Below, piece by piece: positions 1-64,000 of a stretch of DNA of 64,000 nucleotides. The stretch is from Bradyrhizobium ontarionense (GTDB lineage Bacteria > Pseudomonadota > Alphaproteobacteria > Rhizobiales > Xanthobacteraceae): positions 372,001 through 436,000 of the forward strand of contig NZ_CP088156.1 of NCBI RefSeq assembly GCF_021088345.1, in the 5' to 3' direction. Position 1 is the first letter of the stretch; each line of letters opens with the position of its first letter. A model generated the notes under the pieces. That model searched no databases and was not told where the DNA came from. It saw only the letters and a list, made by a program, of their open reading frames with translations. The translations under genes and the position numbers were made by a program.

Positions 1-252
1 GAAAGCCTGCTGGACGATCCGCACCTGGTGGCGACCGATTTCTTTCCCGTGGTCGACCATCCGACCGAAGGCCCGATCCGCAGCACCCGCGTCTCCGCAA
101 CCTGGTCCGAGACCAAGGCAGAGCCGCAACGTCTGGCGGCGCGGCCGAACGAGCATGGCGAGCAGATTCTGCGCGAGCTTGGTTTCTCGGGTGAGGAGAT
201 CGCTGCGATGATCCGCGACGGTGCAACGACGCCGGCGCCTGCCAAGGAGTGA
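1..252 (+). CDS. CoA transferase family III (CaiB/BaiF-like), C-terminal fragment
   Basis: The reading frame is open from the first base of the window, so this is the last 83 residues of a longer protein. The stretch DDPHLVATDFFPVVDHP, followed by a proline- and glycine-rich segment and a short C-terminal helix (residues about 48-70), resembles the end of class III CoA transferases, which move CoA between acids and acyl-CoAs in catabolic pathways. The stop codon is followed four bases later by the start of an acyl-CoA dehydrogenase, so the two are probably co-transcribed and act on the same substrate: activation, then dehydrogenation. The catalytic Asp of the family lies upstream of the window, so the assignment rests on the tail and the neighbour. 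Confidence 0.6.
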   Translation, partial: ESLLDDPHLVATDFFPVVDHPTEGPIRSTRVSATWSETKAEPQRLAARPNEHGEQILRELGFSGEEIAAMIRDGATTPAPAKE

Positions 253-256
253 GACG

Positions 257-1423
257 ATGGATTTCGCGCTCTCGGCCAACCAGGAATCGATCCGTGATGC
301 GGTCGCGAAAATCTGCGCTGATTTCGACGATGCCTATTGGCTGAAGAAGGACAAGGAGGGCGGCTTCCCCTTCGACTTCCACAAGGCGCTGGCCGATGCC
401 GGCTGGCTCGGCATCTGCATTCCCGAGGCGTATGGCGGCTCCGGTCTCGGCATTCTCGATGCCGCGATCATGATGCGCGCGATCTCGGAGTCCGGCGCCG
501 GCATGTCCGGCGCCTCGGCAATCCACATGAACGTGTTCGGGCTCAACCCGGTCGTTGTGTTCGGCACGAAGGAGCAGTGCGCGCGCATGCTGCCGGGCAT
601 CGTCGACGGCAGCGAGAAGGCCTGTTTCGCGGTGACCGAGCCCAACACCGGCCTCAACACCACCCAGCTCAAGACCCGCGCGGTGCGCAAGGGCGACCGC
701 TACGTCGTCAATGGCCAGAAGGTGTGGATCTCGACCGCGCAGGTCGCCGAGAAGATCCTGCTGCTGGCGCGCACCACGCCGATGGAGGAGGTGAAGCGTC
801 CGACCCACGGGCTCAGCCTGTTCTACACGGACTTCGATCGCAGCCGCATCACGGTGCACGAGATCGAGAAGATGGGCCGCAAGCCGGTCGATTCCAACGA
901 GCTGTTCTTCGCGGATTTCGAGATTCCGGTCGAGGATCGCCTCGGCGAGGAGGGGCGCGGCTTCGACTACATCCTGCACGGCATGAATCCGGAGCGCATC
1001 CTGATCGCCGCTGAAGCCGTCGGGCTCGGCCATCTCGCGCTGTCGCGCGCGTCGGCCTATGCGAAGGCGCGCAACGTGTTCAATCGCCCGATCGGCCAGA
1101 ACCAGGGCATCCAGCATCCCCTGGCGAAGAACTGGATGGAGCTGGAAGCCGCCTGGCTGATGGTGCTGCAGGCCGGCTGGCAATACGACCAGGGCATGCC
1201 CTGCGGCCCGGCGGCGAACGCTGCGAAATATCTCGCCGCCGAGGCCGGCTTCCAGGCCTGCGAGCAGGCCGTGATGACCCATGGCGGCTTCGGCTATGCG
1301 CGCGAGTATCACGTCGAGCGTTACCTGCGCGAATCCCTGATCCCCCGCATCGCCCCGATCAGCCCGCAACTGATCCTGAGCTTCATCGCCGAGAAGGTCC
1401 TCGGCCTGCCGAAATCGTATTGA
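257..1423 (+). CDS. acyl-CoA dehydrogenase family protein
   Basis: This is a 388-residue FAD-dependent acyl-CoA dehydrogenase catalysing alpha,beta-dehydrogenation of an acyl-CoA and passing electrons to ETF. The N-terminal helical domain (1-125), the central beta domain with CFAVTEPNTGLN (123-134) and WIS (157-159), and the C-terminal helical domain with GGFGYAREY are all present. The usual catalytic Glu motif near the C-terminus (EGT) is replaced by an APISPQLIL segment. A Glu in the NPERIL motif (Glu246) sits where isovaleryl-CoA and long-chain dehydrogenases carry their base and probably does that job. I chose ATG 257 rather than an upstream in-frame start at 221, because 257 gives the normal N-terminus and follows the upstream stop by four bases. 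Confidence 0.9.
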   Translation: MDFALSANQESIRDAVAKICADFDDAYWLKKDKEGGFPFDFHKALADAGWLGICIPEAYGGSGLGILDAAIMMRAISESGAGMSGASAIHMNVFGLNPVVVFGTKEQCARMLPGIVDGSEKACFAVTEPNTGLNTTQLKTRAVRKGDRYVVNGQKVWISTAQVAEKILLLARTTPMEEVKRPTHGLSLFYTDFDRSRITVHEIEKMGRKPVDSNELFFADFEIPVEDRLGEEGRGFDYILHGMNPERILIAAEAVGLGHLALSRASAYAKARNVFNRPIGQNQGIQHPLAKNWMELEAAWLMVLQAGWQYDQGMPCGPAANAAKYLAAEAGFQACEQAVMTHGGFGYAREYHVERYLRESLIPRIAPISPQLILSFIAEKVLGLPKSY

Positions 1424-1462
1424 GGATGGCTCTGATCATGACATGCACGCGCTCTCTCCACG

Positions 1463-1545
1463 CGTCATTCCGGGGCACCCGAAGGGCGAGCTACGATGCG
1501 CAATTGCGCATCGTAGCTCGCGCTGACGCGCGCCACGGAATGACG
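1463..1545. repeat. palindromic intergenic repeat, family A (CGTCATTCCGG type)
   Basis: This 83-bp element begins CGTCATTCCGG and ends with the complementary CGGAATGACG. Its centre (1486-1521) is a perfect 36-nt palindrome with a GCAATTGC core. Related elements with the same ends occur at 22879-22980 and 43198-43330. It lies between two plus-strand genes and could form a strong hairpin in RNA. Confidence 0.85.
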
Positions 1546-1562
1546 GCGGAGCGCGTTGCACC

Positions 1563-2699
1563 ATGACCTACATCACCGGCACCGGCCTCACCTCGTTCGG
1601 CAGGCATGACGGCCGCTCCTCGCTCGACCTGATGAGCATGGCCGCCCAGCTTGCGCTCGACGATGCCGGGCTCACCCGTCGCGACATCGACGGCATCCTG
1701 TGCGGCTATTCGACGGTGTCGCCGCACATCATGCTCGCCACCATGTTCGCCGAGCATTTCGGCATCCAGCCATCCTATGCCCACGCCGTCCAGGTCGGCG
1801 GCGCCACCGGGCTGGCGATGGTGATGCTGGCGCATCACCTCGTCGAGGCCGGCGTGGTCAAGCATATGCTCGTTGTCGCCGGAGAGAATCGCCTGACCGG
1901 GCAGAGCCGCGATGTCTCGATCCAGGCGCTGGCCCAGGTCGGTCATCCCGACTACGAGCTGCCGCTCGGGCCGACGATCCCCGCCTATTACGGCCTCGTC
2001 GCCTCGCGCTACATGCATGAGCACGGCGTCACCGAGCAGGATCTCGCCGAGTTCGCCGTGCTGATGCGCGCGCATGCGCTGGACCATCCCGGCGCGCAAT
2101 TCCATGAGCCGATCACCGTTGCCGAGGTGATGGCGTCGAAGCCGGTGGCGCGGCCGCTGAAGCTGCTCGATTGCTGCCCGGTGTCCGACGGCGGCGCCGC
2201 CATCATCGTCAGCCGCGAGCCGACCGGCGCCATCGCCGTGCGCGTGCGCGGTTGCGCCCAGGCGCACACCCACCAGCACGTCACGGCGGCACCCGCCTTG
2301 AGCGAGCTCGGCGCCGAGATCGCGATTGCAAAGGCCAAGTCTGCTGCCGGCGTGGCGATCGCAGACATCAACTATGCCGCCGTCTATGACAGCTTCACGA
2401 TCACGCTGTGCATGCTGCTCGAGGACCTCGGCCTCGCCGGTCGCGGCGAGGCTGCGGCGCGTGTGAGGGCCGGCCATTTCAGCCGCGACGGTGCGGTGCC
2501 GCTCAACACCCATGGCGGGCTGTTGAGCTACGGCCATTGCGGCGTCGGCGGCGCGATGGCGCATCTCAGCGAGGCACATCTGCAGATGACGGAGCGGGCG
2601 GGTCACCGTCAGGTGCGCGACGCCACGCTGACCTTGCTGCATGGTGATGGTGGCGTGCTGTCGTCCCATGTCAGCATGTTCTGGGAGCGGGTGCGATGA
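1563..2699 (+). CDS. thiolase-fold protein lacking the nucleophilic Cys (Ltp2-like aldolase candidate)
   Basis: This 378-residue protein has the thiolase/SCP-x fold. Where true thiolases have NCASG with the acyl-accepting Cys, it reads VQVGGATG (76-83), so ordinary thiolysis is unlikely. It keeps a YDSFT motif (275-279) and GGLLSYGHCG (318-327), regions that carry functional tyrosines in Ltp2-type side-chain aldolases. Its stop overlaps the start of a DUF35 protein by four bases, the same pairing as Ltp2 with its DUF35 partner in steroid side-chain cleavage. The likely role is carbon-carbon bond cleavage (retro-aldol) of a hydroxyacyl-CoA, possibly within the pathway of the upstream dehydrogenase. 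The substrate cannot be told from the sequence. Confidence 0.75.
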   Translation: MTYITGTGLTSFGRHDGRSSLDLMSMAAQLALDDAGLTRRDIDGILCGYSTVSPHIMLATMFAEHFGIQPSYAHAVQVGGATGLAMVMLAHHLVEAGVVKHMLVVAGENRLTGQSRDVSIQALAQVGHPDYELPLGPTIPAYYGLVASRYMHEHGVTEQDLAEFAVLMRAHALDHPGAQFHEPITVAEVMASKPVARPLKLLDCCPVSDGGAAIIVSREPTGAIAVRVRGCAQAHTHQHVTAAPALSELGAEIAIAKAKSAAGVAIADINYAAVYDSFTITLCMLLEDLGLAGRGEAAARVRAGHFSRDGAVPLNTHGGLLSYGHCGVGGAMAHLSEAHLQMTERAGHRQVRDATLTLLHGDGGVLSSHVSMFWERVR

Positions 2700-3052
2700 G
2701 CGAATCGGCCGACTGGACCAAGGGCTTTGCGGCGATCAGCTATCAGCGCTGCGCGTGCTGCGCCCACGTGCAGTATTTCCGCCGCGACTTCTGCGCGGCC
2801 TGCGGCTCGCCCGCGCTCACCGAGCACGAAGCGGGCGGCGAGGGCACCGTCTACGCGGCGTCATTGGTCTGCCGTGCCGCGACGCCGGAGACGCGCGCGC
2901 ATGTGCCGTACAACATCGTGCTGGTGGATATGCGGGAGGGCTTTCGCATGATGGCCCATGGCGACCACGATCTTGCGATCGGCGATTCGGTCGAAGCGCG
3001 CTTCACAGCCTTTGCAGGCGGCATTGTGCCTTACTTTGGGAAAGCGAAATGA
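2696..3052 (+). CDS. DUF35 OB-fold / Zn-ribbon protein, partner of the thiolase-like protein
   Basis: This 118-residue protein has an N-terminal rubredoxin-like zinc ribbon (CACC at about 18-21 and CAAC at about 34-37) followed by an OB-fold beta barrel ending in GIVPYFGK. DUF35 proteins act as small partners of thiolase-fold enzymes, binding the acyl-CoA substrate and completing the active complex in Ltp2-type aldolases and some thiolases. The ATG overlaps the upstream stop as ATGA, implying translational coupling and equal dosage. All four zinc-ligand cysteines are present. Confidence 0.8.
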   Translation: MSESADWTKGFAAISYQRCACCAHVQYFRRDFCAACGSPALTEHEAGGEGTVYAASLVCRAATPETRAHVPYNIVLVDMREGFRMMAHGDHDLAIGDSVEARFTAFAGGIVPYFGKAK

Positions 3053-3237
3053 CGCGATGTCGCCGAACGGCGTGGCAAGCGGTCGAACGCGGGCGACCGA
3101 GGCGGGACGATACGCATTACAAGTTCGTCCCGACCCGGATCGCCGCGCGATTGACGCAAAACTGTTACGCTACGCTTACTAACTCAAACGCAACTCTACT
3201 CGGTCGTTCGCGTGAGCAATCAAGCTCACATTCCTAC

Positions 3238-3296
3238 CTACGGGCGATGAAGAAACTGCGACGCAGAACCTCCAGACAGCCCTTCATCGCCCGTAG
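3238..3296 (-). terminator. hairpin at the end of the small membrane-peptide gene
   Basis: A perfect 15-bp inverted repeat, CTACGGGCGATGAAG at 3238-3252 and its complement at 3282-3296, encloses a 29-nt loop. The stop codon of the minus-strand small gene falls in its first arm. There is no clear T-run, so a terminator or mRNA-stabilising role is only inferred. Confidence 0.4.
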
Positions 3297-3385
3297 AACA
3301 GGACGCTGGCGATGACAATCATCGACGTCACCGCCAGCATGTGCGCGAGTGCTTCCGATGTTGCCCTCTTAGTGGCTTCCTTCAT
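3284..3385 (-). CDS. small single-pass membrane peptide, 33 aa, function unknown
   Basis: The predicted peptide begins MKEATKRATSEALAHM and continues into a hydrophobic segment (about residues 14-30) ending in FYGR, so it looks like a single membrane-spanning peptide with a basic, amphipathic N-terminus. The start was chosen because a strong ribosome binding site (GGAGG, seven bases before the ATG) stands directly upstream. A longer in-frame start further upstream has no such support. A hairpin follows the stop. I do not recognise a named family. The good RBS, the hairpin and the coherent transmembrane pattern are the only arguments that it is real. Confidence 0.55.
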   Translation of the reverse strand: MKEATKRATSEALAHMLAVTSMIVIASVLFYGR

Positions 3386-3712
3386 GCCGTTTCCTCCCTG
3401 GACACTGGACACGACTCTCCGTTGCGCAACTACACACGCGACGGCGGCTGGAATTTTACTCGGAACACCCCACATCGACGTCTGCTTCGCGAGTCCCCAC
3501 TCGGCGTTCATCGACGGTTCAGAACATCGTCGGGTAATGCGGCGCGAATTGGGCTCGCTTATGGTTGTCCTGCGACCGAGTTCCGGTAACGTTTAGGCGA
3601 GCCCGTACAATTACGAGTGATGAAAGATCTCGACCGGAAGCTATCAGTTGCTGTGAATTGCAACCTTGAGTGTTCGTCTGCGTCGCGTGGATGTGACGCT
3701 GCGATGACTGTC
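3386..3712. other. gene-free interval between the small peptide gene and glsA
   Basis: About 330 bases without a supportable gene. It should contain the promoter of the minus-strand small peptide and the 3' untranslated end of the glutaminase gene. Short open frames here are low in quality and lack ribosome binding sites. No repeat or clear hairpin was seen. Confidence 0.5.
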
Positions 3713-5575
3713 CTAGTCCGCCGCGAGCAGGTTGAGCCGCGCATTCGCGATCGTCAGGCGCTCTGCAAGGAGCTGGGCAAGGTTGCGCATGATGCGCTCG
3801 CCCGCCTTCGGATGCCGCGCGCGGAAGCGCTCGAAATCATCCAGCGTGATCTCGAAGGCGGTGGCCGAGAAGTCGGCTATGACATCGGCGGAGCGCACGG
3901 GCTCCAGCAGTGCCATCTCGCCGAAGCATTGCCCCGCCGTCAGCGTCGCCAGCCGGATGCCGTCGGGCAGGGTGACGTGGACGACGCCGGAGCGCAGGAA
4001 GAAGAGCGAGGTCGCCGGCTCGCCGGCGGCGAGGATGCGTTCGCCCTGCTGATAGTGTCTGATGGTGGCAAGCGCGGCGAGTTCGTGGCGCTCGTCTCCG
4101 GAAAGTCCCGCAAGGAGCGGCTGCTCGGCAAGCTCGGTGGTCTCGAGGAAATCGATCGCGCCGCCGTAGCGGTAGACGATCTGATCCTCGGCCCATTCGA
4201 TGGCCGTGTCGAGCAGGTAGAAATCACGCACGTTGCTGATGTCGCCGGTGAGCGCGGTGATCTCCTGCCACTCCGAGGAGGAACGACGGATGCCCGACAG
4301 CACCACGGTGACCTGAAAGTCGGCCAGCTCGTGAAACAGCTCGGCGAGCAGGCGCAGGCCTGCGGGCGTCATGGCGGTGACGCGGTGGAGATCGAAGATC
4401 ACGAATTGCGGGCGCGCGCTCGCTGCGAGCTGGCGCGAGACGTAGTCGACATTGGAGAAAGACAGCGTGCCGACCAGCTCGAGCACGCGCACCGCGTCAG
4501 GATGCGCGGCCAGGATCTTGCGCTCCTGCGCGCGGCGGCTGCGCCGCGACGGATTGGCGCCGATGTCGTAGTCGGCGATGATCGAGGTGCGGGCATCATC
4601 CGAGCGGTTCAGCATGTGCAGCCCGTAATGCGCCGACAGCGCCTCGCAGACCTTGATGCCGCGCACGCTGTTGCCGTGGCCGTCGAGCCGCGGCGAATAG
4701 CTGCCGAGCCCGAGCCGCGCCGGCAGGCTCGCCAGGATGCCGCCGCCGACGCCGCTCTTGGCGGGAATGCCGACGCGGTAGATCCATTCGCCGGCGAAAT
4801 CATACATGCCCGAGGAGGTCATGACCGAGAGTGTGCGTGACACGGCGTAGGGCGTCACCACCTGCTCGCCGGTCACGGGATTGACGCCCCGGTTGGCCAG
4901 CGTTGCGGCCATGATCGCGCAGTCGCGCGCGGTGACGAGCACGGCGCATTGCCGGAAGTAGACCGCGAGCACGTCGTCGACGGGCTCCTTGATGACGTCG
5001 GAGGTCCGCAGCAGATAGGCGATGGCGCGGTTGCGGTCGCCGGTCGCGACTTCCGATGCGAACACGGCATCGTCGACGTCGAGCTTGCGGCCGGCGAAGC
5101 GGCCGAGCGCATCCCTGATGGCCTCGAAGGCATCCGCGCCCCTCGCCTTGCGGATCAAGCCGCTGCAGGTGATCGCGCCGGCATTGACCATCGGATTGAA
5201 CGGATGGTTCTCGGCATTGAGCCGGATCGAGTTGAAGGGATCGCCGGACGGCTCGACGCCGATCACGCGTTCGACCTGATCCGAGCCGAGCGCATCGAGC
5301 GCGAGCGCGAACACGAACGGCTTCGACATCGACTGGATCGTGAACGGCACGCGGCTGTCGCCGACTTCGTAGACATGACCGTCGAGGGTGGCGAGGCTGA
5401 TGCCGAAATGCGCCGGATCGGCTTTGCCCAGCTCGGGGATGTAGTTCGCGACCGCGCCGTCATGATCGGGCCAGAAGTCGGCGTGGCAGGCCGATAGGAA
5501 GCGCTGCAGCGGCGGCATCGCGGCGGACGCCCAATGCTGCGGATGGCGGATCGGCCTCGGATGTTGCGTCGTCAT
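3713..5575 (-). CDS. glsA: glutaminase fused to STAS and cyclic nucleotide-binding domains
   Basis: This 620-residue three-domain protein hydrolyses glutamine to glutamate and ammonia. The N-terminal glutaminase domain (about 15-330) carries the serine-dependent SxxK motif (Ser82, Lys85), the VNAGAI segment (130-135) and the GVGGGILASLP region. A STAS domain follows (about 360-465, with FDLHRVTAMTPAG), then a Crp-like cyclic nucleotide-binding domain (485-605) with FGEMALL (551-557) and a phosphate-contacting Arg561. Most bacterial glutaminases are about 310 residues, so the C-terminal half is an added regulatory part, presumably linking activity to cAMP or another ligand. ATG at 5575 is preferred over an in-frame TTG 21 bases upstream. 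It stands alone on the minus strand, divergent from the IclR gene. Confidence 0.93.
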   Translation of the reverse strand: MTTQHPRPIRHPQHWASAAMPPLQRFLSACHADFWPDHDGAVANYIPELGKADPAHFGISLATLDGHVYEVGDSRVPFTIQSMSKPFVFALALDALGSDQVERVIGVEPSGDPFNSIRLNAENHPFNPMVNAGAITCSGLIRKARGADAFEAIRDALGRFAGRKLDVDDAVFASEVATGDRNRAIAYLLRTSDVIKEPVDDVLAVYFRQCAVLVTARDCAIMAATLANRGVNPVTGEQVVTPYAVSRTLSVMTSSGMYDFAGEWIYRVGIPAKSGVGGGILASLPARLGLGSYSPRLDGHGNSVRGIKVCEALSAHYGLHMLNRSDDARTSIIADYDIGANPSRRSRRAQERKILAAHPDAVRVLELVGTLSFSNVDYVSRQLAASARPQFVIFDLHRVTAMTPAGLRLLAELFHELADFQVTVVLSGIRRSSSEWQEITALTGDISNVRDFYLLDTAIEWAEDQIVYRYGGAIDFLETTELAEQPLLAGLSGDERHELAALATIRHYQQGERILAAGEPATSLFFLRSGVVHVTLPDGIRLATLTAGQCFGEMALLEPVRSADVIADFSATAFEITLDDFERFRARHPKAGERIMRNLAQLLAERLTIANARLNLLAAD

Positions 5576-5971
5576 GGGGAAGCTCGGCGGGGACAAGGTT
5601 GCGCGCTGGTTATGTCGCAGCCGCGACGGGGCAGCCAGCCCACACTTGTCGCAACGCTGGTCAAATGTTGCCGCTGCTCACCGATTGAGCGGGGGGCGGG
5701 GCTCGCGGTCACCGCGACTCAGGGCGATGTCGGCGTGCTCGGCTCGTTGCCGAACGGGTCGCTCTGGGCCCGATGCTGCCGCGCCGGCACCGGCCGTTAC
5801 CCCATCACCGGCGGGCCACGCCCGATTGGCATGGCGATGCCGAGTCTTGTGCCAACACGCTGAAGAACGATGGTTTTCCGGCATGGTCCGGTGTTGTGAC
5901 GGCAAAACGGCTGGGCTAGCTTGTTCAATAAGCGGAATATCATTCCGCAGGATGGAATTGGTGGGAAACGC
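5576..5971. other. divergent intergenic region glsA / iclR-type gene
   Basis: About 400 bases lie between the divergent starts of the glutaminase and the IclR-family gene and should hold both promoters. The right end contains the IclR-box-like palindrome at 5932-5948. Reading frames in it lack ribosome binding sites and look like shadows. A long minus-strand frame entering from the IclR gene is antisense noise. Confidence 0.6.
5932..5948. promoter_or_regulatory. IclR-type operator candidate (GCGGAAT-N3-ATTCCGC)
   Basis: A perfect 7-bp inverted repeat, GCGGAAT and ATTCCGC with a 3-bp spacer, lies 23 bases before the chosen ATG of the IclR-family gene. The GGAAT...ATTCC pattern matches the general half-site style of IclR-family boxes. 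A partial copy (GGATGGAATT) follows. The position suggests autoregulation and joint control of the downstream carboxyltransferase. It also argues against the longer reading frame that would place this palindrome inside the coding sequence. Confidence 0.65.
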
Positions 5972-6958
5972 ATGGGACGACGGTCTGAGCGATTGAGCAG
6001 GGTGGGCATGCTGCCCGGAGATCTCGCTGGCGAAGGCGAGGTCATTCAGGTGGTGTCGCGGGCGTTCGACGTGCTGCGCTGTTTCGAGGGGCACGATTCT
6101 CGGCTCGGAAATCTCGAAATCTCGAATCGCTGCGGTCTGCCGCGGTCGACGGTGTCGCGCCTGACGCACACGCTGACCCGCATGGGACAGCTGGTCTATC
6201 TGCCGCGCGACCAGAAATACCGCATCGGCCCGAGCGCGGTCGCGATGAGCACGTCGATGACGCGCGGGCTGCAACTGCGCAATTTGATCCGGCAGCGGCT
6301 GCAGGATGTCGCGGAGCAATTGCCGGGCACCGTCGGCTTCGTCATTCCGGACCAGTTTCATCTCGTCTACCTGGAGTTCGGCCGCGCCGCGAACGCGCTC
6401 GGTCTGCACGAGACCACCGGCAGCCGCATCTCGATGGCCTCGACCGCCGCTGGTCACGCTTATGTCGCCGCGCTCGAGCCCGAAATGGGCGACGCGCTGC
6501 TCACCGAGATGGAGCGGGAGCTGCCGGACGCGGCCAAGCTGCTGCGGCCGCGTCTCGAGCACAACAGGCAGTTCCTCAAGGAGCATGGCTACGTCGTCGC
6601 CTGTGGCCTGTGGAGCCCGCACATCAACGGCGTCGCGCTGCCGATCTGGTCGCCGCAATACCAGACCTATGTCGTCCTCACGATCGGCCTGTTGTCGGCG
6701 ATGTACGACGAGCAGCGCCTGCATGACGAGGTCGCCCAGCCGATGCGCGAGCTCGGCCGCAGCATCGCCGCGTTGCTGCAGGGCGCCGAAGCCGATGTCT
6801 TCAACAGCCGGGTGGAGAGAAAGCCGCTCCAGGTGAACGCGAAGACCAACCAGAAGAACAAGACCATCACCGGGACGGGGGACACGAATGAGTTGGCAGC
6901 CGGAGCTCGAGGAACTGGCCCGGCGCGAGGCCTTCGCGCGGGAGATGGGCGGGCCTGA
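5972..6958 (+). CDS. IclR family transcriptional regulator
   Basis: The 328-residue protein has an N-terminal winged helix-turn-helix (about 22-85; VSRAFDVLRCF, then CGLPRSTVSRLTHTL as the recognition helix) and a C-terminal ligand-binding IclR domain (about 100-265) with the GLWSPHINGVALPIW segment. A basic tail of about 50 residues follows, and its last 23 codons overlap the next gene in another frame. ATG 5972 was chosen because the upstream TTG start at 5921 would put the operator-like palindrome inside the gene. The 71-base overlap with the carboxyltransferase gene implies one transcript, so the likely target is that gene, with a ligand related to its acyl-CoA substrate. Confidence 0.85.
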   Translation: MGRRSERLSRVGMLPGDLAGEGEVIQVVSRAFDVLRCFEGHDSRLGNLEISNRCGLPRSTVSRLTHTLTRMGQLVYLPRDQKYRIGPSAVAMSTSMTRGLQLRNLIRQRLQDVAEQLPGTVGFVIPDQFHLVYLEFGRAANALGLHETTGSRISMASTAAGHAYVAALEPEMGDALLTEMERELPDAAKLLRPRLEHNRQFLKEHGYVVACGLWSPHINGVALPIWSPQYQTYVVLTIGLLSAMYDEQRLHDEVAQPMRELGRSIAALLQGAEADVFNSRVERKPLQVNAKTNQKNKTITGTGDTNELAAGARGTGPARGLRAGDGRA

Positions 6959-8447
6959 CAAGGTCAAGCGTCAGCATGATCAGGGCCGTCTCACTGTCCG
7001 CGAGCGCATCGATGGGGTCGTCGATCCCGGCAGCTTTCACGAGATCGGCGCCGTCGCCGGCCTCGGCGAGTATGACGAGCAGGGCGAGCTCACGCATGTA
7101 ACGCCCGCCAACTGCGTGTTCGGACGCGGCCGCATCGACGGCCGCACCGTCGTCGTGGTCGGTGATGACTTCACCGTGCGCGGCGGCTCAGCCGATGCGT
7201 CGATCGCGGCCAAGCCGCTGATGGCGGAGGAGATGGCGCACGACTTCCGCCTGCCCATCATCCGCATCATCGAGGGTTCGGGCGGCGGCGGCTCGGTCAA
7301 GACCATCGAGACCAAGGGCGCGGCCAATCTGCCGGGCGGCATCGGCGGCAATCGCTGGTACCGCTACACCACGGAGAACATGTCGCTGGTGCCGGTGATT
7401 GCGCTCGGCCTCGGCTCGGTCGCCGGGTTAGGCGCCGCGCGGCTCGCAGCGAGCCATTACTCGGTCATGACCAAGACGTCGGCGATGTTCGTCGCCGGAC
7501 CGCCGGTGGTGAAGCGGCTGGGGCAGGACCTCGGCAAGATGGAGCTCGGCGGCGCCGACATCCAGACTCGTGCCGGCGGCGTTGACCACGCTGTCGACAC
7601 CGAGGAGGAAGCGTTTGCCTGCGCGCGCCGCTTCCTGTCCTACCTGCCGTCCTCCGTTTATGAGCTGCCGCCGACATTGTCGTGCACGGATGATCCGCAG
7701 CGCACCGACGAGCAGCTGATCAGCGCCGTGCCGCGGCATCGCCGGCACGTCTACAAGATGCGGCCGATCGTCGAGGCGGTCGTCGACAACGGCTCGTTCT
7801 TCGAGGTGGCGCAAAATTACGGCCGCCCGATTATCGTGGGGCTGGCGCGCCTCGAAGGCCGCGCGGTCATGGTGCTCGCGAGCGATCCCTATCACTATGG
7901 CGGCTCGTGGACGGCGGATGCCTGCCAGAAGGTGATCCGCTGGGTCGATTTCGCCGAAACCTTCCATCTGCCGATCGTCTATCTGATGGACTGCCCCGGC
8001 TTCATGGTTGGCCTCGAGGCGGAGAAGGCCGCGACCATCCGCCACGGCGTGCGCGCGATGGCCGCGGTCAATCAGTCGACGGTGCCGTGGTGCACGGTGA
8101 TCGTGCGCAACAATTTCGGCGTCGCCGGTGTCGTGCATCAGCCGGCGGACCGGTTCTCGATCCGCTACGCCTGGCCGTCGGGTTATTGGGGCTCGCTGCC
8201 GCTGGAAGGCGGCATCGAGGCGGCGTACCGCGCCGAGATCGATGCCGCGCCGGATCCGAAGGCCAAGCTGAAGGAGATCGAGGACCGGTTGAACAAGCTG
8301 CGCTCGCCGTTCCGCTCGGCCGAGAAGTTCTGGGTCGAGGAGATCATCGACCCACGCAAGACGCGGACGCTGCTGTGCGAGTTCGCGCGTCTCGCCGAAC
8401 CGCTGCGCACCCCGGGGCCGCCTTCGGCGATGACGACGCGGCCTTGA
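6888..8447 (+). CDS. acyl-CoA carboxylase carboxyltransferase (beta) subunit
   Basis: The 519-residue protein has the two crotonase-like carboxyltransferase domains of propionyl/methylcrotonyl-CoA carboxylase beta subunits. The N-terminal half includes the GGIGGNRWY and SVAGLGAARLAASHYSVM regions. The C-terminal half includes IVYLMDCPGFMVG and NNFGVAGVVHQP, which shape the carboxybiotin site. Such enzymes transfer CO2 from biotin to an acyl-CoA and need a biotin carboxylase/BCCP alpha subunit, which is not encoded in this window. The start has a G-rich ribosome binding site and lies inside the end of the IclR gene. The exact substrate is unknown. Confidence 0.88.
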   Translation: MSWQPELEELARREAFAREMGGPDKVKRQHDQGRLTVRERIDGVVDPGSFHEIGAVAGLGEYDEQGELTHVTPANCVFGRGRIDGRTVVVVGDDFTVRGGSADASIAAKPLMAEEMAHDFRLPIIRIIEGSGGGGSVKTIETKGAANLPGGIGGNRWYRYTTENMSLVPVIALGLGSVAGLGAARLAASHYSVMTKTSAMFVAGPPVVKRLGQDLGKMELGGADIQTRAGGVDHAVDTEEEAFACARRFLSYLPSSVYELPPTLSCTDDPQRTDEQLISAVPRHRRHVYKMRPIVEAVVDNGSFFEVAQNYGRPIIVGLARLEGRAVMVLASDPYHYGGSWTADACQKVIRWVDFAETFHLPIVYLMDCPGFMVGLEAEKAATIRHGVRAMAAVNQSTVPWCTVIVRNNFGVAGVVHQPADRFSIRYAWPSGYWGSLPLEGGIEAAYRAEIDAAPDPKAKLKEIEDRLNKLRSPFRSAEKFWVEEIIDPRKTRTLLCEFARLAEPLRTPGPPSAMTTRP

Positions 8448-8456
8448 GATGCGAAT

Positions 8457-8521
8457 GGCGAATAGGGAGTGGCGAATAGGGAAGAGCAAACTGAAAGTTC
8501 ATTCGCTACTCACTATTCGCC
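8457..8521. repeat. inverted repeat between convergent genes (GCGAATAGNGAGT type)
   Basis: A 21-bp arm at 8457-8477 (GGCGAATAGGGAGT...) pairs with 8501-8521 at 19 of 21 positions across a 23-nt loop. It fills the gap between the convergent carboxyltransferase and MFS genes and could terminate transcription from both sides. It looks like a dispersed repeat family, but no second copy was seen here. Confidence 0.65.
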
Positions 8522-8525
8522 GGTC

Positions 8526-9809
8526 TCACGCCGTCGCCGGCTTGGCTTGCCGCGCGATGGCGAGCGCCAACAGGGCCGCGACGATGCACAGCGCGCCGGC
8601 AATGAAGAAAGCGGGCAGATAGCTCTGCAGCAAAGTGCGCGACAGGCCCGCGCCGAAGGCCGCGGTGCCGGCGCCGAGCTGGTGTCCGGCGAACACCCAG
8701 CCGAACACCAGATTGGCCCGCTCGGTGCCGAACCGCTGCGCGGTCAGCCGCACCGTCGGCGGCACGGTCGCGATCCAGTCGAGGCCGTAGAACATCGCAA
8801 ATAATGAGAGGCCATAGAACGAGAAGTCACTGAACGGCAGGAACAGCAGCGACAGGCCGCGCAGGCCGTAATACCAGAACAGCAGCCAGCGGTTGTCGTA
8901 GCGGTCCGACAGCCAGCCTGAGACGATCGTGCCGAAGAAATCGAAGATGCCCATCGCGGCCAGCAGGCTCGCCGCCTGCACCTGCGGAATGCCGAAATCG
9001 AGGCACATCGGGATCAGGTGCACCTGGACCAGCCCGTTGGTCGAGGCGCCGCAGATGAAGAAGGTCGCGAACAGCATCCAGAACACCGGCGCGCGCGAGG
9101 CGTCGCGCAACGTGCCGAGCGCGGCGGCGAGGATCGGCGTGGTGACGGGCGCAGGCGCGGCGATCGGCTCGGTGCCTTTGTCGCCGAACGGGCGCAGGCC
9201 GAGATCGCTAGGCCGGTCCCGCATCAGCAGCAGCACGGCGGTCGCGGACACGCCGAGCATGCCGCAGACGAGGGCGAGCGCCACCCGCCAGCCGAGCCGC
9301 TCGGTGAGGCTCGCGAGCAGCGGCAGGAACACCAGCTGTCCGGTGGCGACGCTGGCGGTCAGGATGCCGACGACGAGGCCCCGGCGCGCGACGAACCAAC
9401 GCGTGGCGATGGTCGCGCCCAGCACCAGCGCAGTCATGCCGGTGCCGATGCCGATCACGACGCCCCACAGCAGCACCAGGTGCCAGACCTGCGTCATCGC
9501 CAGCGAGCCCACGAGCGCCGACACCACGATCAGCTGCGCCAGCAGCGTGATGTTGCGCAGGCCGTAGCGGTTGAGCAGGGCGGCGGCAAACGGCGCCATC
9601 AGCCCGAACAGCACGAAGCGGATCGACAGCGCAGAGGAAATTTCCGCGGTGCTCCAGCCGAACTCCTGCTGCAGGGGCACGATGAACACGCCGGGTGCGC
9701 CCACCGTGCCGGCGGACACCAGCGCCGCGAAGAAGGTCACGGCGACCATGACCCAGCCGTAGTGGATGTTGCGCCTGTCGAGTGCCGCCGCGAGCTGGTT
9801 CGAGATCAT
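8526..9809 (-). CDS. MFS transporter
   Basis: The 427-residue protein shows about twelve hydrophobic segments in two blocks of six around a central loop (about 200-225, with DRPSDLGLRPFGD). The N-terminal region NIHYGWVMVAVTFF and the loops SGWLSDRYDNRW and LLNRYGLRN are typical of oxalate/formate-antiporter-like MFS carriers for organic acids. ATG 9809 was chosen because AGGA stands at a good distance before it. An upstream in-frame start adds a non-hydrophobic leader. It lies last in a minus-strand run after enoyl-CoA hydratase and thiolase genes, so it may import or export the acid that they degrade. Confidence 0.85.
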   Translation of the reverse strand: MISNQLAAALDRRNIHYGWVMVAVTFFAALVSAGTVGAPGVFIVPLQQEFGWSTAEISSALSIRFVLFGLMAPFAAALLNRYGLRNITLLAQLIVVSALVGSLAMTQVWHLVLLWGVVIGIGTGMTALVLGATIATRWFVARRGLVVGILTASVATGQLVFLPLLASLTERLGWRVALALVCGMLGVSATAVLLLMRDRPSDLGLRPFGDKGTEPIAAPAPVTTPILAAALGTLRDASRAPVFWMLFATFFICGASTNGLVQVHLIPMCLDFGIPQVQAASLLAAMGIFDFFGTIVSGWLSDRYDNRWLLFWYYGLRGLSLLFLPFSDFSFYGLSLFAMFYGLDWIATVPPTVRLTAQRFGTERANLVFGWVFAGHQLGAGTAAFGAGLSRTLLQSYLPAFFIAGALCIVAALLALAIARQAKPATA

Positions 9810-9890
9810 GAGATTCCTGGTCCGATCGGGGAGAGGTTGGCTCATCCTGCCAGAACGAGCGCGTGACGCGAATGACAATGTTCCCTCATT

Positions 9891-11099
9891 TCAGGACATT
9901 GCCGGCGATGTTGCGACCCGCTCGACCGCGATCGCCGTGGCTTCGCCGCCGCCGATGCATAGCGCTGCCACACCGCGCTTCAGCCCGCGGGCTTCCATCG
10001 CATGCAGCAGCGTCACGATCAGCCGTGCGCCGGTGGCGCCGATCGGATGGCCGAGCGCGCAGGCGCCGCCGTTGACGTTCAGCCGGTCGCGGTCAATGCC
10101 GAGATCGCGCTGCGCCGCCATGGCGACGACCGCGAAGGCCTCGTTGATCTCGAACAGATCGACGTCCTCGACGCGCCAGCCGACCTTGTCGAGCAGTTTC
10201 CTGATCGCCGGAATCGGCGCCGTCGTGAACCATTGCGGCTCCTGGCTGTGCGTCGCGTGGCCCTTGATCTCCGCGATCACCGGCAGCCCGCCGCGGTCGG
10301 CGCGCGATCGTGTCGCGAGAACGAGCGCCGCGGCGCCGTCGGCATTCGCCGAAGACGCCGCCGGCGTGATGGTGCCATCCTTGCGGAACGCCGGCTTCAG
10401 CGTCGGGATCTTCGCGGGATCGACCTTGAGCGGGTGCTCGTCGTTGGTGATCAGTCGAGGGCCCGATTTCTCGACGATCGTGATCGGCGCGATCTCGGCC
10501 TTGAACGCGCCCCCCTCGACCGCCCTGCGGGCGCGAGTCAGGGTCTCGATGGCGTAGGCGTCCTGGTCGGCGCGCGTGAACTGATAGGCTTCAGCCGTGG
10601 CCTCGCCGAAATCGCCCATCGAACGGCCGGTCTCATAGGCGTCCTCGAGCCCGTCCAGCATCATGTGGTCGAGAATGCGATCATGGCCCGCGCGATAGCC
10701 GCCGCGCGCCTTCATCAGCAGATAGGGCGCGTTGCTCATGCTCTCCATGCCGCCGGACACGACGACGTCGGCGGACCCGGCCTGGATGATGTCGTGCGCC
10801 AGCATGGTCGCCTTCATGCCGGAACCGCAGACCTTGTTGATCGTGGTGGCGCCGGTCGCGTCCGGCAGTCCGGCGCCGCGCGCGGCCTGCCGCGCCGGAG
10901 CCTGGCCCTGACCGGCGGGCAGCACGTTGCCCATGAAGATCTCCTGGACCGCATCGGGCGCGACCGTGGCGCGTTCGAGCGCGGACCGGATCACGTGCGC
11001 CCCAAGCTTGTGCCCGCTCAGCGGCGACAATTCGCCCATGAAACGCCCGAGCGGGGACCGTACGGCGGACAGGATGACGACGGGATCGGACGAGGCCAT
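9891..11099 (-). CDS. acetyl-CoA C-acyltransferase (thiolase)
   Basis: The 402-residue enzyme carries the complete thiolase active site: the acyl-accepting Cys in NKVCGSGMKA (about 88), the His in ALGHPIGATG and the second Cys in AALCIGGGEA near the C-terminus. It should catalyse reversible thiolysis or condensation of acetyl-CoA with acyl-CoA (acetoacetyl-CoA or beta-ketoacyl-CoA). ATG 11099 has an AAGGAG ribosome binding site. The longer frame upstream has none. The gene sits between enoyl-CoA hydratase and MFS genes on the same strand, which fits a beta-oxidation cassette. Contrast with the Cys-less thiolase-like protein near 1.6 kb. Confidence 0.93.
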   Translation of the reverse strand: MASSDPVVILSAVRSPLGRFMGELSPLSGHKLGAHVIRSALERATVAPDAVQEIFMGNVLPAGQGQAPARQAARGAGLPDATGATTINKVCGSGMKATMLAHDIIQAGSADVVVSGGMESMSNAPYLLMKARGGYRAGHDRILDHMMLDGLEDAYETGRSMGDFGEATAEAYQFTRADQDAYAIETLTRARRAVEGGAFKAEIAPITIVEKSGPRLITNDEHPLKVDPAKIPTLKPAFRKDGTITPAASSANADGAAALVLATRSRADRGGLPVIAEIKGHATHSQEPQWFTTAPIPAIRKLLDKVGWRVEDVDLFEINEAFAVVAMAAQRDLGIDRDRLNVNGGACALGHPIGATGARLIVTLLHAMEARGLKRGVAALCIGGGEATAIAVERVATSPAMS

Positions 11100-11238
11100 G
11101 GCAGGCTCCTTCAAGAAAATATTACGATCATCATATAATGATGTCCTGGAAAAGCAAACCCCGGCGGCCACGCTGAACTTGTCGTGAAGACGAAGCGAGA
11201 CTGCCTGGGGTCTGCGGCAGCAATCTTGGAGAAACTTG

Positions 11239-12009
11239 CTACCGTTTCCTGTCGATGAACTGCTGCATCAGCCGTCTTGGCTCGTCGGTCAGGAACGATC
11301 GTCCGAAGGCGCCGATCGACACCTCGATCGAGTCCTTCAGCGGCAGGTCCTCCCATTGCCGCAGCAAGGCCTTCTGAGCCCGCAGCGCCTCGGGGCCACA
11401 GGCGAGCAGCGATGCAACGACCTTCTCGACCGCGAAGTCCAGTTCTCCTTCGGCTGCAACGGCATCGACGAGGCCCCAGGCCAATGCGGTCGGCGCGTCG
11501 ATCGTCTCGGCCGTCATCAGCAGCCAGCGCGTGCGGCCCCAGCCGACCAGCCGCGGCAGCAGCGCGGCATGAATGACCGAGGGGATGCCGACGCGCACCT
11601 CTGGCATGCCGAATCGGGCGTCGTGTCCCGCGACCCGGATGTCGCAGGCGACCGCGACCTCCAGCCCGCCGCCGAGGCACCAGCCGGGCATCCGTGCGAT
11701 CACGGGGGCGGGGAATCGCCGCACCGCCTCGCAGAGCCCGGCGAGCCGCGTGATGAACGCTTCCGCGGAGGCCTGGTCGAGCGTCGCCATTTCCTTGATG
11801 TCGGCGCCGCCGATCATGCTCTTCTCGCTCGCCCCCGCCAGCACGACGGCGCGGACGGTGTCATCGGAGGCGAGCGTCTGCAGAGCGGTCTGCAGGTCAA
11901 GGATCGCCGCAGATCCGAGAATGTTGAGCGCGCCGGCATTGCAGATCGCAAGCCGGACGACGCCGCGGCTGTCGCGACTCACGCCGCAGTGAGAATTGAG
12001 CATGTCCAT
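11239..12009 (-). CDS. enoyl-CoA hydratase/isomerase family protein
   Basis: The 256-residue crotonase-fold protein has the oxyanion-hole segments SEKSMIGGADIKEM and MPGWCLGGGLEVAVACDI and the MPEVRVGIPSV region. It should hydrate an enoyl-CoA or catalyse a related crotonase reaction. A Glu lies in MPEVRVG, while the other usual catalytic Glu position is not clear, so the precise reaction is uncertain. ATG 12009 is preferred over ATG 12021 because GAGG stands seven bases before it. It is first of the minus-strand run leading to the thiolase and MFS genes, and is divergent from the TetR gene, its probable regulator. Confidence 0.8.
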   Translation of the reverse strand: MDMLNSHCGVSRDSRGVVRLAICNAGALNILGSAAILDLQTALQTLASDDTVRAVVLAGASEKSMIGGADIKEMATLDQASAEAFITRLAGLCEAVRRFPAPVIARMPGWCLGGGLEVAVACDIRVAGHDARFGMPEVRVGIPSVIHAALLPRLVGWGRTRWLLMTAETIDAPTALAWGLVDAVAAEGELDFAVEKVVASLLACGPEALRAQKALLRQWEDLPLKDSIEVSIGAFGRSFLTDEPRRLMQQFIDRKR

Positions 12010-12128
12010 GGCGGGCCTCATCGGGATTGTCGGACGGGAAAGCAGCGGGCCGGAATCGGATCAGCGTTCTTGATCCAGATCAACTCGAATTCATCAAATT
12101 CATGCGGCAAGCAGGGCGCAAAACTGCT

Positions 12129-12152
12129 ATTGTATGACTACAGACATTCAAT
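12129..12152. promoter_or_regulatory. TetR-type operator candidate in the divergent region
   Basis: An imperfect 24-bp palindrome (ATTGTATGACT / AGACATTCAAT around a central pair) has 18 of 24 symmetric positions. It ends nine bases before the ATG of the TetR-family gene. The size and position fit a TetR operator controlling its own gene and the divergent enoyl-CoA hydratase-thiolase-MFS set. Confidence 0.55.
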
Positions 12153-12161
12153 GGGACGGCA

Positions 12162-12818
12162 ATGCGCTATTCTCCGGAACACAAGGCGGAAACCCACGCG
12201 CGAATCGTGCGCAAGGCCTCGGTGCGGCTGCGCGAGAAGGGCGCTCACGGCGTCGGCGTCGCCGACCTGATGAAGGAGGCCGGGCTGACTCATGGCGGAT
12301 TCTACGCGCATTTCGAATCTCGCGAGGCGCTGGTCGTCGAGGCGTTCAGCTATGCGATCGACCGTTCGGTGGAGCGCTGGCGCAACCAGCTGGATGAACT
12401 TCCACCGCAGAAACGGCTGGCTGCGATCGTCGACGGCTACCTTTCGCCTGATCATCGCGACGATCCCGGTCACGGTTGTGCGATTCCCGCGCTCGGAGCG
12501 GAGATCGCGCGCGAGAGTGCGAAGACCCGCAAGGCCTTTGCGGCGAAGCTCGAAGAGCTGATCGACCTGTTCGCCGATTACATCGTCGACGTGCCACGCA
12601 AGGCCGCACGAAAGCGGGCGTCGGCGATGCTAGCGACGCTGATGGGGACGTTGGTCATGGCGCGTGTGACCGGCAGCGGCGAATTGTCCGATGAGATCCT
12701 GAACTCCGGGCGCGAGGTGGCTCTGGCAATCGGCAGCGGCTGCGGATCGGCCGCCAAGTCGCCGGCGCGGCCTCCGGTCAAGAAGCGCGTCAGCAAGTCG
12801 GCTGCAGGGAAGCGCTGA
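12162..12818 (+). CDS. TetR/AcrR family transcriptional regulator
   Basis: This 218-residue regulator has an N-terminal TetR helix-turn-helix (about 10-56; GVGVADLMKEAGLTHGGFYAHF is the HTH region) and a C-terminal ligand-binding helical domain, then a lysine-rich tail (PVKKRVSKSAAGKR). The HTH style with THGGFYAHF is common in regulators of short operons for fatty-acid or redox metabolism. A candidate operator palindrome lies just before the start, so autorepression and control of the divergent beta-oxidation genes are likely. Confidence 0.9.
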   Translation: MRYSPEHKAETHARIVRKASVRLREKGAHGVGVADLMKEAGLTHGGFYAHFESREALVVEAFSYAIDRSVERWRNQLDELPPQKRLAAIVDGYLSPDHRDDPGHGCAIPALGAEIARESAKTRKAFAAKLEELIDLFADYIVDVPRKAARKRASAMLATLMGTLVMARVTGSGELSDEILNSGREVALAIGSGCGSAAKSPARPPVKKRVSKSAAGKR

Positions 12819-12983
12819 GCCGGCGGCCACGCTGGGACACGGGGTGTGGCCGCGGGTCTTCTCCGCGGAGCGAAGGGGCGGCATTTTCGCAGCGCCGGTC
12901 AGCGCTTAGACCCTTCCCAAACGGCGCAAAGACTGCAAGATGCCGGCCAAATCGGCACTGCTTACCCCTGCGGAGGATACCCC

Positions 12984-14480
12984 ATGCGTTCAGTCGGTCA
13001 TTTCATTGGTGGCAAAGAGGTCAAGGGCACGTCTGGTCGGACGGCCGATATCTTCGAGCCGATGACCGGTGACGTTCAGGCGAAGGTCGCACTCGCCTCC
13101 CGTGCGGAGCTGCGGGCCGCCGTGGAGAACGCCAAGGCGGCGCAGCCAGCCTGGGCGGCGACCAATCCCCAGCGCCGCGCACGCGTGATGATGAAATTCG
13201 TCGAGCTCGTCCAGCGTGACTATGACCAGCTCGCTGAGCTGCTCGCCCGCGAGCACGGCAAGACCGTTCCGGACGCCAAGGGCGACATCCAGCGCGGCCT
13301 GGAGGTCGCGGAGTTTGCCTGCGGCATCCCGCATCTGATGAAGGGCGAATATACCGAAGGTGCCGGCCCCGGCATCGACATCTATTCCATGCGCCAGCCG
13401 CTCGGTGTCGTTGCCGGCATCACGCCGTTCAATTTCCCGGCGATGATTCCGATGTGGAAGTTCGCGCCCGCCATCGCCTGCGGCAACGCCTTCATCCTGA
13501 AGCCGTCGGAGCGCGATCCGGGCGTGCCGATGAGGCTCGCGGAGCTGATGATCGAGGCCGGGCTGCCGGCCGGGATTCTCAACGTCGTCAACGGCGACAA
13601 GGAGGCGGTCGACGCCATCCTAGAGGATCCGGACATCATGGCGATCGGCTTTGTCGGCTCGTCGCCGATCGCGCAGTACATCTATGAGCGCGCGGCCGCG
13701 CACGGCAAGCGCTGCCAGTGCTTCGGCGGCGCCAAGAACCACGCCATCATCATGCCGGACGCCGATCTCGACCAGGCCGTCGACGCGCTGATCGGCGCCG
13801 GCTACGGCTCGGCCGGCGAGCGCTGCATGGCGGTGTCGGTCGCTGTGCCCGTCGGCAAGACCACGGCTGACCGGCTGATGGAGAAGCTGATCCCGCGCGT
13901 CGAGAGCCTGAAGATCGGCACCTCGATCGATCCGTCGGCCGATTTCGGCCCGCTGGTGACGCGCGAGGCGGTCGAGAAGGTCAAGGGCTACATCGATATC
14001 GGCATCAAGGAGGGCGCGACGCTCGCCGTCGACGGTCGCGGCTTCAAGATGCAGGGCTATGAGAACGGCTTCTATCTCGGCGGGTCGCTATTCGACAACG
14101 TCACCAAGGACATGCGGATCTACAAGGAAGAGATCTTCGGTCCGGTGCTGTCGGTCGTGCGTGCCAAGGATTACGCCGAAGCGCTGGCGCTGCCGTCGGA
14201 GCATGATTACGGCAATGGCGTCGCGATCTTCACCCGCGACGGCGACGCCGCGCGCGATTTTGCCGCCAAGGTCAATGTCGGCATGGTCGGCATCAACGTG
14301 CCGATCCCGGTGCCGATCGCCTATTACACCTTCGGCGGCTGGAAGAAGTCCGGCTTCGGCGATCTCAACCAGCATGGTCCGGATTCGATCCGCTTCTACA
14401 CCAAGACCAAGACGGTGACCTCGCGCTGGCCGTCGGGCGTCAAGGAAGGCGCGGAGTTCTCGATCCCGCTGATGAAGTGA
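12984..14480 (+). CDS. mmsA: CoA-acylating methylmalonate-semialdehyde dehydrogenase
   Basis: This 498-residue aldehyde dehydrogenase superfamily enzyme converts methylmalonate semialdehyde to propionyl-CoA with NAD and CoA, the last step of valine catabolism, also used for thymine and inositol breakdown. The family signature ITPFNFPAMIPMWKF, the cofactor loop GFVGSSPIAQYIY and the catalytic Cys in AGERCMAVSVAV are present. The usual ALDH catalytic Glu region reads FGGAKNH, as in CoA-dependent MMSDH. ATG 12984 has a perfect GGAGG seven bases upstream. A longer frame starts within non-coding sequence. It is the first gene of the valine degradation run. Confidence 0.95.
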   Translation: MRSVGHFIGGKEVKGTSGRTADIFEPMTGDVQAKVALASRAELRAAVENAKAAQPAWAATNPQRRARVMMKFVELVQRDYDQLAELLAREHGKTVPDAKGDIQRGLEVAEFACGIPHLMKGEYTEGAGPGIDIYSMRQPLGVVAGITPFNFPAMIPMWKFAPAIACGNAFILKPSERDPGVPMRLAELMIEAGLPAGILNVVNGDKEAVDAILEDPDIMAIGFVGSSPIAQYIYERAAAHGKRCQCFGGAKNHAIIMPDADLDQAVDALIGAGYGSAGERCMAVSVAVPVGKTTADRLMEKLIPRVESLKIGTSIDPSADFGPLVTREAVEKVKGYIDIGIKEGATLAVDGRGFKMQGYENGFYLGGSLFDNVTKDMRIYKEEIFGPVLSVVRAKDYAEALALPSEHDYGNGVAIFTRDGDAARDFAAKVNVGMVGINVPIPVPIAYYTFGGWKKSGFGDLNQHGPDSIRFYTKTKTVTSRWPSGVKEGAEFSIPLMK

Positions 14481-14512
14481 TGTGCGTGGGGGCCTGCAAG
14501 GGCTCCCACGTT

Positions 14513-14630
14513 CGTCATTGCGAGGAGCGAAGCGACGAAGCAATCCAGACTGCCTCCGAGGAAAGATTCTGGATTGCTTCCGCCTACGCCAAGAGGCTTC
14601 GGCGGACACGTCGCGTCGCTCGCAATGACG
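14513..14630. repeat. palindromic intergenic repeat, family B (CGTCATTGCGAG type)
   Basis: A 118-bp element begins CGTCATTGCGAGGAGCG and ends CGCTCGCAATGACG, with an internal inverted pair around AATCCAGA / TCTGGATT. Related copies lie at 23119-23202, 27885-27964 and 46222-46297. It separates mmsA from the next gene of the valine operon. Confidence 0.85.
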
Positions 14631-14686
14631 GAGTGTGAAGAAGCGCCACGGCCAACATAACAAAGCCACGGAAACGCGGAGAACGG

Positions 14687-15832
14687 ATGCAGTTCGCTCT
14701 CGACGAGGATCAGATCGCAGTGCGCGACATGGCGCGCGCCTTCGCGGCGGAGAAGATCGCGCCGCATGCGCTGCGCTGGGACGAGGAGAAGCATTTCCCG
14801 CTCGACGTGATGCGGGAAGCGGCTGGTCTCGGCATGGGCGGCATCTACATCCGCGACGACGTCGGTGGCTCGGGGCTGGGGCGTCTCGACGCGGCGCTGA
14901 TCTTCGAGGCGCTGGCGACGGGATGTCCGACGGTGTCGGCCTTCATCTCGATCCACAACATGGCGTCGTGGATGATCGATACCTTCGGCAGCGAGGCGCA
15001 GCGCCAGGCCTATCTGCCGAGGCTCTGCACCATGGATCTGATCGCGAGCTACTGCCTGACCGAGCCGGGCGCCGGCTCGGATGCGGCGGCGCTGCGCACA
15101 CGCGCGGTGCGCGACGGCGATGACTACGTGCTCAACGGTCAGAAGCAGTTCATCTCCGGGGCCGGCGCAACGGACATCCTCGTGGCGATGGTGCGCACGG
15201 GTGCTGACGGCCCCGGCGGCATCTCTACGCTGGTGATCGATGCCAAGACGCCCGGCGTGTCGTTCGGCGCCAACGAGCGCAAGATGGGCTGGAACGCGCA
15301 GCCGACCCGCGCCGTCATTTTCGAGAATGCCCGGGTGCCTGTCGCCAACCGGTTGGGCGAGGAGGGCATCGGCTTCAAGATCGCGATGGCCGGGCTCGAC
15401 GGCGGCCGCCTCAACATCGCGGCTTGTTCGCTCGGCGGCGCGCAGGCGGCGCTCGACAAGACGCTGGCTTACACCAGGGAGAGGAAGGCGTTCGGCAAAC
15501 GGCTCGACGAATTCCAGGCGCTGCAGTTCCGCATCGCCGACATGGCGATCGAGCTGGAAGCCGCCCGCACGTTCGTCTGGCGCGCCGCGGCCGCACTCGA
15601 CCGCAAGGATGCTGACGCCACCATGCTGTGCGCGATGGCCAAGCGCTTCGGCACCGATGTCGGCTTCGAGGTCGCCAACCAGGCGCTGCAGCTGCACGGC
15701 GGCTACGGCTACTTGAGCGAGTACGGCATCGAGAAGATCGTGCGTGATCTGCGCGTGCACCAGATCCTGGAGGGCACCAACGAGATCATGCGGCTGATCG
15801 TATCGCGCAAGCTGATCGAGGGCGCGCGATGA
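14687..15832 (+). CDS. isobutyryl-CoA dehydrogenase-like acyl-CoA dehydrogenase
   Basis: The 381-residue flavoenzyme has the full acyl-CoA dehydrogenase pattern: YCLTEPGAGSDAA, FISGAG, the KAFGKRLDEFQ segment and the C-terminal HQILEGTNEIMR, which carries the catalytic Glu. Close packing with 3-hydroxyisobutyryl-CoA hydrolase and 3-hydroxyisobutyrate dehydrogenase genes identifies the likely substrate as isobutyryl-CoA, oxidised to methacrylyl-CoA in valine degradation. The start has a GGAG ribosome binding site, and the stop overlaps the next ATG. Confidence 0.92.
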   Translation: MQFALDEDQIAVRDMARAFAAEKIAPHALRWDEEKHFPLDVMREAAGLGMGGIYIRDDVGGSGLGRLDAALIFEALATGCPTVSAFISIHNMASWMIDTFGSEAQRQAYLPRLCTMDLIASYCLTEPGAGSDAAALRTRAVRDGDDYVLNGQKQFISGAGATDILVAMVRTGADGPGGISTLVIDAKTPGVSFGANERKMGWNAQPTRAVIFENARVPVANRLGEEGIGFKIAMAGLDGGRLNIAACSLGGAQAALDKTLAYTRERKAFGKRLDEFQALQFRIADMAIELEAARTFVWRAAAALDRKDADATMLCAMAKRFGTDVGFEVANQALQLHGGYGYLSEYGIEKIVRDLRVHQILEGTNEIMRLIVSRKLIEGAR

Positions 15833-16905
15833 GCGAGGCCGTGGAAGGCGACCTGATCGTCCGCCGCGAAGGTTCGGCCGGGATCATCCGCCTCAACCGT
15901 CCCAAGGCGATCAATGCGATGACGCTCGAAATGTCGATGGGCATCGACGCCGCGCTCGATCAGTTCGAGGCGGATCCTGCCGTCGCCGTCGTGGTGCTGG
16001 AAGGCGCCGGCGAGCGCGGGCTGTGCGCGGGCGGCGACATCCGCGGGCTCTACGAGAGCTCGAAGGCGAATGGCGATCTCGGCAAGGTATTCTGGCGCCA
16101 GGAATACATCATGAACGCGCGCATCGCGGCGTTCCCGAAGCCCTATGTCGCGTACATGGACGGGCTGGTGATGGGCGGCGGCGTCGGGCTGTCGGCGCAT
16201 GGCCGCCACCGCATCGTGACCGAGAAGACGAAACTGGCGATGCCGGAAGTGGGCCTCGGCTTCTTTCCCGATGTCGGCGGCACTTGGTTGTTGTCGCGCG
16301 CGCCCGGCGAGCTCGGCGCCTATTTCGGCCTGACTGGGCAGACGATGAACGGGCCTGACGCGATTCACGCCCGCTTTGCCGACGCCGTGGTGCCGACCGA
16401 GGAGTGGCCGGCGCTGCGCGACGTTCTGACCAAGGTCGGGCCCGGCACGCTGTCAGTTGAGGTCGATCGGCTGATCGCGGGCTTCGCCACGAGCGATGCT
16501 GCGGGGCCGGTCGCCGCGCAGCAGGCGCGGATCGATGCATGGTTCGCCCATGACAGCATGCACGACATTTTCACCGCGCTTGAAAAGGATGGTTCGGAGC
16601 TGGCGCTTGCGACCCTGAAGACGCTGCGGGAGAAATCGCCACGCGGCATGGTCGTGACCTTGAAGCTGCTGCGACTGGCGCGAGGAGCGGTCTCGCTCGA
16701 AGCGTGCCTCGTGCGCGAATACCGCGCGGCGCTCGAAGTGTTCCGCAGCGACGATTTCCGCGAAGGCGTGCGTGCGGCGATCATCGACAAGGATCGTAGT
16801 CCCAGATGGTCGCCGCCGGACGTCGATCAGGTGACGCCCGAGATGCTGGCGCCGTATCTCGCTGAGATCGGCGCCGACGAGCTGACATTCCCGCAAAGCA
16901 GATAA
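15829..16905 (+). CDS. 3-hydroxyisobutyryl-CoA hydrolase (enoyl-CoA hydratase/isomerase family)
   Basis: The 358-residue crotonase-family protein has the length and motifs of HIBYL-CoA hydrolases: GLCAGGDIRGLY (oxyanion hole), MDGLVMGGGVGLS and MPEVGLGFFPDVGGTWLLS, which carries the catalytic Glu/Asp pair of the hydrolase branch. It should release free 3-hydroxyisobutyrate from its CoA ester, avoiding build-up of reactive methacrylyl-CoA. The ATG overlaps the upstream stop, so the two are coupled. The next gene, mmsB, uses the product. Confidence 0.92.
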   Translation: MSEAVEGDLIVRREGSAGIIRLNRPKAINAMTLEMSMGIDAALDQFEADPAVAVVVLEGAGERGLCAGGDIRGLYESSKANGDLGKVFWRQEYIMNARIAAFPKPYVAYMDGLVMGGGVGLSAHGRHRIVTEKTKLAMPEVGLGFFPDVGGTWLLSRAPGELGAYFGLTGQTMNGPDAIHARFADAVVPTEEWPALRDVLTKVGPGTLSVEVDRLIAGFATSDAAGPVAAQQARIDAWFAHDSMHDIFTALEKDGSELALATLKTLREKSPRGMVVTLKLLRLARGAVSLEACLVREYRAALEVFRSDDFREGVRAAIIDKDRSPRWSPPDVDQVTPEMLAPYLAEIGADELTFPQSR

Positions 16906-16933
16906 CAAGCACGTCGAGGGGAGACAACGAACC

Positions 16934-17824
16934 ATGGCAACGATCGCATTCATCGGCCTCGGCAACATGGGTGGGCCGATGGCCGCCAATTTGATCAAGG
17001 CCGGCCACAAGGTGGTGGCGTTCGATCTGGTCGAGGCGTCGCGGGCGCAGGCCAAGGCTGACGGTGCTGACATTGCCGACAGCGCCGTCGCGGCAGTGAA
17101 GGGTGCGGATGCCGTCGTCACCATGCTGCCGGCCGGCAAGCATGTGCTGGCGGTCTGGACCGAGGTCGTGCCGGCAATGTCGAAGGGCGCGCTGATCATC
17201 GACTCCTCCACCATCGATGTGGAGAGCGCGCGCGCGGCGCATGCGCTGGCCGCGAAGCACGGCATTGCCGCTGTCGACGCGCCGGTGTCCGGCGGCACCG
17301 GCGGTGCCAAGGGCGCGACGCTCACCTTCATGTGCGGCGGCGAGGAGGGCGCGTTCGCCATGGCCAAGCCGATCCTGGAAAAGATGGGCAAGAAGATCGT
17401 GCATTGCGGCGGCGCCGGCGCCGGTCAGGCGGCCAAGATCTGCAACAACATGATCCTCGGCATTTCCATGATCGCGGTCAGCGAAGCCTTCGCGCTCGGT
17501 GAAAAGCTCGGCCTGTCGCATCAGGCGCTGTTCGACGTGGCCTCGACCTCGTCGGGCCAGTGCTGGTCGCTGACATCCTATTGCCCGGTGCCGGGACCGG
17601 TGCCGGCCTCGCCCGCCAACAACGACTACAAGCCCGGCTTCGCGACCGCGCTGATGCTGAAGGACCTGACGCTGTCGCAGGACGCGGCCAAGGCCGCAGG
17701 TGCTGCGACGCCGCTCGGCCAGCATGCCCAGGAGATCTACAAGGCGTTCGAGGCGGCCGGCCATGGCGGCGTCGATTTTTCGGGAATCATCCAGCACGTT
17801 CGGACACTTGCCGGGATCACCTGA
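16934..17824 (+). CDS. mmsB: 3-hydroxyisobutyrate dehydrogenase
   Basis: The 296-residue beta-hydroxyacid dehydrogenase oxidises 3-hydroxyisobutyrate to methylmalonate semialdehyde with NAD. It shows the N-terminal Rossmann motif FIGLGNMGGPMA (5-16), the substrate motif DAPVSGGTGGA (about 115-125) and the catalytic Lys in GQAAKICNN (about 170). A purine-rich ribosome binding site precedes the ATG, and the stop overlaps the start of the acyl-CoA synthetase gene as ATGA. Together with mmsA and the two genes before it, it completes the isobutyryl-CoA to propionyl-CoA route. Confidence 0.95.
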   Translation: MATIAFIGLGNMGGPMAANLIKAGHKVVAFDLVEASRAQAKADGADIADSAVAAVKGADAVVTMLPAGKHVLAVWTEVVPAMSKGALIIDSSTIDVESARAAHALAAKHGIAAVDAPVSGGTGGAKGATLTFMCGGEEGAFAMAKPILEKMGKKIVHCGGAGAGQAAKICNNMILGISMIAVSEAFALGEKLGLSHQALFDVASTSSGQCWSLTSYCPVPGPVPASPANNDYKPGFATALMLKDLTLSQDAAKAAGAATPLGQHAQEIYKAFEAAGHGGVDFSGIIQHVRTLAGIT

Positions 17825-19554
17825 TGACGACATTCAAGGACGCACGCGCGTTTCTGCTCGCGCATCGCACCGACTACGATGCGGCGGTGAAAGGCTTTCG
17901 CTGGCCGGATGCCGTGCCGTTCAATTGGGCGCTCGACTGGTTCGATGCCGAGCTGGCCGCTGATCCCGACAGCCGCGACCGTGCCGCGCTGTGGATCTTC
18001 GATGCCGCGCACGATCGCCAGACCAAGCTGTCCTTCGCGGCGTTGTCGCGCCGCTCCAACCAGGTCGCCAACTTCCTGCGCGCGCAGGGGCTGAAGCGCG
18101 GCGACCATCTGCTGCTCTTGCTCGGCAACGTCGTGCCGCTGTGGGAGACGATGCTGGCGGCGATGAAGCTCGGGATCGTCGTGATCCCAGCGACCACGCT
18201 TCTGACCATCGACGAGCTGCGCGATCGTCTCGAGCGCGGCCGCGCCAGGGCAGTGGTCGTCACGCAGGACCAGGTCGCGAAATTCGCCAATCTCGGTGCT
18301 GATGGTCTGGTCCGCATCGTGGCGGGTGCACCGGCCACGCCCCCGGGCTGGCTGGCGTTCGAGCAGGCCGCCGATGCGCCCGAGGCGTTCACGCCGGACG
18401 GGCCGACCAAGCCCGACGACCCGATGCTGCTGTATTTCACCTCGGGTACGACCGCCAAGCCGAAGCTGGTGCGGCACAGCCATCGCAGCTATCCGGTCGG
18501 TCATCTCTCCACGATGTATTGGCTCGGCCTGCAGCCAGGCGACGTGCATCTCAACATCTCCTCGCCGGGCTGGGCCAAGCATGCCTGGAGCTGCTTCTTC
18601 TCGCCATGGAATGCCGGTGCGACCGTGTTCGTCGTCAACCAGCCGCGCTTCGATGCCAAGGGGCTGCTCGCGATCATCAAACGCTGCGGCGTGACGACCT
18701 TATGCGCGCCGCCTACGGTGTGGCGGCTGTTCATCCAGGAGCATCTCGCGGATTTCAAGATCGCGTTGCGCGAGGCCTGCGGCGCTGGCGAACCGCTCAA
18801 TCCCGAGGTGATCGATCAGGTGCGCGCCGCCTGGGGCCTGACAATCCGCGACGGCTACGGCCAGACCGAGACCGCCGCGATCGTCGGCAACTCGCCGGGC
18901 CAGAAGCTGAAGATCGGCTCGATGGGACGGCCGCTGCCGGGTTATCGCGTCGAGGTCGCCGACATCGACGGTGGTCCGGCGAAGGAGGGCGAGATCACGC
19001 TCGCATTGTACGGCGAGCGTCCGGCCGGCCTGATGCAGGGCTATCAGGGCGACGACGGCAAGCTCTCGGGCGCCGATGGTGAGCGCTACCGCACCGGTGA
19101 CGTCGTATTCCAGGACGAGGAGGGCTACCTCACCTTCGTCGGCCGCTCCGACGACGTGTTCAAATCGTCCGACTACCGCATCTCGCCGTTCGAGCTGGAG
19201 AGCGTGCTGCTGGAGCACGAAGCCGTCGCCGAAGCCGCCGTGGTGCCGAGCCCCGATCCCATACGCCTTGCGATCCCCAAGGCCTATGTGCTGCTCACAT
19301 CAGGCGCAGAACGGTCTCGCGAGACAGCGCTGTCGATCTTCACGCATCTGCAGGCGCGCCTGGCGCCGTTCAAGCGCATCCGCCGGCTCGAGCTGGTCAG
19401 CGAGCTGCCGAAGACGATCTCCGGCAAGATCCGCCGCGTGCAGCTGCGCCGGCTGGAGCATGACGACAACCGCAGCGATGGCTTGCGCGGCGTCGAGTTT
19501 CGTGAAGAGGATTTTCCGGAGCTGCAGAAGGCGCGGCCGGGGCCGGAAGGCTAG
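17824..19554 (+). CDS. AMP-dependent acyl-CoA synthetase
   Basis: This 576-residue ANL-superfamily ligase activates a carboxylic acid to its CoA ester through an acyl-adenylate. It has the P-loop-like LLYFTSGTTAKPKLVRH (about 200-216), the DGYGQTETAAIVGN adenylation motif (about 343-356), the YRTGD loop and the C-terminal catalytic Lys in SGKIRR. It begins inside the mmsB stop (ATGA), so a start in the mmsB frame region upstream is not needed. The position suggests activation of isobutyrate or a similar short or medium-chain acid, feeding the valine branch, but the substrate is inferred only. Confidence 0.88.
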   Translation: MTTFKDARAFLLAHRTDYDAAVKGFRWPDAVPFNWALDWFDAELAADPDSRDRAALWIFDAAHDRQTKLSFAALSRRSNQVANFLRAQGLKRGDHLLLLLGNVVPLWETMLAAMKLGIVVIPATTLLTIDELRDRLERGRARAVVVTQDQVAKFANLGADGLVRIVAGAPATPPGWLAFEQAADAPEAFTPDGPTKPDDPMLLYFTSGTTAKPKLVRHSHRSYPVGHLSTMYWLGLQPGDVHLNISSPGWAKHAWSCFFSPWNAGATVFVVNQPRFDAKGLLAIIKRCGVTTLCAPPTVWRLFIQEHLADFKIALREACGAGEPLNPEVIDQVRAAWGLTIRDGYGQTETAAIVGNSPGQKLKIGSMGRPLPGYRVEVADIDGGPAKEGEITLALYGERPAGLMQGYQGDDGKLSGADGERYRTGDVVFQDEEGYLTFVGRSDDVFKSSDYRISPFELESVLLEHEAVAEAAVVPSPDPIRLAIPKAYVLLTSGAERSRETALSIFTHLQARLAPFKRIRRLELVSELPKTISGKIRRVQLRRLEHDDNRSDGLRGVEFREEDFPELQKARPGPEG

Positions 19555-19617
19555 AGCGGTGGTGGCACCGATCAGTGCTGAAGGATGATTGATGGTGTTG
19601 GAGAGAGACGAAGACGA

Positions 19618-20094
19618 ATGAATCAGATCTGGAAGAAGCCTCCGATTTCGCTCCAAGCCTATCAGGCCATGGTCGGAGAGGAGATCGGCGTATCGTCGTG
19701 GCACGTGCTCGATCAGAAGCGGATCGACACCTATGCCGACGTGGTCGAGGATCACCAGTTCATCCATGTCGATCCCGAGCGGGCGAAGGCGACGCCGTTC
19801 GGCACCACCATCGCGCACGGCTTCCTGACGATGTCGCTGCTGTCAGTGATGTCCTACGAGGTGATGCCGGCGATCGAGGGTACGACGATGGGCGTGAACT
19901 ACGGCTTCAACCGGCTACGCTTCCTGGCGCCGGTGAAATCCGGCAAGCGCGTGCGCGGACGCTTCGTTCTCACCGAGGCCACGCTGCGCAAGCCGAAGGA
20001 ATTGCAATCGGTCACCAACGTGGCGGTCGAGATCGAAGGCGAGGACAAGCCCGCGTTGCTCGCCGACTGGATCGGCCTCATCTATCTCAGCTAA
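19618..20094 (+). CDS. MaoC family dehydratase
   Basis: The 158-residue single hotdog-fold protein has the R-specific hydratase 2 motif: DVVEDHQFIHVDPERA with the catalytic Asp/His and FGTTIAHGFLTMSLLS. It should hydrate a trans-enoyl-CoA to the R-3-hydroxyacyl-CoA. ATG 19618 has a purine-rich ribosome binding site (GGAGAGAGACGAAGACGA). The longer frame adds an unlikely leader. It is followed, after a palindromic repeat, by an SDR of the multifunctional-enzyme type, a pairing common in fatty acid and sterol degradation. Confidence 0.9.
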   Translation: MNQIWKKPPISLQAYQAMVGEEIGVSSWHVLDQKRIDTYADVVEDHQFIHVDPERAKATPFGTTIAHGFLTMSLLSVMSYEVMPAIEGTTMGVNYGFNRLRFLAPVKSGKRVRGRFVLTEATLRKPKELQSVTNVAVEIEGEDKPALLADWIGLIYLS

Positions 20095-20100
20095 CTCAAT

Positions 20101-20226
20101 CGTCATCGCCGGGCTTGACCCGGCGATCCATCAAGACCGAGGGTTTCTCCAAGTTGATGGATGCCCGGGCCTTCGCCGCGCTGAAGGGGCTTCGGCCCCG
20201 CAGGCGGGTCAAGCCCGGGCATGACG
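20101..20226. repeat. palindromic intergenic repeat, family C (GTCAAGCCCGGGCATGACG type)
   Basis: About 126 bp. The left end CGTCATCGCCGGGCTTGACC pairs with the right end GGGTCAAGCCCGGGCATGACGA, and the middle has its own hairpin (GGGGCTTCGGCCCC). A second copy is at 27984-28105. It separates the MaoC and SDR genes. Confidence 0.85.
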
Positions 20227-20248
20227 ACGAACAAACAGGAACGCAATT

Positions 20249-21166
20249 ATGGCAATCAGATTTGACGGACGTGTCGCCATCGTCACCGGCGCAGGCAATG
20301 GTCTGGGACGCGCGCATGCGCTGGGGCTGGCGAGCCGCGGTGCCAAGGTCGTGGTCAATGATTTCGGCGGTGCGCGCGACGGCACCGGCGGCTCGATGAC
20401 GGCGGCCGAGACCGTCGTTGAGGAGATCCGAAAGGCGGGCGGTACGGCGATCGCTGACGGTGCCGACGTCTCGAACTTCGAGCAGGTCACCGCGATGGTC
20501 GAGCGCGCCACCAAGGAGTGGGGCAGCGTCGATATCATGTGCGCCAATGCCGGCATCCTGCGCGACAAGTCGTTCGGCAAGATGGAAGTGGCCGATTTCG
20601 CCAAGGTGCTGGACGTGCATCTCGTCGGCAGCTTCTACTGCTGCAAGGCGGTGTGGAACGGCATGCGCGAGCGCAGCTACGGCCGCATCGTGCTGACGAC
20701 GTCGTCATCCGGCCTGTTCGGCAATTTCGGCCAGGCCAATTATGGGGCCGCCAAGACCGGCATGGTCGGCCTGATGAACGTGCTGGCGGAGGAGGGGCGC
20801 AAGACCAACATCCGCGTCAACATCATCTCGCCGACGGCAGCGACGCGCATGACCGAGGAACTGCTGCCGCCGCAGGCGCTGCAGCTGATGCGGCCGGAAT
20901 CGATCACGCCGGCGGTGGAGTATCTGCTCAGCGAGGACGCCCCGACCCGCACCATCATGGGCGCCGGTGCCGGCTCATTCGCGGTGATCAAGATTTTGGA
21001 GAGCGAGGGCATCAACCTGCCGCCGGAGGAGTGGACGCCGGACGCGATCGCTGCACATTTCGCCGAGATCAGCGACATGTCGAAGGCGAGGGCGCTGCAG
21101 GGCGCGTTCGAGCAGACGCAGAAATACGTCGGTCAGGCCGCAGCGCGCCTGGGGCTCAAGCTGTAA
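20249..21166 (+). CDS. SDR family 3-hydroxyacyl-CoA dehydrogenase-like oxidoreductase
   Basis: The 305-residue short-chain dehydrogenase has the cofactor motif TGAGNGLGRAHALGLA (about 12-27), NDFGG after beta-2, CANAGI (about 92-97), the catalytic Ser region TTSSSGLFG and Tyr-Lys in NYGAAKTG (about 165-172). The NDFGGARDGTGGS segment is typical of the dehydrogenase unit of multifunctional enzyme type 2, which oxidises R-3-hydroxyacyl-CoA. The preceding MaoC hydratase would supply that substrate. The extended C-terminus after residue 240 also fits that group. Confidence 0.88.
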   Translation: MAIRFDGRVAIVTGAGNGLGRAHALGLASRGAKVVVNDFGGARDGTGGSMTAAETVVEEIRKAGGTAIADGADVSNFEQVTAMVERATKEWGSVDIMCANAGILRDKSFGKMEVADFAKVLDVHLVGSFYCCKAVWNGMRERSYGRIVLTTSSSGLFGNFGQANYGAAKTGMVGLMNVLAEEGRKTNIRVNIISPTAATRMTEELLPPQALQLMRPESITPAVEYLLSEDAPTRTIMGAGAGSFAVIKILESEGINLPPEEWTPDAIAAHFAEISDMSKARALQGAFEQTQKYVGQAAARLGLKL

Positions 21167-21182
21167 GTGCAAAGTCGGAAGA

Positions 21183-21287
21183 CCCTCATGGTGAGGAGCA
21201 CGGCAAAGCCGTGCGTCTCGAACCATGAGGCCGTGCACGGGCCTCATCCTTCGAGACGCGGCTTGCAGCCGCTCGTCAGGATGAGGG
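21183..21287. repeat. palindromic repeat, CCTCATGGTGAGGAGC / CCTTCGAGACGCG type
   Basis: About 105 bp with several nested inverted pairs (CCTCATGGTGAGG; CACGGCAAAGCCGTG; CATCCTTCGAGACG opposed to CGTCTCGAACCATG; CCTCAT ends). The pattern resembles a dispersed repeat I know from Bradyrhizobium genomes. Only one copy is in this window. Confidence 0.75.
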
Positions 21288-21296
21288 GCTAAGCCG

Positions 21297-22571
21297 ATGC
21301 CTGGAGATGTCGTGTCGGACGCGACCAGCCGCCTTCACAAGAATGTCGCCATCATCGGAGCCGGGCCGGCTGGGCTGATGGCGGCCGAGGTGCTGGCCGA
21401 GGGCGGCACCGCCGTCACTGTCTACGACGCGATGCCGTCGGTGGCGCGCAAGTTCCTGATGGCCGGCCGCGGCGGGCTCAACCTCACCCACAGTGAGGAG
21501 TTGCCAGCATTCCTGTCGCGCTATCGCGAGGCGGCGGAATGGCTGGAGCCCGCGATCCGCGCGTTCCCGCCGCAGCGGCTGCGCGACTGGTGCGAGGCGC
21601 TGGGCGAGCCCACCTTCGTCGGCTCCTCCGGCCGCGTGTTTCCGGTGGCGATGAAAGCCTCGCCGCTGCTCCGGGCGTGGTTGCGCCGGCTTGCCACGCA
21701 GGGTGTCCGCTTCGAGCTGCGGCATCGCTGGATCGGATGGGACGGCGAGGCGCGGCTGACGTTCGAGACACCAGCTGGATTGCGTGCGATCACGGCCGAT
21801 GCGACCGTGCTCGCGCTCGGCGGCGCCAGCTGGCCGCGGCTCGGCTCCGACGGCGGCTGGGCAGCACTTCTCGCCGCGAAGGGTCTCGCGATCGCGCCGC
21901 TGCGGCCGGCCAATTGCGGCTTCACCATCGCCTGGTCGGATATCTTCCGCGACCGCTTCGAGGGCCAGCCGCTGAAGGGCATCGCGCTGTCGTTCGGCGA
22001 CCGCAGCGTGCGCGGCGAGGCCGTGATCACGCGCGACGGCATCGAAGGCGGCGCGGTCTATGCGCTGTCGGCCGAGCTGCGCGAGGCGATCGCGGCGACA
22101 GGCGAGGCGATCCTACACGTCGCGCTGCGGCCCGACCTTGCGGCCACTGAGCTGATCAGACGCCTGTCGGCGCCGCGCGGCAAGCAGTCGTTGTCCAACG
22201 TGCTGCGCAAGCTGGTGCAGCTGTCACCTGTGGCGACCGGGCTGTTGCAGGAGGCGGCGAAGGCGCAAGGCCTGGCGTTGTCATCGCTGCCGCCGGACCG
22301 CCTCGCGCCGCTGATCAATGCCGTACCGGTCAGGCTGACGGGCACCGCCGGACTGGCGCGCGCCATCTCCAGCGCCGGCGGCATCGCGCGCGATGAGCTC
22401 GACGCGGACTTCATGCTCAAGCGGCTGCCCGGCATATTCGCCGCCGGCGAAATGCTCGATTGGGAAGCGCCGACCGGCGGCTATCTGCTGCAGGCATCAT
22501 TTGCGACCGGCGTGGCTGCGGGGAAGGGCGTGTTGAAGTGGCTTGCAGGGGGAACGGCAGGCAATGACTGA
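21297..22571 (+). CDS. BaiN/HI0933-like FAD-dependent oxidoreductase
   Basis: The 424-residue flavoprotein starts with a dinucleotide-binding motif, AIIGAGPAGLMAAEVLAEGG (about 18-37), then the family-specific ARKFLMAGRGGLNLTHSE (about 50-67), which is the HI0933/BaiN hallmark. The C-terminal FAD motif GIFAAGEMLDWEAPTGGY and LLQASFATGVAAGKG confirm it. These proteins are NAD(P)H-dependent flavin reductases or dehydrogenases of unknown substrate in most bacteria. The next small gene overlaps the stop by eight bases. Confidence 0.88.
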   Translation: MPGDVVSDATSRLHKNVAIIGAGPAGLMAAEVLAEGGTAVTVYDAMPSVARKFLMAGRGGLNLTHSEELPAFLSRYREAAEWLEPAIRAFPPQRLRDWCEALGEPTFVGSSGRVFPVAMKASPLLRAWLRRLATQGVRFELRHRWIGWDGEARLTFETPAGLRAITADATVLALGGASWPRLGSDGGWAALLAAKGLAIAPLRPANCGFTIAWSDIFRDRFEGQPLKGIALSFGDRSVRGEAVITRDGIEGGAVYALSAELREAIAATGEAILHVALRPDLAATELIRRLSAPRGKQSLSNVLRKLVQLSPVATGLLQEAAKAQGLALSSLPPDRLAPLINAVPVRLTGTAGLARAISSAGGIARDELDADFMLKRLPGIFAAGEMLDWEAPTGGYLLQASFATGVAAGKGVLKWLAGGTAGND

Positions 22572-22854
22572 CCAGCTTCCTGAGCCGTGGTATTGGATGA
22601 CTGACGATCGGCTCCGCGCCACGTTCGAAGAAGAACTTACGCGCGAAGTTGGTCCCAATCATGCGCTGGCCAATCTGTCCCTCAGGATCGTCGCCCGACG
22701 CGATGACTGCGACGACGTTCTTGTTGCCCTCGACGGAGGCCGCGTGGCTCAAGTCCATTTGACGTGGACACGGCGCCGGGAGTTTGGCCCTCGCTGGCCC
22801 GAGGCCGTGATCTACGATTCCATGGATGATTGGCGGAACAGCTGCGGTGAGTAG
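22564..22854 (+). CDS. hypothetical protein, 96 aa
   Basis: A soluble 96-residue protein begins MTDQLPEPWYWMTD and contains LSLRIVARRDDCDDVLVALD and a C-terminal AVIYDSMDDWRN. I do not recognise a family. The ATG lies inside the end of the flavoprotein gene (8-bp overlap), and its G-rich upstream sequence (GGGGGAACGGCA) could serve as ribosome binding site. Codon use matches its neighbours, which supports a real gene of unknown role. Confidence 0.6.
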   Translation: MTDQLPEPWYWMTDDRLRATFEEELTREVGPNHALANLSLRIVARRDDCDDVLVALDGGRVAQVHLTWTRRREFGPRWPEAVIYDSMDDWRNSCGE

Positions 22855-22878
22855 CCAGGCCGACCGCCACAAACTCAC

Positions 22879-22980
22879 CGTCATTCCGGGGCGTCCGCAA
22901 GGACGAGCCCGGAATCCATAACCACGATCGGGCGTATGGATTCCGGGCTCAGCCGCTGGCGCGGCTGCCCCGGAATGACG
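22879..22980. repeat. palindromic intergenic repeat, family A
   Basis: A 102-bp element begins CGTCATTCCGGGGCG and ends GCCCCGGAATGACG. Internal arms CCCGGAATCCATA and TATGGATTCCGGG are perfect complements. Same ends as 1463-1545 and 43198-43330. Confidence 0.85.
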
Positions 22981-22988
22981 AGTAGAGA

Positions 22989-23039
22989 GAGTCTTGCCCT
23001 ATCGCAGTTTGCGCCGCGACCGGCAGCGTGCCCACCATC
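22989..23039 (-). pseudogene. degenerate duplicate of the last ~50 bp of the D-threonine-aldolase-like gene
   Basis: The sequence around 23000-23035 (ATCGCAGTTTGCG...GCGACCGGCAGCGTGCCCA) closely matches 23219-23260, the 3' end of the neighbouring minus-strand gene including its stop and a few bases beyond (GAGAGAG). On the minus strand both read GTLPVAA before diverging. The two copies are separated by family D and family B repeats. It is probably the leftover of a tandem duplication, not a gene. Confidence 0.6.
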
Positions 23040-23110
23040 CGCTCTTGCGTTAACCACGGTGGGCACGATGCGACGCGGCGTTGCCGCGTGCGCTTCTTTG
23101 CCCACCCTAC
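23028..23110. repeat. intergenic repeat, family D (GTGCCCACC...GGTGGGCAC type), partial
   Basis: The arms GTGCCCACC and GGTGGGCAC and the right end CTTTGCCCACCCTAC match the element at 24340-24441. The left end (GTAGGGTGGGCAAAG) is missing and is replaced by the duplicated gene tail. Confidence 0.7.
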
Positions 23111-23118
23111 TTGTTTGT

Positions 23119-23202
23119 CGTCATTGCGAGCGAAGCGACGCAATCCAGGGCGGCGTGCGTGACCCTGGATTGCTTCGGCGCAAGGGCCGCCTCGCAATGA
23201 CG
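23119..23202. repeat. palindromic intergenic repeat, family B
   Basis: An 84-bp copy begins CGTCATTGCGAGCGAAGCG and ends CCTCGCAATGACG, with arms GCAATCCAGGG / CCCTGGATTGC. It lies 16 bases downstream of the stop of the minus-strand aldolase-like gene and could form its 3' hairpin. Confidence 0.85.
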
Positions 23203-23218
23203 ATGGAGAGAGCGCGGT

Positions 23219-24298
23219 CTACCGCAGCTTGCCCCGCGCGGCGACCGGCAGCGTGCCCAGAATCTCCTCGCCGCGGACCATCACGACCTCGTCCATCATG
23301 TTGACGACGACGCAGACGTGGTTGGGGACGATGCGGACGACGTCGCCGACATTGGGGCGGGTGTTGCTGCGCGACAGGTCGAGGAAGCCGTGCTCCTCGG
23401 CGAAGCGGGCGATCTTCGCTTCCGGGTGCTCCAGGATCAGGCCGTGGCCGTCGAGCCCGCCGGTGTCGGTGGTGAGCGTCTTCGAGCCGGCGTCGAGGAT
23501 GCCGCGCTCGGGCGCGGCGCGGCTGACGACGGTCGAATAGATGTTCAGCGCACAGTCATCCCAGCTGGCGACGCCGGCGGCGACCTGCATGCGGTCGTTG
23601 TAGATGTAGGTGCCGGGCCGGTGCTCGGTGGCGCCCTTGAGCTTGCCGAGATTCTTCAGGTTGGGCGATCCGCCGGTCGAGACGATAGTGGGGTCCAGTC
23701 CCTCAGCGCGGACGCCGGCCAGCGCTTCGTCGTAGAACCGCTGCGCGTCGTCCCAGCCGGTCTCGGTCGGGTACATCATGAAGCCCGCGAAGCGCAGACC
23801 GTCCGATGCTGCGATCTGGCGCGCGAGCTGGATCGCCTCGGTCGGCGTCTCGACGCCGGCACGCTTGCGGCCCGTGTCGCATTCGACCACGACCGAGAGC
23901 GTGCGGCCCGATTGCTTCGCCGCCTGTGGCAGGCCGGCGATCACGGTGGCGTTGTCGGCGGCCACGGTCATGCCGGCCTTGGCCTGCAGCGCCGCGAGCC
24001 GCGCCATCTTCTCTTCGCCGATCAGATTGTAGCTGATCAGGATATCGGCGATGCCGGCATCCGCCATGATCTCGGCCTCGCCGATCTTCTGGCAGGTAAT
24101 GCCTTGCGCGCCGGCCTCGATCTGCAGCTTCGCCAGCACCGGACTCTTGTGCGTCTTGATGTGCGGACGGTTGGCGACGCCGGCCGCCTCGCACTGTGCC
24201 TGGATGCGCGCGATGTTGCGCTCGACCCTGTCCATGTCGATGACGGCACACGGGGTGCCGTACTCCCTGGCGATCTTGGCGGCGAGCGGCGTGGTCAT
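23219..24298 (-). CDS. D-threonine aldolase / D-serine dehydratase-like PLP enzyme
   Basis: The 359-residue protein has the alanine-racemase N-terminal PLP barrel with the Schiff-base Lys in RPHIKTHKSP (about 45-54), VVVECDTGRKRAGVE, FMMYPTETGW and STGGSPNLKNLG. The C-terminal D-threonine-aldolase-like domain contains PNHVCVVVNMMDEV, which supplies metal ligands in this family. It should act on a D-beta-hydroxy-alpha-amino acid (D-threonine or D-serine type), probably metal-dependent. GGAG stands eight bases before the ATG. Its 3' end has a degenerate second copy downstream. Confidence 0.88.
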   Translation of the reverse strand: MTTPLAAKIAREYGTPCAVIDMDRVERNIARIQAQCEAAGVANRPHIKTHKSPVLAKLQIEAGAQGITCQKIGEAEIMADAGIADILISYNLIGEEKMARLAALQAKAGMTVAADNATVIAGLPQAAKQSGRTLSVVVECDTGRKRAGVETPTEAIQLARQIAASDGLRFAGFMMYPTETGWDDAQRFYDEALAGVRAEGLDPTIVSTGGSPNLKNLGKLKGATEHRPGTYIYNDRMQVAAGVASWDDCALNIYSTVVSRAAPERGILDAGSKTLTTDTGGLDGHGLILEHPEAKIARFAEEHGFLDLSRSNTRPNVGDVVRIVPNHVCVVVNMMDEVVMVRGEEILGTLPVAARGKLR

Positions 24299-24339
24299 AT
24301 CTGATGCTCCATGGTTGGTCGTGGCATCGCGCCATCAAG

Positions 24340-24441
24340 GTAGGGCGGGCAAAGCGAAGCGTGCCCACCGTCTTCTGTCGTGCAAGAACGCGGTGGGCAC
24401 GTTGCAACGCGTTGTGCGCGCTGCGCCTTTGCCCGCCCTAC
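24340..24441. repeat. intergenic repeat, family D, complete
   Basis: About 102 bp. The ends GTAGGGCGGGCAAAG and CTTTGCCCGCCCTAC are perfect complements, and inner arms CGTGCCCACCG / CGGTGGGCACG form a second stem. Partial copy at 23028-23110. It fills the gap between the ABC-F and aldolase-like genes. Confidence 0.8.
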
Positions 24442-24449
24442 GGGACCGC

Positions 24450-26270
<1,821 letters not shown>

Positions 26271-26274
26271 GATG

Positions 26275-26781
26275 CTAACTCTGTTGCTGCGCTTGTTGGT
26301 CGGCGCGCTGGCGCTGGCTGCGACGAATGGCCTGGTCGAGTGCGGACAGGAACGCCGAGCGGTCGCGCGGCGTGAAGCCGCGCGGCCCGCCCGTCACCTC
26401 GCCGGACGAGCGCAGGTCGGTCATCAGGTTGCGCACGGCCAGTGCCATTCCGATCGATTCCTCTGTGAACGCCTTGCCGTTGGGGGCAATGACGGCTGCG
26501 CCCAGCTTGACGCAGCGGCTCGCCAGCGGGATGTCCGACGTGATCACGATATCGCCCGTCCTGGCGCGCTCGGCGATCCAGTCGTCGGCGGCATCCATGC
26601 CCGAGCCGGCCGCGATGCGCTCGATCAGCGGGTCCTGCGGCACACGGATGAAATTGCCGGCGACCACGCTGACCGGCACGCCATGCCGGAGCGCGACCCG
26701 GTAGATCTCGTCCTTCACCGGACAGGCGTCGGCGTCGACATAGATTCTGATAGGGGCGAGTTCGGTGGTTTCGGTCGTCAT
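26275..26781 (-). CDS. YaiI/YqxD (UPF0178, DUF188) family protein
   Basis: The 168-residue protein starts with the family signature [18 protein letters not shown] (about 13-30) and continues with [22 protein letters not shown] and LMTDLRSSG. The conserved Asp residues resemble a PIN-like nuclease fold, but no reaction is established. ATG 26781 was chosen since the family N-terminus begins shortly after it. The frame upstream extends into the divergent gene. It is followed at once by the ABC-F gene. Confidence 0.9.
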
Positions 26782-26905
26782 CGGGCCATCTGTTCGAATG
26801 GCCGGTTGGTACCCTATCGCAAGCCAAATTGCGAGCCGAACGCGCCGCTTGCCAGGACCTTTCCGGCGGTTACCATCGCCCAAAATGGGCGAAACGGAGG
26901 TGTTC

Positions 26906-27706
26906 ATGACGGGGTCGATCACGACCTATGCGGTCGAGGCGTTCAACACGGCCAAACAGTCCGAGAACAAGATGCATGACGACGGTGTGGCGCGCCGCTT
27001 CGGCTTCTCCGGTGGCCTCGTGCCCGGTGTCGAGGTGCTGGCTTATATGCTGCATCAGCCGGTGGCGCGCTGGGGCCGGGCGTTCCTCGAGCGCGGCCTG
27101 ATCGAGGCGCGCTTCATCAAGCCGGTCTATGACGGCGAGATCGCCGAGGTCCGCGCGAGCGAGGCGGGCGATGGGCTCAGCCTCGAGGTGATGAGCAAAG
27201 GCGAGCTTTGCGCCACCGGTTCCGCGTCGCTGCCGGCGTCGGCGCCTGATGTCGCATTGGCGGAGTATCGCGATGTTCCGGCCGTCGGCGTGCGGCCGCC
27301 GGTTAGCGCGGAGTCGTTCGCGGTGGGCAGCTGGCTCGGCACCGCGCCCCGCGCGTGGCCGGGGCAGGCGGCCACGACCTATCTCGCCGAGATCCGCGAG
27401 TCCGATCCGATCTATGCCGGCGGGCGGCTCGGTCATCCCGGCATCCTGCAGCGGGTGATGAACCGGTTGCTCGTCGACAATGTCGTCCTCGGACCCTGGA
27501 TTCACGTCGGCAGCCGGATGCAATTGCTGTCGGCGATCGAGGAGACCGACGAGATCACCGCGCGCGGCCGCGTGATCGCGAACTACGACAAGAAGGGCCA
27601 TCGCTTTGTCGAGATCGACGCGCTGGTGGTGGCGAATGGCAGCCGCGCGCTGGCGCATTGTCATCATGTCGCAATCTACCAGCCGCGCGTGCAGGCGGCG
27701 GCGTAG
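26906..27706 (+). CDS. MaoC/hotdog-fold acyl-CoA binding protein, hypothetical
   Basis: The 266-residue protein appears to be a double hotdog: [20 protein letters not shown] (about 28-47) resembles the MaoC helix motif, and a second half with [28 protein letters not shown] follows. Such proteins are often called hypothetical and may be dehydratases or thioesterases of acyl thioesters. The catalytic Asp/His pair of MaoC is not clear. ATG 26906 has GGAGG five bases before it and was preferred over ATG 26885. It is divergent from the YaiI gene. Confidence 0.65.
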
Positions 27707-27747
27707 CGGGTAGAACCGGTAAGAGGCACGTGGCATCCACAAAACAG

Positions 27748-27850
27748 CTGTCATGCTCCGCGAAGGCGGAGCATCCAGTACGCTGTGAACTCTCTGTTGA
27801 TCACAGTCGCCTCGGCGTACTGGATCGTCCGCCTGCGCGGACGATGACAG
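27748..27850. repeat. palindromic repeat, family E (CTGTCATGCTCCGCG type)
   Basis: About 103 bp. The ends CTGTCAT / ATGACAG and inner arms ATCCAGTACGC / GCGTACTGGAT pair well, and GATCACAG / CTGTGAAC lie near the centre. First of three different repeat families standing side by side here. Confidence 0.75.
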
Positions 27851-27884
27851 TTGAGATTGGGGCACGCTGGTCGCCCCACACTCC

Positions 27885-27964
27885 CGTCATTGCTAGCGCA
27901 GCGAAGCAATCCAGAGTGTTGCCGCGGAGGCAGTCTGGATTGCTTCGCTGCGCTCGCAATGACG
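27885..27964. repeat. palindromic intergenic repeat, family B
   Basis: An 80-bp copy with ends CGTCATTG and CAATGACG and inner arms AGCGAAGCAATCCAGA / TCTGGATTGCTTCGCT. Second of the three neighbouring repeats. Confidence 0.85.
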
Positions 27965-27983
27965 CCGTCTTTCGACAACTACT

Positions 27984-28105
27984 CGTCATGCCCGGGCATG
28001 TCCTGCCTGCGCGGCCGAAGCCGCTTCGGCGCGGCGAAGGCCCGGGCATCCACGTCTTTCCTCGCTCGGGGCTCGTGGATGGCCGGGTCAAGCCCGGCCA
28101 TGACG
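27984..28105. repeat. palindromic intergenic repeat, family C
   Basis: A 122-bp copy begins CGTCATGCCCGGGCATG and ends GGCCGGGTCAAGCCCGGCCATGACG. It pairs well end to end and matches 20101-20226. Third of three tandem repeats filling 27707-28186, which otherwise holds no gene. Confidence 0.85.
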
Positions 28106-28186
28106 AGAGAATTGCCGTGATGTGAGGCCGCGCTGTTCCGTGCAGCGCTGCACTGTCCGCACGCCGCACTGGTCCACGTTGACCAA

Positions 28187-30559
28187 CTACGCCGCCCTGG
28201 TTGCCTTGCCGTCCTGGATCGCGCGCCAGAGCTTCTCGGTGGTCAGCGGCATGTCGAGATGCTTCACGCCGTAGTCCGACAACGCGTCGATCACGGCATT
28301 GATCACTGAGGCCATCGAGCCGGCGCAGCCGGCCTCGCCGCAGCCCTTGGTGCCCAGCGGATTGCTCTTGGCGGGCACCGGATGGTTGTCGACCGTCATC
28401 ATCGGCACGTCGGAGGCGCGCGGCAGCGCGTAGTCCATCAGCGAGCCCGTGATCGGCTGGCCGCTCTCGTCGTAGCGCAGGTGCTCCATCAGCGCCTGGC
28501 CGATGCCCTGGGCGACGCCGCCATGCAGCTGGCCGGCGACGATCATCGGATTGATGACCGTACCGAAATCGTTGATGGCGGTATAGGCGACGATCTGCGC
28601 CACGCCGGTGTCCGGCTCGACCTCGACCTCGCAGACATGGCAGCCATTGGGGAAGGTCGACTCGGTCACGGTCGAGTTGTGGTCGACGTCGAGCGAGGCC
28701 GGCACGCCGTCGGGCATCTTGCCCTCGCGCATGCGGCGCGCCAGCTCCATGATGTCGATGCTGCGGTCGGTGCCCGCGATCGTGAACCGGCCGTTGTTGA
28801 ACTCGATGTCGGCCTCTGACGCTTCGAGCAGATGCGCGGCGGCCTGCTTGCCCTTGGCGATCACGAGCTGCGAGGACTCGACGATGGCCTGGCCGGTCGC
28901 GGTGATCGAGCGCGAGCCGCCGGTGCCGTTGCCGAACCGCACCAGATCAGAGTCGCTCTGCTCCAGCCGGACCTTCTCGAAGGGCACGCCGAGCTCTGCC
29001 GACAGCACCTGCGCGAACGGCGTGGCATGGCCCTGGCCGTAATCGAGCGTGCCGGTCGTCAAGGTCACGCCGCCGTCGGCATCGAAGGTGATCTTACCGA
29101 GCTCGCCTGACGGCGGCGCGGTGACCTCGAGATAGGAGCCGACCGCGATGCCGCGCAGCTTGCCGGCCTTGCGGCTCTCGCGCTTGCGCTTGGCGAACCC
29201 GGCGTAATCCGAGACCTCCAGCGCCTTCTCGAAGACAGCGGCGAAATCGCCGGAATCATAGGTGACGCCCGACGCCGCCGGGAACGGCATCTGGCTCGGC
29301 TTGATGAAGTTGCGCTTGCGGATCGTCAGCCGGTCGATGCCCATCTCGCGCGCGGCGGTGTCGATCAGCCGCTCCATGAAATAGTTGGCCTCGGGGCGGC
29401 CGGCACCGCGATAGGCGCCCATCAGGGTAACGTTGGTCAACACGGTCTTGATATCGACGCCGAGCAGCGGCGTCTTGTAGACGCTGGCGAGATTCTTGCC
29501 GGTGTTGAGCGACAGCGGCAGCGGCGCCACGCCCATGATGTAGGCGCCGAGATTGCCGTAGCCGGAGAGATGCACGGCGAGGAACTTGCCGTCGGCGGCG
29601 AGCGCCAGCTCGCCATGGATGATCTGGTCGCGGCCCTGGCTGTCGGACAGGAAGCTCGTGGTGCGCTCGTCGCGCCACTTCACGGGCCGGCCGAGCTGCT
29701 TCGCGGCATGCAGGATGCAGACATATTCGGGATAGGAGACGTTCTTCATCCCGAACGAGCCGCCGACATTGGTGGTGAGGATGCGGACCTTCTCCGGCGC
29801 GACGTTGAGGATCTTGGCGAGCGTCGCCTTGTTCCCCGAAACGCCCTGCGTCGGCACCTGCAGGGTGAAGCGCTCGGTCTTGCCGTCGAACGCGGCGAGC
29901 GCCACGCGCGGCTCCATCGACACCACGGCGACGCGGGTGTTGACGATGTCGAGCTTGGTCACGTGTGCGGCCTTGGCGAAGGCCTCCTCGATCCTGGCGG
30001 CGTCGCCATAATGATAGTCGAGCGCGACGTTGTTCGGGATGTGATCATAGAGCTGGGGCGCGCCCGGCTTGGCCGCTTCCTCCGCATTGGTCACCGCGGG
30101 CAGGGGCTCGATGTCGAGCTCGACCGCCTCCGCGGCGTCACGGGCCTGAGCGAGGGTCTCCGCCACCACGAAGGCGACGGGGTCGCCGACGAAACGCACC
30201 TTGTCGCTGGTGAGCGCGGCGCGGTTGGTCTGCAGCAGCGGCGAGCCGTCCCGGCCCTTCAGCGGCAGGCCGCAAGTGAAGGGGCCGTAATTGGCGCCGG
30301 CGAGGTCGGCGCCGGTCCACACCCCGAGCACGCCCGGCATCGTCTTGGCCGCACTGGTGTCGATCCCCTTGATGACGCCGTGGGCGTGGCTGGAGCGCAC
30401 GATCCAGGCATGAGCCTGGCCGGGCAGGTTGACATCGTCGGTATATTTGCCGTGACCGCGGACCAGCGTGTCATCCTCTTTGCGCCGGACCGGCTGCCCG
30501 ACGCCGTATTTCTGCAGCGCGATCGCGTTTTCGAGGGCCGGGGAGGTGTGATCTTGCAT
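28187..30559 (-). CDS. CoxL-like (form II) molybdopterin-binding subunit of a xanthine dehydrogenase family enzyme
   Basis: The 790-residue protein has the aldehyde oxidase/xanthine dehydrogenase a/b hammerhead domain (about 20-135) and the large molybdopterin-binding domain. The active-site loop reads AYRGAGRPEANY, the form II CoxL signature rather than the CSFR loop of true CO dehydrogenase. TKGCGEAGCAGSM near the C-terminus holds the conserved Glu that acts as base. The enzyme should hydroxylate an aldehyde or N-heterocycle at a Mo-cytosine dinucleotide centre. No iron-sulfur (CoxS) or FAD (CoxM) subunit gene is adjacent, which is unusual. ATG 30559 gives a normal N-terminus. A TTG at 30592 is the alternative. 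Confidence 0.9.
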   Translation of the reverse strand: MQDHTSPALENAIALQKYGVGQPVRRKEDDTLVRGHGKYTDDVNLPGQAHAWIVRSSHAHGVIKGIDTSAAKTMPGVLGVWTGADLAGANYGPFTCGLPLKGRDGSPLLQTNRAALTSDKVRFVGDPVAFVVAETLAQARDAAEAVELDIEPLPAVTNAEEAAKPGAPQLYDHIPNNVALDYHYGDAARIEEAFAKAAHVTKLDIVNTRVAVVSMEPRVALAAFDGKTERFTLQVPTQGVSGNKATLAKILNVAPEKVRILTTNVGGSFGMKNVSYPEYVCILHAAKQLGRPVKWRDERTTSFLSDSQGRDQIIHGELALAADGKFLAVHLSGYGNLGAYIMGVAPLPLSLNTGKNLASVYKTPLLGVDIKTVLTNVTLMGAYRGAGRPEANYFMERLIDTAAREMGIDRLTIRKRNFIKPSQMPFPAASGVTYDSGDFAAVFEKALEVSDYAGFAKRKRESRKAGKLRGIAVGSYLEVTAPPSGELGKITFDADGGVTLTTGTLDYGQGHATPFAQVLSAELGVPFEKVRLEQSDSDLVRFGNGTGGSRSITATGQAIVESSQLVIAKGKQAAAHLLEASEADIEFNNGRFTIAGTDRSIDIMELARRMREGKMPDGVPASLDVDHNSTVTESTFPNGCHVCEVEVEPDTGVAQIVAYTAINDFGTVINPMIVAGQLHGGVAQGIGQALMEHLRYDESGQPITGSLMDYALPRASDVPMMTVDNHPVPAKSNPLGTKGCGEAGCAGSMASVINAVIDALSDYGVKHLDMPLTTEKLWRAIQDGKATRAA

Positions 30560-30759
30560 GGATTGAGGATCCGGAAGCTGGATTGGTCGCAAATGCGGGC
30601 TGTTCCCAGATAGTGCAGCGCCCGCGGCCGGACAACGGTTGATTAGGAATGGTGCATCACGCCTGACGGAGGGGCTGTTGCGCCGGCGCTATCCACTGAT
30701 AATGTCTCATGAAAGAGAACTTCCATCTGGGCCGGTTCGGCCAGCGGAAAGACATTTGA

Positions 30760-31833
30760 ATGATCAATGACACGCGGCTGCGGGAGAGTCCGACGCCGCG
30801 CGGGAACCTGGAGCCCGGCTTGCGTCCGGGTCTGGACGTCGCGACGCCTTCCTGCGCCAGCAATGGCAGCAGCGTCTACGCGGCACTGGACCTCGGAACC
30901 AACAATTGCCGGCTCCTGATCGCCTGTCCCTCTGGCGACAGTTTCCGCGTGGTCGACTCCTTCTCGCGCATCGTCCGGCTGGGCGAGGGCATCTCGACCA
31001 CCGGCTGCATCAGCGATGCGGCGATGGATCGCGCCATCGCCGCCCTCAGCATCTGCCGGGACAAGATCCAGTCGAAGAAGGCGCGGCGGTTGCGCCTGAT
31101 CGCGACCGAGGCCTGCCGCGCCGCCTCCAATGCCGAGGGGTTCCGCAGCCGGGTGGCGGCCGAGACCGGCATCGAGCTCGAGGTGATCGACCGCGAGACC
31201 GAGGCGGCGCTGGCTGTCAAAGGCTGCTCGCCGCTGCTCGATCCGGTCGGGCGAGGCGCCATCCTGTTCGACATCGGCGGTGGTTCCAGCGAGTTGGTCC
31301 GGATCGAACGTAATCCGGCCGATCGCACCGCCGAACCGCGGATCAAGGCCTGGATGTCGATTCCGCTCGGGGTCGTCACCCTGGCCGAGCGCTTCGGCGG
31401 CCGTGACGTCACGCCGGAGGTCTATGCCGGCATGGTCGAAGCGGTGGCCGGGCACGTCGGCCCGTTCGCGGCCGAGCATGGCGGCGATCTCGGCGGCATG
31501 CATCTGCTCGGCACATCCGGCACGGTGACGACGCTCGCCGGCATTCATCTCAATCTGGCCCGCTATGACCGTCGCCGGGTCGACGGCATCTGGATCAACG
31601 ACGCCGACATCACCGCGACCATCGCGCGGCTGCTGGCGATGAGCTATCAGCAGCGGGCCGAGAACAACTGCATCAGCATCGACCGGGCTGACCTCGTGCT
31701 CGCGGGCTGCGCCATCCTCGATGCGATCCGCCAGGCGTTCCCGCTGCCGCGGCTGCGCGTCGCCGACCGCGGCCTGCGCGAGGGCATGCTGGTCGAGATG
31801 ATGCGCGAGGACGGCGCGCTCAGGACAGCGTAG
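30760..31833 (+). CDS. Ppx/GppA family phosphatase
   Basis: The 357-residue protein has the ASKHA-fold motifs of exopolyphosphatase/guanosine pentaphosphatase: ALDLGTNNCRLLIA (phosphate-1), ETEAALAVKG, FDIGGGSSELV (phosphate-2) and HLLGTSGTVTTLAGI. A proline-rich leader of about 30 residues precedes the domain. It should hydrolyse polyphosphate or pppGpp, linking phosphate storage with the stringent response. It precedes the rlmE gene on the same strand, as in many alphaproteobacteria, with a large palindromic repeat between them. Confidence 0.93.
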   Translation: MINDTRLRESPTPRGNLEPGLRPGLDVATPSCASNGSSVYAALDLGTNNCRLLIACPSGDSFRVVDSFSRIVRLGEGISTTGCISDAAMDRAIAALSICRDKIQSKKARRLRLIATEACRAASNAEGFRSRVAAETGIELEVIDRETEAALAVKGCSPLLDPVGRGAILFDIGGGSSELVRIERNPADRTAEPRIKAWMSIPLGVVTLAERFGGRDVTPEVYAGMVEAVAGHVGPFAAEHGGDLGGMHLLGTSGTVTTLAGIHLNLARYDRRRVDGIWINDADITATIARLLAMSYQQRAENNCISIDRADLVLAGCAILDAIRQAFPLPRLRVADRGLREGMLVEMMREDGALRTA

Positions 31834-31839
31834 CGTCTT

Positions 31840-31993
31840 CACCCTCCCCTGGAGGGGGAGGGGCGGCTCACATTGAGCGAAGCGAGATGTGAGACGGGGT
31901 GGGGTGAGTCACACGGGCAGTCTTGCCGTGGCTTCACCCCACCCCGATCGCTCGCTTCGCTCCCGATCGACCCTCCCCCTCCAGGGGAGGGTG
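31840..31993. repeat. long palindromic repeat, family F (CACCCTCCCCTGGAGG type)
   Basis: The first 23 bases (31840-31862) and the last 23 (31971-31993) are perfect inverted complements. Inner parts (CACCCCACCCC / GGGGTGGGGTG; GAGCGAAGCGAG / CTCGCTTCGCTC) also pair. It sits between ppx and rlmE and would fold into one long hairpin. Confidence 0.85.
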
Positions 31994-32071
31994 GACGTCC
32001 AATCTGCTGTTGTCGCCTCGCGGATCGTTCGGTCCCGTCGACGCAGCACAGGTCACGATACAGAGACCCAC

Positions 32072-32764
32072 ATGGCAAAAGACACCACCGGCCGCATGCA
32101 TGTGCAGGTCAAGACAGGGGGCAAGCGCAAGCTGTCCTCCAAGCTCTGGCTGGAGCGCCAGCTCAACGATCCCTATGTCGCGCAAGCCAAGCGCGACGGC
32201 TATCGCTCGCGCGCGGCCTACAAGCTGATCGAGATCGACGACAAATACCGTCTGCTCAAGCCCGGCATGACCGTTGTCGATCTCGGCGCGGCGCCCGGCG
32301 GCTGGAGCCAGATCGCAGGCAGGCGCGTCGGCGCCGAGGCGGGGAAGGGCCGGGTGATCGCGATCGACCTCCTGGAGATGGGCGAGATCCCCGGCGTCAC
32401 CTTCACGCAGCTCGATTTCCACGCCCAGGATGCGCCGGAGAAGCTGACGGCGATGATCGGCGGCCGTGCCGATGTCGTGATGTCGGACATGGCGGCCAAC
32501 ACCACCGGCCACCGCAAGACCGACCAGCTGCGCATCGTCGGCCTGGTCGAGCTCGCCGCGCATTTCGCCAGCGAGGTGCTGAAGCCGGGCGGCAGCTTTC
32601 TCGCCAAGACGTTCCAGAGCGGTGCGGACGCCGACCTGATGACCCAGCTCAAGCGCGATTTCGCCACCGTGCGTCACGTCAAGCCGGCGTCGAGCCGCCA
32701 GGATTCGTCGGAACGCTACGTGCTGGCGATGGGCTTTCGGGGCGAGGACGCCGAGGTGTTGTAA
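32072..32764 (+). CDS. rlmE: 23S rRNA 2'-O-methyltransferase (U2552), RlmE/FtsJ
   Basis: The 230-residue methyltransferase modifies U2552 of 23S rRNA late in 50S assembly. Motif [17 protein letters not shown] (about 67-82) binds SAM. The K-D-K-E catalytic tetrad is visible in [28 protein letters not shown] and SSERYVLA. A lysine-rich N-terminal extension ([15 protein letters not shown]) is typical of alphaproteobacterial RlmE. ATG 32072 was preferred because the longer upstream frame runs through the palindromic repeat. Confidence 0.95.
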
Positions 32765-32887
32765 CGGCGTCATTGCGACCGGTCCGCCCGGGCGGTACAG
32801 ACCTGAAGCAAGACGCAAATACGATCTGAGTCTTGCTGAATCTTGGCGCCCGTCCGGCGCCGGCGAGATGAGGTTCCGGAGGTTCTG

Positions 32888-33142
32888 ATGCGTGTCCTGG
32901 CCTGGAGCGCTCTCGCGCTCACCCTGATGGTGGTTCCGGCTCACGCCCAGACCTACGATCCGCGCTATCCCGTGTGCATGAAGCTCTATGCCGGTCCGCT
33001 CGACGGCGGCGAGTGGATCGATTGCAGCTTCACGTCGCTGCCGCAATGCCGCGCGACGGCGTCGGGCCGGCCGGCTGTCTGCGATCTCAATCCGTTCTTC
33101 GCGCCGCCGCCGCCGCGCCGCGCGCATCGGCGGCATGGCTGA
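32888..33142 (+). CDS. DUF3551 small secreted protein
   Basis: An 84-residue protein with a signal peptide (cleavage after AHA, about residue 20) followed by the DUF3551 pattern: YPVCMKLYAG, IDCSFTSLPQCRATASGRPA and CDLNPFF, with conserved cysteines that could form disulfides. DUF3551 proteins are numerous in Bradyrhizobium and relatives and have no known function. GGAGG stands five bases before the ATG. The proline- and arginine-rich tail ends the protein. Confidence 0.8.
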   Translation: MRVLAWSALALTLMVVPAHAQTYDPRYPVCMKLYAGPLDGGEWIDCSFTSLPQCRATASGRPAVCDLNPFFAPPPPRRAHRRHG

Positions 33143-33222
33143 AACATTTCATGACGGTACGGCCGTTGCCGCGCCGCAATCGAACTGAAGATTCGAGACC
33201 TCGTATCAATCGGGCTTCCGAG

Positions 33223-33582
33223 ATGCCGCATCGTTTCATCGTTTCGATCGTGATGCTCCTGCTGCTGGTGCCCGCAATCGCTTTTGCCGCGCCCACGCAT
33301 AAGCGCAAGCCACCGCGCTGGCAGGGCTACGGCTTCCTGCCCGGCTACAAGCAGCCGCCCAACAACAGCCTGCCGCTCTATGCCGACAAGGAGGCCATGC
33401 GCAACGGGCCCCGCGGCAGCCGGCGCAACTGGTACATCGACGGCACGCCGAAATATCTCCTCTATAACGGCGAGTGGCATTATTTCGGCCAGCCCGGCTT
33501 CTATCGCGGCCATTACAATGGCGGCAGCTTCGGCCCGTGCTGGACGCGGACGCCGGTTGGCGCGGTCTGGACCTGCGGATAG
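33223..33582 (+). CDS. hypothetical secreted protein, 119 aa
   Basis: The protein starts with a clear signal peptide (MPHRFIVSIVMLLLLVPAIA, cleavage near AFA-AP). The mature part is basic and aromatic-rich (KPPRWQGYGFLPGYKQPP, RNWYIDGTPKYLLYNGEWHYF, PCWTRTPVGAVWTCG) with two cysteines near the end. No named family is recognised, though similar short periplasmic proteins are frequent in Bradyrhizobium. The start was chosen for the signal peptide. The ribosome binding site is weak. Confidence 0.7.
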   Translation: MPHRFIVSIVMLLLLVPAIAFAAPTHKRKPPRWQGYGFLPGYKQPPNNSLPLYADKEAMRNGPRGSRRNWYIDGTPKYLLYNGEWHYFGQPGFYRGHYNGGSFGPCWTRTPVGAVWTCG

Positions 33583-33838
33583 GCCTCTGAGACCGCAATC
33601 GGCTGCACCGGTCGAGCGCATGTGGGGTGCGCTCTCCTGTCGCATGCGGATGCCTTGAACGCACCCTCTGCAGCTGTAGGCTTTTGGCGTGTCTTGAGAA
33701 TTCGAGAGCGGACCCGGCCGCCACGCGCCTGTTCTGTGTCCGCACAGGACACGCCGTCGTGCTAGCTGGCCACTTTCGAGGGGCAGGACAGTCACAAGAC
33801 AAGAAACGTGAGCCGCTTGCCGGCTGTGGAGGGGTCCC

Positions 33839-34807
33839 TTGAATTCGTTCCGTGCGCGCCTGTTCGGCGCAGCCATCGTGTTGACGTCGCTGGCCGGTGG
33901 TCCGGCCATTGCCCAGCAGCTCGAGCTCAAGGTGATGGCGCCGGCCGCGCCCGGCGGCGGCTGGGATCAGACCGCGCGGGCCATGCAGCAGGCCTTCGTC
34001 GCCTCCGGTGTGGCGCGCAGCGTCCAGGTCACCAACGTCGCCGGCGCCGGCGGCACCGTCGGCATCGCGCAGTTTGTCAATGGCGCCAAGGGCGACGGCA
34101 ATCAGCTGATGGTCAACGGCTTCGTCATGGTCGGCGCGCTCGCCATGAACAAGTCGCCGGTGACCTTGGAGCAGGTCACGCCGATCGCGCGGCTCACCGA
34201 GGAGATCCAGGTCATCGTCGTGCCGGCCGCTTCGCCGATCAAGACCGCGCAGGATCTCGCGGCTGCGCTGAAGGCCGACATCGCCAAGGTGACGTTTGCG
34301 GGCGGCTCGGCCGGCGGCGTCGACCATGTGATGGCGGCGCTGTTCGCCGGCACCGTCGGTGCCGACGCCAAGAAGGTCAACTACATCCCGTTCTCGGGCG
34401 GTGGCGAGTCGCTGGCCGCCATCCTCGGTGGCAAGGTCACCGCGGGCATTTCCGGCCTGTCCGAATATGACGGGCAGATCAAGAGCGGCAAGCTGCGCGC
34501 GATCGGCGTGTCCTCGGAGAACCGCATTCCCGGCGTCGACATCCCGACCTTCAAGGAGCAGGGCATCGATCTCGTGCTCGCCAACTGGCGCTCGGTCATG
34601 GCCCCCCCGGGCATCACTGCGGAGCAGCGCAAGACGCTCAGCGACGCGGTCGAGAAGATGGTGAAGTCGGACGCGTGGCGCGACATCCTCAAGCAGAAGG
34701 GCTGGGACGACGCCTATCTGCCCGGCGACGCTTTCTCCGACTTCCTGAAGAAGGAGAACGTCCGCGTCACCGACGTGCTGAAGTCGGTCGGCCTCGTCAA
34801 GTCATGA
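33839..34807 (+). CDS. tctC: tripartite tricarboxylate transporter substrate-binding protein
   Basis: The 322-residue periplasmic binding protein (Bug/TctC family) has an N-terminal signal peptide (cleavage near AIAQ) and then APGGGWDQTARAMQQ, the family ligand-binding loop, VTNVAGAGGTVGI, and FSGGGESLAAILGGKV. It captures a carboxylate and delivers it to the TctBA membrane complex. The start is TTG: it is preceded by a strong GGAGGGG ribosome binding site and gives the correct signal peptide, while no ATG fits. The stop overlaps the tctB start as ATGA. Confidence 0.92.
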   Translation: MNSFRARLFGAAIVLTSLAGGPAIAQQLELKVMAPAAPGGGWDQTARAMQQAFVASGVARSVQVTNVAGAGGTVGIAQFVNGAKGDGNQLMVNGFVMVGALAMNKSPVTLEQVTPIARLTEEIQVIVVPAASPIKTAQDLAAALKADIAKVTFAGGSAGGVDHVMAALFAGTVGADAKKVNYIPFSGGGESLAAILGGKVTAGISGLSEYDGQIKSGKLRAIGVSSENRIPGVDIPTFKEQGIDLVLANWRSVMAPPGITAEQRKTLSDAVEKMVKSDAWRDILKQKGWDDAYLPGDAFSDFLKKENVRVTDVLKSVGLVKS

Positions 34808-35298
34808 CACCGGACAGCGCTGGCACCGAGACTCCTGCCTCGGGAGGCGTCGACAAGGCCGGCATCGTCATCGCGGCGCTGCTGGCGGCGGTCGCGCTGG
34901 TGCTGGTCTATGACGCCAACCAGATCCCGGCGACGACGATGTACGGCATGGGCCCGCAGGTCATGCCGGTCGTGATCGCGATCGGGCTCGGCATTCTTGC
35001 ACTGGCCAATCTGATCGATGCCGTCAGAGGCAACCTGCCCCCGCGCGAGAGCGCCGATCCGATGGCGGTGCTGCTGATCCTCGCTGGCCTTGCGCTCTTG
35101 ATCATGATCATCGGTTTCGGTGGCGGTTTCATTCTGGCCACCACCACTTTGTTCGTGACGACATCGGCCGCGTTCGGGAGGCGCGCCTACGTCACCGATC
35201 TCATCATCGGCGCCGTGCTGACGACCGCGATCTATCTCGCTTTCGATCGCCTCCTGACCCTGAGCCTTCCCGCCGGTCCTCTCGAAAGACTGCTCTGA
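34804..35298 (+). CDS. tctB: tripartite tricarboxylate transporter TctB family protein
   Basis: The 164-residue protein has four hydrophobic segments (about 20-40, 50-72, 85-120 in two parts, and 135-155), matching the small TctB membrane subunit. ATG 34804 overlaps the tctC stop, and the stop (TGATG) overlaps the tctA start, so all three genes are translated as a coupled set. The longer frame starting inside tctC is a shadow. Confidence 0.9.
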
Positions 35299-36797
35299 TG
35301 GACACCTTTGTCGCGCTCGCGCATGGGATGGCGATCGCCGTCCAGCCCATGAACCTGCTCTATGCGCTGATCGGCGTGTTCCTCGGCACCGCGGTCGGCG
35401 TGCTGCCGGGCATCGGGCCCGCGCTCACCGTCGCGCTGCTGCTGCCGGTCACCTACAAGCTCGATCCCGGCGGCTCGCTGATCATGTTCGCGGGCATCTA
35501 CTATGGCGGCATGTATGGCGGGTCGACTACGGCGATCCTGATCAACACCCCCGGCGAGAGCGCCTCGATGGCGACCGCCCTGGAGGGCAACAAGATGGCC
35601 AAGGCCGGCCGCGGCGGCCCGGCGCTGGCGACCTCGGCGATCGGCTCCTTCGTCGCCGGCACCATCGCCACCATCGGCCTTGCATTCCTGTCGCCGTACC
35701 TCGTCGACATCGCCGTGCGCTTCGGGCCGGAAGATTACTTCGCGCTGATGTGCGTCGCCTTCGTCACGGTGTCCGCGACGTTCGGCGATTCACCCGTGCG
35801 CGGGCTCACCAGCCTGTTCATCGGACTGACGCTCGGGCTCATCGGCATCGACAAGCTCACTGGGCAGGCGCGGCTTGCCTTCGGCGTGCCGGAACTGCTC
35901 GACGGCGTCGAGGTGACGACCTTGGCGGTCGGCCTGTTCGCGGTCGGCGAGGCGCTCTACGTCGCCTCGCGCCGCCACCACACCGAGGAGAAGATCGAGG
36001 CCATCAAAGGCTCGCTGTGGATGACGCGCGAGGACTGGAAGCGGTCGTGGAAACCGTGGCTGCGCGGCACGTTGCTCGGCTTTCCAATCGGCGCGCTGCC
36101 GGCGGGCGGCGCCGAGATTCCGACCTTCCTGTCCTATTCGACGGAGCGGCGGCTGACGAAATATCCGGAGCAGTTCGGCAAGGGCGCGATCGAGGGTGTC
36201 GCCGGGCCCGAAGCCGCCAACAACGCCTCTGCCGCGGGCACCTTGGTGCCGTTGCTGACGCTTGGCCTGCCGACATCGGCAACGGCCGCGATGATGCTCG
36301 CCGGCTTCCAGCAATACGGCCTCAATCCGGGACCGCTGCTGTTCGCCGAACGTCCGGATCTGGTCTGGGGCCTGATCGCGAGCCTGTTCATCGCCAACAC
36401 GATGCTGCTGGTGCTCAACCTGCCGCTGGTCGGCCTGTGGGTGAAGCTGCTCGCGATCCCGACGCCCTGGCTCTACGCCGGCATCCTCGTGTTCGCGACC
36501 ATGGGCACCATCGCGGCGAAACCGTCTGTCGTCGAGCTCTCGATGCTGGCCGGTTTCGGCGTGCTCGGCTTCCTGATGCGCCGCTTTGATTTTCCCATTG
36601 CGCCGGTCGTGGTCGGCTTGATCCTCGGACCGATCGCGGAGAGCCAGCTGCGGCGCGCGCTCGCGATCAGTCTCGGCGATCCCATGACGCTGTTGCAATC
36701 CCCGATCTCCGCGACGCTCCTGGCCGTTGCGCTGATTGCGCTGATCGCCCCGTTCGTGTTGAAAGGGCTCGGCCGCTTCAAGGCGAACGAGGATTGA
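35298..36797 (+). CDS. tctA: tripartite tricarboxylate transporter permease TctA
   Basis: The 499-residue integral membrane protein has about twelve hydrophobic segments and the TctA signatures [17 protein letters not shown] (about 35-51), [20 protein letters not shown] (about 70-89) and the second glycine-rich repeat [15 protein letters not shown] with [15 protein letters not shown]. It is the large permease that imports a di- or tricarboxylate by cation symport. No TctDE-type two-component system is adjacent, so the inducer is unknown. Confidence 0.95.
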
Positions 36798-36850
36798 CGG
36801 CGCAGCTCGCGGATGAGCCGTCTGCCGCGCCGCGTCAGAGGGATGATCCG

Positions 36851-38077
36851 ATGAGTTGGCGCGCTGCCGTCGCCGTTACTCTGGCATTGTTGGCGAGCGG
36901 TCGTCCGGCGGCTGCGGGTTCAGTCGAGGAGCGGCCGTTCTGCGACGGTCTGGCGCGGGCTGTCGCCGTGCCGCTTCGCGTGGCCGACGCGGTCTTTCTC
37001 CGCAGCTATGAACCTGCGGCCGACGAACGCCGCCTGCCGGCGCCGCTGGCGACGACCGCCTTCGTCTATGACAACGCGCTCGTCGCGATCGCGCTGGTCG
37101 CCTGCGGTCGGGTGACCGAGGCAAGAGCGATCGGAGAGGCCTTGGTTCTTGCCGCCTCGCGCGATCGCACCTTTACCGACGGGCGCATCCGCAATGCCTA
37201 CCGCGCCGGACCGATCTATGATGAGGCGCCGCTGCTGCCGGGCTGGTGGGACGATCGCGCCGGGCTGTGGGCCGAGGATGCTGCGCAGGACGGCAGCTCG
37301 ACCGGCAATGTCGCCTGGGCGGCCCTCGCTTTGCTGACGCTGCACCAGGCGACCGGTGAGCAGACGTTTCTGTCCGCCGCGCGGCGCGCGATGGACTGGG
37401 TGATGACCACCACGTCCTGCGGACCCGACGGCTACTGTGGAGGAGTCCACGGCTACGATCCGCAGCAGGTCCGGCTGACCTGGTCGTCCACCGAGCACAA
37501 TGTCGACGTCTACGCGGTGTCGCGCTGGTTGTTTCGCTTGACCGGCGAGGCGCGTTACGACGACGCCGCGAAACGGGCGCGACGGCTGCTCGATCGCGCC
37601 TTTCGCGGCGATCATTTCAGCCTCGGCACCAAGCCCGATGGCAGCCCCGCGGATGACAGCCTGCTTGCGCTCGATGTCCAGCTCTGGCCGTGGATGGCGG
37701 TGCCCGATGCGCCGCGCGCCTGGCGTGATGCGCTCGGCTTCGCACAGGCGCATCTCGCCGTCGATGGCGGCTTCGACTTCAATGGCGACCGCGACGGCGT
37801 CTGGGTCGAGGGCACGGCGCAGGCGGCCATGGCCTATCGGCTCGTCGGCGATCGTGCGATGCATGAGCGCCTGATGAAGGGGATGCGCGCCGATCAGGTC
37901 GGATCCGGGCTGCTCAACGCCACGCGCAGCCGGCGTGTGACGACGGGCCTGTCGATCGATCCGACCGGCACCACGCCCGACTTCTTCTACTATCGGCGGC
38001 CTCACCTTGGCGCGACGGCCTGGGCGGCGCTGGCCGAAACTGGATGGAATCCGTTTATCGGCGCTGTAGTCCCCTGA
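36851..38077 (+). CDS. secreted protein with predicted (alpha/alpha)6 glycosidase-like fold, function unknown
   Basis: The 408-residue protein has a signal peptide (cleavage near PAAAGS) and then repeated helical pairs rich in aromatic residues: TTAFVYDNALVAIALVACG, GSSTGNVAWAALALLTLHQ, HNVDVYAVSRWLFRLTGEARY and WVEGTAQAAMAYRLVGD. This is the pattern of six-hairpin glycosidases and related polysaccharide enzymes. I cannot name a substrate or confirm catalytic residues. ATG 36851 was chosen because it starts the signal peptide. An upstream TTG overlaps the tctA stop and is less likely. Confidence 0.6.
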   Translation: MSWRAAVAVTLALLASGRPAAAGSVEERPFCDGLARAVAVPLRVADAVFLRSYEPAADERRLPAPLATTAFVYDNALVAIALVACGRVTEARAIGEALVLAASRDRTFTDGRIRNAYRAGPIYDEAPLLPGWWDDRAGLWAEDAAQDGSSTGNVAWAALALLTLHQATGEQTFLSAARRAMDWVMTTTSCGPDGYCGGVHGYDPQQVRLTWSSTEHNVDVYAVSRWLFRLTGEARYDDAAKRARRLLDRAFRGDHFSLGTKPDGSPADDSLLALDVQLWPWMAVPDAPRAWRDALGFAQAHLAVDGGFDFNGDRDGVWVEGTAQAAMAYRLVGDRAMHERLMKGMRADQVGSGLLNATRSRRVTTGLSIDPTGTTPDFFYYRRPHLGATAWAALAETGWNPFIGAVVP

Positions 38078-38329
38078 CGTCCACGCTCCCGTCCGGGGAT
38101 TGCGTGCGATCGGCTGCGGAGGCGCTCCAATCGCAGCGGATCCGGAATGCGAGCTGTGCGCCGAGCGCGCTCTTGCGAACGAAGCTATTTGTCCGCTGCG
38201 GCAGAACCGGTGTGGCCGCAGTACGCCGGAACCAAGCTTCTCGAAGAGTTGAAAAAAAATCGGCGGACGTCGTCACGCGGAGCGCGTAGCTTTACGGAGA
38301 AAGCGCTGCGCGGTGGCTCGAGGGTCGTC

Positions 38330-39427
38330 ATGATCAATCTCAATCGACGCAATGTCTTGGTTGGAATGGGAGCGGCGCTGTTGACGGGAAACCCGTCACA
38401 CGCCGAAGTTTCTGCGTCGGATATTGCGCAGCGCCTCGCCGAGGCCGAGCAGGCGGGCCGCGTGTTTGGTCTCCATGCGCTTCTGGCGAGCCAGGGTGGC
38501 CGGCTCGTGTTCGAGCATTATGGCAAGGGTGAAGATTGGGCGCGTGGCCGGCCGCTCGGTACGGTCGCGTTCGCGCCCGACGTGTTGCACGACCTGCGCT
38601 CGGTGTCGAAGAGTGTGGTCGGGCTGGCCTACGGGATTGCGCTGGCCGAGGGGCGGGTGCCTCCGCCCGAGGCCAGTCTCTATGCGCAGTTTCCCGAATA
38701 TTCCGATCTCGCCGGTCAACCCGGGCGTGACCGGCTGACAATCCACAATGTGCTCAGCATGACGCTTGGATTGCAATGGGATGAAAGCACCGTTCCCTAT
38801 GGCAATCCGGCCAACAGCGAGGACGCGATGGATGCCGCGCCCGACCGCTTCCGTTTCATTCTGGACCGGCCGATCGTCGCCGAGCCGGGGGCAAGGTGGA
38901 TCTATTGCGGCGGCGCCACCGCGCTGCTCGGACAGTTGATCGCCAAAGGAACTGGCGATGATCTGCCTACATATTGTCAGCGTGTCCTGTTTGGTCCGCT
39001 GCAGTTTGGCGGGTTCGAGTGGCATCGCGACAGGCGCGGCGATCCCATTGCCGCCTCCGGTCTCAGATTGTTGCCGCCCGATCTCGTCAAGATCGGGCGG
39101 CTCATGCAGGCCGGTGGCCGCTGGGACGGACGTCAGATCGTGCCGGCGGAATGGGTCAAGCGCATCACGACGCCTGTTGTGACGATCGACCGTGAACGGT
39201 CCTATGGCTATCAATGGTATATGGGCGACATCGCGGCGGGCGCGTCATCGGATCACTGGTTCGGCGGCAATGGCTGGGGAGGGCAGCGCCTCTACGTATT
39301 CCCCAGCCACGACCTCGCCGTCGTGATCCACTGTGGCAATTACGGAAAACCGGGGCGCGAGCAGCAGCGCGTCGTCGCGGCAATCATGGCTGAGGTTGTG
39401 CTGCCGAGCTTCGTGTCCCGGACCTGA
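38330..39427 (+). CDS. serine hydrolase (class C beta-lactamase family)
   Basis: The 365-residue protein has a Tat-like or Sec signal (NRRNVLVGMGAALLTGN) and the penicillin-binding-like SxxK motif in LRSVSKSVVG (about 90-99). The usual YxN motif reads YCG in WIYCGGATALLGQLI, so the Asn is replaced by Gly. The third motif region is HWFGGNGWGGQRLYVFP. It is more likely an esterase or peptidase-type serine hydrolase than a resistance enzyme. ATG 38330 starts the signal sequence. The frame upstream is low-complexity leader. Confidence 0.85.
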   Translation: MINLNRRNVLVGMGAALLTGNPSHAEVSASDIAQRLAEAEQAGRVFGLHALLASQGGRLVFEHYGKGEDWARGRPLGTVAFAPDVLHDLRSVSKSVVGLAYGIALAEGRVPPPEASLYAQFPEYSDLAGQPGRDRLTIHNVLSMTLGLQWDESTVPYGNPANSEDAMDAAPDRFRFILDRPIVAEPGARWIYCGGATALLGQLIAKGTGDDLPTYCQRVLFGPLQFGGFEWHRDRRGDPIAASGLRLLPPDLVKIGRLMQAGGRWDGRQIVPAEWVKRITTPVVTIDRERSYGYQWYMGDIAAGASSDHWFGGNGWGGQRLYVFPSHDLAVVIHCGNYGKPGREQQRVVAAIMAEVVLPSFVSRT

Positions 39428-39532
39428 CGTCTGCTTCCGGGCGGAGAGGCCGCCGCACGTCGACGTCGAGGCTGGCGATGTCGCGCTGGCGACTCGCCGC
39501 GACAATGGCGCGAGGACAGGTTGGCCGGCCAA

Positions 39533-41020
39533 CTACCCGAGCCGCTGATCCCGCGCATCCTGCGTGGTCTCGCTCGCGGTCTTGGTCGCCGCCTTTTCCT
39601 TGCCCTTCTCGGCGCCCTTGCGGCTTGCGATCGCCGCGACCTTGCGGCCCGAGATCTCGCTGCCGGCATCGTCCGGCATCTGCCAGAAGAAGATCGAGGA
39701 CAGCGCCGAGGTGATGGCGACGACGATGAAGGCCGGCGCGAAGGAGGAGGCGGTGATCTGGCTCGCCTGATGCATCCACATCGTGGTCTCGACCGAGAAT
39801 GCGCCGACCGCGACACCGGCCGAGATCGCGAGCTGCTGGTTGACGCTGGTGAGCGTCGTGGCGCGGCTCATCTGCGCCGTCTCGACTTCGGCATAGGCGA
39901 CGGTGTTGATCGCGGTGAACTGCAGCGAGCGGAAGAAGCCGCCGACGACCAGGATGATCAGGATCAGCATCAGCGGCGTCGCCGGCGTGAACAGCGCGCA
40001 GGCCGCGAGGAAGACCGAGCTGACCACGGCATTCACGGTCATCAGATAGCGGAAGCCGAAGGCGCGGATGATGCGCGCCGCCAGCGCCTTCATGCCCATC
40101 GCACCGGCCGAGGAGCCGAAGGTGACGAGGCCGGACTGGAACGGCGACAGGCCGAAGCCGATCTGCATCAACAGCGGCAGCAGGAACGGCAGCGCGCCGA
40201 TGCCGAGCCGGAACATGAAGCCGCCGACGATCGAGGCGCGCAAGGTCGGCAGCCGCAGCAGCGAGAAATCCAGCACCGGCGAGTTGGTGCGGCGGGAGTG
40301 CCGGACGTAGAGCGTCATCGCGATGGCGCCGATCGCGACCAGGCTCGCGACGACCGACCACGGCAGCAGGTTCAGGCCGGCGACGGAGAGCCCGAAGGCG
40401 AGCCCGGCAAGGCCGATGCCCGCGAGCACCATTCCATACAAGTCGAATGGTTCGGGATTGTCGCTCTTGATCGGATCGATGAAGCGCAACGCCATCACGA
40501 TGCCGACGATGCCGATCGGGATGTTGATCAGGAAGATCCAGTGCCAGGAGAAATAGGTGGTGATGAAGCCGCCGACCGGCGGCCCGATCACCGGGCCGAT
40601 CAGCGCCGGGATCGTGACCCAGGCCATCGCGCCGACCAGCGCGCTCTTGTCGACCGAGCGCAACAGCACGAGCCGGCCCACCGGCGTCATCATCGCCCCG
40701 CCCATGCCCTGCAGGATACGGGCGAACACGAAGTTCTCGACCGAATTGGCGAGCGCGCACCCGATCGAGCCGATCATGAACACGAAGACGGCACTGGAGA
40801 ACACCCGCCGCGCGCCGAACCGGTCGGCGGTCCAGCCGCTCGCGGGGATGAATACCGCCAGCGACAGCAGGTAGGAGGTGATGGCGAGCTTCAGGGTCAG
40901 CGGGCTGGTGCCGATGTCGCGGGCGATCGCCGGCAGCGAGGTGGCGATGACCGTGGAATCCATGTTCTCCATGAACAGGGCGGTGGCGACGATCAGCGGA
41001 ATGACGCGTTGCTTGTTCAT
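39533..41020 (-). CDS. DHA2-type MFS drug/solute efflux transporter
   Basis: The 495-residue protein has many hydrophobic segments (about fourteen) and the MFS motifs MENMDSTVIATSLPAIARDIG (motif D1 of DHA2, about 18-38), GWTADRFGARRVF (motif A) and ILQGMGGAMMTPVGRLVLLR (motif B/C region). The C-terminal 45 residues are a charged, lysine-rich tail (GRKVAAIASRKGAEKGKEK). It should export drugs or metabolites by proton antiport. No HlyD-type partner is adjacent. Confidence 0.9.
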   Translation of the reverse strand: MNKQRVIPLIVATALFMENMDSTVIATSLPAIARDIGTSPLTLKLAITSYLLSLAVFIPASGWTADRFGARRVFSSAVFVFMIGSIGCALANSVENFVFARILQGMGGAMMTPVGRLVLLRSVDKSALVGAMAWVTIPALIGPVIGPPVGGFITTYFSWHWIFLINIPIGIVGIVMALRFIDPIKSDNPEPFDLYGMVLAGIGLAGLAFGLSVAGLNLLPWSVVASLVAIGAIAMTLYVRHSRRTNSPVLDFSLLRLPTLRASIVGGFMFRLGIGALPFLLPLLMQIGFGLSPFQSGLVTFGSSAGAMGMKALAARIIRAFGFRYLMTVNAVVSSVFLAACALFTPATPLMLILIILVVGGFFRSLQFTAINTVAYAEVETAQMSRATTLTSVNQQLAISAGVAVGAFSVETTMWMHQASQITASSFAPAFIVVAITSALSSIFFWQMPDDAGSEISGRKVAAIASRKGAEKGKEKAATKTASETTQDARDQRLG

Positions 41021-41158
41021 ACGGGTGTCGGTGGGGGAGGGGCAGGACAGGCGGGCGCTGCGGCTTTATCACCCTGCGCTTGCGCAGGCCATTGCACTGG
41101 CCGCATGGCCGCCTAAATCCTGCGCGACGCTGCGGCGTTCCGTTTGGAGACGTGCCGG

Positions 41159-41407
41159 ATGATCTACCTGCTTGCCGCATTGGTGCCGCCGCTGGGGCTG
41201 CTGTTCAACGGCCAGCCGTTTGCGGCCATCTTCAACCTGCTGCTATCAGTGGTCTGCATCATTCTTGGCTTGTTCTTCCACTTTCTCCTGCTGGTGCCGT
41301 CGGCGCATGCCCTGATCGCGGTGCACATGCGGCGAGAGGACCGCCGGCACCGCGAGGTGGTCGATGCGATCAGGCGCTACGGGCCGCCGCCGAGCGCCTG
41401 GCGCTGA
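41159..41407 (+). CDS. YqaE/Pmp3-like small membrane protein
   Basis: The 82-residue protein has two hydrophobic segments (MIYLLAALVPPLGLLFNG; LLLSVVCIILGLFFHFLLLV) and a basic C-terminal tail (VHMRREDRRHREVVDAIRRYG). The PPLGLLFNGQPFAAIFNLLL part resembles the UPF0057/Pmp3 pattern, associated with membrane potential and stress. GGAG stands nine bases before the ATG. The upstream in-frame TTG is unlikely. Confidence 0.6.
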   Translation: MIYLLAALVPPLGLLFNGQPFAAIFNLLLSVVCIILGLFFHFLLLVPSAHALIAVHMRREDRRHREVVDAIRRYGPPPSAWR

Positions 41408-43175
<1,768 letters not shown>

Positions 43176-43197
43176 GATACGGCGGCGCCACTCGCGC

Positions 43198-43330
43198 CGT
43201 CATTCCGGGGCAGTCCGACGCGACATGTCGCGGCGGGCTGAACCCGGAATCTCGATATTGTCTTGCGCAATCACGTTTGCGCATCACCTCTGGATTCCGG
43301 GTTCGCGCTGACGCGCGTCCCGGAATGACG
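43198..43330. repeat. palindromic intergenic repeat, family A
   Basis: A 133-bp copy with ends CGTCATTCCGGGGC and CCCGGAATGACG and inner arms ACCCGGAATC / GATTCCGGGT. It lies directly downstream of guaB. Same family as 1463-1545 and 22879-22980. Confidence 0.85.
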
Positions 43331-43384
43331 GAGGAGAGATCATCCTTCCGTCGGCAACGATAAGAACATCAGGAGGAAACACCC

Positions 43385-44407
43385 ATGTCCCAAGCCAAGC
43401 GCATCGTTCTCGCCGCCCGCCCGGTCGGCGAGCCCAAGCCCTCCGACTTCCGCCTCGAGGACTATGCCGTGCCGACGCCGGGTGCCGGCGAGGTGCTGCT
43501 GCGCACGATCTGGCTGTCGCTCGATCCCTATATGCGCGGGCGGATGAGCGACGGGCCGTCCTATGCCCAGCCGGTGCCGGTCGGCGGCGTGATGGAAGCG
43601 GGGACCGTGTGCGAGGTGGTGGCCTCGAACAATCCGGGCTTCGCGGCCGGTGACATCGTGCTGGCCCGCGCGGGCTGGCAGACGCATGCGATCTCCGACG
43701 GCCGTGGCCTCGCCAAGGTCGACCCCAAGCTGGCGCCGATCTCGACCGCGGTCGGCGTGCTCGGCATGCCCGGCATGACGGCGTACACCGGCCTGCTCGA
43801 CATCGGCCAGCCCAAGCCGGGCGAGACCGTCGTGGTCGCCGCGGCCTCCGGCGCGGTCGGCTCGGCGGTCGGCCAGATCGCCAGGATCAAGGGCGCCCGC
43901 GCCATCGGCATCGCCGGCGGCAAGGACAAATGCGACTACGTGAAGCGTGAGTTCGGCTTCGACGACTGTCTCGACCATCGCGACCCTGATCTCGCCGCCA
44001 AGCTGAAGGACGCGTGCCCCAAGGGCATCGACGTCTATTTCGAGAATGTCGGCGGTCCGGTGTTCGAGGCGGTGTTCCCGCTGTTCAACGCCTTTGCCCG
44101 CATGCCCGTCTGCGGCCTGATCGCCCATTACAACGACACCCAGTCGGTGGCGCCGAAATGGGCCGGCGCGATGATGCGCAACGTGCTGACCAAGCGGCTC
44201 ACCATCCGCGGCTTCATCGTCAGCGACTTCGCCAGCCGCCATGGCGACTTCCTGAAGGACATGTCGGGCTGGGTCCGGGACGGCAAGGTCAAGTACAAGG
44301 AGTTCGTCACCGAGGGCCTGGAGAACGCGCCTGATGCGTTCATGGGCCTCCTGAAGGGCGCCAATTTCGGCAAGCAGCTGGTGCGGGTCGGGCCGGACAA
44401 GGCGTGA
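43385..44407 (+). CDS. NADP-dependent oxidoreductase (CurA / leukotriene B4 dehydrogenase type)
   Basis: The 340-residue zinc-independent MDR-superfamily enzyme has the early LSLDPYMRGRMSD motif (about 38-50), the NADPH-binding AASGAVGSAVGQIARIKGA (about 149-167) and GGKDKCDYVKREFGFDDCLDH. Relatives reduce the double bond of alpha,beta-unsaturated ketones or aldehydes. No zinc ligand cluster is present, as expected. A strong AGGAGG ribosome binding site precedes the ATG, and a hairpin at 44501-44523 follows. Confidence 0.92.
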   Translation: MSQAKRIVLAARPVGEPKPSDFRLEDYAVPTPGAGEVLLRTIWLSLDPYMRGRMSDGPSYAQPVPVGGVMEAGTVCEVVASNNPGFAAGDIVLARAGWQTHAISDGRGLAKVDPKLAPISTAVGVLGMPGMTAYTGLLDIGQPKPGETVVVAAASGAVGSAVGQIARIKGARAIGIAGGKDKCDYVKREFGFDDCLDHRDPDLAAKLKDACPKGIDVYFENVGGPVFEAVFPLFNAFARMPVCGLIAHYNDTQSVAPKWAGAMMRNVLTKRLTIRGFIVSDFASRHGDFLKDMSGWVRDGKVKYKEFVTEGLENAPDAFMGLLKGANFGKQLVRVGPDKA

Positions 44408-44500
44408 CGCCACACCTGATGTAAAAGTTCAGGCCAACGCGAAAAACGCGGGAACCATGATGGCTTATCGGGAGTCCTGAGGGAACCGGTTCAATCTTAA

Positions 44501-44523
44501 GGGCCCGGCATCGCGCCGGGCCC
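44501..44523 (+). terminator. GC-rich hairpin between the oxidoreductase and MAPEG genes
   Basis: GGGCCCGGC (44501-44509) and GCCGGGCCC (44515-44523) are perfect 9-bp arms around a 5-nt loop. It is 93 bases after the oxidoreductase stop and 24 before the MAPEG start. No T-run follows, so the terminator role is likely but not proven. Confidence 0.4.
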
Positions 44524-44547
44524 AAAGACTTTCCAGGGGGATTTTCG

Positions 44548-44889
44548 ATGTCGCTCACCATGGTTCTGCTGCCCGTCTTCGTGCAGGTCGGGCTCACCTT
44601 TGCGCTCCTGTTGTGGAACAGGAGCCGCGCCACGCCGGCCGACGCAGCCGACGAGTTCGGCCTGCCGACGCTGTTCTACGCCCTGATCGCGCTGGCGCTG
44701 CCGCTGCGCCATGCCGATCTGGTCATCGTGCTCTTGTCCTGGGTCTTCGTGGTGACCCGTTTTGCCAACGCCGGGCTGGTCAGCGGCGCCAAGGACAGCC
44801 GCCAGCGCGGGCTGGCCTGGCTTGCCGGGGTACTGGTGTTGCTGGCGATGTGGCTGTATTTCGCCCTCAAGATGTTGCTTCTGCTCTAG
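44548..44889 (+). CDS. MAPEG family membrane protein
   Basis: The 113-residue protein has four hydrophobic segments (about 2-22, 38-52, 55-70, 85-112) and the MAPEG-type loop LWNRSRATPADAADEFGLPTLFYALIALAL, with RHADLVIVLLSWVFVVTRFANA matching the helix-3 signature. Bacterial MAPEG members are often uncharacterised or glutathione-linked. GGGGG precedes the ATG. The next gene starts 17 bases after the stop. Confidence 0.85.
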   Translation: MSLTMVLLPVFVQVGLTFALLLWNRSRATPADAADEFGLPTLFYALIALALPLRHADLVIVLLSWVFVVTRFANAGLVSGAKDSRQRGLAWLAGVLVLLAMWLYFALKMLLLL

Positions 44890-44905
44890 CTTTGGAATTC
44901 CTGGA

Positions 44906-46207
44906 ATGACCCCCGCCGCCCGGCTGTCCGCCGCCATCGACATCATCGAGTCCATCGAAGCCCAGCGGGCGCCGGCGGCCAAGGCCCTCAAGGACTGGGG
45001 CACCAGTCATCGCTTCGCCGGCTCCGGCGACCGCGCCGCTATCGCCGGCCTGGTCTGGGACGTGCTGCGCCGCCGCGCCTCCAGCGCCTATGTGATGGAG
45101 GACGATACGGCGCGGGCGCGCGTGCTCGGCATGCTCAAGCTCGAGCGCGGCCTCGATGTTGCGACCATCGCCGCGATGTGCGACGGCAGCCGCTTCGCGC
45201 CGCCGCCGCTCACCGCCCAGGAGGAGAGCGCGCTCGCCTCGCGCACCACCGCCGGCGCGCCGCCGCCCGTCGCCGGCGACTATCCCGATTGGCTCGACCC
45301 GTATCTCGCCGCCGTATTCGGCGACGACCGCGTCGCCGAGGCCATGGCGATGGCCAGCCGCGCGCCGCTCGATCTGCGCGTCAACACGCTGAAGGCCAAG
45401 CGCGAGAAGGTGCAGGCCTCGCTCAAGCATCTCGGCGCCGTGCCGACGCCGTGGTCGCCGCTGGGCTTGCGCATCGCGCTCGGGGCCGACGCGCGCAATC
45501 CCGGCGTTCATGCCGAGGAGGATTTCATCAAGGGTGCGGTTGAAGTCCAGGACGAGGGCTCGCAGCTCGCGGCGCTGTTCACCGCGGCCAAGCCCGGCGA
45601 GCAGGTCATCGATCTCTGCGCCGGCGCCGGCGGCAAGACCCTGGCGCTGGCGGCGATGATGGGCGGCAAGGGCCGGCTGATCGCGACCGACCACGACAAG
45701 CGCCAGCTCGCGCCCATCCACGAGCGGCTGTCGCGCGCCGGCGTCCACAATGCCGATGTGCGCAGCCCGAAGGGCGACGCCGACCCGCTCGCCGACATCA
45801 GGGCGTCGGCCGATCTGGTCGTGATCGACGCTCCCTGCACGGGCACCGGCACCTGGCGCCGCAACCCCGACGCCAAATGGCGCATGCGCCCCGGCGCGCT
45901 CGAGATCCGCCTGAAGGACCAGGCCGAAGTGCTTGATCGCGCGGCATCCCTGGTCAAGCCCGGCGGCCGCATCGCCTACATCACCTGCTCGGTGCTGCAC
46001 CCGGAGAACGGCGACCAGGTCCGCGCCTTCATCGCCCGCCACCCGGCGTTTGCCATCCAGCCCCCCGATCAGACCGCCACCGTCCTCTGGGACAAGGCCG
46101 AGGCCTTCGCCGAGGCAGCGCTGAAGTCGGACGAGGGCTGGCTGATGACCCCCCGCCGGACGGGGACCGACGGGTTCTTCGTGTCGGTGCTGAAGAAGCA
46201 GGCCTAA
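44906..46207 (+). CDS. RsmB/NOP family 16S rRNA cytosine-5 methyltransferase
   Basis: The 433-residue protein has an N-terminal NusB-like helical domain (about 1-135) and a SAM methyltransferase domain: motif I DLCAGAGGKTLALAAMMGG, motif IV VIDAPCTGTGTWRRNPD with one catalytic Cys and motif VI ITCSVLHPENGDQ with the second. It should make 5-methylcytosine in 16S rRNA (C967-type), although the alphaproteobacterial target may differ. ATG 44906 follows the MAPEG stop by 16 bases. The longer frame upstream lies inside MAPEG. Confidence 0.9.
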   Translation: MTPAARLSAAIDIIESIEAQRAPAAKALKDWGTSHRFAGSGDRAAIAGLVWDVLRRRASSAYVMEDDTARARVLGMLKLERGLDVATIAAMCDGSRFAPPPLTAQEESALASRTTAGAPPPVAGDYPDWLDPYLAAVFGDDRVAEAMAMASRAPLDLRVNTLKAKREKVQASLKHLGAVPTPWSPLGLRIALGADARNPGVHAEEDFIKGAVEVQDEGSQLAALFTAAKPGEQVIDLCAGAGGKTLALAAMMGGKGRLIATDHDKRQLAPIHERLSRAGVHNADVRSPKGDADPLADIRASADLVVIDAPCTGTGTWRRNPDAKWRMRPGALEIRLKDQAEVLDRAASLVKPGGRIAYITCSVLHPENGDQVRAFIARHPAFAIQPPDQTATVLWDKAEAFAEAALKSDEGWLMTPRRTGTDGFFVSVLKKQA

Positions 46208-46221
46208 GCCCCACCCACCGC

Positions 46222-46297
46222 CGTCATTGCGAGCGAAGCGAAGCAATCCAGGGCTGCGCGCGGCACTCTGGATTGCTTCGCTTCGCTCGCAATGACG
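46222..46297. repeat. palindromic intergenic repeat, family B
   Basis: A 76-bp copy with ends CGTCATTGCGAGCGAAGCG and CGCTTCGCTCGCAATGACG, among the most symmetric copies in the window. Arms AAGCAATCCAG / CTGGATTGCTT continue inside. It follows the methyltransferase stop and could be its 3' hairpin. Confidence 0.85.
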
Positions 46298-46322
46298 GGG
46301 TAGGCGGCCGTGATCCTCTCCG

Positions 46323-46516
46323 CTGTCGTCCCGGGCAAGCCCCTCGCGCGCAGCGCGTGGGGCGCCGACCCGGGACCCAAACGCCGCGGCCGTCGTGAGG
46401 CGCGAGCTGGAGCGGCCAGCGTGCCCCGACCCGCATCCTGTGGTTATGGATCCCGGCTCGGCGCGGACCGGCGCAATGCTTGCGCATTGCCCCAGTCCGC
46501 TTGGCCGGGACGACAG
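46323..46516. repeat. long palindromic repeat, family G (CTGTCGTCCCGGG type)
   Basis: About 194 bp. Ends CTGTCGTCCCGGGCAAGC and GGCCGGGACGACAG pair, with inner stems CGCGCAGCGCG and GCGCAATGCTTGCGC. With the family B repeat it occupies nearly all of the 386 bases before guaA, so the guaA promoter must lie within or just after it. Confidence 0.75.
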
Positions 46517-46593
46517 CGGTGGGTGACGACGCACCGGTGAATCGCCCGCTTGCAAGGGTTGCGAGTCCTCCCGCCTCGGCGTAATTGCTTGCC

Positions 46594-48213
46594 ATGACAG
46601 CCCAAGACAACTTCCCCCCCAAATCCCCCGACACATCCGCCGGCCAGGACCTCTCCGTGGCCGCGCTCCACGACAAGATCCTGATCGTCGATTTCGGCAG
46701 CCAGGTCACGCAGCTGATCGCGCGCCGGGTGCGCGAGGACGGCGTGTATTGCGAGATCGTGCCGTTCCAGAAGGCGGAGGCCGCCTTCCGCGAGATGCAG
46801 CCGAAGGCCGTGATCCTGTCCGGCGGGCCGGGATCGGTCCATGAGGAAGGCTCGCCGCGCGCGCCGCAGCTGATCTTCGAGTCCGGCGTGCCCGTGCTCG
46901 GCATCTGCTACGGCCAGATGACCTTGGCCGCCCAGCTCGGCGGCACCGTCGAGGGCGGCCACCACCGCGAGTTCGGCCGTGCCGACGTCGAGGTCAAGAC
47001 GACGAGCCGCCTGTTCGAGGGCGTCTGGCAGACCGGCGAGCAGCACCAGGTGTGGATGAGCCATGGCGACCGCATCACGCAGATGCCGCCGGGCTTCTCG
47101 GTGGCCGGCGTCTCGCCGAACGCGCCGTTCGCCGTGATCCAGGACGAGGCGCGCAGATATTACGGCCTGATGTTCCACCCCGAGGTGGTGCACACGCCCG
47201 ACGGCGCCAAGCTGATCCGCAACTTCGTCCGCAACATCGCCGGCCTCGGCGGCGACTGGACCATGCACGCCTTCCGCGCGGAGGAGATCAAGAAGATCCG
47301 CGCGCAGGTGGGCAAGGGCAAGGTGATCTGCGGCCTCTCCGGCGGCGTCGATTCGGCCGTCGCCGCCGTGCTGATCCACGAGGCGATCGGCGACCAGCTC
47401 ACCTGCGTGTTCGTCGATCACGGCCTCTTGCGTCTCAACGAGGCCGAGACCGTCGTCGATCTGTTCCGGCACCACTACAACATCCCGCTGGTGCATGTGG
47501 ACGCCTCAAAACTGTTCCTCGGCGAACTCGCAGGCGTCACCGACCCCGAGCAGAAGCGCAAGACCATCGGCAAACTCTTCATCGACGTGTTCGATGCCGA
47601 GGCGAAGAAGATCGGCGGCGCCGATTTCCTGGCGCAAGGCACGCTCTATCCCGACGTGATCGAGAGCGTCTCCTTCACGGGCGGGCCCTCGGTGACCATC
47701 AAGTCGCACCACAATGTCGGCGGTCTCCCTGCGCGCATGAACATGAAGCTGGTCGAGCCGCTGCGCGAATTGTTCAAGGACGAGGTCCGCGTGCTCGGCC
47801 GCGAGCTCGGCCTTCCCGACGTGTTCGTCGGCCGCCACCCGTTCCCGGGCCCCGGCCTCGCCATCCGCTGCCCCGGCGAGATCACCGTCGACAAGCTCGA
47901 CATCCTGCGCAAGGCCGACGCCATCTACATCGACGAGATCCGCAAGGCCGGCCTCTACGACACCATCTGGCAGGCTTTTGCGGTGCTGCTCCCGGTCAAG
48001 ACCGTCGGCGTCATGGGCGACGGCCGCACCTACGACTACGTCGTGGGCCTGCGCGCGGTGACTTCGACGGACGGCATGACGGCGGATTTCTATCCGTTCG
48101 ACATGAAGTTTTTGGGCAATACGGCCACGCGCATCATCAACGAGGTGAAGGGCGTGAATCGGGTGGTGTATGACGTGACGAGCAAGCCGCCGGGGACGAT
48201 TGAGTGGGAGTAA
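46594..48213 (+). CDS. guaA: GMP synthase (glutamine-hydrolysing)
   Basis: The 539-residue enzyme converts XMP to GMP using glutamine and ATP. The N-terminal class I amidotransferase domain has [20 protein letters not shown], the nucleophile Cys in VLGICYGQM, and His/Glu in [10 protein letters not shown]. The ATP pyrophosphatase domain has the [15 protein letters not shown]-loop, and the C-terminal dimerisation domain ends in the universally conserved [11 protein letters not shown] 46594 gives a short non-conserved leader of about 20 residues. Its 3' end (GATTGAGTGGGAG) borders the low-GC defence island. Confidence 0.97.
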
Positions 48214-48288
48214 ATCAAGCTAAAATCTGCTAGCAGTTCTGTAAACTATTCTGGATATGCCTATCTACCCCAAGGGATGAGGAAACGA

Positions 48289-50010
48289 ATGGACCAACTG
48301 CCGGCTGATTCTGAACGTGCACTGCCGCCCGGTTGGGTTTCTGTCCGCGTCGATCAGGTGGGCGAGGTACGGCTGGGTCGACAACGGTCGCCTGACCAGG
48401 AATCTGGTGCATATATGACCAGATACGTTCGTGCAGCTAACATAACTCCCGCTGGCATGAACATCTCAAATCTTCTTGAGATGAACTTCACGCCAGCTGA
48501 GCGCGAGGCGTTCGGTCTTAAGCCGGGTGACGTTTTGCTAACCGAGGCGTCGGGCAGTGCCTCTCAAGTTGGAAGAGCCTCGATTTGGCGCGGCGAAGTC
48601 GAGCCATGCTGCTTTCAAAATACAGTGATCCGGTTTCGCCCGCATCTGACGACCTCTGAATACGCGCTCGTCGTCTTTCGGCACTATGCGGCGGCTGGCG
48701 TGTTCGCAGGCGTAGCGCGGGGTGTGGGCATTCAGCATTTGGGCGGCTCGCGTTTCGCTGAGATTCTTTATCCGTTGCCGCCGCTGGCTGAGCAGAAGCG
48801 GATAACTGAGGTCGTCGACGTACGTCTAGCCAACATCAGAGAAGCGGAAGCTCGTCTTCGGTCTGCGCTTGGACATCTGAAAGAGCAGGTGCGCGAGATC
48901 TTAGCGGCGGCCGCAGCTGGCGAACTGGTGCCGCAATCGCCGCAGGCGGCTGAACCGGACCGAGCTCATGCGTCGTCAAGATCGAGGCAGATTAGCCTCT
49001 TCGAGAATGAGGCAGTATCCGCCCAGAAAGTCCTGGGACTTGGCGGTACTGTGCCGGAAGGATGGCGATGGTGTCGTGTCGAGCAGGCTGGACAAGTTAC
49101 ATTGGGGCGACAGCGCGCGCCGAAGCACGAGCGGGGGCATAATATGCGACCCTATCTTCGCGTGGCAAATGTCTACGAAGACAGGATTGACACGTCCGAC
49201 GTTCTCCACATGAACTTTGAGCCGGAGGAAGTCGCCATCTACGAGCTGCGGGACGGCGATGTTCTTCTCAATGAAGGGCAGAGCCCGGAACTAGTTGGTC
49301 GTCCAGCGATTTACCGTGGAGAGGTGCCGGGAGCGTGTTTTCAGAATACCCTGATCCGCTTCCGTTCCGGCGACGAGATTGAGCCGGAATATGCGCTATT
49401 CGTATTTCGTCACTACATGCATTCGGGGGTATTTCGTAAGATTGCGCGATGGTCGACAAACATTGCTCATCTAGGATTGGAGCGGTTTAGATCTCTTCCA
49501 TTTCCAATACCCCCCCGTGGTGAACAACGGCGTATTGTCGCCGAAGCTCGTCGCCGACTTGAGGCTGCGGCTTCCCAGATGCTAGCCATTGAAGCCTCGC
49601 TTGCGCGAGTGCCCGAGTTTGAGCGAGAATTGTTGGCGGCAGCGGTGGCAGGCGACTTAGTGCCGCAAGACCCAGGCGACGAGCCGGCAAGCGAGCTGTT
49701 CCGGCGGCTGGGTCCCCCACGCAAGACCGAAGCGACATTACCCCAGTCGAGTCTAAGAGCCGATATTATGTCAAAGAGACGCCCTCGCCCGACGCAGCAA
49801 GCTGAACCGACACCTGACTTGGCGGCTGTGTTGCAGAAACACGGTGGATCTTTGCCTATGCCAGAGCTATTTGCACAGGCAGGGTACAATCGTGACCTGC
49901 CCGAACACGTCGAACTCTTCTATCTCGCACTGCGTAAGGCGCTCGGAAAAACTATTCGTTTGACAGGTGAGTCTGCAGAGAACGCGGAACTTGAGGCCAA
50001 TGCGGCTTAA
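48289..50010 (+). CDS. hsdS: Type I restriction-modification specificity subunit (HsdS), internally duplicated
   Basis: The 573-residue protein selects the DNA site for a Type I methylase. Two target recognition domains are visible, TRD1 (about 15-167) and TRD2 (about 257-409), each followed by a helical spacer (168-215; 410-462). The two halves are strikingly alike (LGRQR, MNF, GDVLL, VGR, RGEV, CFQNT, IRFR, FRHY, HLG and EQ-RI recur in order; spacers end LAAAAAGELVPQ and LAAAVAGDLVPQ). A C-terminal extension (about 505-560, LQKHGGSLPMPELFAQAG) looks like a small winged-helix-type unit absent from minimal HsdS. ATG 48289 has GAGG at the right spacing. ATG 48277 lacks one. It is first of a coupled operon. 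Confidence 0.92.
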   Translation: MDQLPADSERALPPGWVSVRVDQVGEVRLGRQRSPDQESGAYMTRYVRAANITPAGMNISNLLEMNFTPAEREAFGLKPGDVLLTEASGSASQVGRASIWRGEVEPCCFQNTVIRFRPHLTTSEYALVVFRHYAAAGVFAGVARGVGIQHLGGSRFAEILYPLPPLAEQKRITEVVDVRLANIREAEARLRSALGHLKEQVREILAAAAAGELVPQSPQAAEPDRAHASSRSRQISLFENEAVSAQKVLGLGGTVPEGWRWCRVEQAGQVTLGRQRAPKHERGHNMRPYLRVANVYEDRIDTSDVLHMNFEPEEVAIYELRDGDVLLNEGQSPELVGRPAIYRGEVPGACFQNTLIRFRSGDEIEPEYALFVFRHYMHSGVFRKIARWSTNIAHLGLERFRSLPFPIPPRGEQRRIVAEARRRLEAAASQMLAIEASLARVPEFERELLAAAVAGDLVPQDPGDEPASELFRRLGPPRKTEATLPQSSLRADIMSKRRPRPTQQAEPTPDLAAVLQKHGGSLPMPELFAQAGYNRDLPEHVELFYLALRKALGKTIRLTGESAENAELEANAA

Positions 50011-51610
50011 CACCGTCAGGATCGGCTCGTTCAAGAATCTACGAGATCTTTCCGTCGATTTTGACGAAAGGTCGTCCTACACTGTTCTCGTCGGTGAGAA
50101 TGGCGCAGGAAAGTCAAACCTGATTGAAGCGTTGACGCTAATCTTCCGTAATCTCGATCTCGATGTTGAAGCGCCGTTTGATTACGACCTGAATTACGAG
50201 TGCCGCGAAAGCCATATTGAGATCCGCGCCAAAGCGGACGAGTTTCCGACCTTCCGGATCAAACGGGCGGGGGAGACTGAGTATGGTGAACTTCCTCGTA
50301 AGACCTTTATGACAGAGGATCGAAATGGTCGCCCGCACTATCGTCCGGCATTTGTGTTTGGGTATTACTCTGGCCCAAGCGATCGCTTGGCAGTTATATT
50401 CGAGAGGCATCGCGAACGATTTTATAGCTGGATCATAAAATCACCTGAACAGCGAGGAAAGGCGATCAGTGACCCGAATGCGTTGCGGCGTCTCTTCTAT
50501 GCCCAGACGTTGCACGGGCAGTTCGCCCTAATTGCGTTCTTTATGGAGGCTAGCGACGCCTCGAAGGAAGATCGCGATTTCCTTCGCGAGCATCTTCAAA
50601 TCGAGGGTCTAGATAGCGTGCTCTTCGCTCTAAAAGAGCCCCCTTGGAAGCGCAAGGGCGGAGATCCTAGGTTCTGGAATGCGGTCGGAGAAGTCCAGCA
50701 GTTTCTCAGTCGGCTATATCAACAAGCGATGCTTCCCCTACGTATGCCGCGGCGCATTCCAGTCGATTTGACAAAGAATCCCATCGTCCAGAGTCTCTAT
50801 CTGTTTCTGTCTAGCGCCGAGGCGCTCGCGGATGTGTACCGTTCATATGGTGACCAGTATGCTTTTTTCACGGCGCTTGAGAGTATGCACCTGTCCAAGG
50901 TGTTAGCCGAGGTCCGTACGCGCGTCAAAATGAGCGCGGGGGCAGGAGGCGGAAACGTCACGTACCGCGACCTGAGTGAGGGCGAGCAGCAGTTGCTGTT
51001 GGTTCTTGGCTTGTTGAAATTCACAGCCCGAGACGAAGCTTTGTTTCTGCTTGACGAACCAGATACCCATCTCAACCCAGCTTGGAGTACGCAGTACCTA
51101 GCTTTCTTAGATCGTTTCATTAAAGGTCGTGATAGCTGCCACATTGTGATGTCTTCGCATGATCCGCTCGTATTTGCTGGGCTTGAGCGGGCCCAGGTGC
51201 GGATTTTCAGGCGGGACGACAAGGGACGCGCTGTTGCGGAGCTACCCGAACAAGATCCGCGAGGGATGGGTGTCGCAGCGATCCTGACCAGTGATCTCTT
51301 TCGCCTTAAGACAACACTCGATACCAAGACTCAGGCTGCCTTGGATCGTCAGCGCGTGCTCGCCATGAAAGAGTCGCTGACGCCGGAAGAGGAGGCTGAG
51401 CTTGGCCGGATTAGAGATGACCTGCGCGGCCGAGGCTTTGACTTCACAATTCGGGATCCTCTCTATCAGGAGTTTCTGAAAGCGTGGACCGCGCAGGAAG
51501 ATCCAGCTTGGCGCGATGTGGTAGAGTTGACGCCTAAGCAGCGCGCGGCTCGAGGGAAGCTAGCAGCGCGGATCGTAGAAGAACTGCGTCGGGAGGCGGG
51601 TGGATCCTGA
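50000..51610 (+). CDS. Septu PtuA-like AAA/ABC-type ATPase
   Basis: The 536-residue protein has an SMC/ABC-like ATPase head: an N-terminal IGSFKNLRDLSVDF strand, Walker A GENGAGKS (32-39), a long insertion (about 60-310), the ABC signature LSEGEQQ (325-331), Walker B LFLLDEPDTHLNP (348-360) and switch His in SSHDP (385-389). The C-terminal 150 residues are charged and helical. With an HNH gene five bases downstream this is the Septu (PtuA-PtuB) pairing, in which the ATPase controls the nuclease. It overlaps hsdS by 11 bases. OLD-family or RecF-like ATPases are alternatives, but no TOPRIM domain is seen. Confidence 0.8.
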   Translation: MRLNTVRIGSFKNLRDLSVDFDERSSYTVLVGENGAGKSNLIEALTLIFRNLDLDVEAPFDYDLNYECRESHIEIRAKADEFPTFRIKRAGETEYGELPRKTFMTEDRNGRPHYRPAFVFGYYSGPSDRLAVIFERHRERFYSWIIKSPEQRGKAISDPNALRRLFYAQTLHGQFALIAFFMEASDASKEDRDFLREHLQIEGLDSVLFALKEPPWKRKGGDPRFWNAVGEVQQFLSRLYQQAMLPLRMPRRIPVDLTKNPIVQSLYLFLSSAEALADVYRSYGDQYAFFTALESMHLSKVLAEVRTRVKMSAGAGGGNVTYRDLSEGEQQLLLVLGLLKFTARDEALFLLDEPDTHLNPAWSTQYLAFLDRFIKGRDSCHIVMSSHDPLVFAGLERAQVRIFRRDDKGRAVAELPEQDPRGMGVAAILTSDLFRLKTTLDTKTQAALDRQRVLAMKESLTPEEEAELGRIRDDLRGRGFDFTIRDPLYQEFLKAWTAQEDPAWRDVVELTPKQRAARGKLAARIVEELRREAGGS

Positions 51611-51615
51611 TAGAT

Positions 51616-52458
51616 ATGCGGTTCATCGATCTTGAAGCCATCCTTCCGAAAATTCGGAGCCTTCTATCGGACCTGCAGATCGCGCAGGACGCGACCCTCG
51701 CGGAGCCGGACCCCAAGCGCCGCGCGCGGATTATTGAGGCCAATCAACAAAGTTGGACGGCTCTTCGAGAGGCATTTGAGCAGGCTTCGTCTGACAAATG
51801 CTGGTACACAGAGTGCAAGTGTCCCGGCGCAGAGAATGACATCGATCACTTCCGTCCCAAGGGAAAGGTACGCGAGGATCGGACCCATCCGGGTTATTAC
51901 TGGTTGGCATTCGATTGGAGAAACATGCGGCTGAGTTGTCAGCGGGCCAACCGACCACGCATCGCTCCTGGCACACGTATCGCCGGGGGAAAATCCACTC
52001 ACTTTCCACTTTTGCCGACGGGAATTCGGGCTCGGGGACCTAGTGACGATCTTGCTCTGGAGCATCCTGCCCTTCTTGATCCGACGGACCCCGGTGATCC
52101 CATCCTTCTGACGTTTAGGCCGAATGGGGAGGTTGACCTGTCTCCAGAGTTCCGAGGCAACGCGGTCGCGGAGGCGAAAATTGAGGCGAGCCGACTCGGT
52201 CTGCACTTGAATTGGCCGAAGTTTGTCGAGGGACGTTTAACGCTCTACAATCTCGTAGAGCGAGCAATAGAACGTGGATGCCGAGAGGCGCCGGTTAATT
52301 TCGAAGGTTGGCCAACGGCTAGCGAAGCGTTCAAGGATGCTATCCGCGACCTCAAGAACTACATGGACCCGCGGGCCGAGTACTCGGCCGCGGCCAAAGT
52401 TTACGTTGAGTCGTTCAGGAATGTTTGGTGGGTAAACGACGTGGTTCTAAGGCTTTGA
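51616..52458 (+). CDS. PtuB-like HNH endonuclease
   Basis: The 280-residue protein has an HNH (beta-beta-alpha metal) core: KCWYTECK (61-68), NDIDHFRPKG (74-83) with the catalytic Asp77-His78 pair, and WLAFDWRNMRLSCQRAN (96-112) giving Asn103 and Asn112. The usual two CxxC zinc knuckles are altered: the first is C-x4-C and the second C-x2-A, so zinc binding may be weak or differently built. A GGKSTHFPLLP motif follows, as in HNH partners of Septu-type ATPases. It should cut nucleic acid, probably under control of the ATPase. Spacing to both neighbours is five bases and one base. Confidence 0.78.
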   Translation: MRFIDLEAILPKIRSLLSDLQIAQDATLAEPDPKRRARIIEANQQSWTALREAFEQASSDKCWYTECKCPGAENDIDHFRPKGKVREDRTHPGYYWLAFDWRNMRLSCQRANRPRIAPGTRIAGGKSTHFPLLPTGIRARGPSDDLALEHPALLDPTDPGDPILLTFRPNGEVDLSPEFRGNAVAEAKIEASRLGLHLNWPKFVEGRLTLYNLVERAIERGCREAPVNFEGWPTASEAFKDAIRDLKNYMDPRAEYSAAAKVYVESFRNVWWVNDVVLRL

Positions 52459-52459
52459 A

Positions 52460-53905
52460 ATGACGGACACGAGCGCGCCTGGCGCACAGGCCTTAGTGCG
52501 GAAGCTCTGGCATTATTGTAACGTGTTGCGAGACGACGGTCTTTCGTACCCGGATTATGTCGAGCAGTTGACGTATCTACTATTCTTGAAAATGGCTGAC
52601 GAGCAAGCCGACCGGGCCATACCAAGCAAATATTGTTGGCGTTCCCTAGTTCGCCTAGAGCCGGACGAGATGCACGCGCACTACGGCCGCATTCTATCGG
52701 CGCTCGGTGGGCGCAAGGGTATGCTTGGATTGATCTTCGGCAATGCAAAAAACAAAATTCGAGATCCGGGGAAGTTGCGCTTACTGATCGTCGACCTCAT
52801 TGGTCAAACGGAATGGACGGGGTTGTCGGATGATCTGAAGGGTGACGCCTACGAGGGCTTGCTTGAAAAGAACGCGCGGGACACCAAAAGCGGAGCGGGG
52901 CAGTATTTCACGCCACGTCCTCTCATTGAAGCTATTGTTCAATGTGTGAACCCGCAGCTAGGGGAGATGATCTGCGATCCGGCGTGCGGAACGGCGGGAT
53001 TCCTTTTAGTAGCTCATGATTACCTGCGGAAGAGCAATCCGAAGATGACGGCGGCACAGAGGAAAAATCTTGCCACCAGGTCCATTCGCGGAGTGGAGCT
53101 AGTGGAGGAAGTTGCGCGTCTCGCAGCGATGAATCTACTGCTGCATGGCGTCGGCGGTAACGATGAGGATGAATTGCCGATCGAATGTGCGGACAGCCTC
53201 AAGGCACCCCCGGCTCGGCAGTATGACGTCGTGCTTACGAACCCTCCATTTGGAATCAAAGGCAGTGTTACATATTCTAAAGGAAGCTCAACACGTGCTG
53301 AGGACGGCCTGACGATCGTACGGCCCGACTTCTGGGTTCAGAGTGCTAACAAGCAGCTTAACTTTATGCAGCACATTGTGGCCCTTCTGAAACCTGGCGG
53401 GCGGGCTGCAGTGGTTGTTCCAGACAACGTGTTGTTCGAGGGGGGCGCTGCGGCTTCCGTGCGCCGCCGGTTGGTGGAGAACTGCTGTCTCCATACGATT
53501 CTAAAGCTGCCGCCCGGGTTGTTCTATGCTGCAGGTGTAAAGTCGAACGTCATCTTCTTCAGCAAGCCGAAAAAGATTGGGGCAGTTAATAATCAACGTC
53601 TCTGGGTGTACGATCTTCGTTCAGATAAGCGATTTTCACTCCGCACGAGGCCGCTACAGAACGAGGATCTGCGAGAGTTCGTAAGTATGTACTTCGATGC
53701 TGCACGCAAAGATGGCGAGCGAAGCCGTTCATTCGACGTCAAACGTGTGCTGAGCGATCCTGATTGCCGCTTGGATATGACCTGGGGTGATCCTGCCAAT
53801 CGACCGCGAGCACCTGGTCTGGCGCGCTTGGATGAACTTTCGAGATTGGTAGCCGACGATCTTTTGCGTGCACTCGCGTTGATAGCGAAGCCGAACGGGC
53901 AATAA
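52460..53905 (+). CDS. hsdM: Type I restriction-modification DNA methyltransferase subunit (HsdM)
   Basis: The 481-residue N6-adenine methyltransferase has the HsdM N-terminal helical domain (about 8-130, YVEQLTYLLFLKMADE), the QYFTPRPLI motif (148-156), SAM motif I DPACGTAGF (173-181) and the catalytic NPPF (261-264). A PDNVLFEGGAAASVRR segment and a C-terminal helical tail complete it. With HsdS it should form an M2S1 methylase. It starts one base after the HNH stop, with AAGG before it, so it is coupled to that gene. No hsdR follows: a hairpin and repeat DNA come next. The order S-ATPase-HNH-M is not the usual R-M-S. Confidence 0.95.
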   Translation: MTDTSAPGAQALVRKLWHYCNVLRDDGLSYPDYVEQLTYLLFLKMADEQADRAIPSKYCWRSLVRLEPDEMHAHYGRILSALGGRKGMLGLIFGNAKNKIRDPGKLRLLIVDLIGQTEWTGLSDDLKGDAYEGLLEKNARDTKSGAGQYFTPRPLIEAIVQCVNPQLGEMICDPACGTAGFLLVAHDYLRKSNPKMTAAQRKNLATRSIRGVELVEEVARLAAMNLLLHGVGGNDEDELPIECADSLKAPPARQYDVVLTNPPFGIKGSVTYSKGSSTRAEDGLTIVRPDFWVQSANKQLNFMQHIVALLKPGGRAAVVVPDNVLFEGGAAASVRRRLVENCCLHTILKLPPGLFYAAGVKSNVIFFSKPKKIGAVNNQRLWVYDLRSDKRFSLRTRPLQNEDLREFVSMYFDAARKDGERSRSFDVKRVLSDPDCRLDMTWGDPANRPRAPGLARLDELSRLVADDLLRALALIAKPNGQ

Positions 53906-53952
53906 TTCTTCAGCGGAGAATGACCAAAATCTCGGCGTCCATGCAATCTACC

Positions 53953-53997
53953 CGACGGGCAATCTGCGCATGTCGTTCATGCGCAAGTTGCCCGTCG
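53953..53997 (+). terminator. hairpin closing the hsdS-ptuAB-hsdM operon
   Basis: Arms at 53953-53972 (CGACGGGCAATCTGCGCATG) and 53978-53997 pair at 18 of 20 positions around the 5-nt loop TCGTT, 48 bases after the hsdM stop. It lacks a T-run and is probably also the left end of the dispersed repeat that follows. Confidence 0.5.
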
Positions 53998-54500
53998 TGC
54001 CAGTTTGTCGCAGGTATCGTCGCTTGCGTCGTCGGGCAAATCACCTCCACATTTCCGGCCATCCCGGCTCGCTGAAGAGGGACGTTTCGCGATCGTCACG
54101 AGCGTCGAGTTGGGGAGGCGATGGGCGTGTTGCTCTGCAGCCGGGTGTCACAGCCCGTGCCGACGAACGGAGCGAGGCGACGGCGAAATGGTGTGGTCCT
54201 GGCATCGCGGTGCTGATGCCAAGCCGGCGGTGATGATGATCCGCCGGTGACGGGGGCAAGACAGCCGATCCCCGGGGAGAGCGCCTATAACCCGTCAAAC
54301 CGTCGCGCAGGGAAGGCCGGATATTGGGCTGAACCTGTGGTTCTGCCGCGTGCTTTTTGTTGCACGCGGACCGCGGGTATCAGTCGATACCCGGCCTTCC
54401 CTGCGCCTCTTCTTCGGAGGAGAGGTCGACTGATCGCAAAACTCGGGCGCAGGCCGCCGCGAGATGGCTCAGTCATGCCTGCTGTTTGAAACGTGGAGAA
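53953..54500. repeat. Bradyrhizobiaceae dispersed repeat block
   Basis: The series CCCGACGGGCAA, GTCGGGCAAATC, GAGGGACGTTTCGCGATCGT, GTGTGGTCCTGGC, GACGGGGGCAAGACAGCCG, CCCCGGGGAGAGCGC and GCGCAGGGAAGGCCGG matches, from memory, a long repeat common in Bradyrhizobium and Rhodopseudomonas. It includes an inverted pair at 54305-54324 and 54387-54406 (19 of 20 positions). The ends are approximate, and the function is unknown. Confidence 0.65.
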
Positions 54501-54578
54501 AGGGTTTCGTGGCGATGTCCCGCGCTGGTGTGGCGCAGAATCGCCCCATCCACGCGGTCTCACCTATATCGTCAGCCG

Positions 54579-54645
54579 GGTGACGGTGCATGAAATGGCG
54601 GCCGTTGATCCAAATGAGCAGCATACGGTTTAGTGCGCCGTCACC
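54579..54645. repeat. 67-bp MITE-like element, copy 1
   Basis: Terminal arms GGTGACGGTGCA (54579-54590) and TGCGCCGTCACC (54634-54645) are inverted complements at 11 of 12 positions. A second copy of the same length at 58314-58380 is identical at about 55 of 67 positions. A single end-like sequence lies at 61478-61495. Confidence 0.65.
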
Positions 54646-54654
54646 GCAATCAAA

Positions 54655-55305
54655 CTAAGCCGCAGCGATCTTCGGCTTGCGGGCAGGGTCGTTCTCGATC
54701 GAATCCAGGATAGCCTTCAATCCTTTCTCAAAAATACCGTTCAGTTCGTCGAGCGCCAGATGCGGCACGACCTGCCGCGCCAAGGGATAATCGGCGAGAA
54801 AATCCGGATCAGGGAGTTGGAAATCGCTGCGTCGGGTCGCTTCCCGGGTCGCCATCTCCGCCATGCCGGCCCCGTTCATGAAATAGCCGAGGAGGCGGAA
54901 GGCGGCGGCAATGCCGTCCGGCGGCAGGCCCGCGGCACCGAAGATCGAGAACACTTGTTCCAGGATCGGCAGGGTTTCCCGCGAATTGAAGCGCCGCCCC
55001 GCGAGCAGCGGATAGGCCCGCGGATGGGTTCGCGCAATCGCGATATAGCTCCTGGCGATCGTCTCCAGGTCGCCGCGCCAGTTCTCGCTCGGCTCGGGAA
55101 TGACGATCATCGCGGCAAGCCGAGCCGTCACATCGTCAAGCAGCGCATCCTTGCTCGGCACGTAGTGATAGAGCGACATGGCCTGCACGCCGAGGCTCTT
55201 GCCGAGCGCGCGGGTCGAGAGACGGTCCAGCCCGTCCTGTTCGATCAGGTCCAGCGCCTTGTCGATTATGGCGTCGCGGGTCAGGTTCAAGCGCTTGGCG
55301 GTCAC
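54655..55305 (-). CDS. TetR/AcrR family regulator with TetR-type C-terminal domain
   Basis: The 216-residue regulator has an N-terminal HTH (about 10-55; LSTRALGKSLGVQAMSLYHYVPSKDALLD) and a C-terminal domain with FFxxG-like LLGYFMNGAGMAEMAT, resembling the TetR_C_1 group that binds tetracycline-like or other planar ligands. It is divergent from a GNAT gene, and two tandem palindromes (TTACNNNGTAA) lie between them, so autoregulation and control of the GNAT-methyltransferase-hydrolase set is likely. The stop lies nine bases from the MITE-like element. Confidence 0.9.
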   Translation of the reverse strand: MTAKRLNLTRDAIIDKALDLIEQDGLDRLSTRALGKSLGVQAMSLYHYVPSKDALLDDVTARLAAMIVIPEPSENWRGDLETIARSYIAIARTHPRAYPLLAGRRFNSRETLPILEQVFSIFGAAGLPPDGIAAAFRLLGYFMNGAGMAEMATREATRRSDFQLPDPDFLADYPLARQVVPHLALDELNGIFEKGLKAILDSIENDPARKPKIAAA

Positions 55306-55319
55306 TGCAACGCTTCCCC

Positions 55320-55332
55320 TTTACAGCGTAAA
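55320..55332. promoter_or_regulatory. TetR operator candidate 1 (TTTACAGCGTAAA)
   Basis: A 13-bp palindrome with arms TTTAC and GTAAA around AGC, located 15 bases upstream of the TetR start. Its centre is 25 bases from that of the second palindrome. Confidence 0.7.
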
Positions 55333-55344
55333 CTTTTGCTGTAC

Positions 55345-55357
55345 CTTACACTGTAAG
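55345..55357. promoter_or_regulatory. TetR operator candidate 2 (CTTACACTGTAAG)
   Basis: A 13-bp palindrome with arms CTTAC and GTAAG around ACT, ending 19 bases before the GNAT ATG. It shares the TTACANNGTAA core with the first palindrome. Occupancy of both sites would cover both start regions. Confidence 0.7.
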
Positions 55358-55376
55358 AATTTTTGGGGATAGATCA

Positions 55377-56198
55377 ATGGTTGCGATTACGGGCGAACAG
55401 CGGGCAGCCGAAGCCATCGAGGTGAAGGCATGGCAGGACTTGTTGGATGTCATGCCGGCTCAGCTCAAGACCGAGATCGGTGGTGATGGCCGGATCGTCG
55501 GCGGCGCGCTTGTGATCAGCGCCAGGAACGTGCCGCTTGTCACTTTCAACCGCGTGATCGGGCTGGGCCTCGAACGGCCGGTCGAGCGCCACGATCTCAG
55601 AGAGATCGCGCGGCAGATGCGGTCTGCCTCGGCTCCGGTGGCGCAATTGCAGATCGCGCCGTTCGCGCTGTCGTCCGGGTTGGAGGCAGATCTCGCCGAC
55701 GAAGGGTTTGGCCGCGCGCCGACCGTCTGGGCGAAGATGGGCCGCCGTACCGCCCGCCCGCCGGTCTTCGACACCGAATTCACCATCGACTTGGCCGGGC
55801 CAGCGGATGCGGAGCTCTATGCCGATACGGTGCTCGCCGGCTTCGGGATGCCGCGCTCCTTCTCGCCCTGGCTCGCCGCCTTGCCGGGACGGGCGGGCTG
55901 GCGCTGCTATCTCGCGCGCGCGGCGGGCGAGACGCTTGCCGCCGCCGCGCTCTACCTCGACGGCGACAGCGCCTGGCTCGGCATGGCCGCGACACTGCCC
56001 ACGAGCCGCAAACGCGGGGCGCAGAGCGCGCTCATCGCCCGGCGCATCGCCGATGCGGCAGCACTTGGCAAATCCTGGGCGTTCACCGAGACCGGCATCC
56101 TCGACGGCCCGAACCCATCACTCGCCAATATGGAGCGCGCCGGCTTCGAATGCCTGCATGAGCGGACGAACTGGGTGCTGAAAGGCTGGAGCCGCTGA
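55377..56198 (+). CDS. GNAT family N-acetyltransferase
   Basis: The 273-residue protein has an N-terminal domain (about 1-120) of less clear type and a C-terminal acetyltransferase domain (about 130-270) where LAAAALYLDGDSAWLGMAATLPTSRKRGAQSALIARR carries the acetyl-CoA binding motif A pattern (RKRGAQSAL). The end, ANMERAGFECLHERTNWVLK, is typical of GNAT proteins. The substrate is unknown. Being under a divergent TetR, it may modify a toxic amine or antibiotic. The start is taken from the ATG just after the operator pair. Confidence 0.85.
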   Translation: MVAITGEQRAAEAIEVKAWQDLLDVMPAQLKTEIGGDGRIVGGALVISARNVPLVTFNRVIGLGLERPVERHDLREIARQMRSASAPVAQLQIAPFALSSGLEADLADEGFGRAPTVWAKMGRRTARPPVFDTEFTIDLAGPADAELYADTVLAGFGMPRSFSPWLAALPGRAGWRCYLARAAGETLAAAALYLDGDSAWLGMAATLPTSRKRGAQSALIARRIADAAALGKSWAFTETGILDGPNPSLANMERAGFECLHERTNWVLKGWSR

Positions 56199-56357
56199 CA
56201 AACGCGCTCTCAGGTGACAATGCACTGATCGTCCACCGGCCACGGTCGGCGGCTCCCGACTTCAAAACGCCCCTTGAAGTATCCGGCCGTTGGCCCTCCG
56301 ATATGACGAGCAAGCCGCAACGTAGGATCGCGCAGGAATAGGGGGCGGGCAGCGGGC

Positions 56358-57083
56358 ATGGCCGACATCTATGACCCTGACTTCGTGAAGGGTGTATTCG
56401 ATCGCTGCTCGGATCGGTACATCACCTTCAGCCTGATCTGCTCGTTCGGCTTTACCGAGCGCTGGCGCCGGCAATGCGTGGCGGCGATGCCCGCCCTCGG
56501 GACGGGCGCCCGCGGCTACGATCTGATGGCCGGCACCGGCGAGGTCTGGCCGCATCTGTTGAAGCGCTTCGCTGATATCGCCGCGATCACGGCTGTCGAT
56601 ATCTCCTCCGGCATGCACCGTCGCGCGCTGGCGCGGCTGCACACCCACCGTGCGCACCGCATCGACTTCATCGAGGATGACGTGCTGGCCAGCGACCTGC
56701 CGGCGGAGAGCGCGGACTTCGTCATCTCGACCTTCGGGTTGAAGACATTCAATCCCGAGCAGCATGCGCGTCTCGCCGCGCTCATCGCCCGCGTGCTGAA
56801 GCCCGGCGGCGTCTTCTCGATGATCGAGGCGTCGGACCCGAAAGGCTGGTGGCTTCGGCCACTGTACCGGCTTCATCTCAAGGTGGTCCTGCCGCTCATC
56901 GAGCGCATCTTTCTGCGCGGCGCCCAGGACTTCGCGATGATCGGCACGTACAGCACCAATTTTGGCAGCGCCGCAGGGATCGCAGCCATGCTGCGCGAGC
57001 AGGGGCTCGAGGTGAAATATGTGAAATACTTCTTCGGCTGCGCCACCGGCGTCGCGGGCCGCAAGATCGGATCGGCTCCGTAA
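56358..57083 (+). CDS. class I SAM-dependent methyltransferase (UbiE/COQ5-like)
   Basis: The 241-residue protein has an N-terminal MADIYDPDFVKGVFDRCSDRY and a Rossmann methyltransferase core: motif I YDLMAGTGEVWPHLL (about 54-68), AVDISSGMHRRALARL (motif II), IDFIEDDVLASDLP, FVISTFGLKTFNPEQ (motif IV) and LKPGGVFSMIEASDP. The layout is that of UbiE-type C-methyltransferases of quinone biosynthesis, but the genome's true ubiE need not be this copy, and the neighbours suggest a secondary role. The gene follows the GNAT gene by 159 bases on the same strand. Confidence 0.85.
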   Translation: MADIYDPDFVKGVFDRCSDRYITFSLICSFGFTERWRRQCVAAMPALGTGARGYDLMAGTGEVWPHLLKRFADIAAITAVDISSGMHRRALARLHTHRAHRIDFIEDDVLASDLPAESADFVISTFGLKTFNPEQHARLAALIARVLKPGGVFSMIEASDPKGWWLRPLYRLHLKVVLPLIERIFLRGAQDFAMIGTYSTNFGSAAGIAAMLREQGLEVKYVKYFFGCATGVAGRKIGSAP

Positions 57084-57155
57084 ACCCTCGATGGATGCGA
57101 AGGCGCGCGGTGAACCGATATCTCATTCAGTGCATTGTCACCGGAGTGCTTGATC

Positions 57156-58286
57156 ATGACAGCCTTACTTCAACCGCTCAGTTGGGCGCCCGGATTGACG
57201 CTGGACCGGCATACTCATCTTCTCGGGATGGGCGTTGCCGCCGCCCTGCCGGGCGCAGCATGGGCGACGCCGTCGTCCTCCACGCTGGCCTCGCGCTCTT
57301 TCAGCACGCCTCGTCAAACAACGCACTACGTCGAGAGCGGGCCTGCCGGCGGGCCGTTGATGATCTTCCTCCACGGTTGGCCGACCATCAGTCTGATGTG
57401 GCGCGCCCAGATGGACGCGTTCGCCGCCGACGGCTGGCATTGTGTCGCTCCCGATCTGCGCGGCTTCGGCGGCTCTTCCGCGCCTGCCGCCAACGACGCC
57501 TACACGATCAGGGACATCGTGGCAGATATGACGGAGCTCCATGATCATCTCAGCGGCAAACCTGCGATCTGGGTCGGCCACGACTGGGGCGTGGTCGTGG
57601 TCGGTCAGCTCGCTGCGCATGCGCCGGAGCGCAGCCGCGGCGTCGTGCTGACCTCGCTGGCGTATCAACCCGATGGACATGCCCTGCGGACGCTCGTCCC
57701 GCTGGTCGACCGTACGATTTATCCCACTGATCAATATCCGGATGGTCAATGGGACTATTACCGCTATTACACGACGCACTTCGAGGAGGCTGTCGCCGAC
57801 CTCGATGCAGACAAGGCAGCATCGCTGGCGTCGATCTTTCAACCCGGTGATCCCGCAGGTATCGGCAAGGTTTCGCCAAATGCCTTGGTCACGCGCAAGG
57901 GCGGGCGCTTCGGCGCCGCGCACCGCGCTCCACCTACTCAACCCAACCCGGCTCTCTGGCCACCGGCGGACTTTGGCGTGCTGGTGCAGACATTCGAGGC
58001 TCACGGCTTCCGTCCCTCGTGCGCGTGGTACATGAATGACGATGCGGACATTGCCTACGCTCGCGAGGCGCCTGATGGCGGCCGGCTTTCGCAACCCGTG
58101 CTGTTCGTCAACGGCGACTACGATCAAATCTGCACCATCACCGGAAATCACCAAGGCGACCCGATGCGCGCGGCCTGTGCCGACCTCACCACGACGAGCA
58201 TGCCCTCCGGCCATTGGCTGCCGCTAGAACGCAAGAGCGATCTCACTCAGGCCATCCGTACCTGGCTAAAGACCAAAAACCTTTGA
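57156..58286 (+). CDS. alpha/beta hydrolase, epoxide hydrolase family
   Basis: The 376-residue protein has a hydrophobic N-terminal segment (about 23-42, HLLGMGVAAALPGAAWA) that may be a signal peptide, then the epoxide hydrolase core: oxyanion HGWP (about 73-76), nucleophile Asp in VGHDWGVVVVG, cap tyrosines in the WDYYRYY region, and catalytic His in SGHWLPLE near the C-terminus. It should hydrolyse an epoxide to a diol or act as a related hydrolase. ATG 57156 has CGGAG upstream and was preferred over TTG 57135. It is the last gene before the second MITE-like element. Confidence 0.87.
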   Translation: MTALLQPLSWAPGLTLDRHTHLLGMGVAAALPGAAWATPSSSTLASRSFSTPRQTTHYVESGPAGGPLMIFLHGWPTISLMWRAQMDAFAADGWHCVAPDLRGFGGSSAPAANDAYTIRDIVADMTELHDHLSGKPAIWVGHDWGVVVVGQLAAHAPERSRGVVLTSLAYQPDGHALRTLVPLVDRTIYPTDQYPDGQWDYYRYYTTHFEEAVADLDADKAASLASIFQPGDPAGIGKVSPNALVTRKGGRFGAAHRAPPTQPNPALWPPADFGVLVQTFEAHGFRPSCAWYMNDDADIAYAREAPDGGRLSQPVLFVNGDYDQICTITGNHQGDPMRAACADLTTTSMPSGHWLPLERKSDLTQAIRTWLKTKNL

Positions 58287-58313
58287 TGGCGGCAGCAGGA
58301 AGGTGACAAGCGC

Positions 58314-58380
58314 GGGGACAGTGCAATAGATGGCGGCTGTTGATCCGAATGAGCAGGATACGATTGAGTGCAGCGTCACC
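58314..58380. repeat. 67-bp MITE-like element, copy 2
   Basis: Same length and order as 54579-54645, beginning GGGGACAGTGCA and ending TGCAGCGTCACC. It also contains an ACGATTGAGTG stretch (58360-58370) identical to the end of guaA at 48196-48206. The segment between the two copies carries four genes. Confidence 0.65.
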
Positions 58381-58409
58381 GTAATACCTTCGATCACGCG
58401 TGGCGCGCA

Positions 58410-58997
58410 TCAACCCGCGGTCCTGGCGGCCGCTAACGGCAAGAATATCGTATCTACGATTTCGACAATCAGCTCTTTTGAAACAGGCATGCGCGTCATG
58501 ATCAGTTCGTGGCGGAGAAGATCGAGTGGCAGCGACGATATGCGGGATGTCAATCTGCCCTGATCCAGTTCCCCTCGCGCGACGCCGCGCCGTAGCACCT
58601 GTTCGAATTTGTTCTCGCCAACCAAACGCGCCCGAAGATCGGCGATGCTCGAATTGGTCTCCGCAAAATAGTCGTTCATGGTCAGAACGACCTTCATCAC
58701 GGTGCTGGCGCCTCGTTCCGAGAGCTTTTGCAGAATGAGGATCAATTCGTCCCGCACGTTTCCGAGGTCGGGCATCTCGACGGGATGAGTCCTATTGTAA
58801 TGCGCTAGCGCAGCGACGGCCAGATCGGCGCGGCCCGGCCAACGGCGCGCCAAAACCGGCCGACTCGTTCTCGCCCGCTTCGCTACCGCTTCCACCGTGA
58901 AGCTGGAATATCCAGCTTCCAGCAGTTCGGCCCAAGCGGCGTCAAGGATTGCTGTCTCGAGAGCGTCCCCGCGTCGCCGACCTTTATTCGCTTCCAC
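58410..58997 (-). CDS. TetR/AcrR family transcriptional regulator
   Basis: The 195-residue regulator has a TetR N-terminal HTH (about 12-58; YSSFTVEAVAKRARTSRPVLARRWPGRADL) and a helical ligand-binding C-terminus with a charged segment LRARLVGENKFEQVLRRG, matching the TetR_C_16-like style. It is divergent from the 2-hydroxyacid dehydrogenase gene, and a 16-bp palindrome lies in the gap, so it probably represses that gene and the monooxygenase behind it. Confidence 0.88.
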   Translation of the reverse strand: MEANKGRRRGDALETAILDAAWAELLEAGYSSFTVEAVAKRARTSRPVLARRWPGRADLAVAALAHYNRTHPVEMPDLGNVRDELILILQKLSERGASTVMKVVLTMNDYFAETNSSIADLRARLVGENKFEQVLRRGVARGELDQGRLTSRISSLPLDLLRHELIMTRMPVSKELIVEIVDTIFLPLAAARTAG

Positions 58998-59035
58998 GCC
59001 GCCCTCTTTAAGATGCGCGAGTGATTCTAATTGAC

Positions 59036-59051
59036 GCTCCTGCGTCGGAGC
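59036..59051. promoter_or_regulatory. TetR operator candidate inside a promoter (GCTCC-N6-GGAGC)
   Basis: Perfect 5-bp arms GCTCC (59036-59040) and GGAGC (59047-59051) overlap the end of a TTGACG -35-like box (59031-59036) and stop right before a TATAAG sequence (59052-59057). The box spacing is short (15 bases), or 17 if the -10 is TAAGAA. A repressor bound here would block RNA polymerase. Confidence 0.5.
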
Positions 59052-59133
59052 TATAAGAACGATCTATGCATCTTATTTGGTTTGCGCGCAACCTGCCAGT
59101 CCAAGCCGGTCCGTTGATTGACCAGGAGGCCGA

Positions 59134-60159
59134 ATGACGAAGGTGGCGATACTCGACGACTACGCCGGCGTCGCCCTCGACCTCGCCGACTGGTCGTCGG
59201 TGCGGGCCAAGGCGGACGTAACGGTTTTCGACCGTCACCTCTCCGAAGATGACGCCGCGGAGGTGCTGCAACCGTTCGACGTGATTTGTACCCTCCGGGA
59301 ACGGACGGCCTTTCCGCGCACGCTTATCGAGCGGCTGCCGAACCTGAAGTTCATGACAATCGTCGGCATGAGCCTGGCGAACCTGGACATGGCTACCGCA
59401 ACCGAACGGGGCATCCTGGTGGCCCATCCGGACTTCGCCAACCCCGCATTCGCAGCCGCCGGCGCCGCCGTCCCGGAACTGGTGTGGGGATTGACGATGG
59501 CGACCGTGCGCAACCTGGCCGAAGAACATCGGCGCATCCGCGAAGGCGGGTGGCAGGCCTCGGTAGGCACGACCCTCCACGGCAAGACGCTCGGCCTTCT
59601 CGGTCTCGGCAGGAGCGGCAAAATCATAAATGGATACGCAAAGTTTTTTGGGATGGAGGTCGTCGCCTGGAGCCAAAATCTGACCGCTGAGGCCGCGGCG
59701 GCGGTCGGCGCGCGCTGGGTCGAGAAGGAGGCTCTCTTTAGAGAAGCCGACGTGATCTCCATCCACTTGGTGCTGTCGGAACGCACACACGGCCTCGTCG
59801 GGAGACCAGAGTTGGCCCTGATGAAGCCAAGCTCCTATTTGATCAACACTTCCAGAGGCCCGATCGTCGATGAGGCGGCCCTCATCGCCGCGCTCAAAGC
59901 AGGACAGATCGCCGGAGCAGGGCTGGACGTCTATGACGTCGAACCTCTGCCGTCCGATCATCCGCTGCGATCGCTGCCGAACGTCACGCTTTCTCCTCAC
60001 CTCGGCTACGTCACCCGCGAACTTCTCGCCGCCGTCTATTCGGACGCTGTTGAAGCCGTGGCGGCGTGGCTCGACGGAAAGCCCATTCGGATCGCGAACC
60101 GCGAAGCGCTCGTGGAACGATCGGCCGCAGAACAAGACGGGATTGCAAGACATGTGTGA
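59134..60159 (+). CDS. D-2-hydroxyacid dehydrogenase family protein
   Basis: The 341-residue NAD-dependent dehydrogenase resembles 3-phosphoglycerate and related 2-hydroxyacid dehydrogenases. It has an N-terminal flavodoxin-like domain (VAILDDYAGVALDLADWS), the cofactor motif TLGLLGLGRSGKIING (about 153-168), the catalytic Arg in NTSRGPIVDEAAL, the Glu in AGAGLDVYDVEPLP and the His in LSPHLGYVT. The oxidised or reduced 2-keto/2-hydroxy acid is unknown. A GGAGG stands before the ATG. The stop overlaps the next gene by eight bases. Confidence 0.92.
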   Translation: MTKVAILDDYAGVALDLADWSSVRAKADVTVFDRHLSEDDAAEVLQPFDVICTLRERTAFPRTLIERLPNLKFMTIVGMSLANLDMATATERGILVAHPDFANPAFAAAGAAVPELVWGLTMATVRNLAEEHRRIREGGWQASVGTTLHGKTLGLLGLGRSGKIINGYAKFFGMEVVAWSQNLTAEAAAAVGARWVEKEALFREADVISIHLVLSERTHGLVGRPELALMKPSSYLINTSRGPIVDEAALIAALKAGQIAGAGLDVYDVEPLPSDHPLRSLPNVTLSPHLGYVTRELLAAVYSDAVEAVAAWLDGKPIRIANREALVERSAAEQDGIARHV

Positions 60160-61360
60160 GAGAGCGGTCAAGACCGTCCTAATATCAGGCGCCAGCATTG
60201 CGGGGCCTGCACTGGCGTTCTGGCTCGCCCGCTATGGCATCGATGTAACGGTCGTTGAAAAGGCCTCGTCGTTGCGCGGCGGCGGCTATCCGGTCGATGT
60301 CCGGGGCACGGCGATCGAGGCGGTGGAGCGTATGGGCTTGTATGCGCAGATGCGCGCGGCGCACGTCGACACGCAGAGCATCGGCTTCGTCGAAGCCAAC
60401 GGCGCAGTGGTCGCGAAGATCGATCCGGAAGCGATCACCGGCGGCGTCAGGGGCAAGGATATCGAGATCCGCCGGGGCGAAATCGCCACGACCTTATATA
60501 CCGCGACGAAGGACACGACGAACTACAAGTTCAACGACTCCATTGACGCTCTGCAGGAGCATGCCGACGGCGTAAACGTGACATTTGTCAGCGGAGAAAC
60601 CGGGACCTACGATATCGTCATTGGCGCTGACGGCCTGCATTCGAACACCCGAGCGCTGGTCTTCGGTCACGAGTCGCAATTCGAGCGGTACATTGGGTAC
60701 TGCTTCGCCGGGTTCACGATCCCGAACACCTTCGGCCTCGATCGCGGCGCGCTGGCCTATGCGCTTCCAGGAAAAAATGCGGTCATCTATGCGACCAACG
60801 ATGGCGGTCCGGCATTCGCATTCCTCGTCTTCAAGTATCCGACCTCGCCGTTTCGGAAGAGCCTCACCGACGCGGATAAGCGCGATCTGACCGCCCGCAT
60901 GTTCGAAGGGGTCAATGGGTGGATCGTGCCGCAAATGGTGGGGGCGATGCGAACAGCCAAGGACCTGTTCTTTGACTCGGTCAGCCAGATCTACATGCCG
61001 GTCTGGTCGAAGGGGCGCGTCGTGCTCGCCGGGGACGCTGCGCACGCCACCTCTTTCATGTCGGGCCAAGGATCGAGCATGGCGCTTGTCGGCGCCTATG
61101 TCCTGGCCGGCGAGATCGCGACCAAAGCCGACTACAGCTCTGCTTTCGAGTCCTATGAGAAACTGGTGCGGCCCTTCGTCGAGATGAACCAGGCCCTGGT
61201 CGATAAAGGCAAGCGCACCATGATTCCGGACACCCAGGAGGAGATCGACGCCCGCAATGAGATGTTTCGGAAGATGGCGGCCGAGGCGGGAGGCAAGGTT
61301 CTTGAGAAGGATAGCTCCCGTCTGATTCACAGCGCGCTGACCTTGGCCGACTATGGCTGA
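60152..61360 (+). CDS. FAD-dependent aromatic-type monooxygenase
   Basis: The 402-residue flavoprotein belongs to the PHBH-like class A monooxygenases. It has the N-terminal VLISGASIAGPALAFWLARYGIDVTVVEKA (GxGxxG in ISGASIAGPA, about 9-18), the DIVIGADGLHSNTRAL motif (about 153-168) and the second FAD motif RVVLAGDAAHATSFMSGQGSSMALVGAYVL. It should hydroxylate an aromatic or polycyclic compound using NAD(P)H and oxygen. TetX-like inactivating enzymes share this fold. It starts inside the end of the dehydrogenase gene and is probably controlled by the same TetR. Confidence 0.9.
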   Translation: MCERAVKTVLISGASIAGPALAFWLARYGIDVTVVEKASSLRGGGYPVDVRGTAIEAVERMGLYAQMRAAHVDTQSIGFVEANGAVVAKIDPEAITGGVRGKDIEIRRGEIATTLYTATKDTTNYKFNDSIDALQEHADGVNVTFVSGETGTYDIVIGADGLHSNTRALVFGHESQFERYIGYCFAGFTIPNTFGLDRGALAYALPGKNAVIYATNDGGPAFAFLVFKYPTSPFRKSLTDADKRDLTARMFEGVNGWIVPQMVGAMRTAKDLFFDSVSQIYMPVWSKGRVVLAGDAAHATSFMSGQGSSMALVGAYVLAGEIATKADYSSAFESYEKLVRPFVEMNQALVDKGKRTMIPDTQEEIDARNEMFRKMAAEAGGKVLEKDSSRLIHSALTLADYG

Positions 61361-61477
61361 TCGCAGCCCTGCCGCGCCCAGAGCCAACGCCCCACGCGCG
61401 CGCTGACCAAAAATCGCAATCCGCCTAGCGGCGTCGTCGAGCGGCGACGTACGCCTCGGGGGCGGAATGGGAGTTAC

Positions 61478-61495
61478 GGTGGCAGTGCACTAAAC
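61478..61495. repeat. single end of the MITE-like element
   Basis: GGTGGCAGTGCACTAAAC matches the reversed right end of copy 1 (54579-54645) at 15 of 18 positions. No opposite end was seen nearby, so it is a solo terminus or remnant. Confidence 0.5.
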
Positions 61496-61517
61496 TCTTT
61501 GGCTCCCTGTCCGGTTC

Positions 61518-61823
61518 TCAGCTACGTGGATTCATGGCAGTGGCGTAGGTCATCTCCGCTTCCTTAGCGAGAATATCAGAGGCGCGGGCGAGCAGAGAGG
61601 CCGTATAGGGCTGCGCGAAGTGGAATTCGAGCGCGGCATGGGACACCCAGGTCTCATAGACGATCCAAATGTTGGGATCGTTGTTGTCACGATGGACGAT
61701 GTAACCAAGACAACCCTCTTCCCGGGTCGTTGGCGCGATCATCGCGCGGAGGCTCTCGCCGAGAGTTTCGCTATGCTCGGGCTTGGCCGTCAGCCGGGCG
61801 ATGAGGGTGAGCTGGGTGGTCAT
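61518..61823 (-). CDS. ABM-domain quinol monooxygenase-like protein
   Basis: The 101-residue protein is a single antibiotic-biosynthesis-monooxygenase (ABM, YgiN-like) domain: TLIARLTAKPEHSETLGESLRAM, then CLGYIVHRDNNDPNIWIVYETW and HFAQPYTASLLARAS. Such dimeric ferredoxin-like proteins are cofactor-free quinol oxygenases or stress proteins. It lies on the minus strand behind the SDR gene and an AraC regulator, and faces the FAD monooxygenase gene, so a role in quinone or aromatic metabolism is plausible. Confidence 0.85.
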   Translation of the reverse strand: MTTQLTLIARLTAKPEHSETLGESLRAMIAPTTREEGCLGYIVHRDNNDPNIWIVYETWVSHAALEFHFAQPYTASLLARASDILAKEAEMTYATAMNPRS

Positions 61824-61966
61824 GGTAGTCTCCTGGTGCGAACGATAAAGATCGACGTGATTGCCGGCTCTGCCGGAGCGCGGCCGGGCAGATACCGGTT
61901 TGGGGGAAGTCCGAGGATGATGCGGACTTGGCGCGGTCTAGACGTGCAAAGATGGCTTGGCTGGGC

Positions 61967-62794
61967 TCAGCGAACGGTGGCCATCACCAGCCGGTCGAAA
62001 GCGCGGTCGCCGAGCCATTTGCGAATGCCCATCATCAGCTTGGCATATCGACCTGCCGAATAGCGGGTCTTTGGCTTGCGGGCCGCGACAGCCTTTGACA
62101 CCACATCGGCAATGACCTGGGGCGAGGAGCCGCCGCCCTCGCGATAGCTGTTGGCAGTGGCCTTGGCGACTTTCGCCGCCAGTGGGCCATAAGCCGTCTT
62201 GCCGGAGAACTTCATCATCGGTCCTTCAACGACATTGCCGAAGTTGGTCTGGATGATGCCTGGTTCCACCACAACAACGTCGATACCGAATTGCTGCAGT
62301 TCCAGGCGAAGGCTGTCGGAGAGGCCCTCAAGCGCGTGTTTGGAGGCGTGGTACCAGGCGCCGAGGGGCGTATAGATCTTGCCGCCCATCGAAGTGATGT
62401 TGATGATCTTTCCGGCGCGCTTCTGCCGCATGTAGGGAACCAGCAGCTGAATCAGCGCGGCAGCCCCGAACACGTTGACTTCGAACTGGTAACGGGCATC
62501 GGCGAGCGGCACATCTTCGACGGAGCCATAGAGCCCGAAGCCGGCATTGTTGATCAAAAGATCGACCCCGCCGAAGCTCTCGGTGACCGCGGTGACTGCC
62601 GCGAGCCGGCTGGCCTCATCCGAGACGTCCAGTTCGATCGGGTAGGCGCCCTGATCCTTGAGCCCGTTCATCTGCTCCAGACGACGGGCGGCGACGATGA
62701 CCGTCATGCCGTCCTTGATCAGCCTTTCAGCTATGACCTTGCCCATGCCCGACGATGCGCCGGTGACCAGGGCGACTTGCTTTGCGTTTGCCAT
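61967..62794 (-). CDS. SDR family NAD(P)-dependent oxidoreductase
   Basis: The 275-residue short-chain dehydrogenase has the TGASSGMGKVIAERL cofactor motif (about 11-25), AARR after beta-2 (NADP preference), NNAGFGLYG (about 84-92), Ser in NITSMGGKI and Tyr-Lys in WYHASKHALEGLS. The style is that of classical ketone or quinone reductases such as DltE/YqjQ-like SDRs. ATG 62794 has GGAG ten bases before it. The longer frame upstream is rejected. It is the middle gene of the AraC-SDR-ABM minus-strand run. Confidence 0.9.
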   Translation of the reverse strand: MANAKQVALVTGASSGMGKVIAERLIKDGMTVIVAARRLEQMNGLKDQGAYPIELDVSDEASRLAAVTAVTESFGGVDLLINNAGFGLYGSVEDVPLADARYQFEVNVFGAAALIQLLVPYMRQKRAGKIINITSMGGKIYTPLGAWYHASKHALEGLSDSLRLELQQFGIDVVVVEPGIIQTNFGNVVEGPMMKFSGKTAYGPLAAKVAKATANSYREGGGSSPQVIADVVSKAVAARKPKTRYSAGRYAKLMMGIRKWLGDRAFDRLVMATVR

Positions 62795-62938
62795 TTTAAT
62801 CTCCAGAGTTTCGGGCGGATGCCCTTGCTGATGGAGATCAATCTGGCGGTTTTCTCCGACCCTTTCAAAATCGCATCGCGCCAATCATCTATCTAAAGAT
62901 GCCAATCCGTTATCCGCCTTACAGCGGCGTGGTGGGTG

Positions 62939-63934
62939 TTAATGTGCCTGCATCCTGCGCGCTTCAGCTGGGGTCAGGCCCGTCCACCCATGGAAGGCTC
63001 GATAGAACGAGTTCGGCTCCTTATAGGCCAGGAGATAACTGACCTCTTCGACGCTGAGGTTGTCTTGCGCGAGATACTGTCGGGCGAGTTCCGAACGTGT
63101 CGAGGCTAACACGGTCTGGAAGGTTTCGCCTTCCTCCTTGAGCTCGCGCTGCAGGGTTCGCTTCGACATGGCCAGGCGTTTACACATGGCTTCGATACTG
63201 GCATCCCCCGCCGGTAGCATCTCGTGCAGCGCGCGCTTGGCTCGTATCGTCGTCGGAATATCGCCGGTGCGTTCTTCCATCTCCTTGCGCAGTTGCCTCT
63301 CGAAAGCGGGCCACGCCTCGGAGTTGTCGGTGATCAGCGGAAGACCGGCATGCTCCGCCGCGATGGTGAGACTGGCGTTTGGGCCAATCTCCGGATCACA
63401 CGCAAGGAAGTCGATCGTCTCGGACCCGGCATTCTTCAACTCGGGCAACCGCACCTTTAGTGGCCTGATCATCTCGGCGGTGTAGCACCGCATGCATTCC
63501 AGCAAGTAGAGGGCCTCGAACCAGACAAATTGGGCTGGCGCTGGCGTCATTGGATCGACCGAACCAATCGCAAGGTGCAGGCCGCCGGCGTCCTCTGTCA
63601 CGTCGATCCGCATGGGCCCCATCAATGGCTTGAACAGCGAGAGGCGCTGGAAGCCGGTGCGGACGTCAGGTGACGAGGAGAACGAGAACATCGCAGGGGT
63701 GAAGGGGGCATGGGCGAACAGCCGAGCGAGATGCAAGGGCAGATCATGTCTGTCGACCTCCACGCCAATAGCCGTCCACAGATCGAACGTCTGAGACGGA
63801 GTCAGTCCTTTACCTTCATTAAGGAGGAGATCCGTCGGTAGCCCAGCGCGGCGAAGAGCCTGCTCAGCAGAAAAATTCAGAAGCTTGGACAGCTGCTTGA
63901 GGGACTTGGCCATGGGGTAGAGTCGTGTCGTCAT
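62939..63934 (-). CDS. AraC family transcriptional regulator
   Basis: The 331-residue regulator has an N-terminal arabinose-binding-like sensory domain (about 20-205, AEQALRRAGLPTDLLLNEGKGLTPSQ) and a C-terminal double HTH (about 235-330): ASIEAMCKRLAMSKRTLQRELKEEGETFQ and LSVEEVSYLLAYKEPNSFYRAFHGWTGLTPAEARR, the classical AraC signature. It resembles the OruR/ArgR-type branch. Encoded on the same strand just upstream of the SDR and ABM genes, it probably activates them. ATG 63934 was kept; an internal ATG at residue 8 is possible. Confidence 0.92.
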   Translation of the reverse strand: MTTRLYPMAKSLKQLSKLLNFSAEQALRRAGLPTDLLLNEGKGLTPSQTFDLWTAIGVEVDRHDLPLHLARLFAHAPFTPAMFSFSSSPDVRTGFQRLSLFKPLMGPMRIDVTEDAGGLHLAIGSVDPMTPAPAQFVWFEALYLLECMRCYTAEMIRPLKVRLPELKNAGSETIDFLACDPEIGPNASLTIAAEHAGLPLITDNSEAWPAFERQLRKEMEERTGDIPTTIRAKRALHEMLPAGDASIEAMCKRLAMSKRTLQRELKEEGETFQTVLASTRSELARQYLAQDNLSVEEVSYLLAYKEPNSFYRAFHGWTGLTPAEARRMQAH

Positions 63935-64000
63935 AATTGTTCGCCTTTTTCGTATGGCGCATAATCACAAGCACGGCACAGGTATGCTCGCTAGACGCTT

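Follow-up and report, generated by a model that had tools for sequence, protein, structure and literature searches.

The operon and its surroundings

Within a 64,000-nucleotide stretch of Bradyrhizobium ontarionense DNA, hereafter the window, four genes at 48289-53905 form a compact operon of hsdS, ptuA, ptuB and hsdM (Table 1). The first two overlap by 11 bases and the remaining junctions are gaps of 5 and 1 bases, coordinates that agree with the original prediction; an alternative in-frame ATG for hsdS lies at 48277. PADLOC calls the outer genes type I S and M, and Pfam places the four products, in order, in Methylase_S, AAA_21/AAA_15, no family (third gene) and N6_Mtase plus HsdM_N.

Table 1. 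Features of the operon and its borders, in window positions.
Feature	Position	Strand	Evidence
hsdS	48289..50010	+	type I specificity subunit; PF01420 (Methylase_S) 9.5e-12, two stretches; PADLOC Specificity_I 317 bits
ptuA	50000..51610	+	Septu-type ABC ATPase; PADLOC PtuA PDLC00293 1.5e-174, 580 bits
ptuB	51616..52458	+	HNH-type nuclease (DHFRPK ... N ... N core); PADLOC PtuB 2.1e-61, 206 bits
hsdM	52460..53905	+	N6-adenine DNA methylase; PF02384 4.3e-67; intact DPACGTAGF and NPPF
HsdS tail, candidate PtuA-docking domain, ~75 codons	49774..49998	+	profile match, residues 521-595 of reading frame
PtuA C-terminal ~120 residues, candidate PtuB-docking region	51242..51607	+	divergence tracks PtuB
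strong hairpin, directly 3' of operon	53953..53997	.	-38.8 kcal/mol, z -7.85
left island boundary, guaA stop	48213..48214	.	congener homology ends there

The operon is flanked by guaA and by TetR, GNAT, methyltransferase and hydrolase genes, and inspection of these flanking genes revealed no adjoining hsdR, as had been predicted. Apart from the four genes, the stretch from guaA to the TetR gene holds no open reading frame longer than 180 amino acids, leaving no room, judged by space, for a reverse transcriptase gene. Of the hairpin and repeats previously described downstream, the hairpin is present and a second inverted repeat lies at 54305-54406; a search of 53900-54660 showed no direct repeats. 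No Rfam family was detected at 46000-56000, and no tRNA gene within the window. Alignments to congeners (12 matched) stop at 48211-48216 in all nine examined, and GC content drops from 66-72% to 53-58% at this island boundary.

PtuA carries the motifs GENGAGKS, LSEGEQQ, LFLLDEPDTHL and SSHDP, matches PtuA in the PDB (8ee4, E = 2.7e-8) and hits only ATPase-type families in Pfam. PtuB as a single sequence had no credible match in the PDB; a PtuB profile matched retron PtuB chains over ~35 positions (best E = 1.1e-4), and residues H78, N103 and N112 are invariant in 31 alignment rows. Because the NCBIfam equivalog models of PtuA and PtuB (retron Ec78 type) scored 58.8 and 25.5 bits against cut-offs of 500 and 150, the window pair is not of the retron Ec78 subtype. 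As described for Type I-A retrons (retron-Eco7, Ec78), the effectors there are also PtuA and PtuB (PMC11555353), but the window locus lacks space for a reverse transcriptase and its partner is a methylase. Scores against the MADS equivalogs MAD2, MAD3 and MAD5 were likewise below cut-off (114.6/720, 40.7/420 and 44/400 bits).

The locus resembles a type I restriction-modification system in its HsdM with intact motifs and its HsdS with two recognition regions, and differs in its missing HsdR and in a C-terminal HsdS tail. A genome-wide profile search of the 8.4-Mb genome returned 5 N6_Mtase, 7 Methylase_S and 4 HSDR_N matches. It is very improbable that the operon encodes a complete type I enzyme served in trans by an HsdR from another locus, with PtuAB as an accessory: four hsdR genes do exist elsewhere, yet every one of them already has adjacent M and S genes of its own in this genome (at 1.85, 4.85, 5.15 and 5.75 Mb), and the window HsdM is 24-28% identical to the HsdM of those four loci. 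No spare hsdR unpaired with M and S was found in this genome, which leaves the original prediction intact on this point.

Recurrence of the gene set and the status of hsdR

We collected 20 distinct loci, the window included, mainly via PtuA. S lies directly before A and B directly after A in 19 of them, with M either before S or after B, and most of the recurring PtuA proteins are 32-44% identical to that of the window. The predicted conserved unit holds as consecutive S, PtuA and PtuB genes accompanied by M, is shared by distant bacteria, and its conservation is our ground for taking the arrangement as more than accidental. The remaining locus (L066) is decayed and retains fragments of hsdR, M, S and A, with no ptuB seen; in L067 ptuA is broken. 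Nor did this subfamily turn up beside random unrelated genes, as none of the 20 loci (one decayed) places it away from hsdS/hsdM. As a negative control, 17 loci with distant AAA proteins, retrieved from genome contigs by a Walker-type pattern, contained no S or M at ≥50 bits; the constant association with hsdS and hsdM holds for this PtuA subfamily. Alignments excluded L066 and also L058, whose coordinates and scores equal those of L057, and included L067 only as a 451-residue piece of its ptuA. Repeat retrievals of the same viral contigs (L073-L083) were dropped. No new member came from two further viral scans, which added only three distant loci (L084-L086) where none of the four genes scored ≥45 bits, and a phage search at 1e-20 gave no match. 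Among complete E. coli genomes, 10 of 5,426 matched at the depth searched.

Septu too has adjacent ABC ATPase and HNH genes, as reflected in the PADLOC scores, but the family described here is joined to hsdS and hsdM in 19/20 loci, mostly with an HsdS tail. Payne 2021 (PMC8565338) distinguishes a Septu type I and a reverse-transcriptase type II. OLD-ABC ATPases coupled with various nucleases have been reported in RM-like systems (PMC12839542).

The original prediction left it to be counted how often homologous loci lack hsdR. It was not found at 12 of the 20, adjoins six (one decayed) and is undecidable at two, and the adjoining HsdR proteins belong to dissimilar HsdR families. Because hsdR is a neighbor at six loci, the proposal that the ATPase-HNH pair replaces HsdR fails as a strict rule. 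PtuAB looks like an added effector, compatible with hsdR being present or absent.

In two of these loci (L057 and L059) the order is R-S-PtuA-PtuB-M. This parallels the type IC system PrrC/EcoprrI, in which an ABC-ATPase toxin also sits inside a type I operon; a K. quasipneumoniae PrrC system is described with the order HsdR, HsdS, PrrC, HsdM, the same slot (PMC11555353). Here, in contrast, the effector is a two-protein ATPase/HNH pair, hsdR was not found at 12 of 20 loci and, with PtuA matching only ATPase-type Pfam families, no PrrC-type anticodon nuclease protein was recognized. The parallel nevertheless raises a different explanation, in which PtuAB would sit silent on the methylase until a phage inhibitor, either a DNA mimic or an anti-restriction peptide, disturbed HsdM-HsdS and freed the nuclease to cut tRNA or DNA and abort the infection, HsdR being optional. 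Such a scheme accounts for loci both with and without hsdR, and it agrees with accounts of PrrC being sequestered in, then released from, the type I enzyme (PMC3874165; PMC12707154), of tRNA-Tyr degradation by retron-Eco7 PtuAB (PMC11555353) and of a Septu system, EcB88, said to cleave tRNA-Tyr (PMC13096335). It also fits three near HsdM kin in which the space between S and M holds other cargo (DUF262; a HIRAN gene with a hypothetical gene; GIY-YIG). We nonetheless consider it rather unlikely, given the Pfam matches of PtuA and the fact that, without hsdR, a guarded methylase would restrict nothing, yet the HsdM motifs are intact in 19/19 loci. That conservation itself argues that methylation matters.

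The HsdS tail and its covariation with PtuA

The C-terminal tail of HsdS was recognized with a profile that itself includes the window tail (the match at residues 521-595). We therefore rely on a leave-out test, with models built from tails <35% identical to the held-out tail. The window tail scored 21.5 bits (HsdS residues 508-552), and tails were recovered in 16/19 PtuAB-linked HsdS proteins at 16.4-44.9 bits. The test did not confirm the extensions of L053 (-1.9 bits), L061 (1.3) and L062 (6.3), so a tail of this family appears dispensable at some loci. We had initially taken the tail to be universal in linked HsdS, and abandoned this view since the initial alignment and the model shared the same sequences. 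One locus, L087, was retrieved via its tail and hence does not test whether PtuA predicts a tail; without it the count is 15/18. Among HsdS proteins not linked to PtuAB (four of this genome and seven from plasmid loci), the tail was found in 0/11 (maximum 1.3 bits), and several of them terminate where it would start.

Searches from the tail gave the reciprocal result. The tail profile hit 3 of 397 genomes of the order, identical to the three with PtuA; HsdS is present in 77/199 genomes of a similar sample. A further 385 genomes yielded one new tail match, in a locus ordered M-S-A-B. In a contig pairing that omitted contigs <6 kb, proteins from the window itself and one B with no contig assigned, 24 of 61 tail-bearing HsdS lay on a contig exactly as long as that of a listed PtuA or PtuB (shifted null: mean 0.27, maximum 3). 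A plasmid search with a single tail recovered 2/6 PtuA plasmids, making absences weak at that depth.

The window tail has no Pfam domain match, and other tails have scattered weak ones. PDB matches of the tail profile covered short segments of IHF and solenoid proteins and were taken as chance; judged by eye, the fold could be a winged helix. An in-frame ATG lies 70-86 codons before the HsdS end at 16/19 loci (absent from L053, L057 and L059), in the window at 49768. A Shine-Dalgarno-like run of at least 5 precedes 4/16 of these ATGs versus 7/100 other internal ATGs, which is suggestive of a fused, internally translated small gene; the domain was possibly once a separate protein.

The tail covaries with PtuA. 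In partial Mantel tests over 19 loci, tail and PtuA were correlated given HsdM (r = 0.85, 0/5000), as were HsdS core and HsdM given PtuA (0.55, 0/5000); tail and HsdM given PtuA gave 0.02. With the 16 confirmed tails the values were 0.86, 0.51 and 0.03, respectively. When close loci were collapsed, a tail-HsdM correlation emerged as well (0.38 at 14 loci, 0.42 at 9, 0.53 at 11 confirmed), smaller than that of tail and PtuA (0.70, 0.64 and 0.67). With the rest of PtuA accounted for, divergence in its C-terminus follows that of PtuB. In 4/4 shown pairs with an exchanged PtuB the last PtuA segments are down to 21-53%, versus 70-85% in 3/3 same-PtuB pairs. HsdM and PtuB are weakly correlated (r = 0.27, 26/2000 permutations), for which reason we toned down a general congruence of all parts. 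The HsdS recognition regions do not follow HsdM or PtuA in their divergence, which also speaks against release of a guarding toxin by a phage inhibitor. Because the tail adjoins ptuA in the DNA, and the PtuA C-terminus adjoins ptuB, linkage alone could explain part of this covariation.

These data bear on whether the parts are independent, that is, whether a Septu system able to stand alone merely travels with an orphan type I methylase, with tail and covariation produced by DNA linkage and cassette recombination. Besides the adjacency of tail and ptuA, this explanation can draw on the three linked HsdS without a confirmed tail, on the two-gene Septu reported to work alone elsewhere (PMC13096335) and on HsdM kin from plasmids, which mostly occur without this PtuA (M in 142 records, PtuA in 5). 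We regard it as improbable. The tail is absent from every HsdS examined without PtuAB, and the PtuAB-linked HsdM proteins do not form a single clade (AU p = 9e-58; at least four changes on starred branches), so the union of S-M with PtuAB was retained or re-formed on several HsdM lineages. In addition, the E. coli MB06233 locus compares with three other E. coli loci at 84-88% in HsdM, 13-20% in the tail and 43-44% in PtuA, and with a viral-collection locus at 65% in the tail, 77% in PtuA, 75% in PtuB and 42% in HsdM; the breakpoint of this swap is the tail start, not a gene edge.

A possible link between methylase and effector

The functional coupling put forward in the original prediction, once strict HsdR substitution is dropped, appears strengthened by the PtuAB-linked tail and by covariation, and we think it probable that HsdS-HsdM and PtuA-PtuB act as one machine. 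We lean toward reading the locus as a mobile four-gene defense module, with a type I adenine methylase that would control a Septu effector. From the sequence comparisons the parts could be read as a chain, HsdM-HsdS-tail-PtuA-PtuB. We infer that the tail would dock PtuA and the PtuA C-terminus PtuB, with DNA or tRNA as the presumed substrate.

In the host's own DNA, HsdM and HsdS would mark a bipartite site. The tail would hold PtuA and the PtuA C-terminus would hold PtuB, physically tying the nuclease to the reader of the methylation site. When incoming DNA presents an unmarked site, HsdM-HsdS would remain engaged there, tail-bound PtuA would change state with ATP, and PtuB would then be activated, without HsdR or alongside it at loci that retain it. 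We propose unmethylated DNA as the trigger tentatively, at odds a little short of even.

What appears new here is the C-terminal tail on PtuAB-linked HsdS. We speculate, as very nearly an even proposition, that HsdS is a two-sided adaptor whose core pairs with HsdM and whose appended tail plugs in the ATPase/nuclease, with methylase, specificity regions, ATPase and nuclease exchanged as cassettes at these junctions. On this view the type I methylase would read both sequence and methylation of the DNA and relay them to a Septu toxin, so that the effector would be licensed by methylation without HsdR, and PtuAB would likely be one of several cargoes behind hsdS. To our knowledge, the trigger of Septu and the purpose of HsdM-HsdS pairs without HsdR are open questions. 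A PtuA plug on HsdS, if real, would put both within reach of experiment at once, including in E. coli. It would also mean that HsdR is not the only effector a type I specificity subunit can steer, and the HsdS tail would offer defense-gene finders a marker for a class currently split between two unrelated systems.

The four-gene operon and its island

The prediction of four plus-strand genes, hsdS, ptuA, ptuB and hsdM, at 48289-53905 was confirmed, with their roles backed by Pfam and PADLOC. The source genome is a single contig of 8,435,845 bases, of which the window covers 372001-436000. The ATPase motifs of PtuA, the HNH core of PtuB and the methylase motifs of HsdM are intact, and a profile of the window ptuB matched retron PtuB chains in the PDB (1.1e-4). 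Two inverted repeats lie 3′ of the operon, the first folding at -38.8 kcal/mol (z -7.85).

Features of the operon and its borders (window coordinates)
Feature	Position	Strand	Basis or remark
guaA stop	48211-48216		left boundary of congener homology
hsdS	48289-50010	+	Pfam and PADLOC
HsdS tail	49774-49998		about 75 codons
ptuA	50000-51610	+	Pfam and PADLOC
ptuB	51616-52458	+	PADLOC PtuB; without Pfam family
hsdM	52460-53905	+	Pfam and PADLOC
inverted repeat 1	53953-53997		20-base arms
inverted repeat 2	54305-54406		20-base arms

The four-gene operon is a mobile island. Its GC content is 53–58%, as compared with 62–72% in the surroundings, and homology with congeners stops at the guaA stop codon in all nine examined of the 12 matched. 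Over the 4–5 kb past that codon, the sole further match in these nine was a weak 169-base stretch in one congener. The site 3′ of guaA (window 48213), where all nine congeners lose homology, looks variable in the genus. Window-type PtuA turned up in 3/397 genomes of the order, 3/398 of the phylum and 2/197 relatives, in overlapping samples whose counts each include the window's own genome.

The expectation that no HsdR accompanies the operon was borne out: the source genome holds five N6_Mtase and four HSDR_N matches, and all four HSDR_N matches sit beside four other hsdM/hsdS loci. An HsdR is unlikely to be supplied in trans, since these four are already with their own methylase loci and the window HsdM is only 24–28% identical to the HsdM proteins found there.

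Conservation of the unit and a putative cargo position behind hsdS

We examined 19 distinct relatives: six plasmids, five viral-collection contigs, four loci of other genomes and four E. coli loci, which represent the 10 matching genomes among 5,426 complete ones (the other six known from search matches only). Counting the window, hsdS is followed by ptuA and then ptuB, with hsdM before hsdS or after ptuB, in 19 of 20 loci. An hsdR gene adjoins the module in six of the 20 loci. The twentieth locus, L066, on a small Vibrio anguillarum plasmid, is decayed: next to IS66 genes it retains only pieces of hsdR, hsdM, hsdS and ptuA, and ptuB was not seen; in L067, ptuA is broken. None of 17 control loci holding distant AAA proteins had hsdS or hsdM at ≥50 bits. 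The converse link is weak: a relative of the window HsdM occurs in 142 plasmid records and window-type PtuA in 5. In L031, L052, L063 and L065, a gene of the Fic family is found no more than a few genes away from the module.

The loci with an adjoining hsdR are L053, L055, L057, L059, L062 and the decayed L066. In 12 of the 20 loci, hsdR was not found by five HsdR queries, plus annotation where present, in upstream flanks of 3.7 to ~8 kb, a search that a very distant HsdR could escape; L060 and L087, both at contig ends, are undecidable. The adjoining HsdR proteins are dissimilar, that of L062 matching the HsdR at 4.85 Mb at 53%, that of L055 matching that of L053 at 41%, and L057 standing at 29%. 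L053, a Pseudoalteromonas plasmid, carries in one row hsdR, an Abi gene, hsdM-hsdS-ptuA-ptuB and a further restriction endonuclease gene.

HsdM proteins linked to PtuAB are not monophyletic (AU p 9e-58). Parsimony on a quick HsdM tree of 29 rows, with long branches present, gave six linkage changes, four of them forced by starred branches. Gene order goes with HsdM lineage, and ptuA-ptuB comes after hsdS throughout. Among eight opened HsdM kin without window-type PtuA, three carry other cargo in the hsdS-hsdM interval: DUF262 (L106, Gemmobacter plasmid), a hypothetical gene plus HIRAN (L107, Rhodococcus) and GIY-YIG (L108, Streptomyces). Each of the three has a DEAD/DEAH helicase gene upstream; in the remaining kin, hsdS and hsdM are adjacent or form no neat operon. 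PrrC reportedly occupies the same place in its own system (PMC11555353), and from this position and the varied contents we read the interval as a putative cargo slot behind hsdS.

A C-terminal HsdS tail that tracks PtuA

In alignment, every linked HsdS, that is, one encoded with PtuAB, extends ~70–85 residues past the common HsdS end. This tail is a candidate docking domain for PtuA. Because the first tail model was made from the same sequences it scored, each tail was held out and scored with a model from tails <35% identical to it. The tail was recovered in 16 of 19 linked HsdS (16.4–44.9 bits) and missed in L053 (-1.9 bits), L061 (1.3) and L062 (6.3), whose HsdS have a C-terminal extension and may use another joint to PtuA. 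Eleven HsdS without PtuAB (four from the source genome, seven from plasmid loci) scored at most 1.3 bits; several stop right after the LLxRIxAERA stretch, where linked tails start. At the tail start (window 49768 and equivalents), 16 of the 19 loci have an in-frame ATG, a pattern reminiscent of a small gene that was fused on or is still translated separately.

Across 397 genomes of the order, tail matches were confined to the three genomes having PtuA. These three had contributed to the model, so what counts is the lack of matches in the other genomes, with HsdS present in 77/199 genomes of a similar sample. Among 385 genomes from the class to which genome G740 belongs, probably the window's own class judging by a family code common to G740 and G677, the profile found one unseen locus, G937, with the order hsdM-hsdS-ptuA-ptuB. 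One E. coli tail retrieved two plasmid records, both PtuAB loci, in a shallow search, since it missed four other PtuA plasmids. In the protein collection, the window tail region matched 82 proteins, all with an HsdS domain. At least 24 of 61 tail-bearing HsdS on contigs ≥6 kb lay on contigs of exactly the same size as a listed PtuA or PtuB, a lower bound because only the best 120 of each were compared; 600 shifts gave a mean of 0.27 and a maximum of 3.

Tail identity correlated with PtuA identity across the 19 loci (r 0.89; 0.85 given HsdM, 0/5000 permutations). Once PtuA was accounted for, the tail did not track HsdM (0.02), whereas the core of HsdS did (0.55, 0/5000). The 16 confirmed tails alone gave 0.86, 0.03 and 0.51, respectively. 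In sliding windows along HsdS, the conserved parts track HsdM, the last ~80 residues track PtuA, and the recognition regions track neither. E. coli MB06233 has an E. coli-type HsdM joined to a tail, PtuA and PtuB from another lineage; the break falls where the tail starts. The tail-PtuA correlation was 0.81–0.88 with single loci left out, and 0.82, 0.70 and 0.64 with close loci collapsed to 17, 14 and 9 (0.67 at 11 confirmed); in smaller collapsed sets a tail-HsdM correlation of 0.38–0.53 emerges. The tail-coding stretch and ptuA lie side by side in the DNA, a confounding factor that can be only partly removed here.

The last ~120 residues of PtuA track PtuB given the rest of PtuA (0.49–0.77), other PtuA parts being negative. 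PtuB is only 27–34% identical between loci whose PtuA are 69–78% and HsdM 84–87% identical, and the PtuA C-terminus diverges alongside. PtuB is swapped whole beside similar PtuA (27–34% versus 84–95% identity) in L030, L052, L063-L065 and L068, as if nuclease cassettes were exchanged.

A proposed mechanism

Judged from these comparisons, HsdS, PtuA, PtuB and HsdM are likely to act together. In titles and abstract openings of the literature searched on Septu/PtuAB with type I restriction-modification, the operon is undescribed and the HsdS tail is not mentioned. Septu EcB88 reportedly depends on its Walker and HNH motifs, and cleavage of tRNA-Tyr has been attributed to it (PMC13096335); retron-Eco7 PtuAB is reported to degrade tRNA-Tyr, and nicked DNA is the reported target of another Septu (PMC11555353).

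HsdM motifs are intact in 19/19 loci and the recognition regions are fast-changing, which suggests a role for both methylation and the choice of site. These same features count against a pure guard model, in which PtuAB would sit silent on the methylase until a phage inhibitor disturbed HsdM-HsdS. The PrrC precedent speaks for such a guard, which we hold to be the less likely of the two readings. The intact motifs and changing recognition regions favour a self/non-self reading, which we put forward tentatively, at a little under even chances: the methylase module would tell self from non-self, and PtuAB would be switched on when non-self DNA is met.
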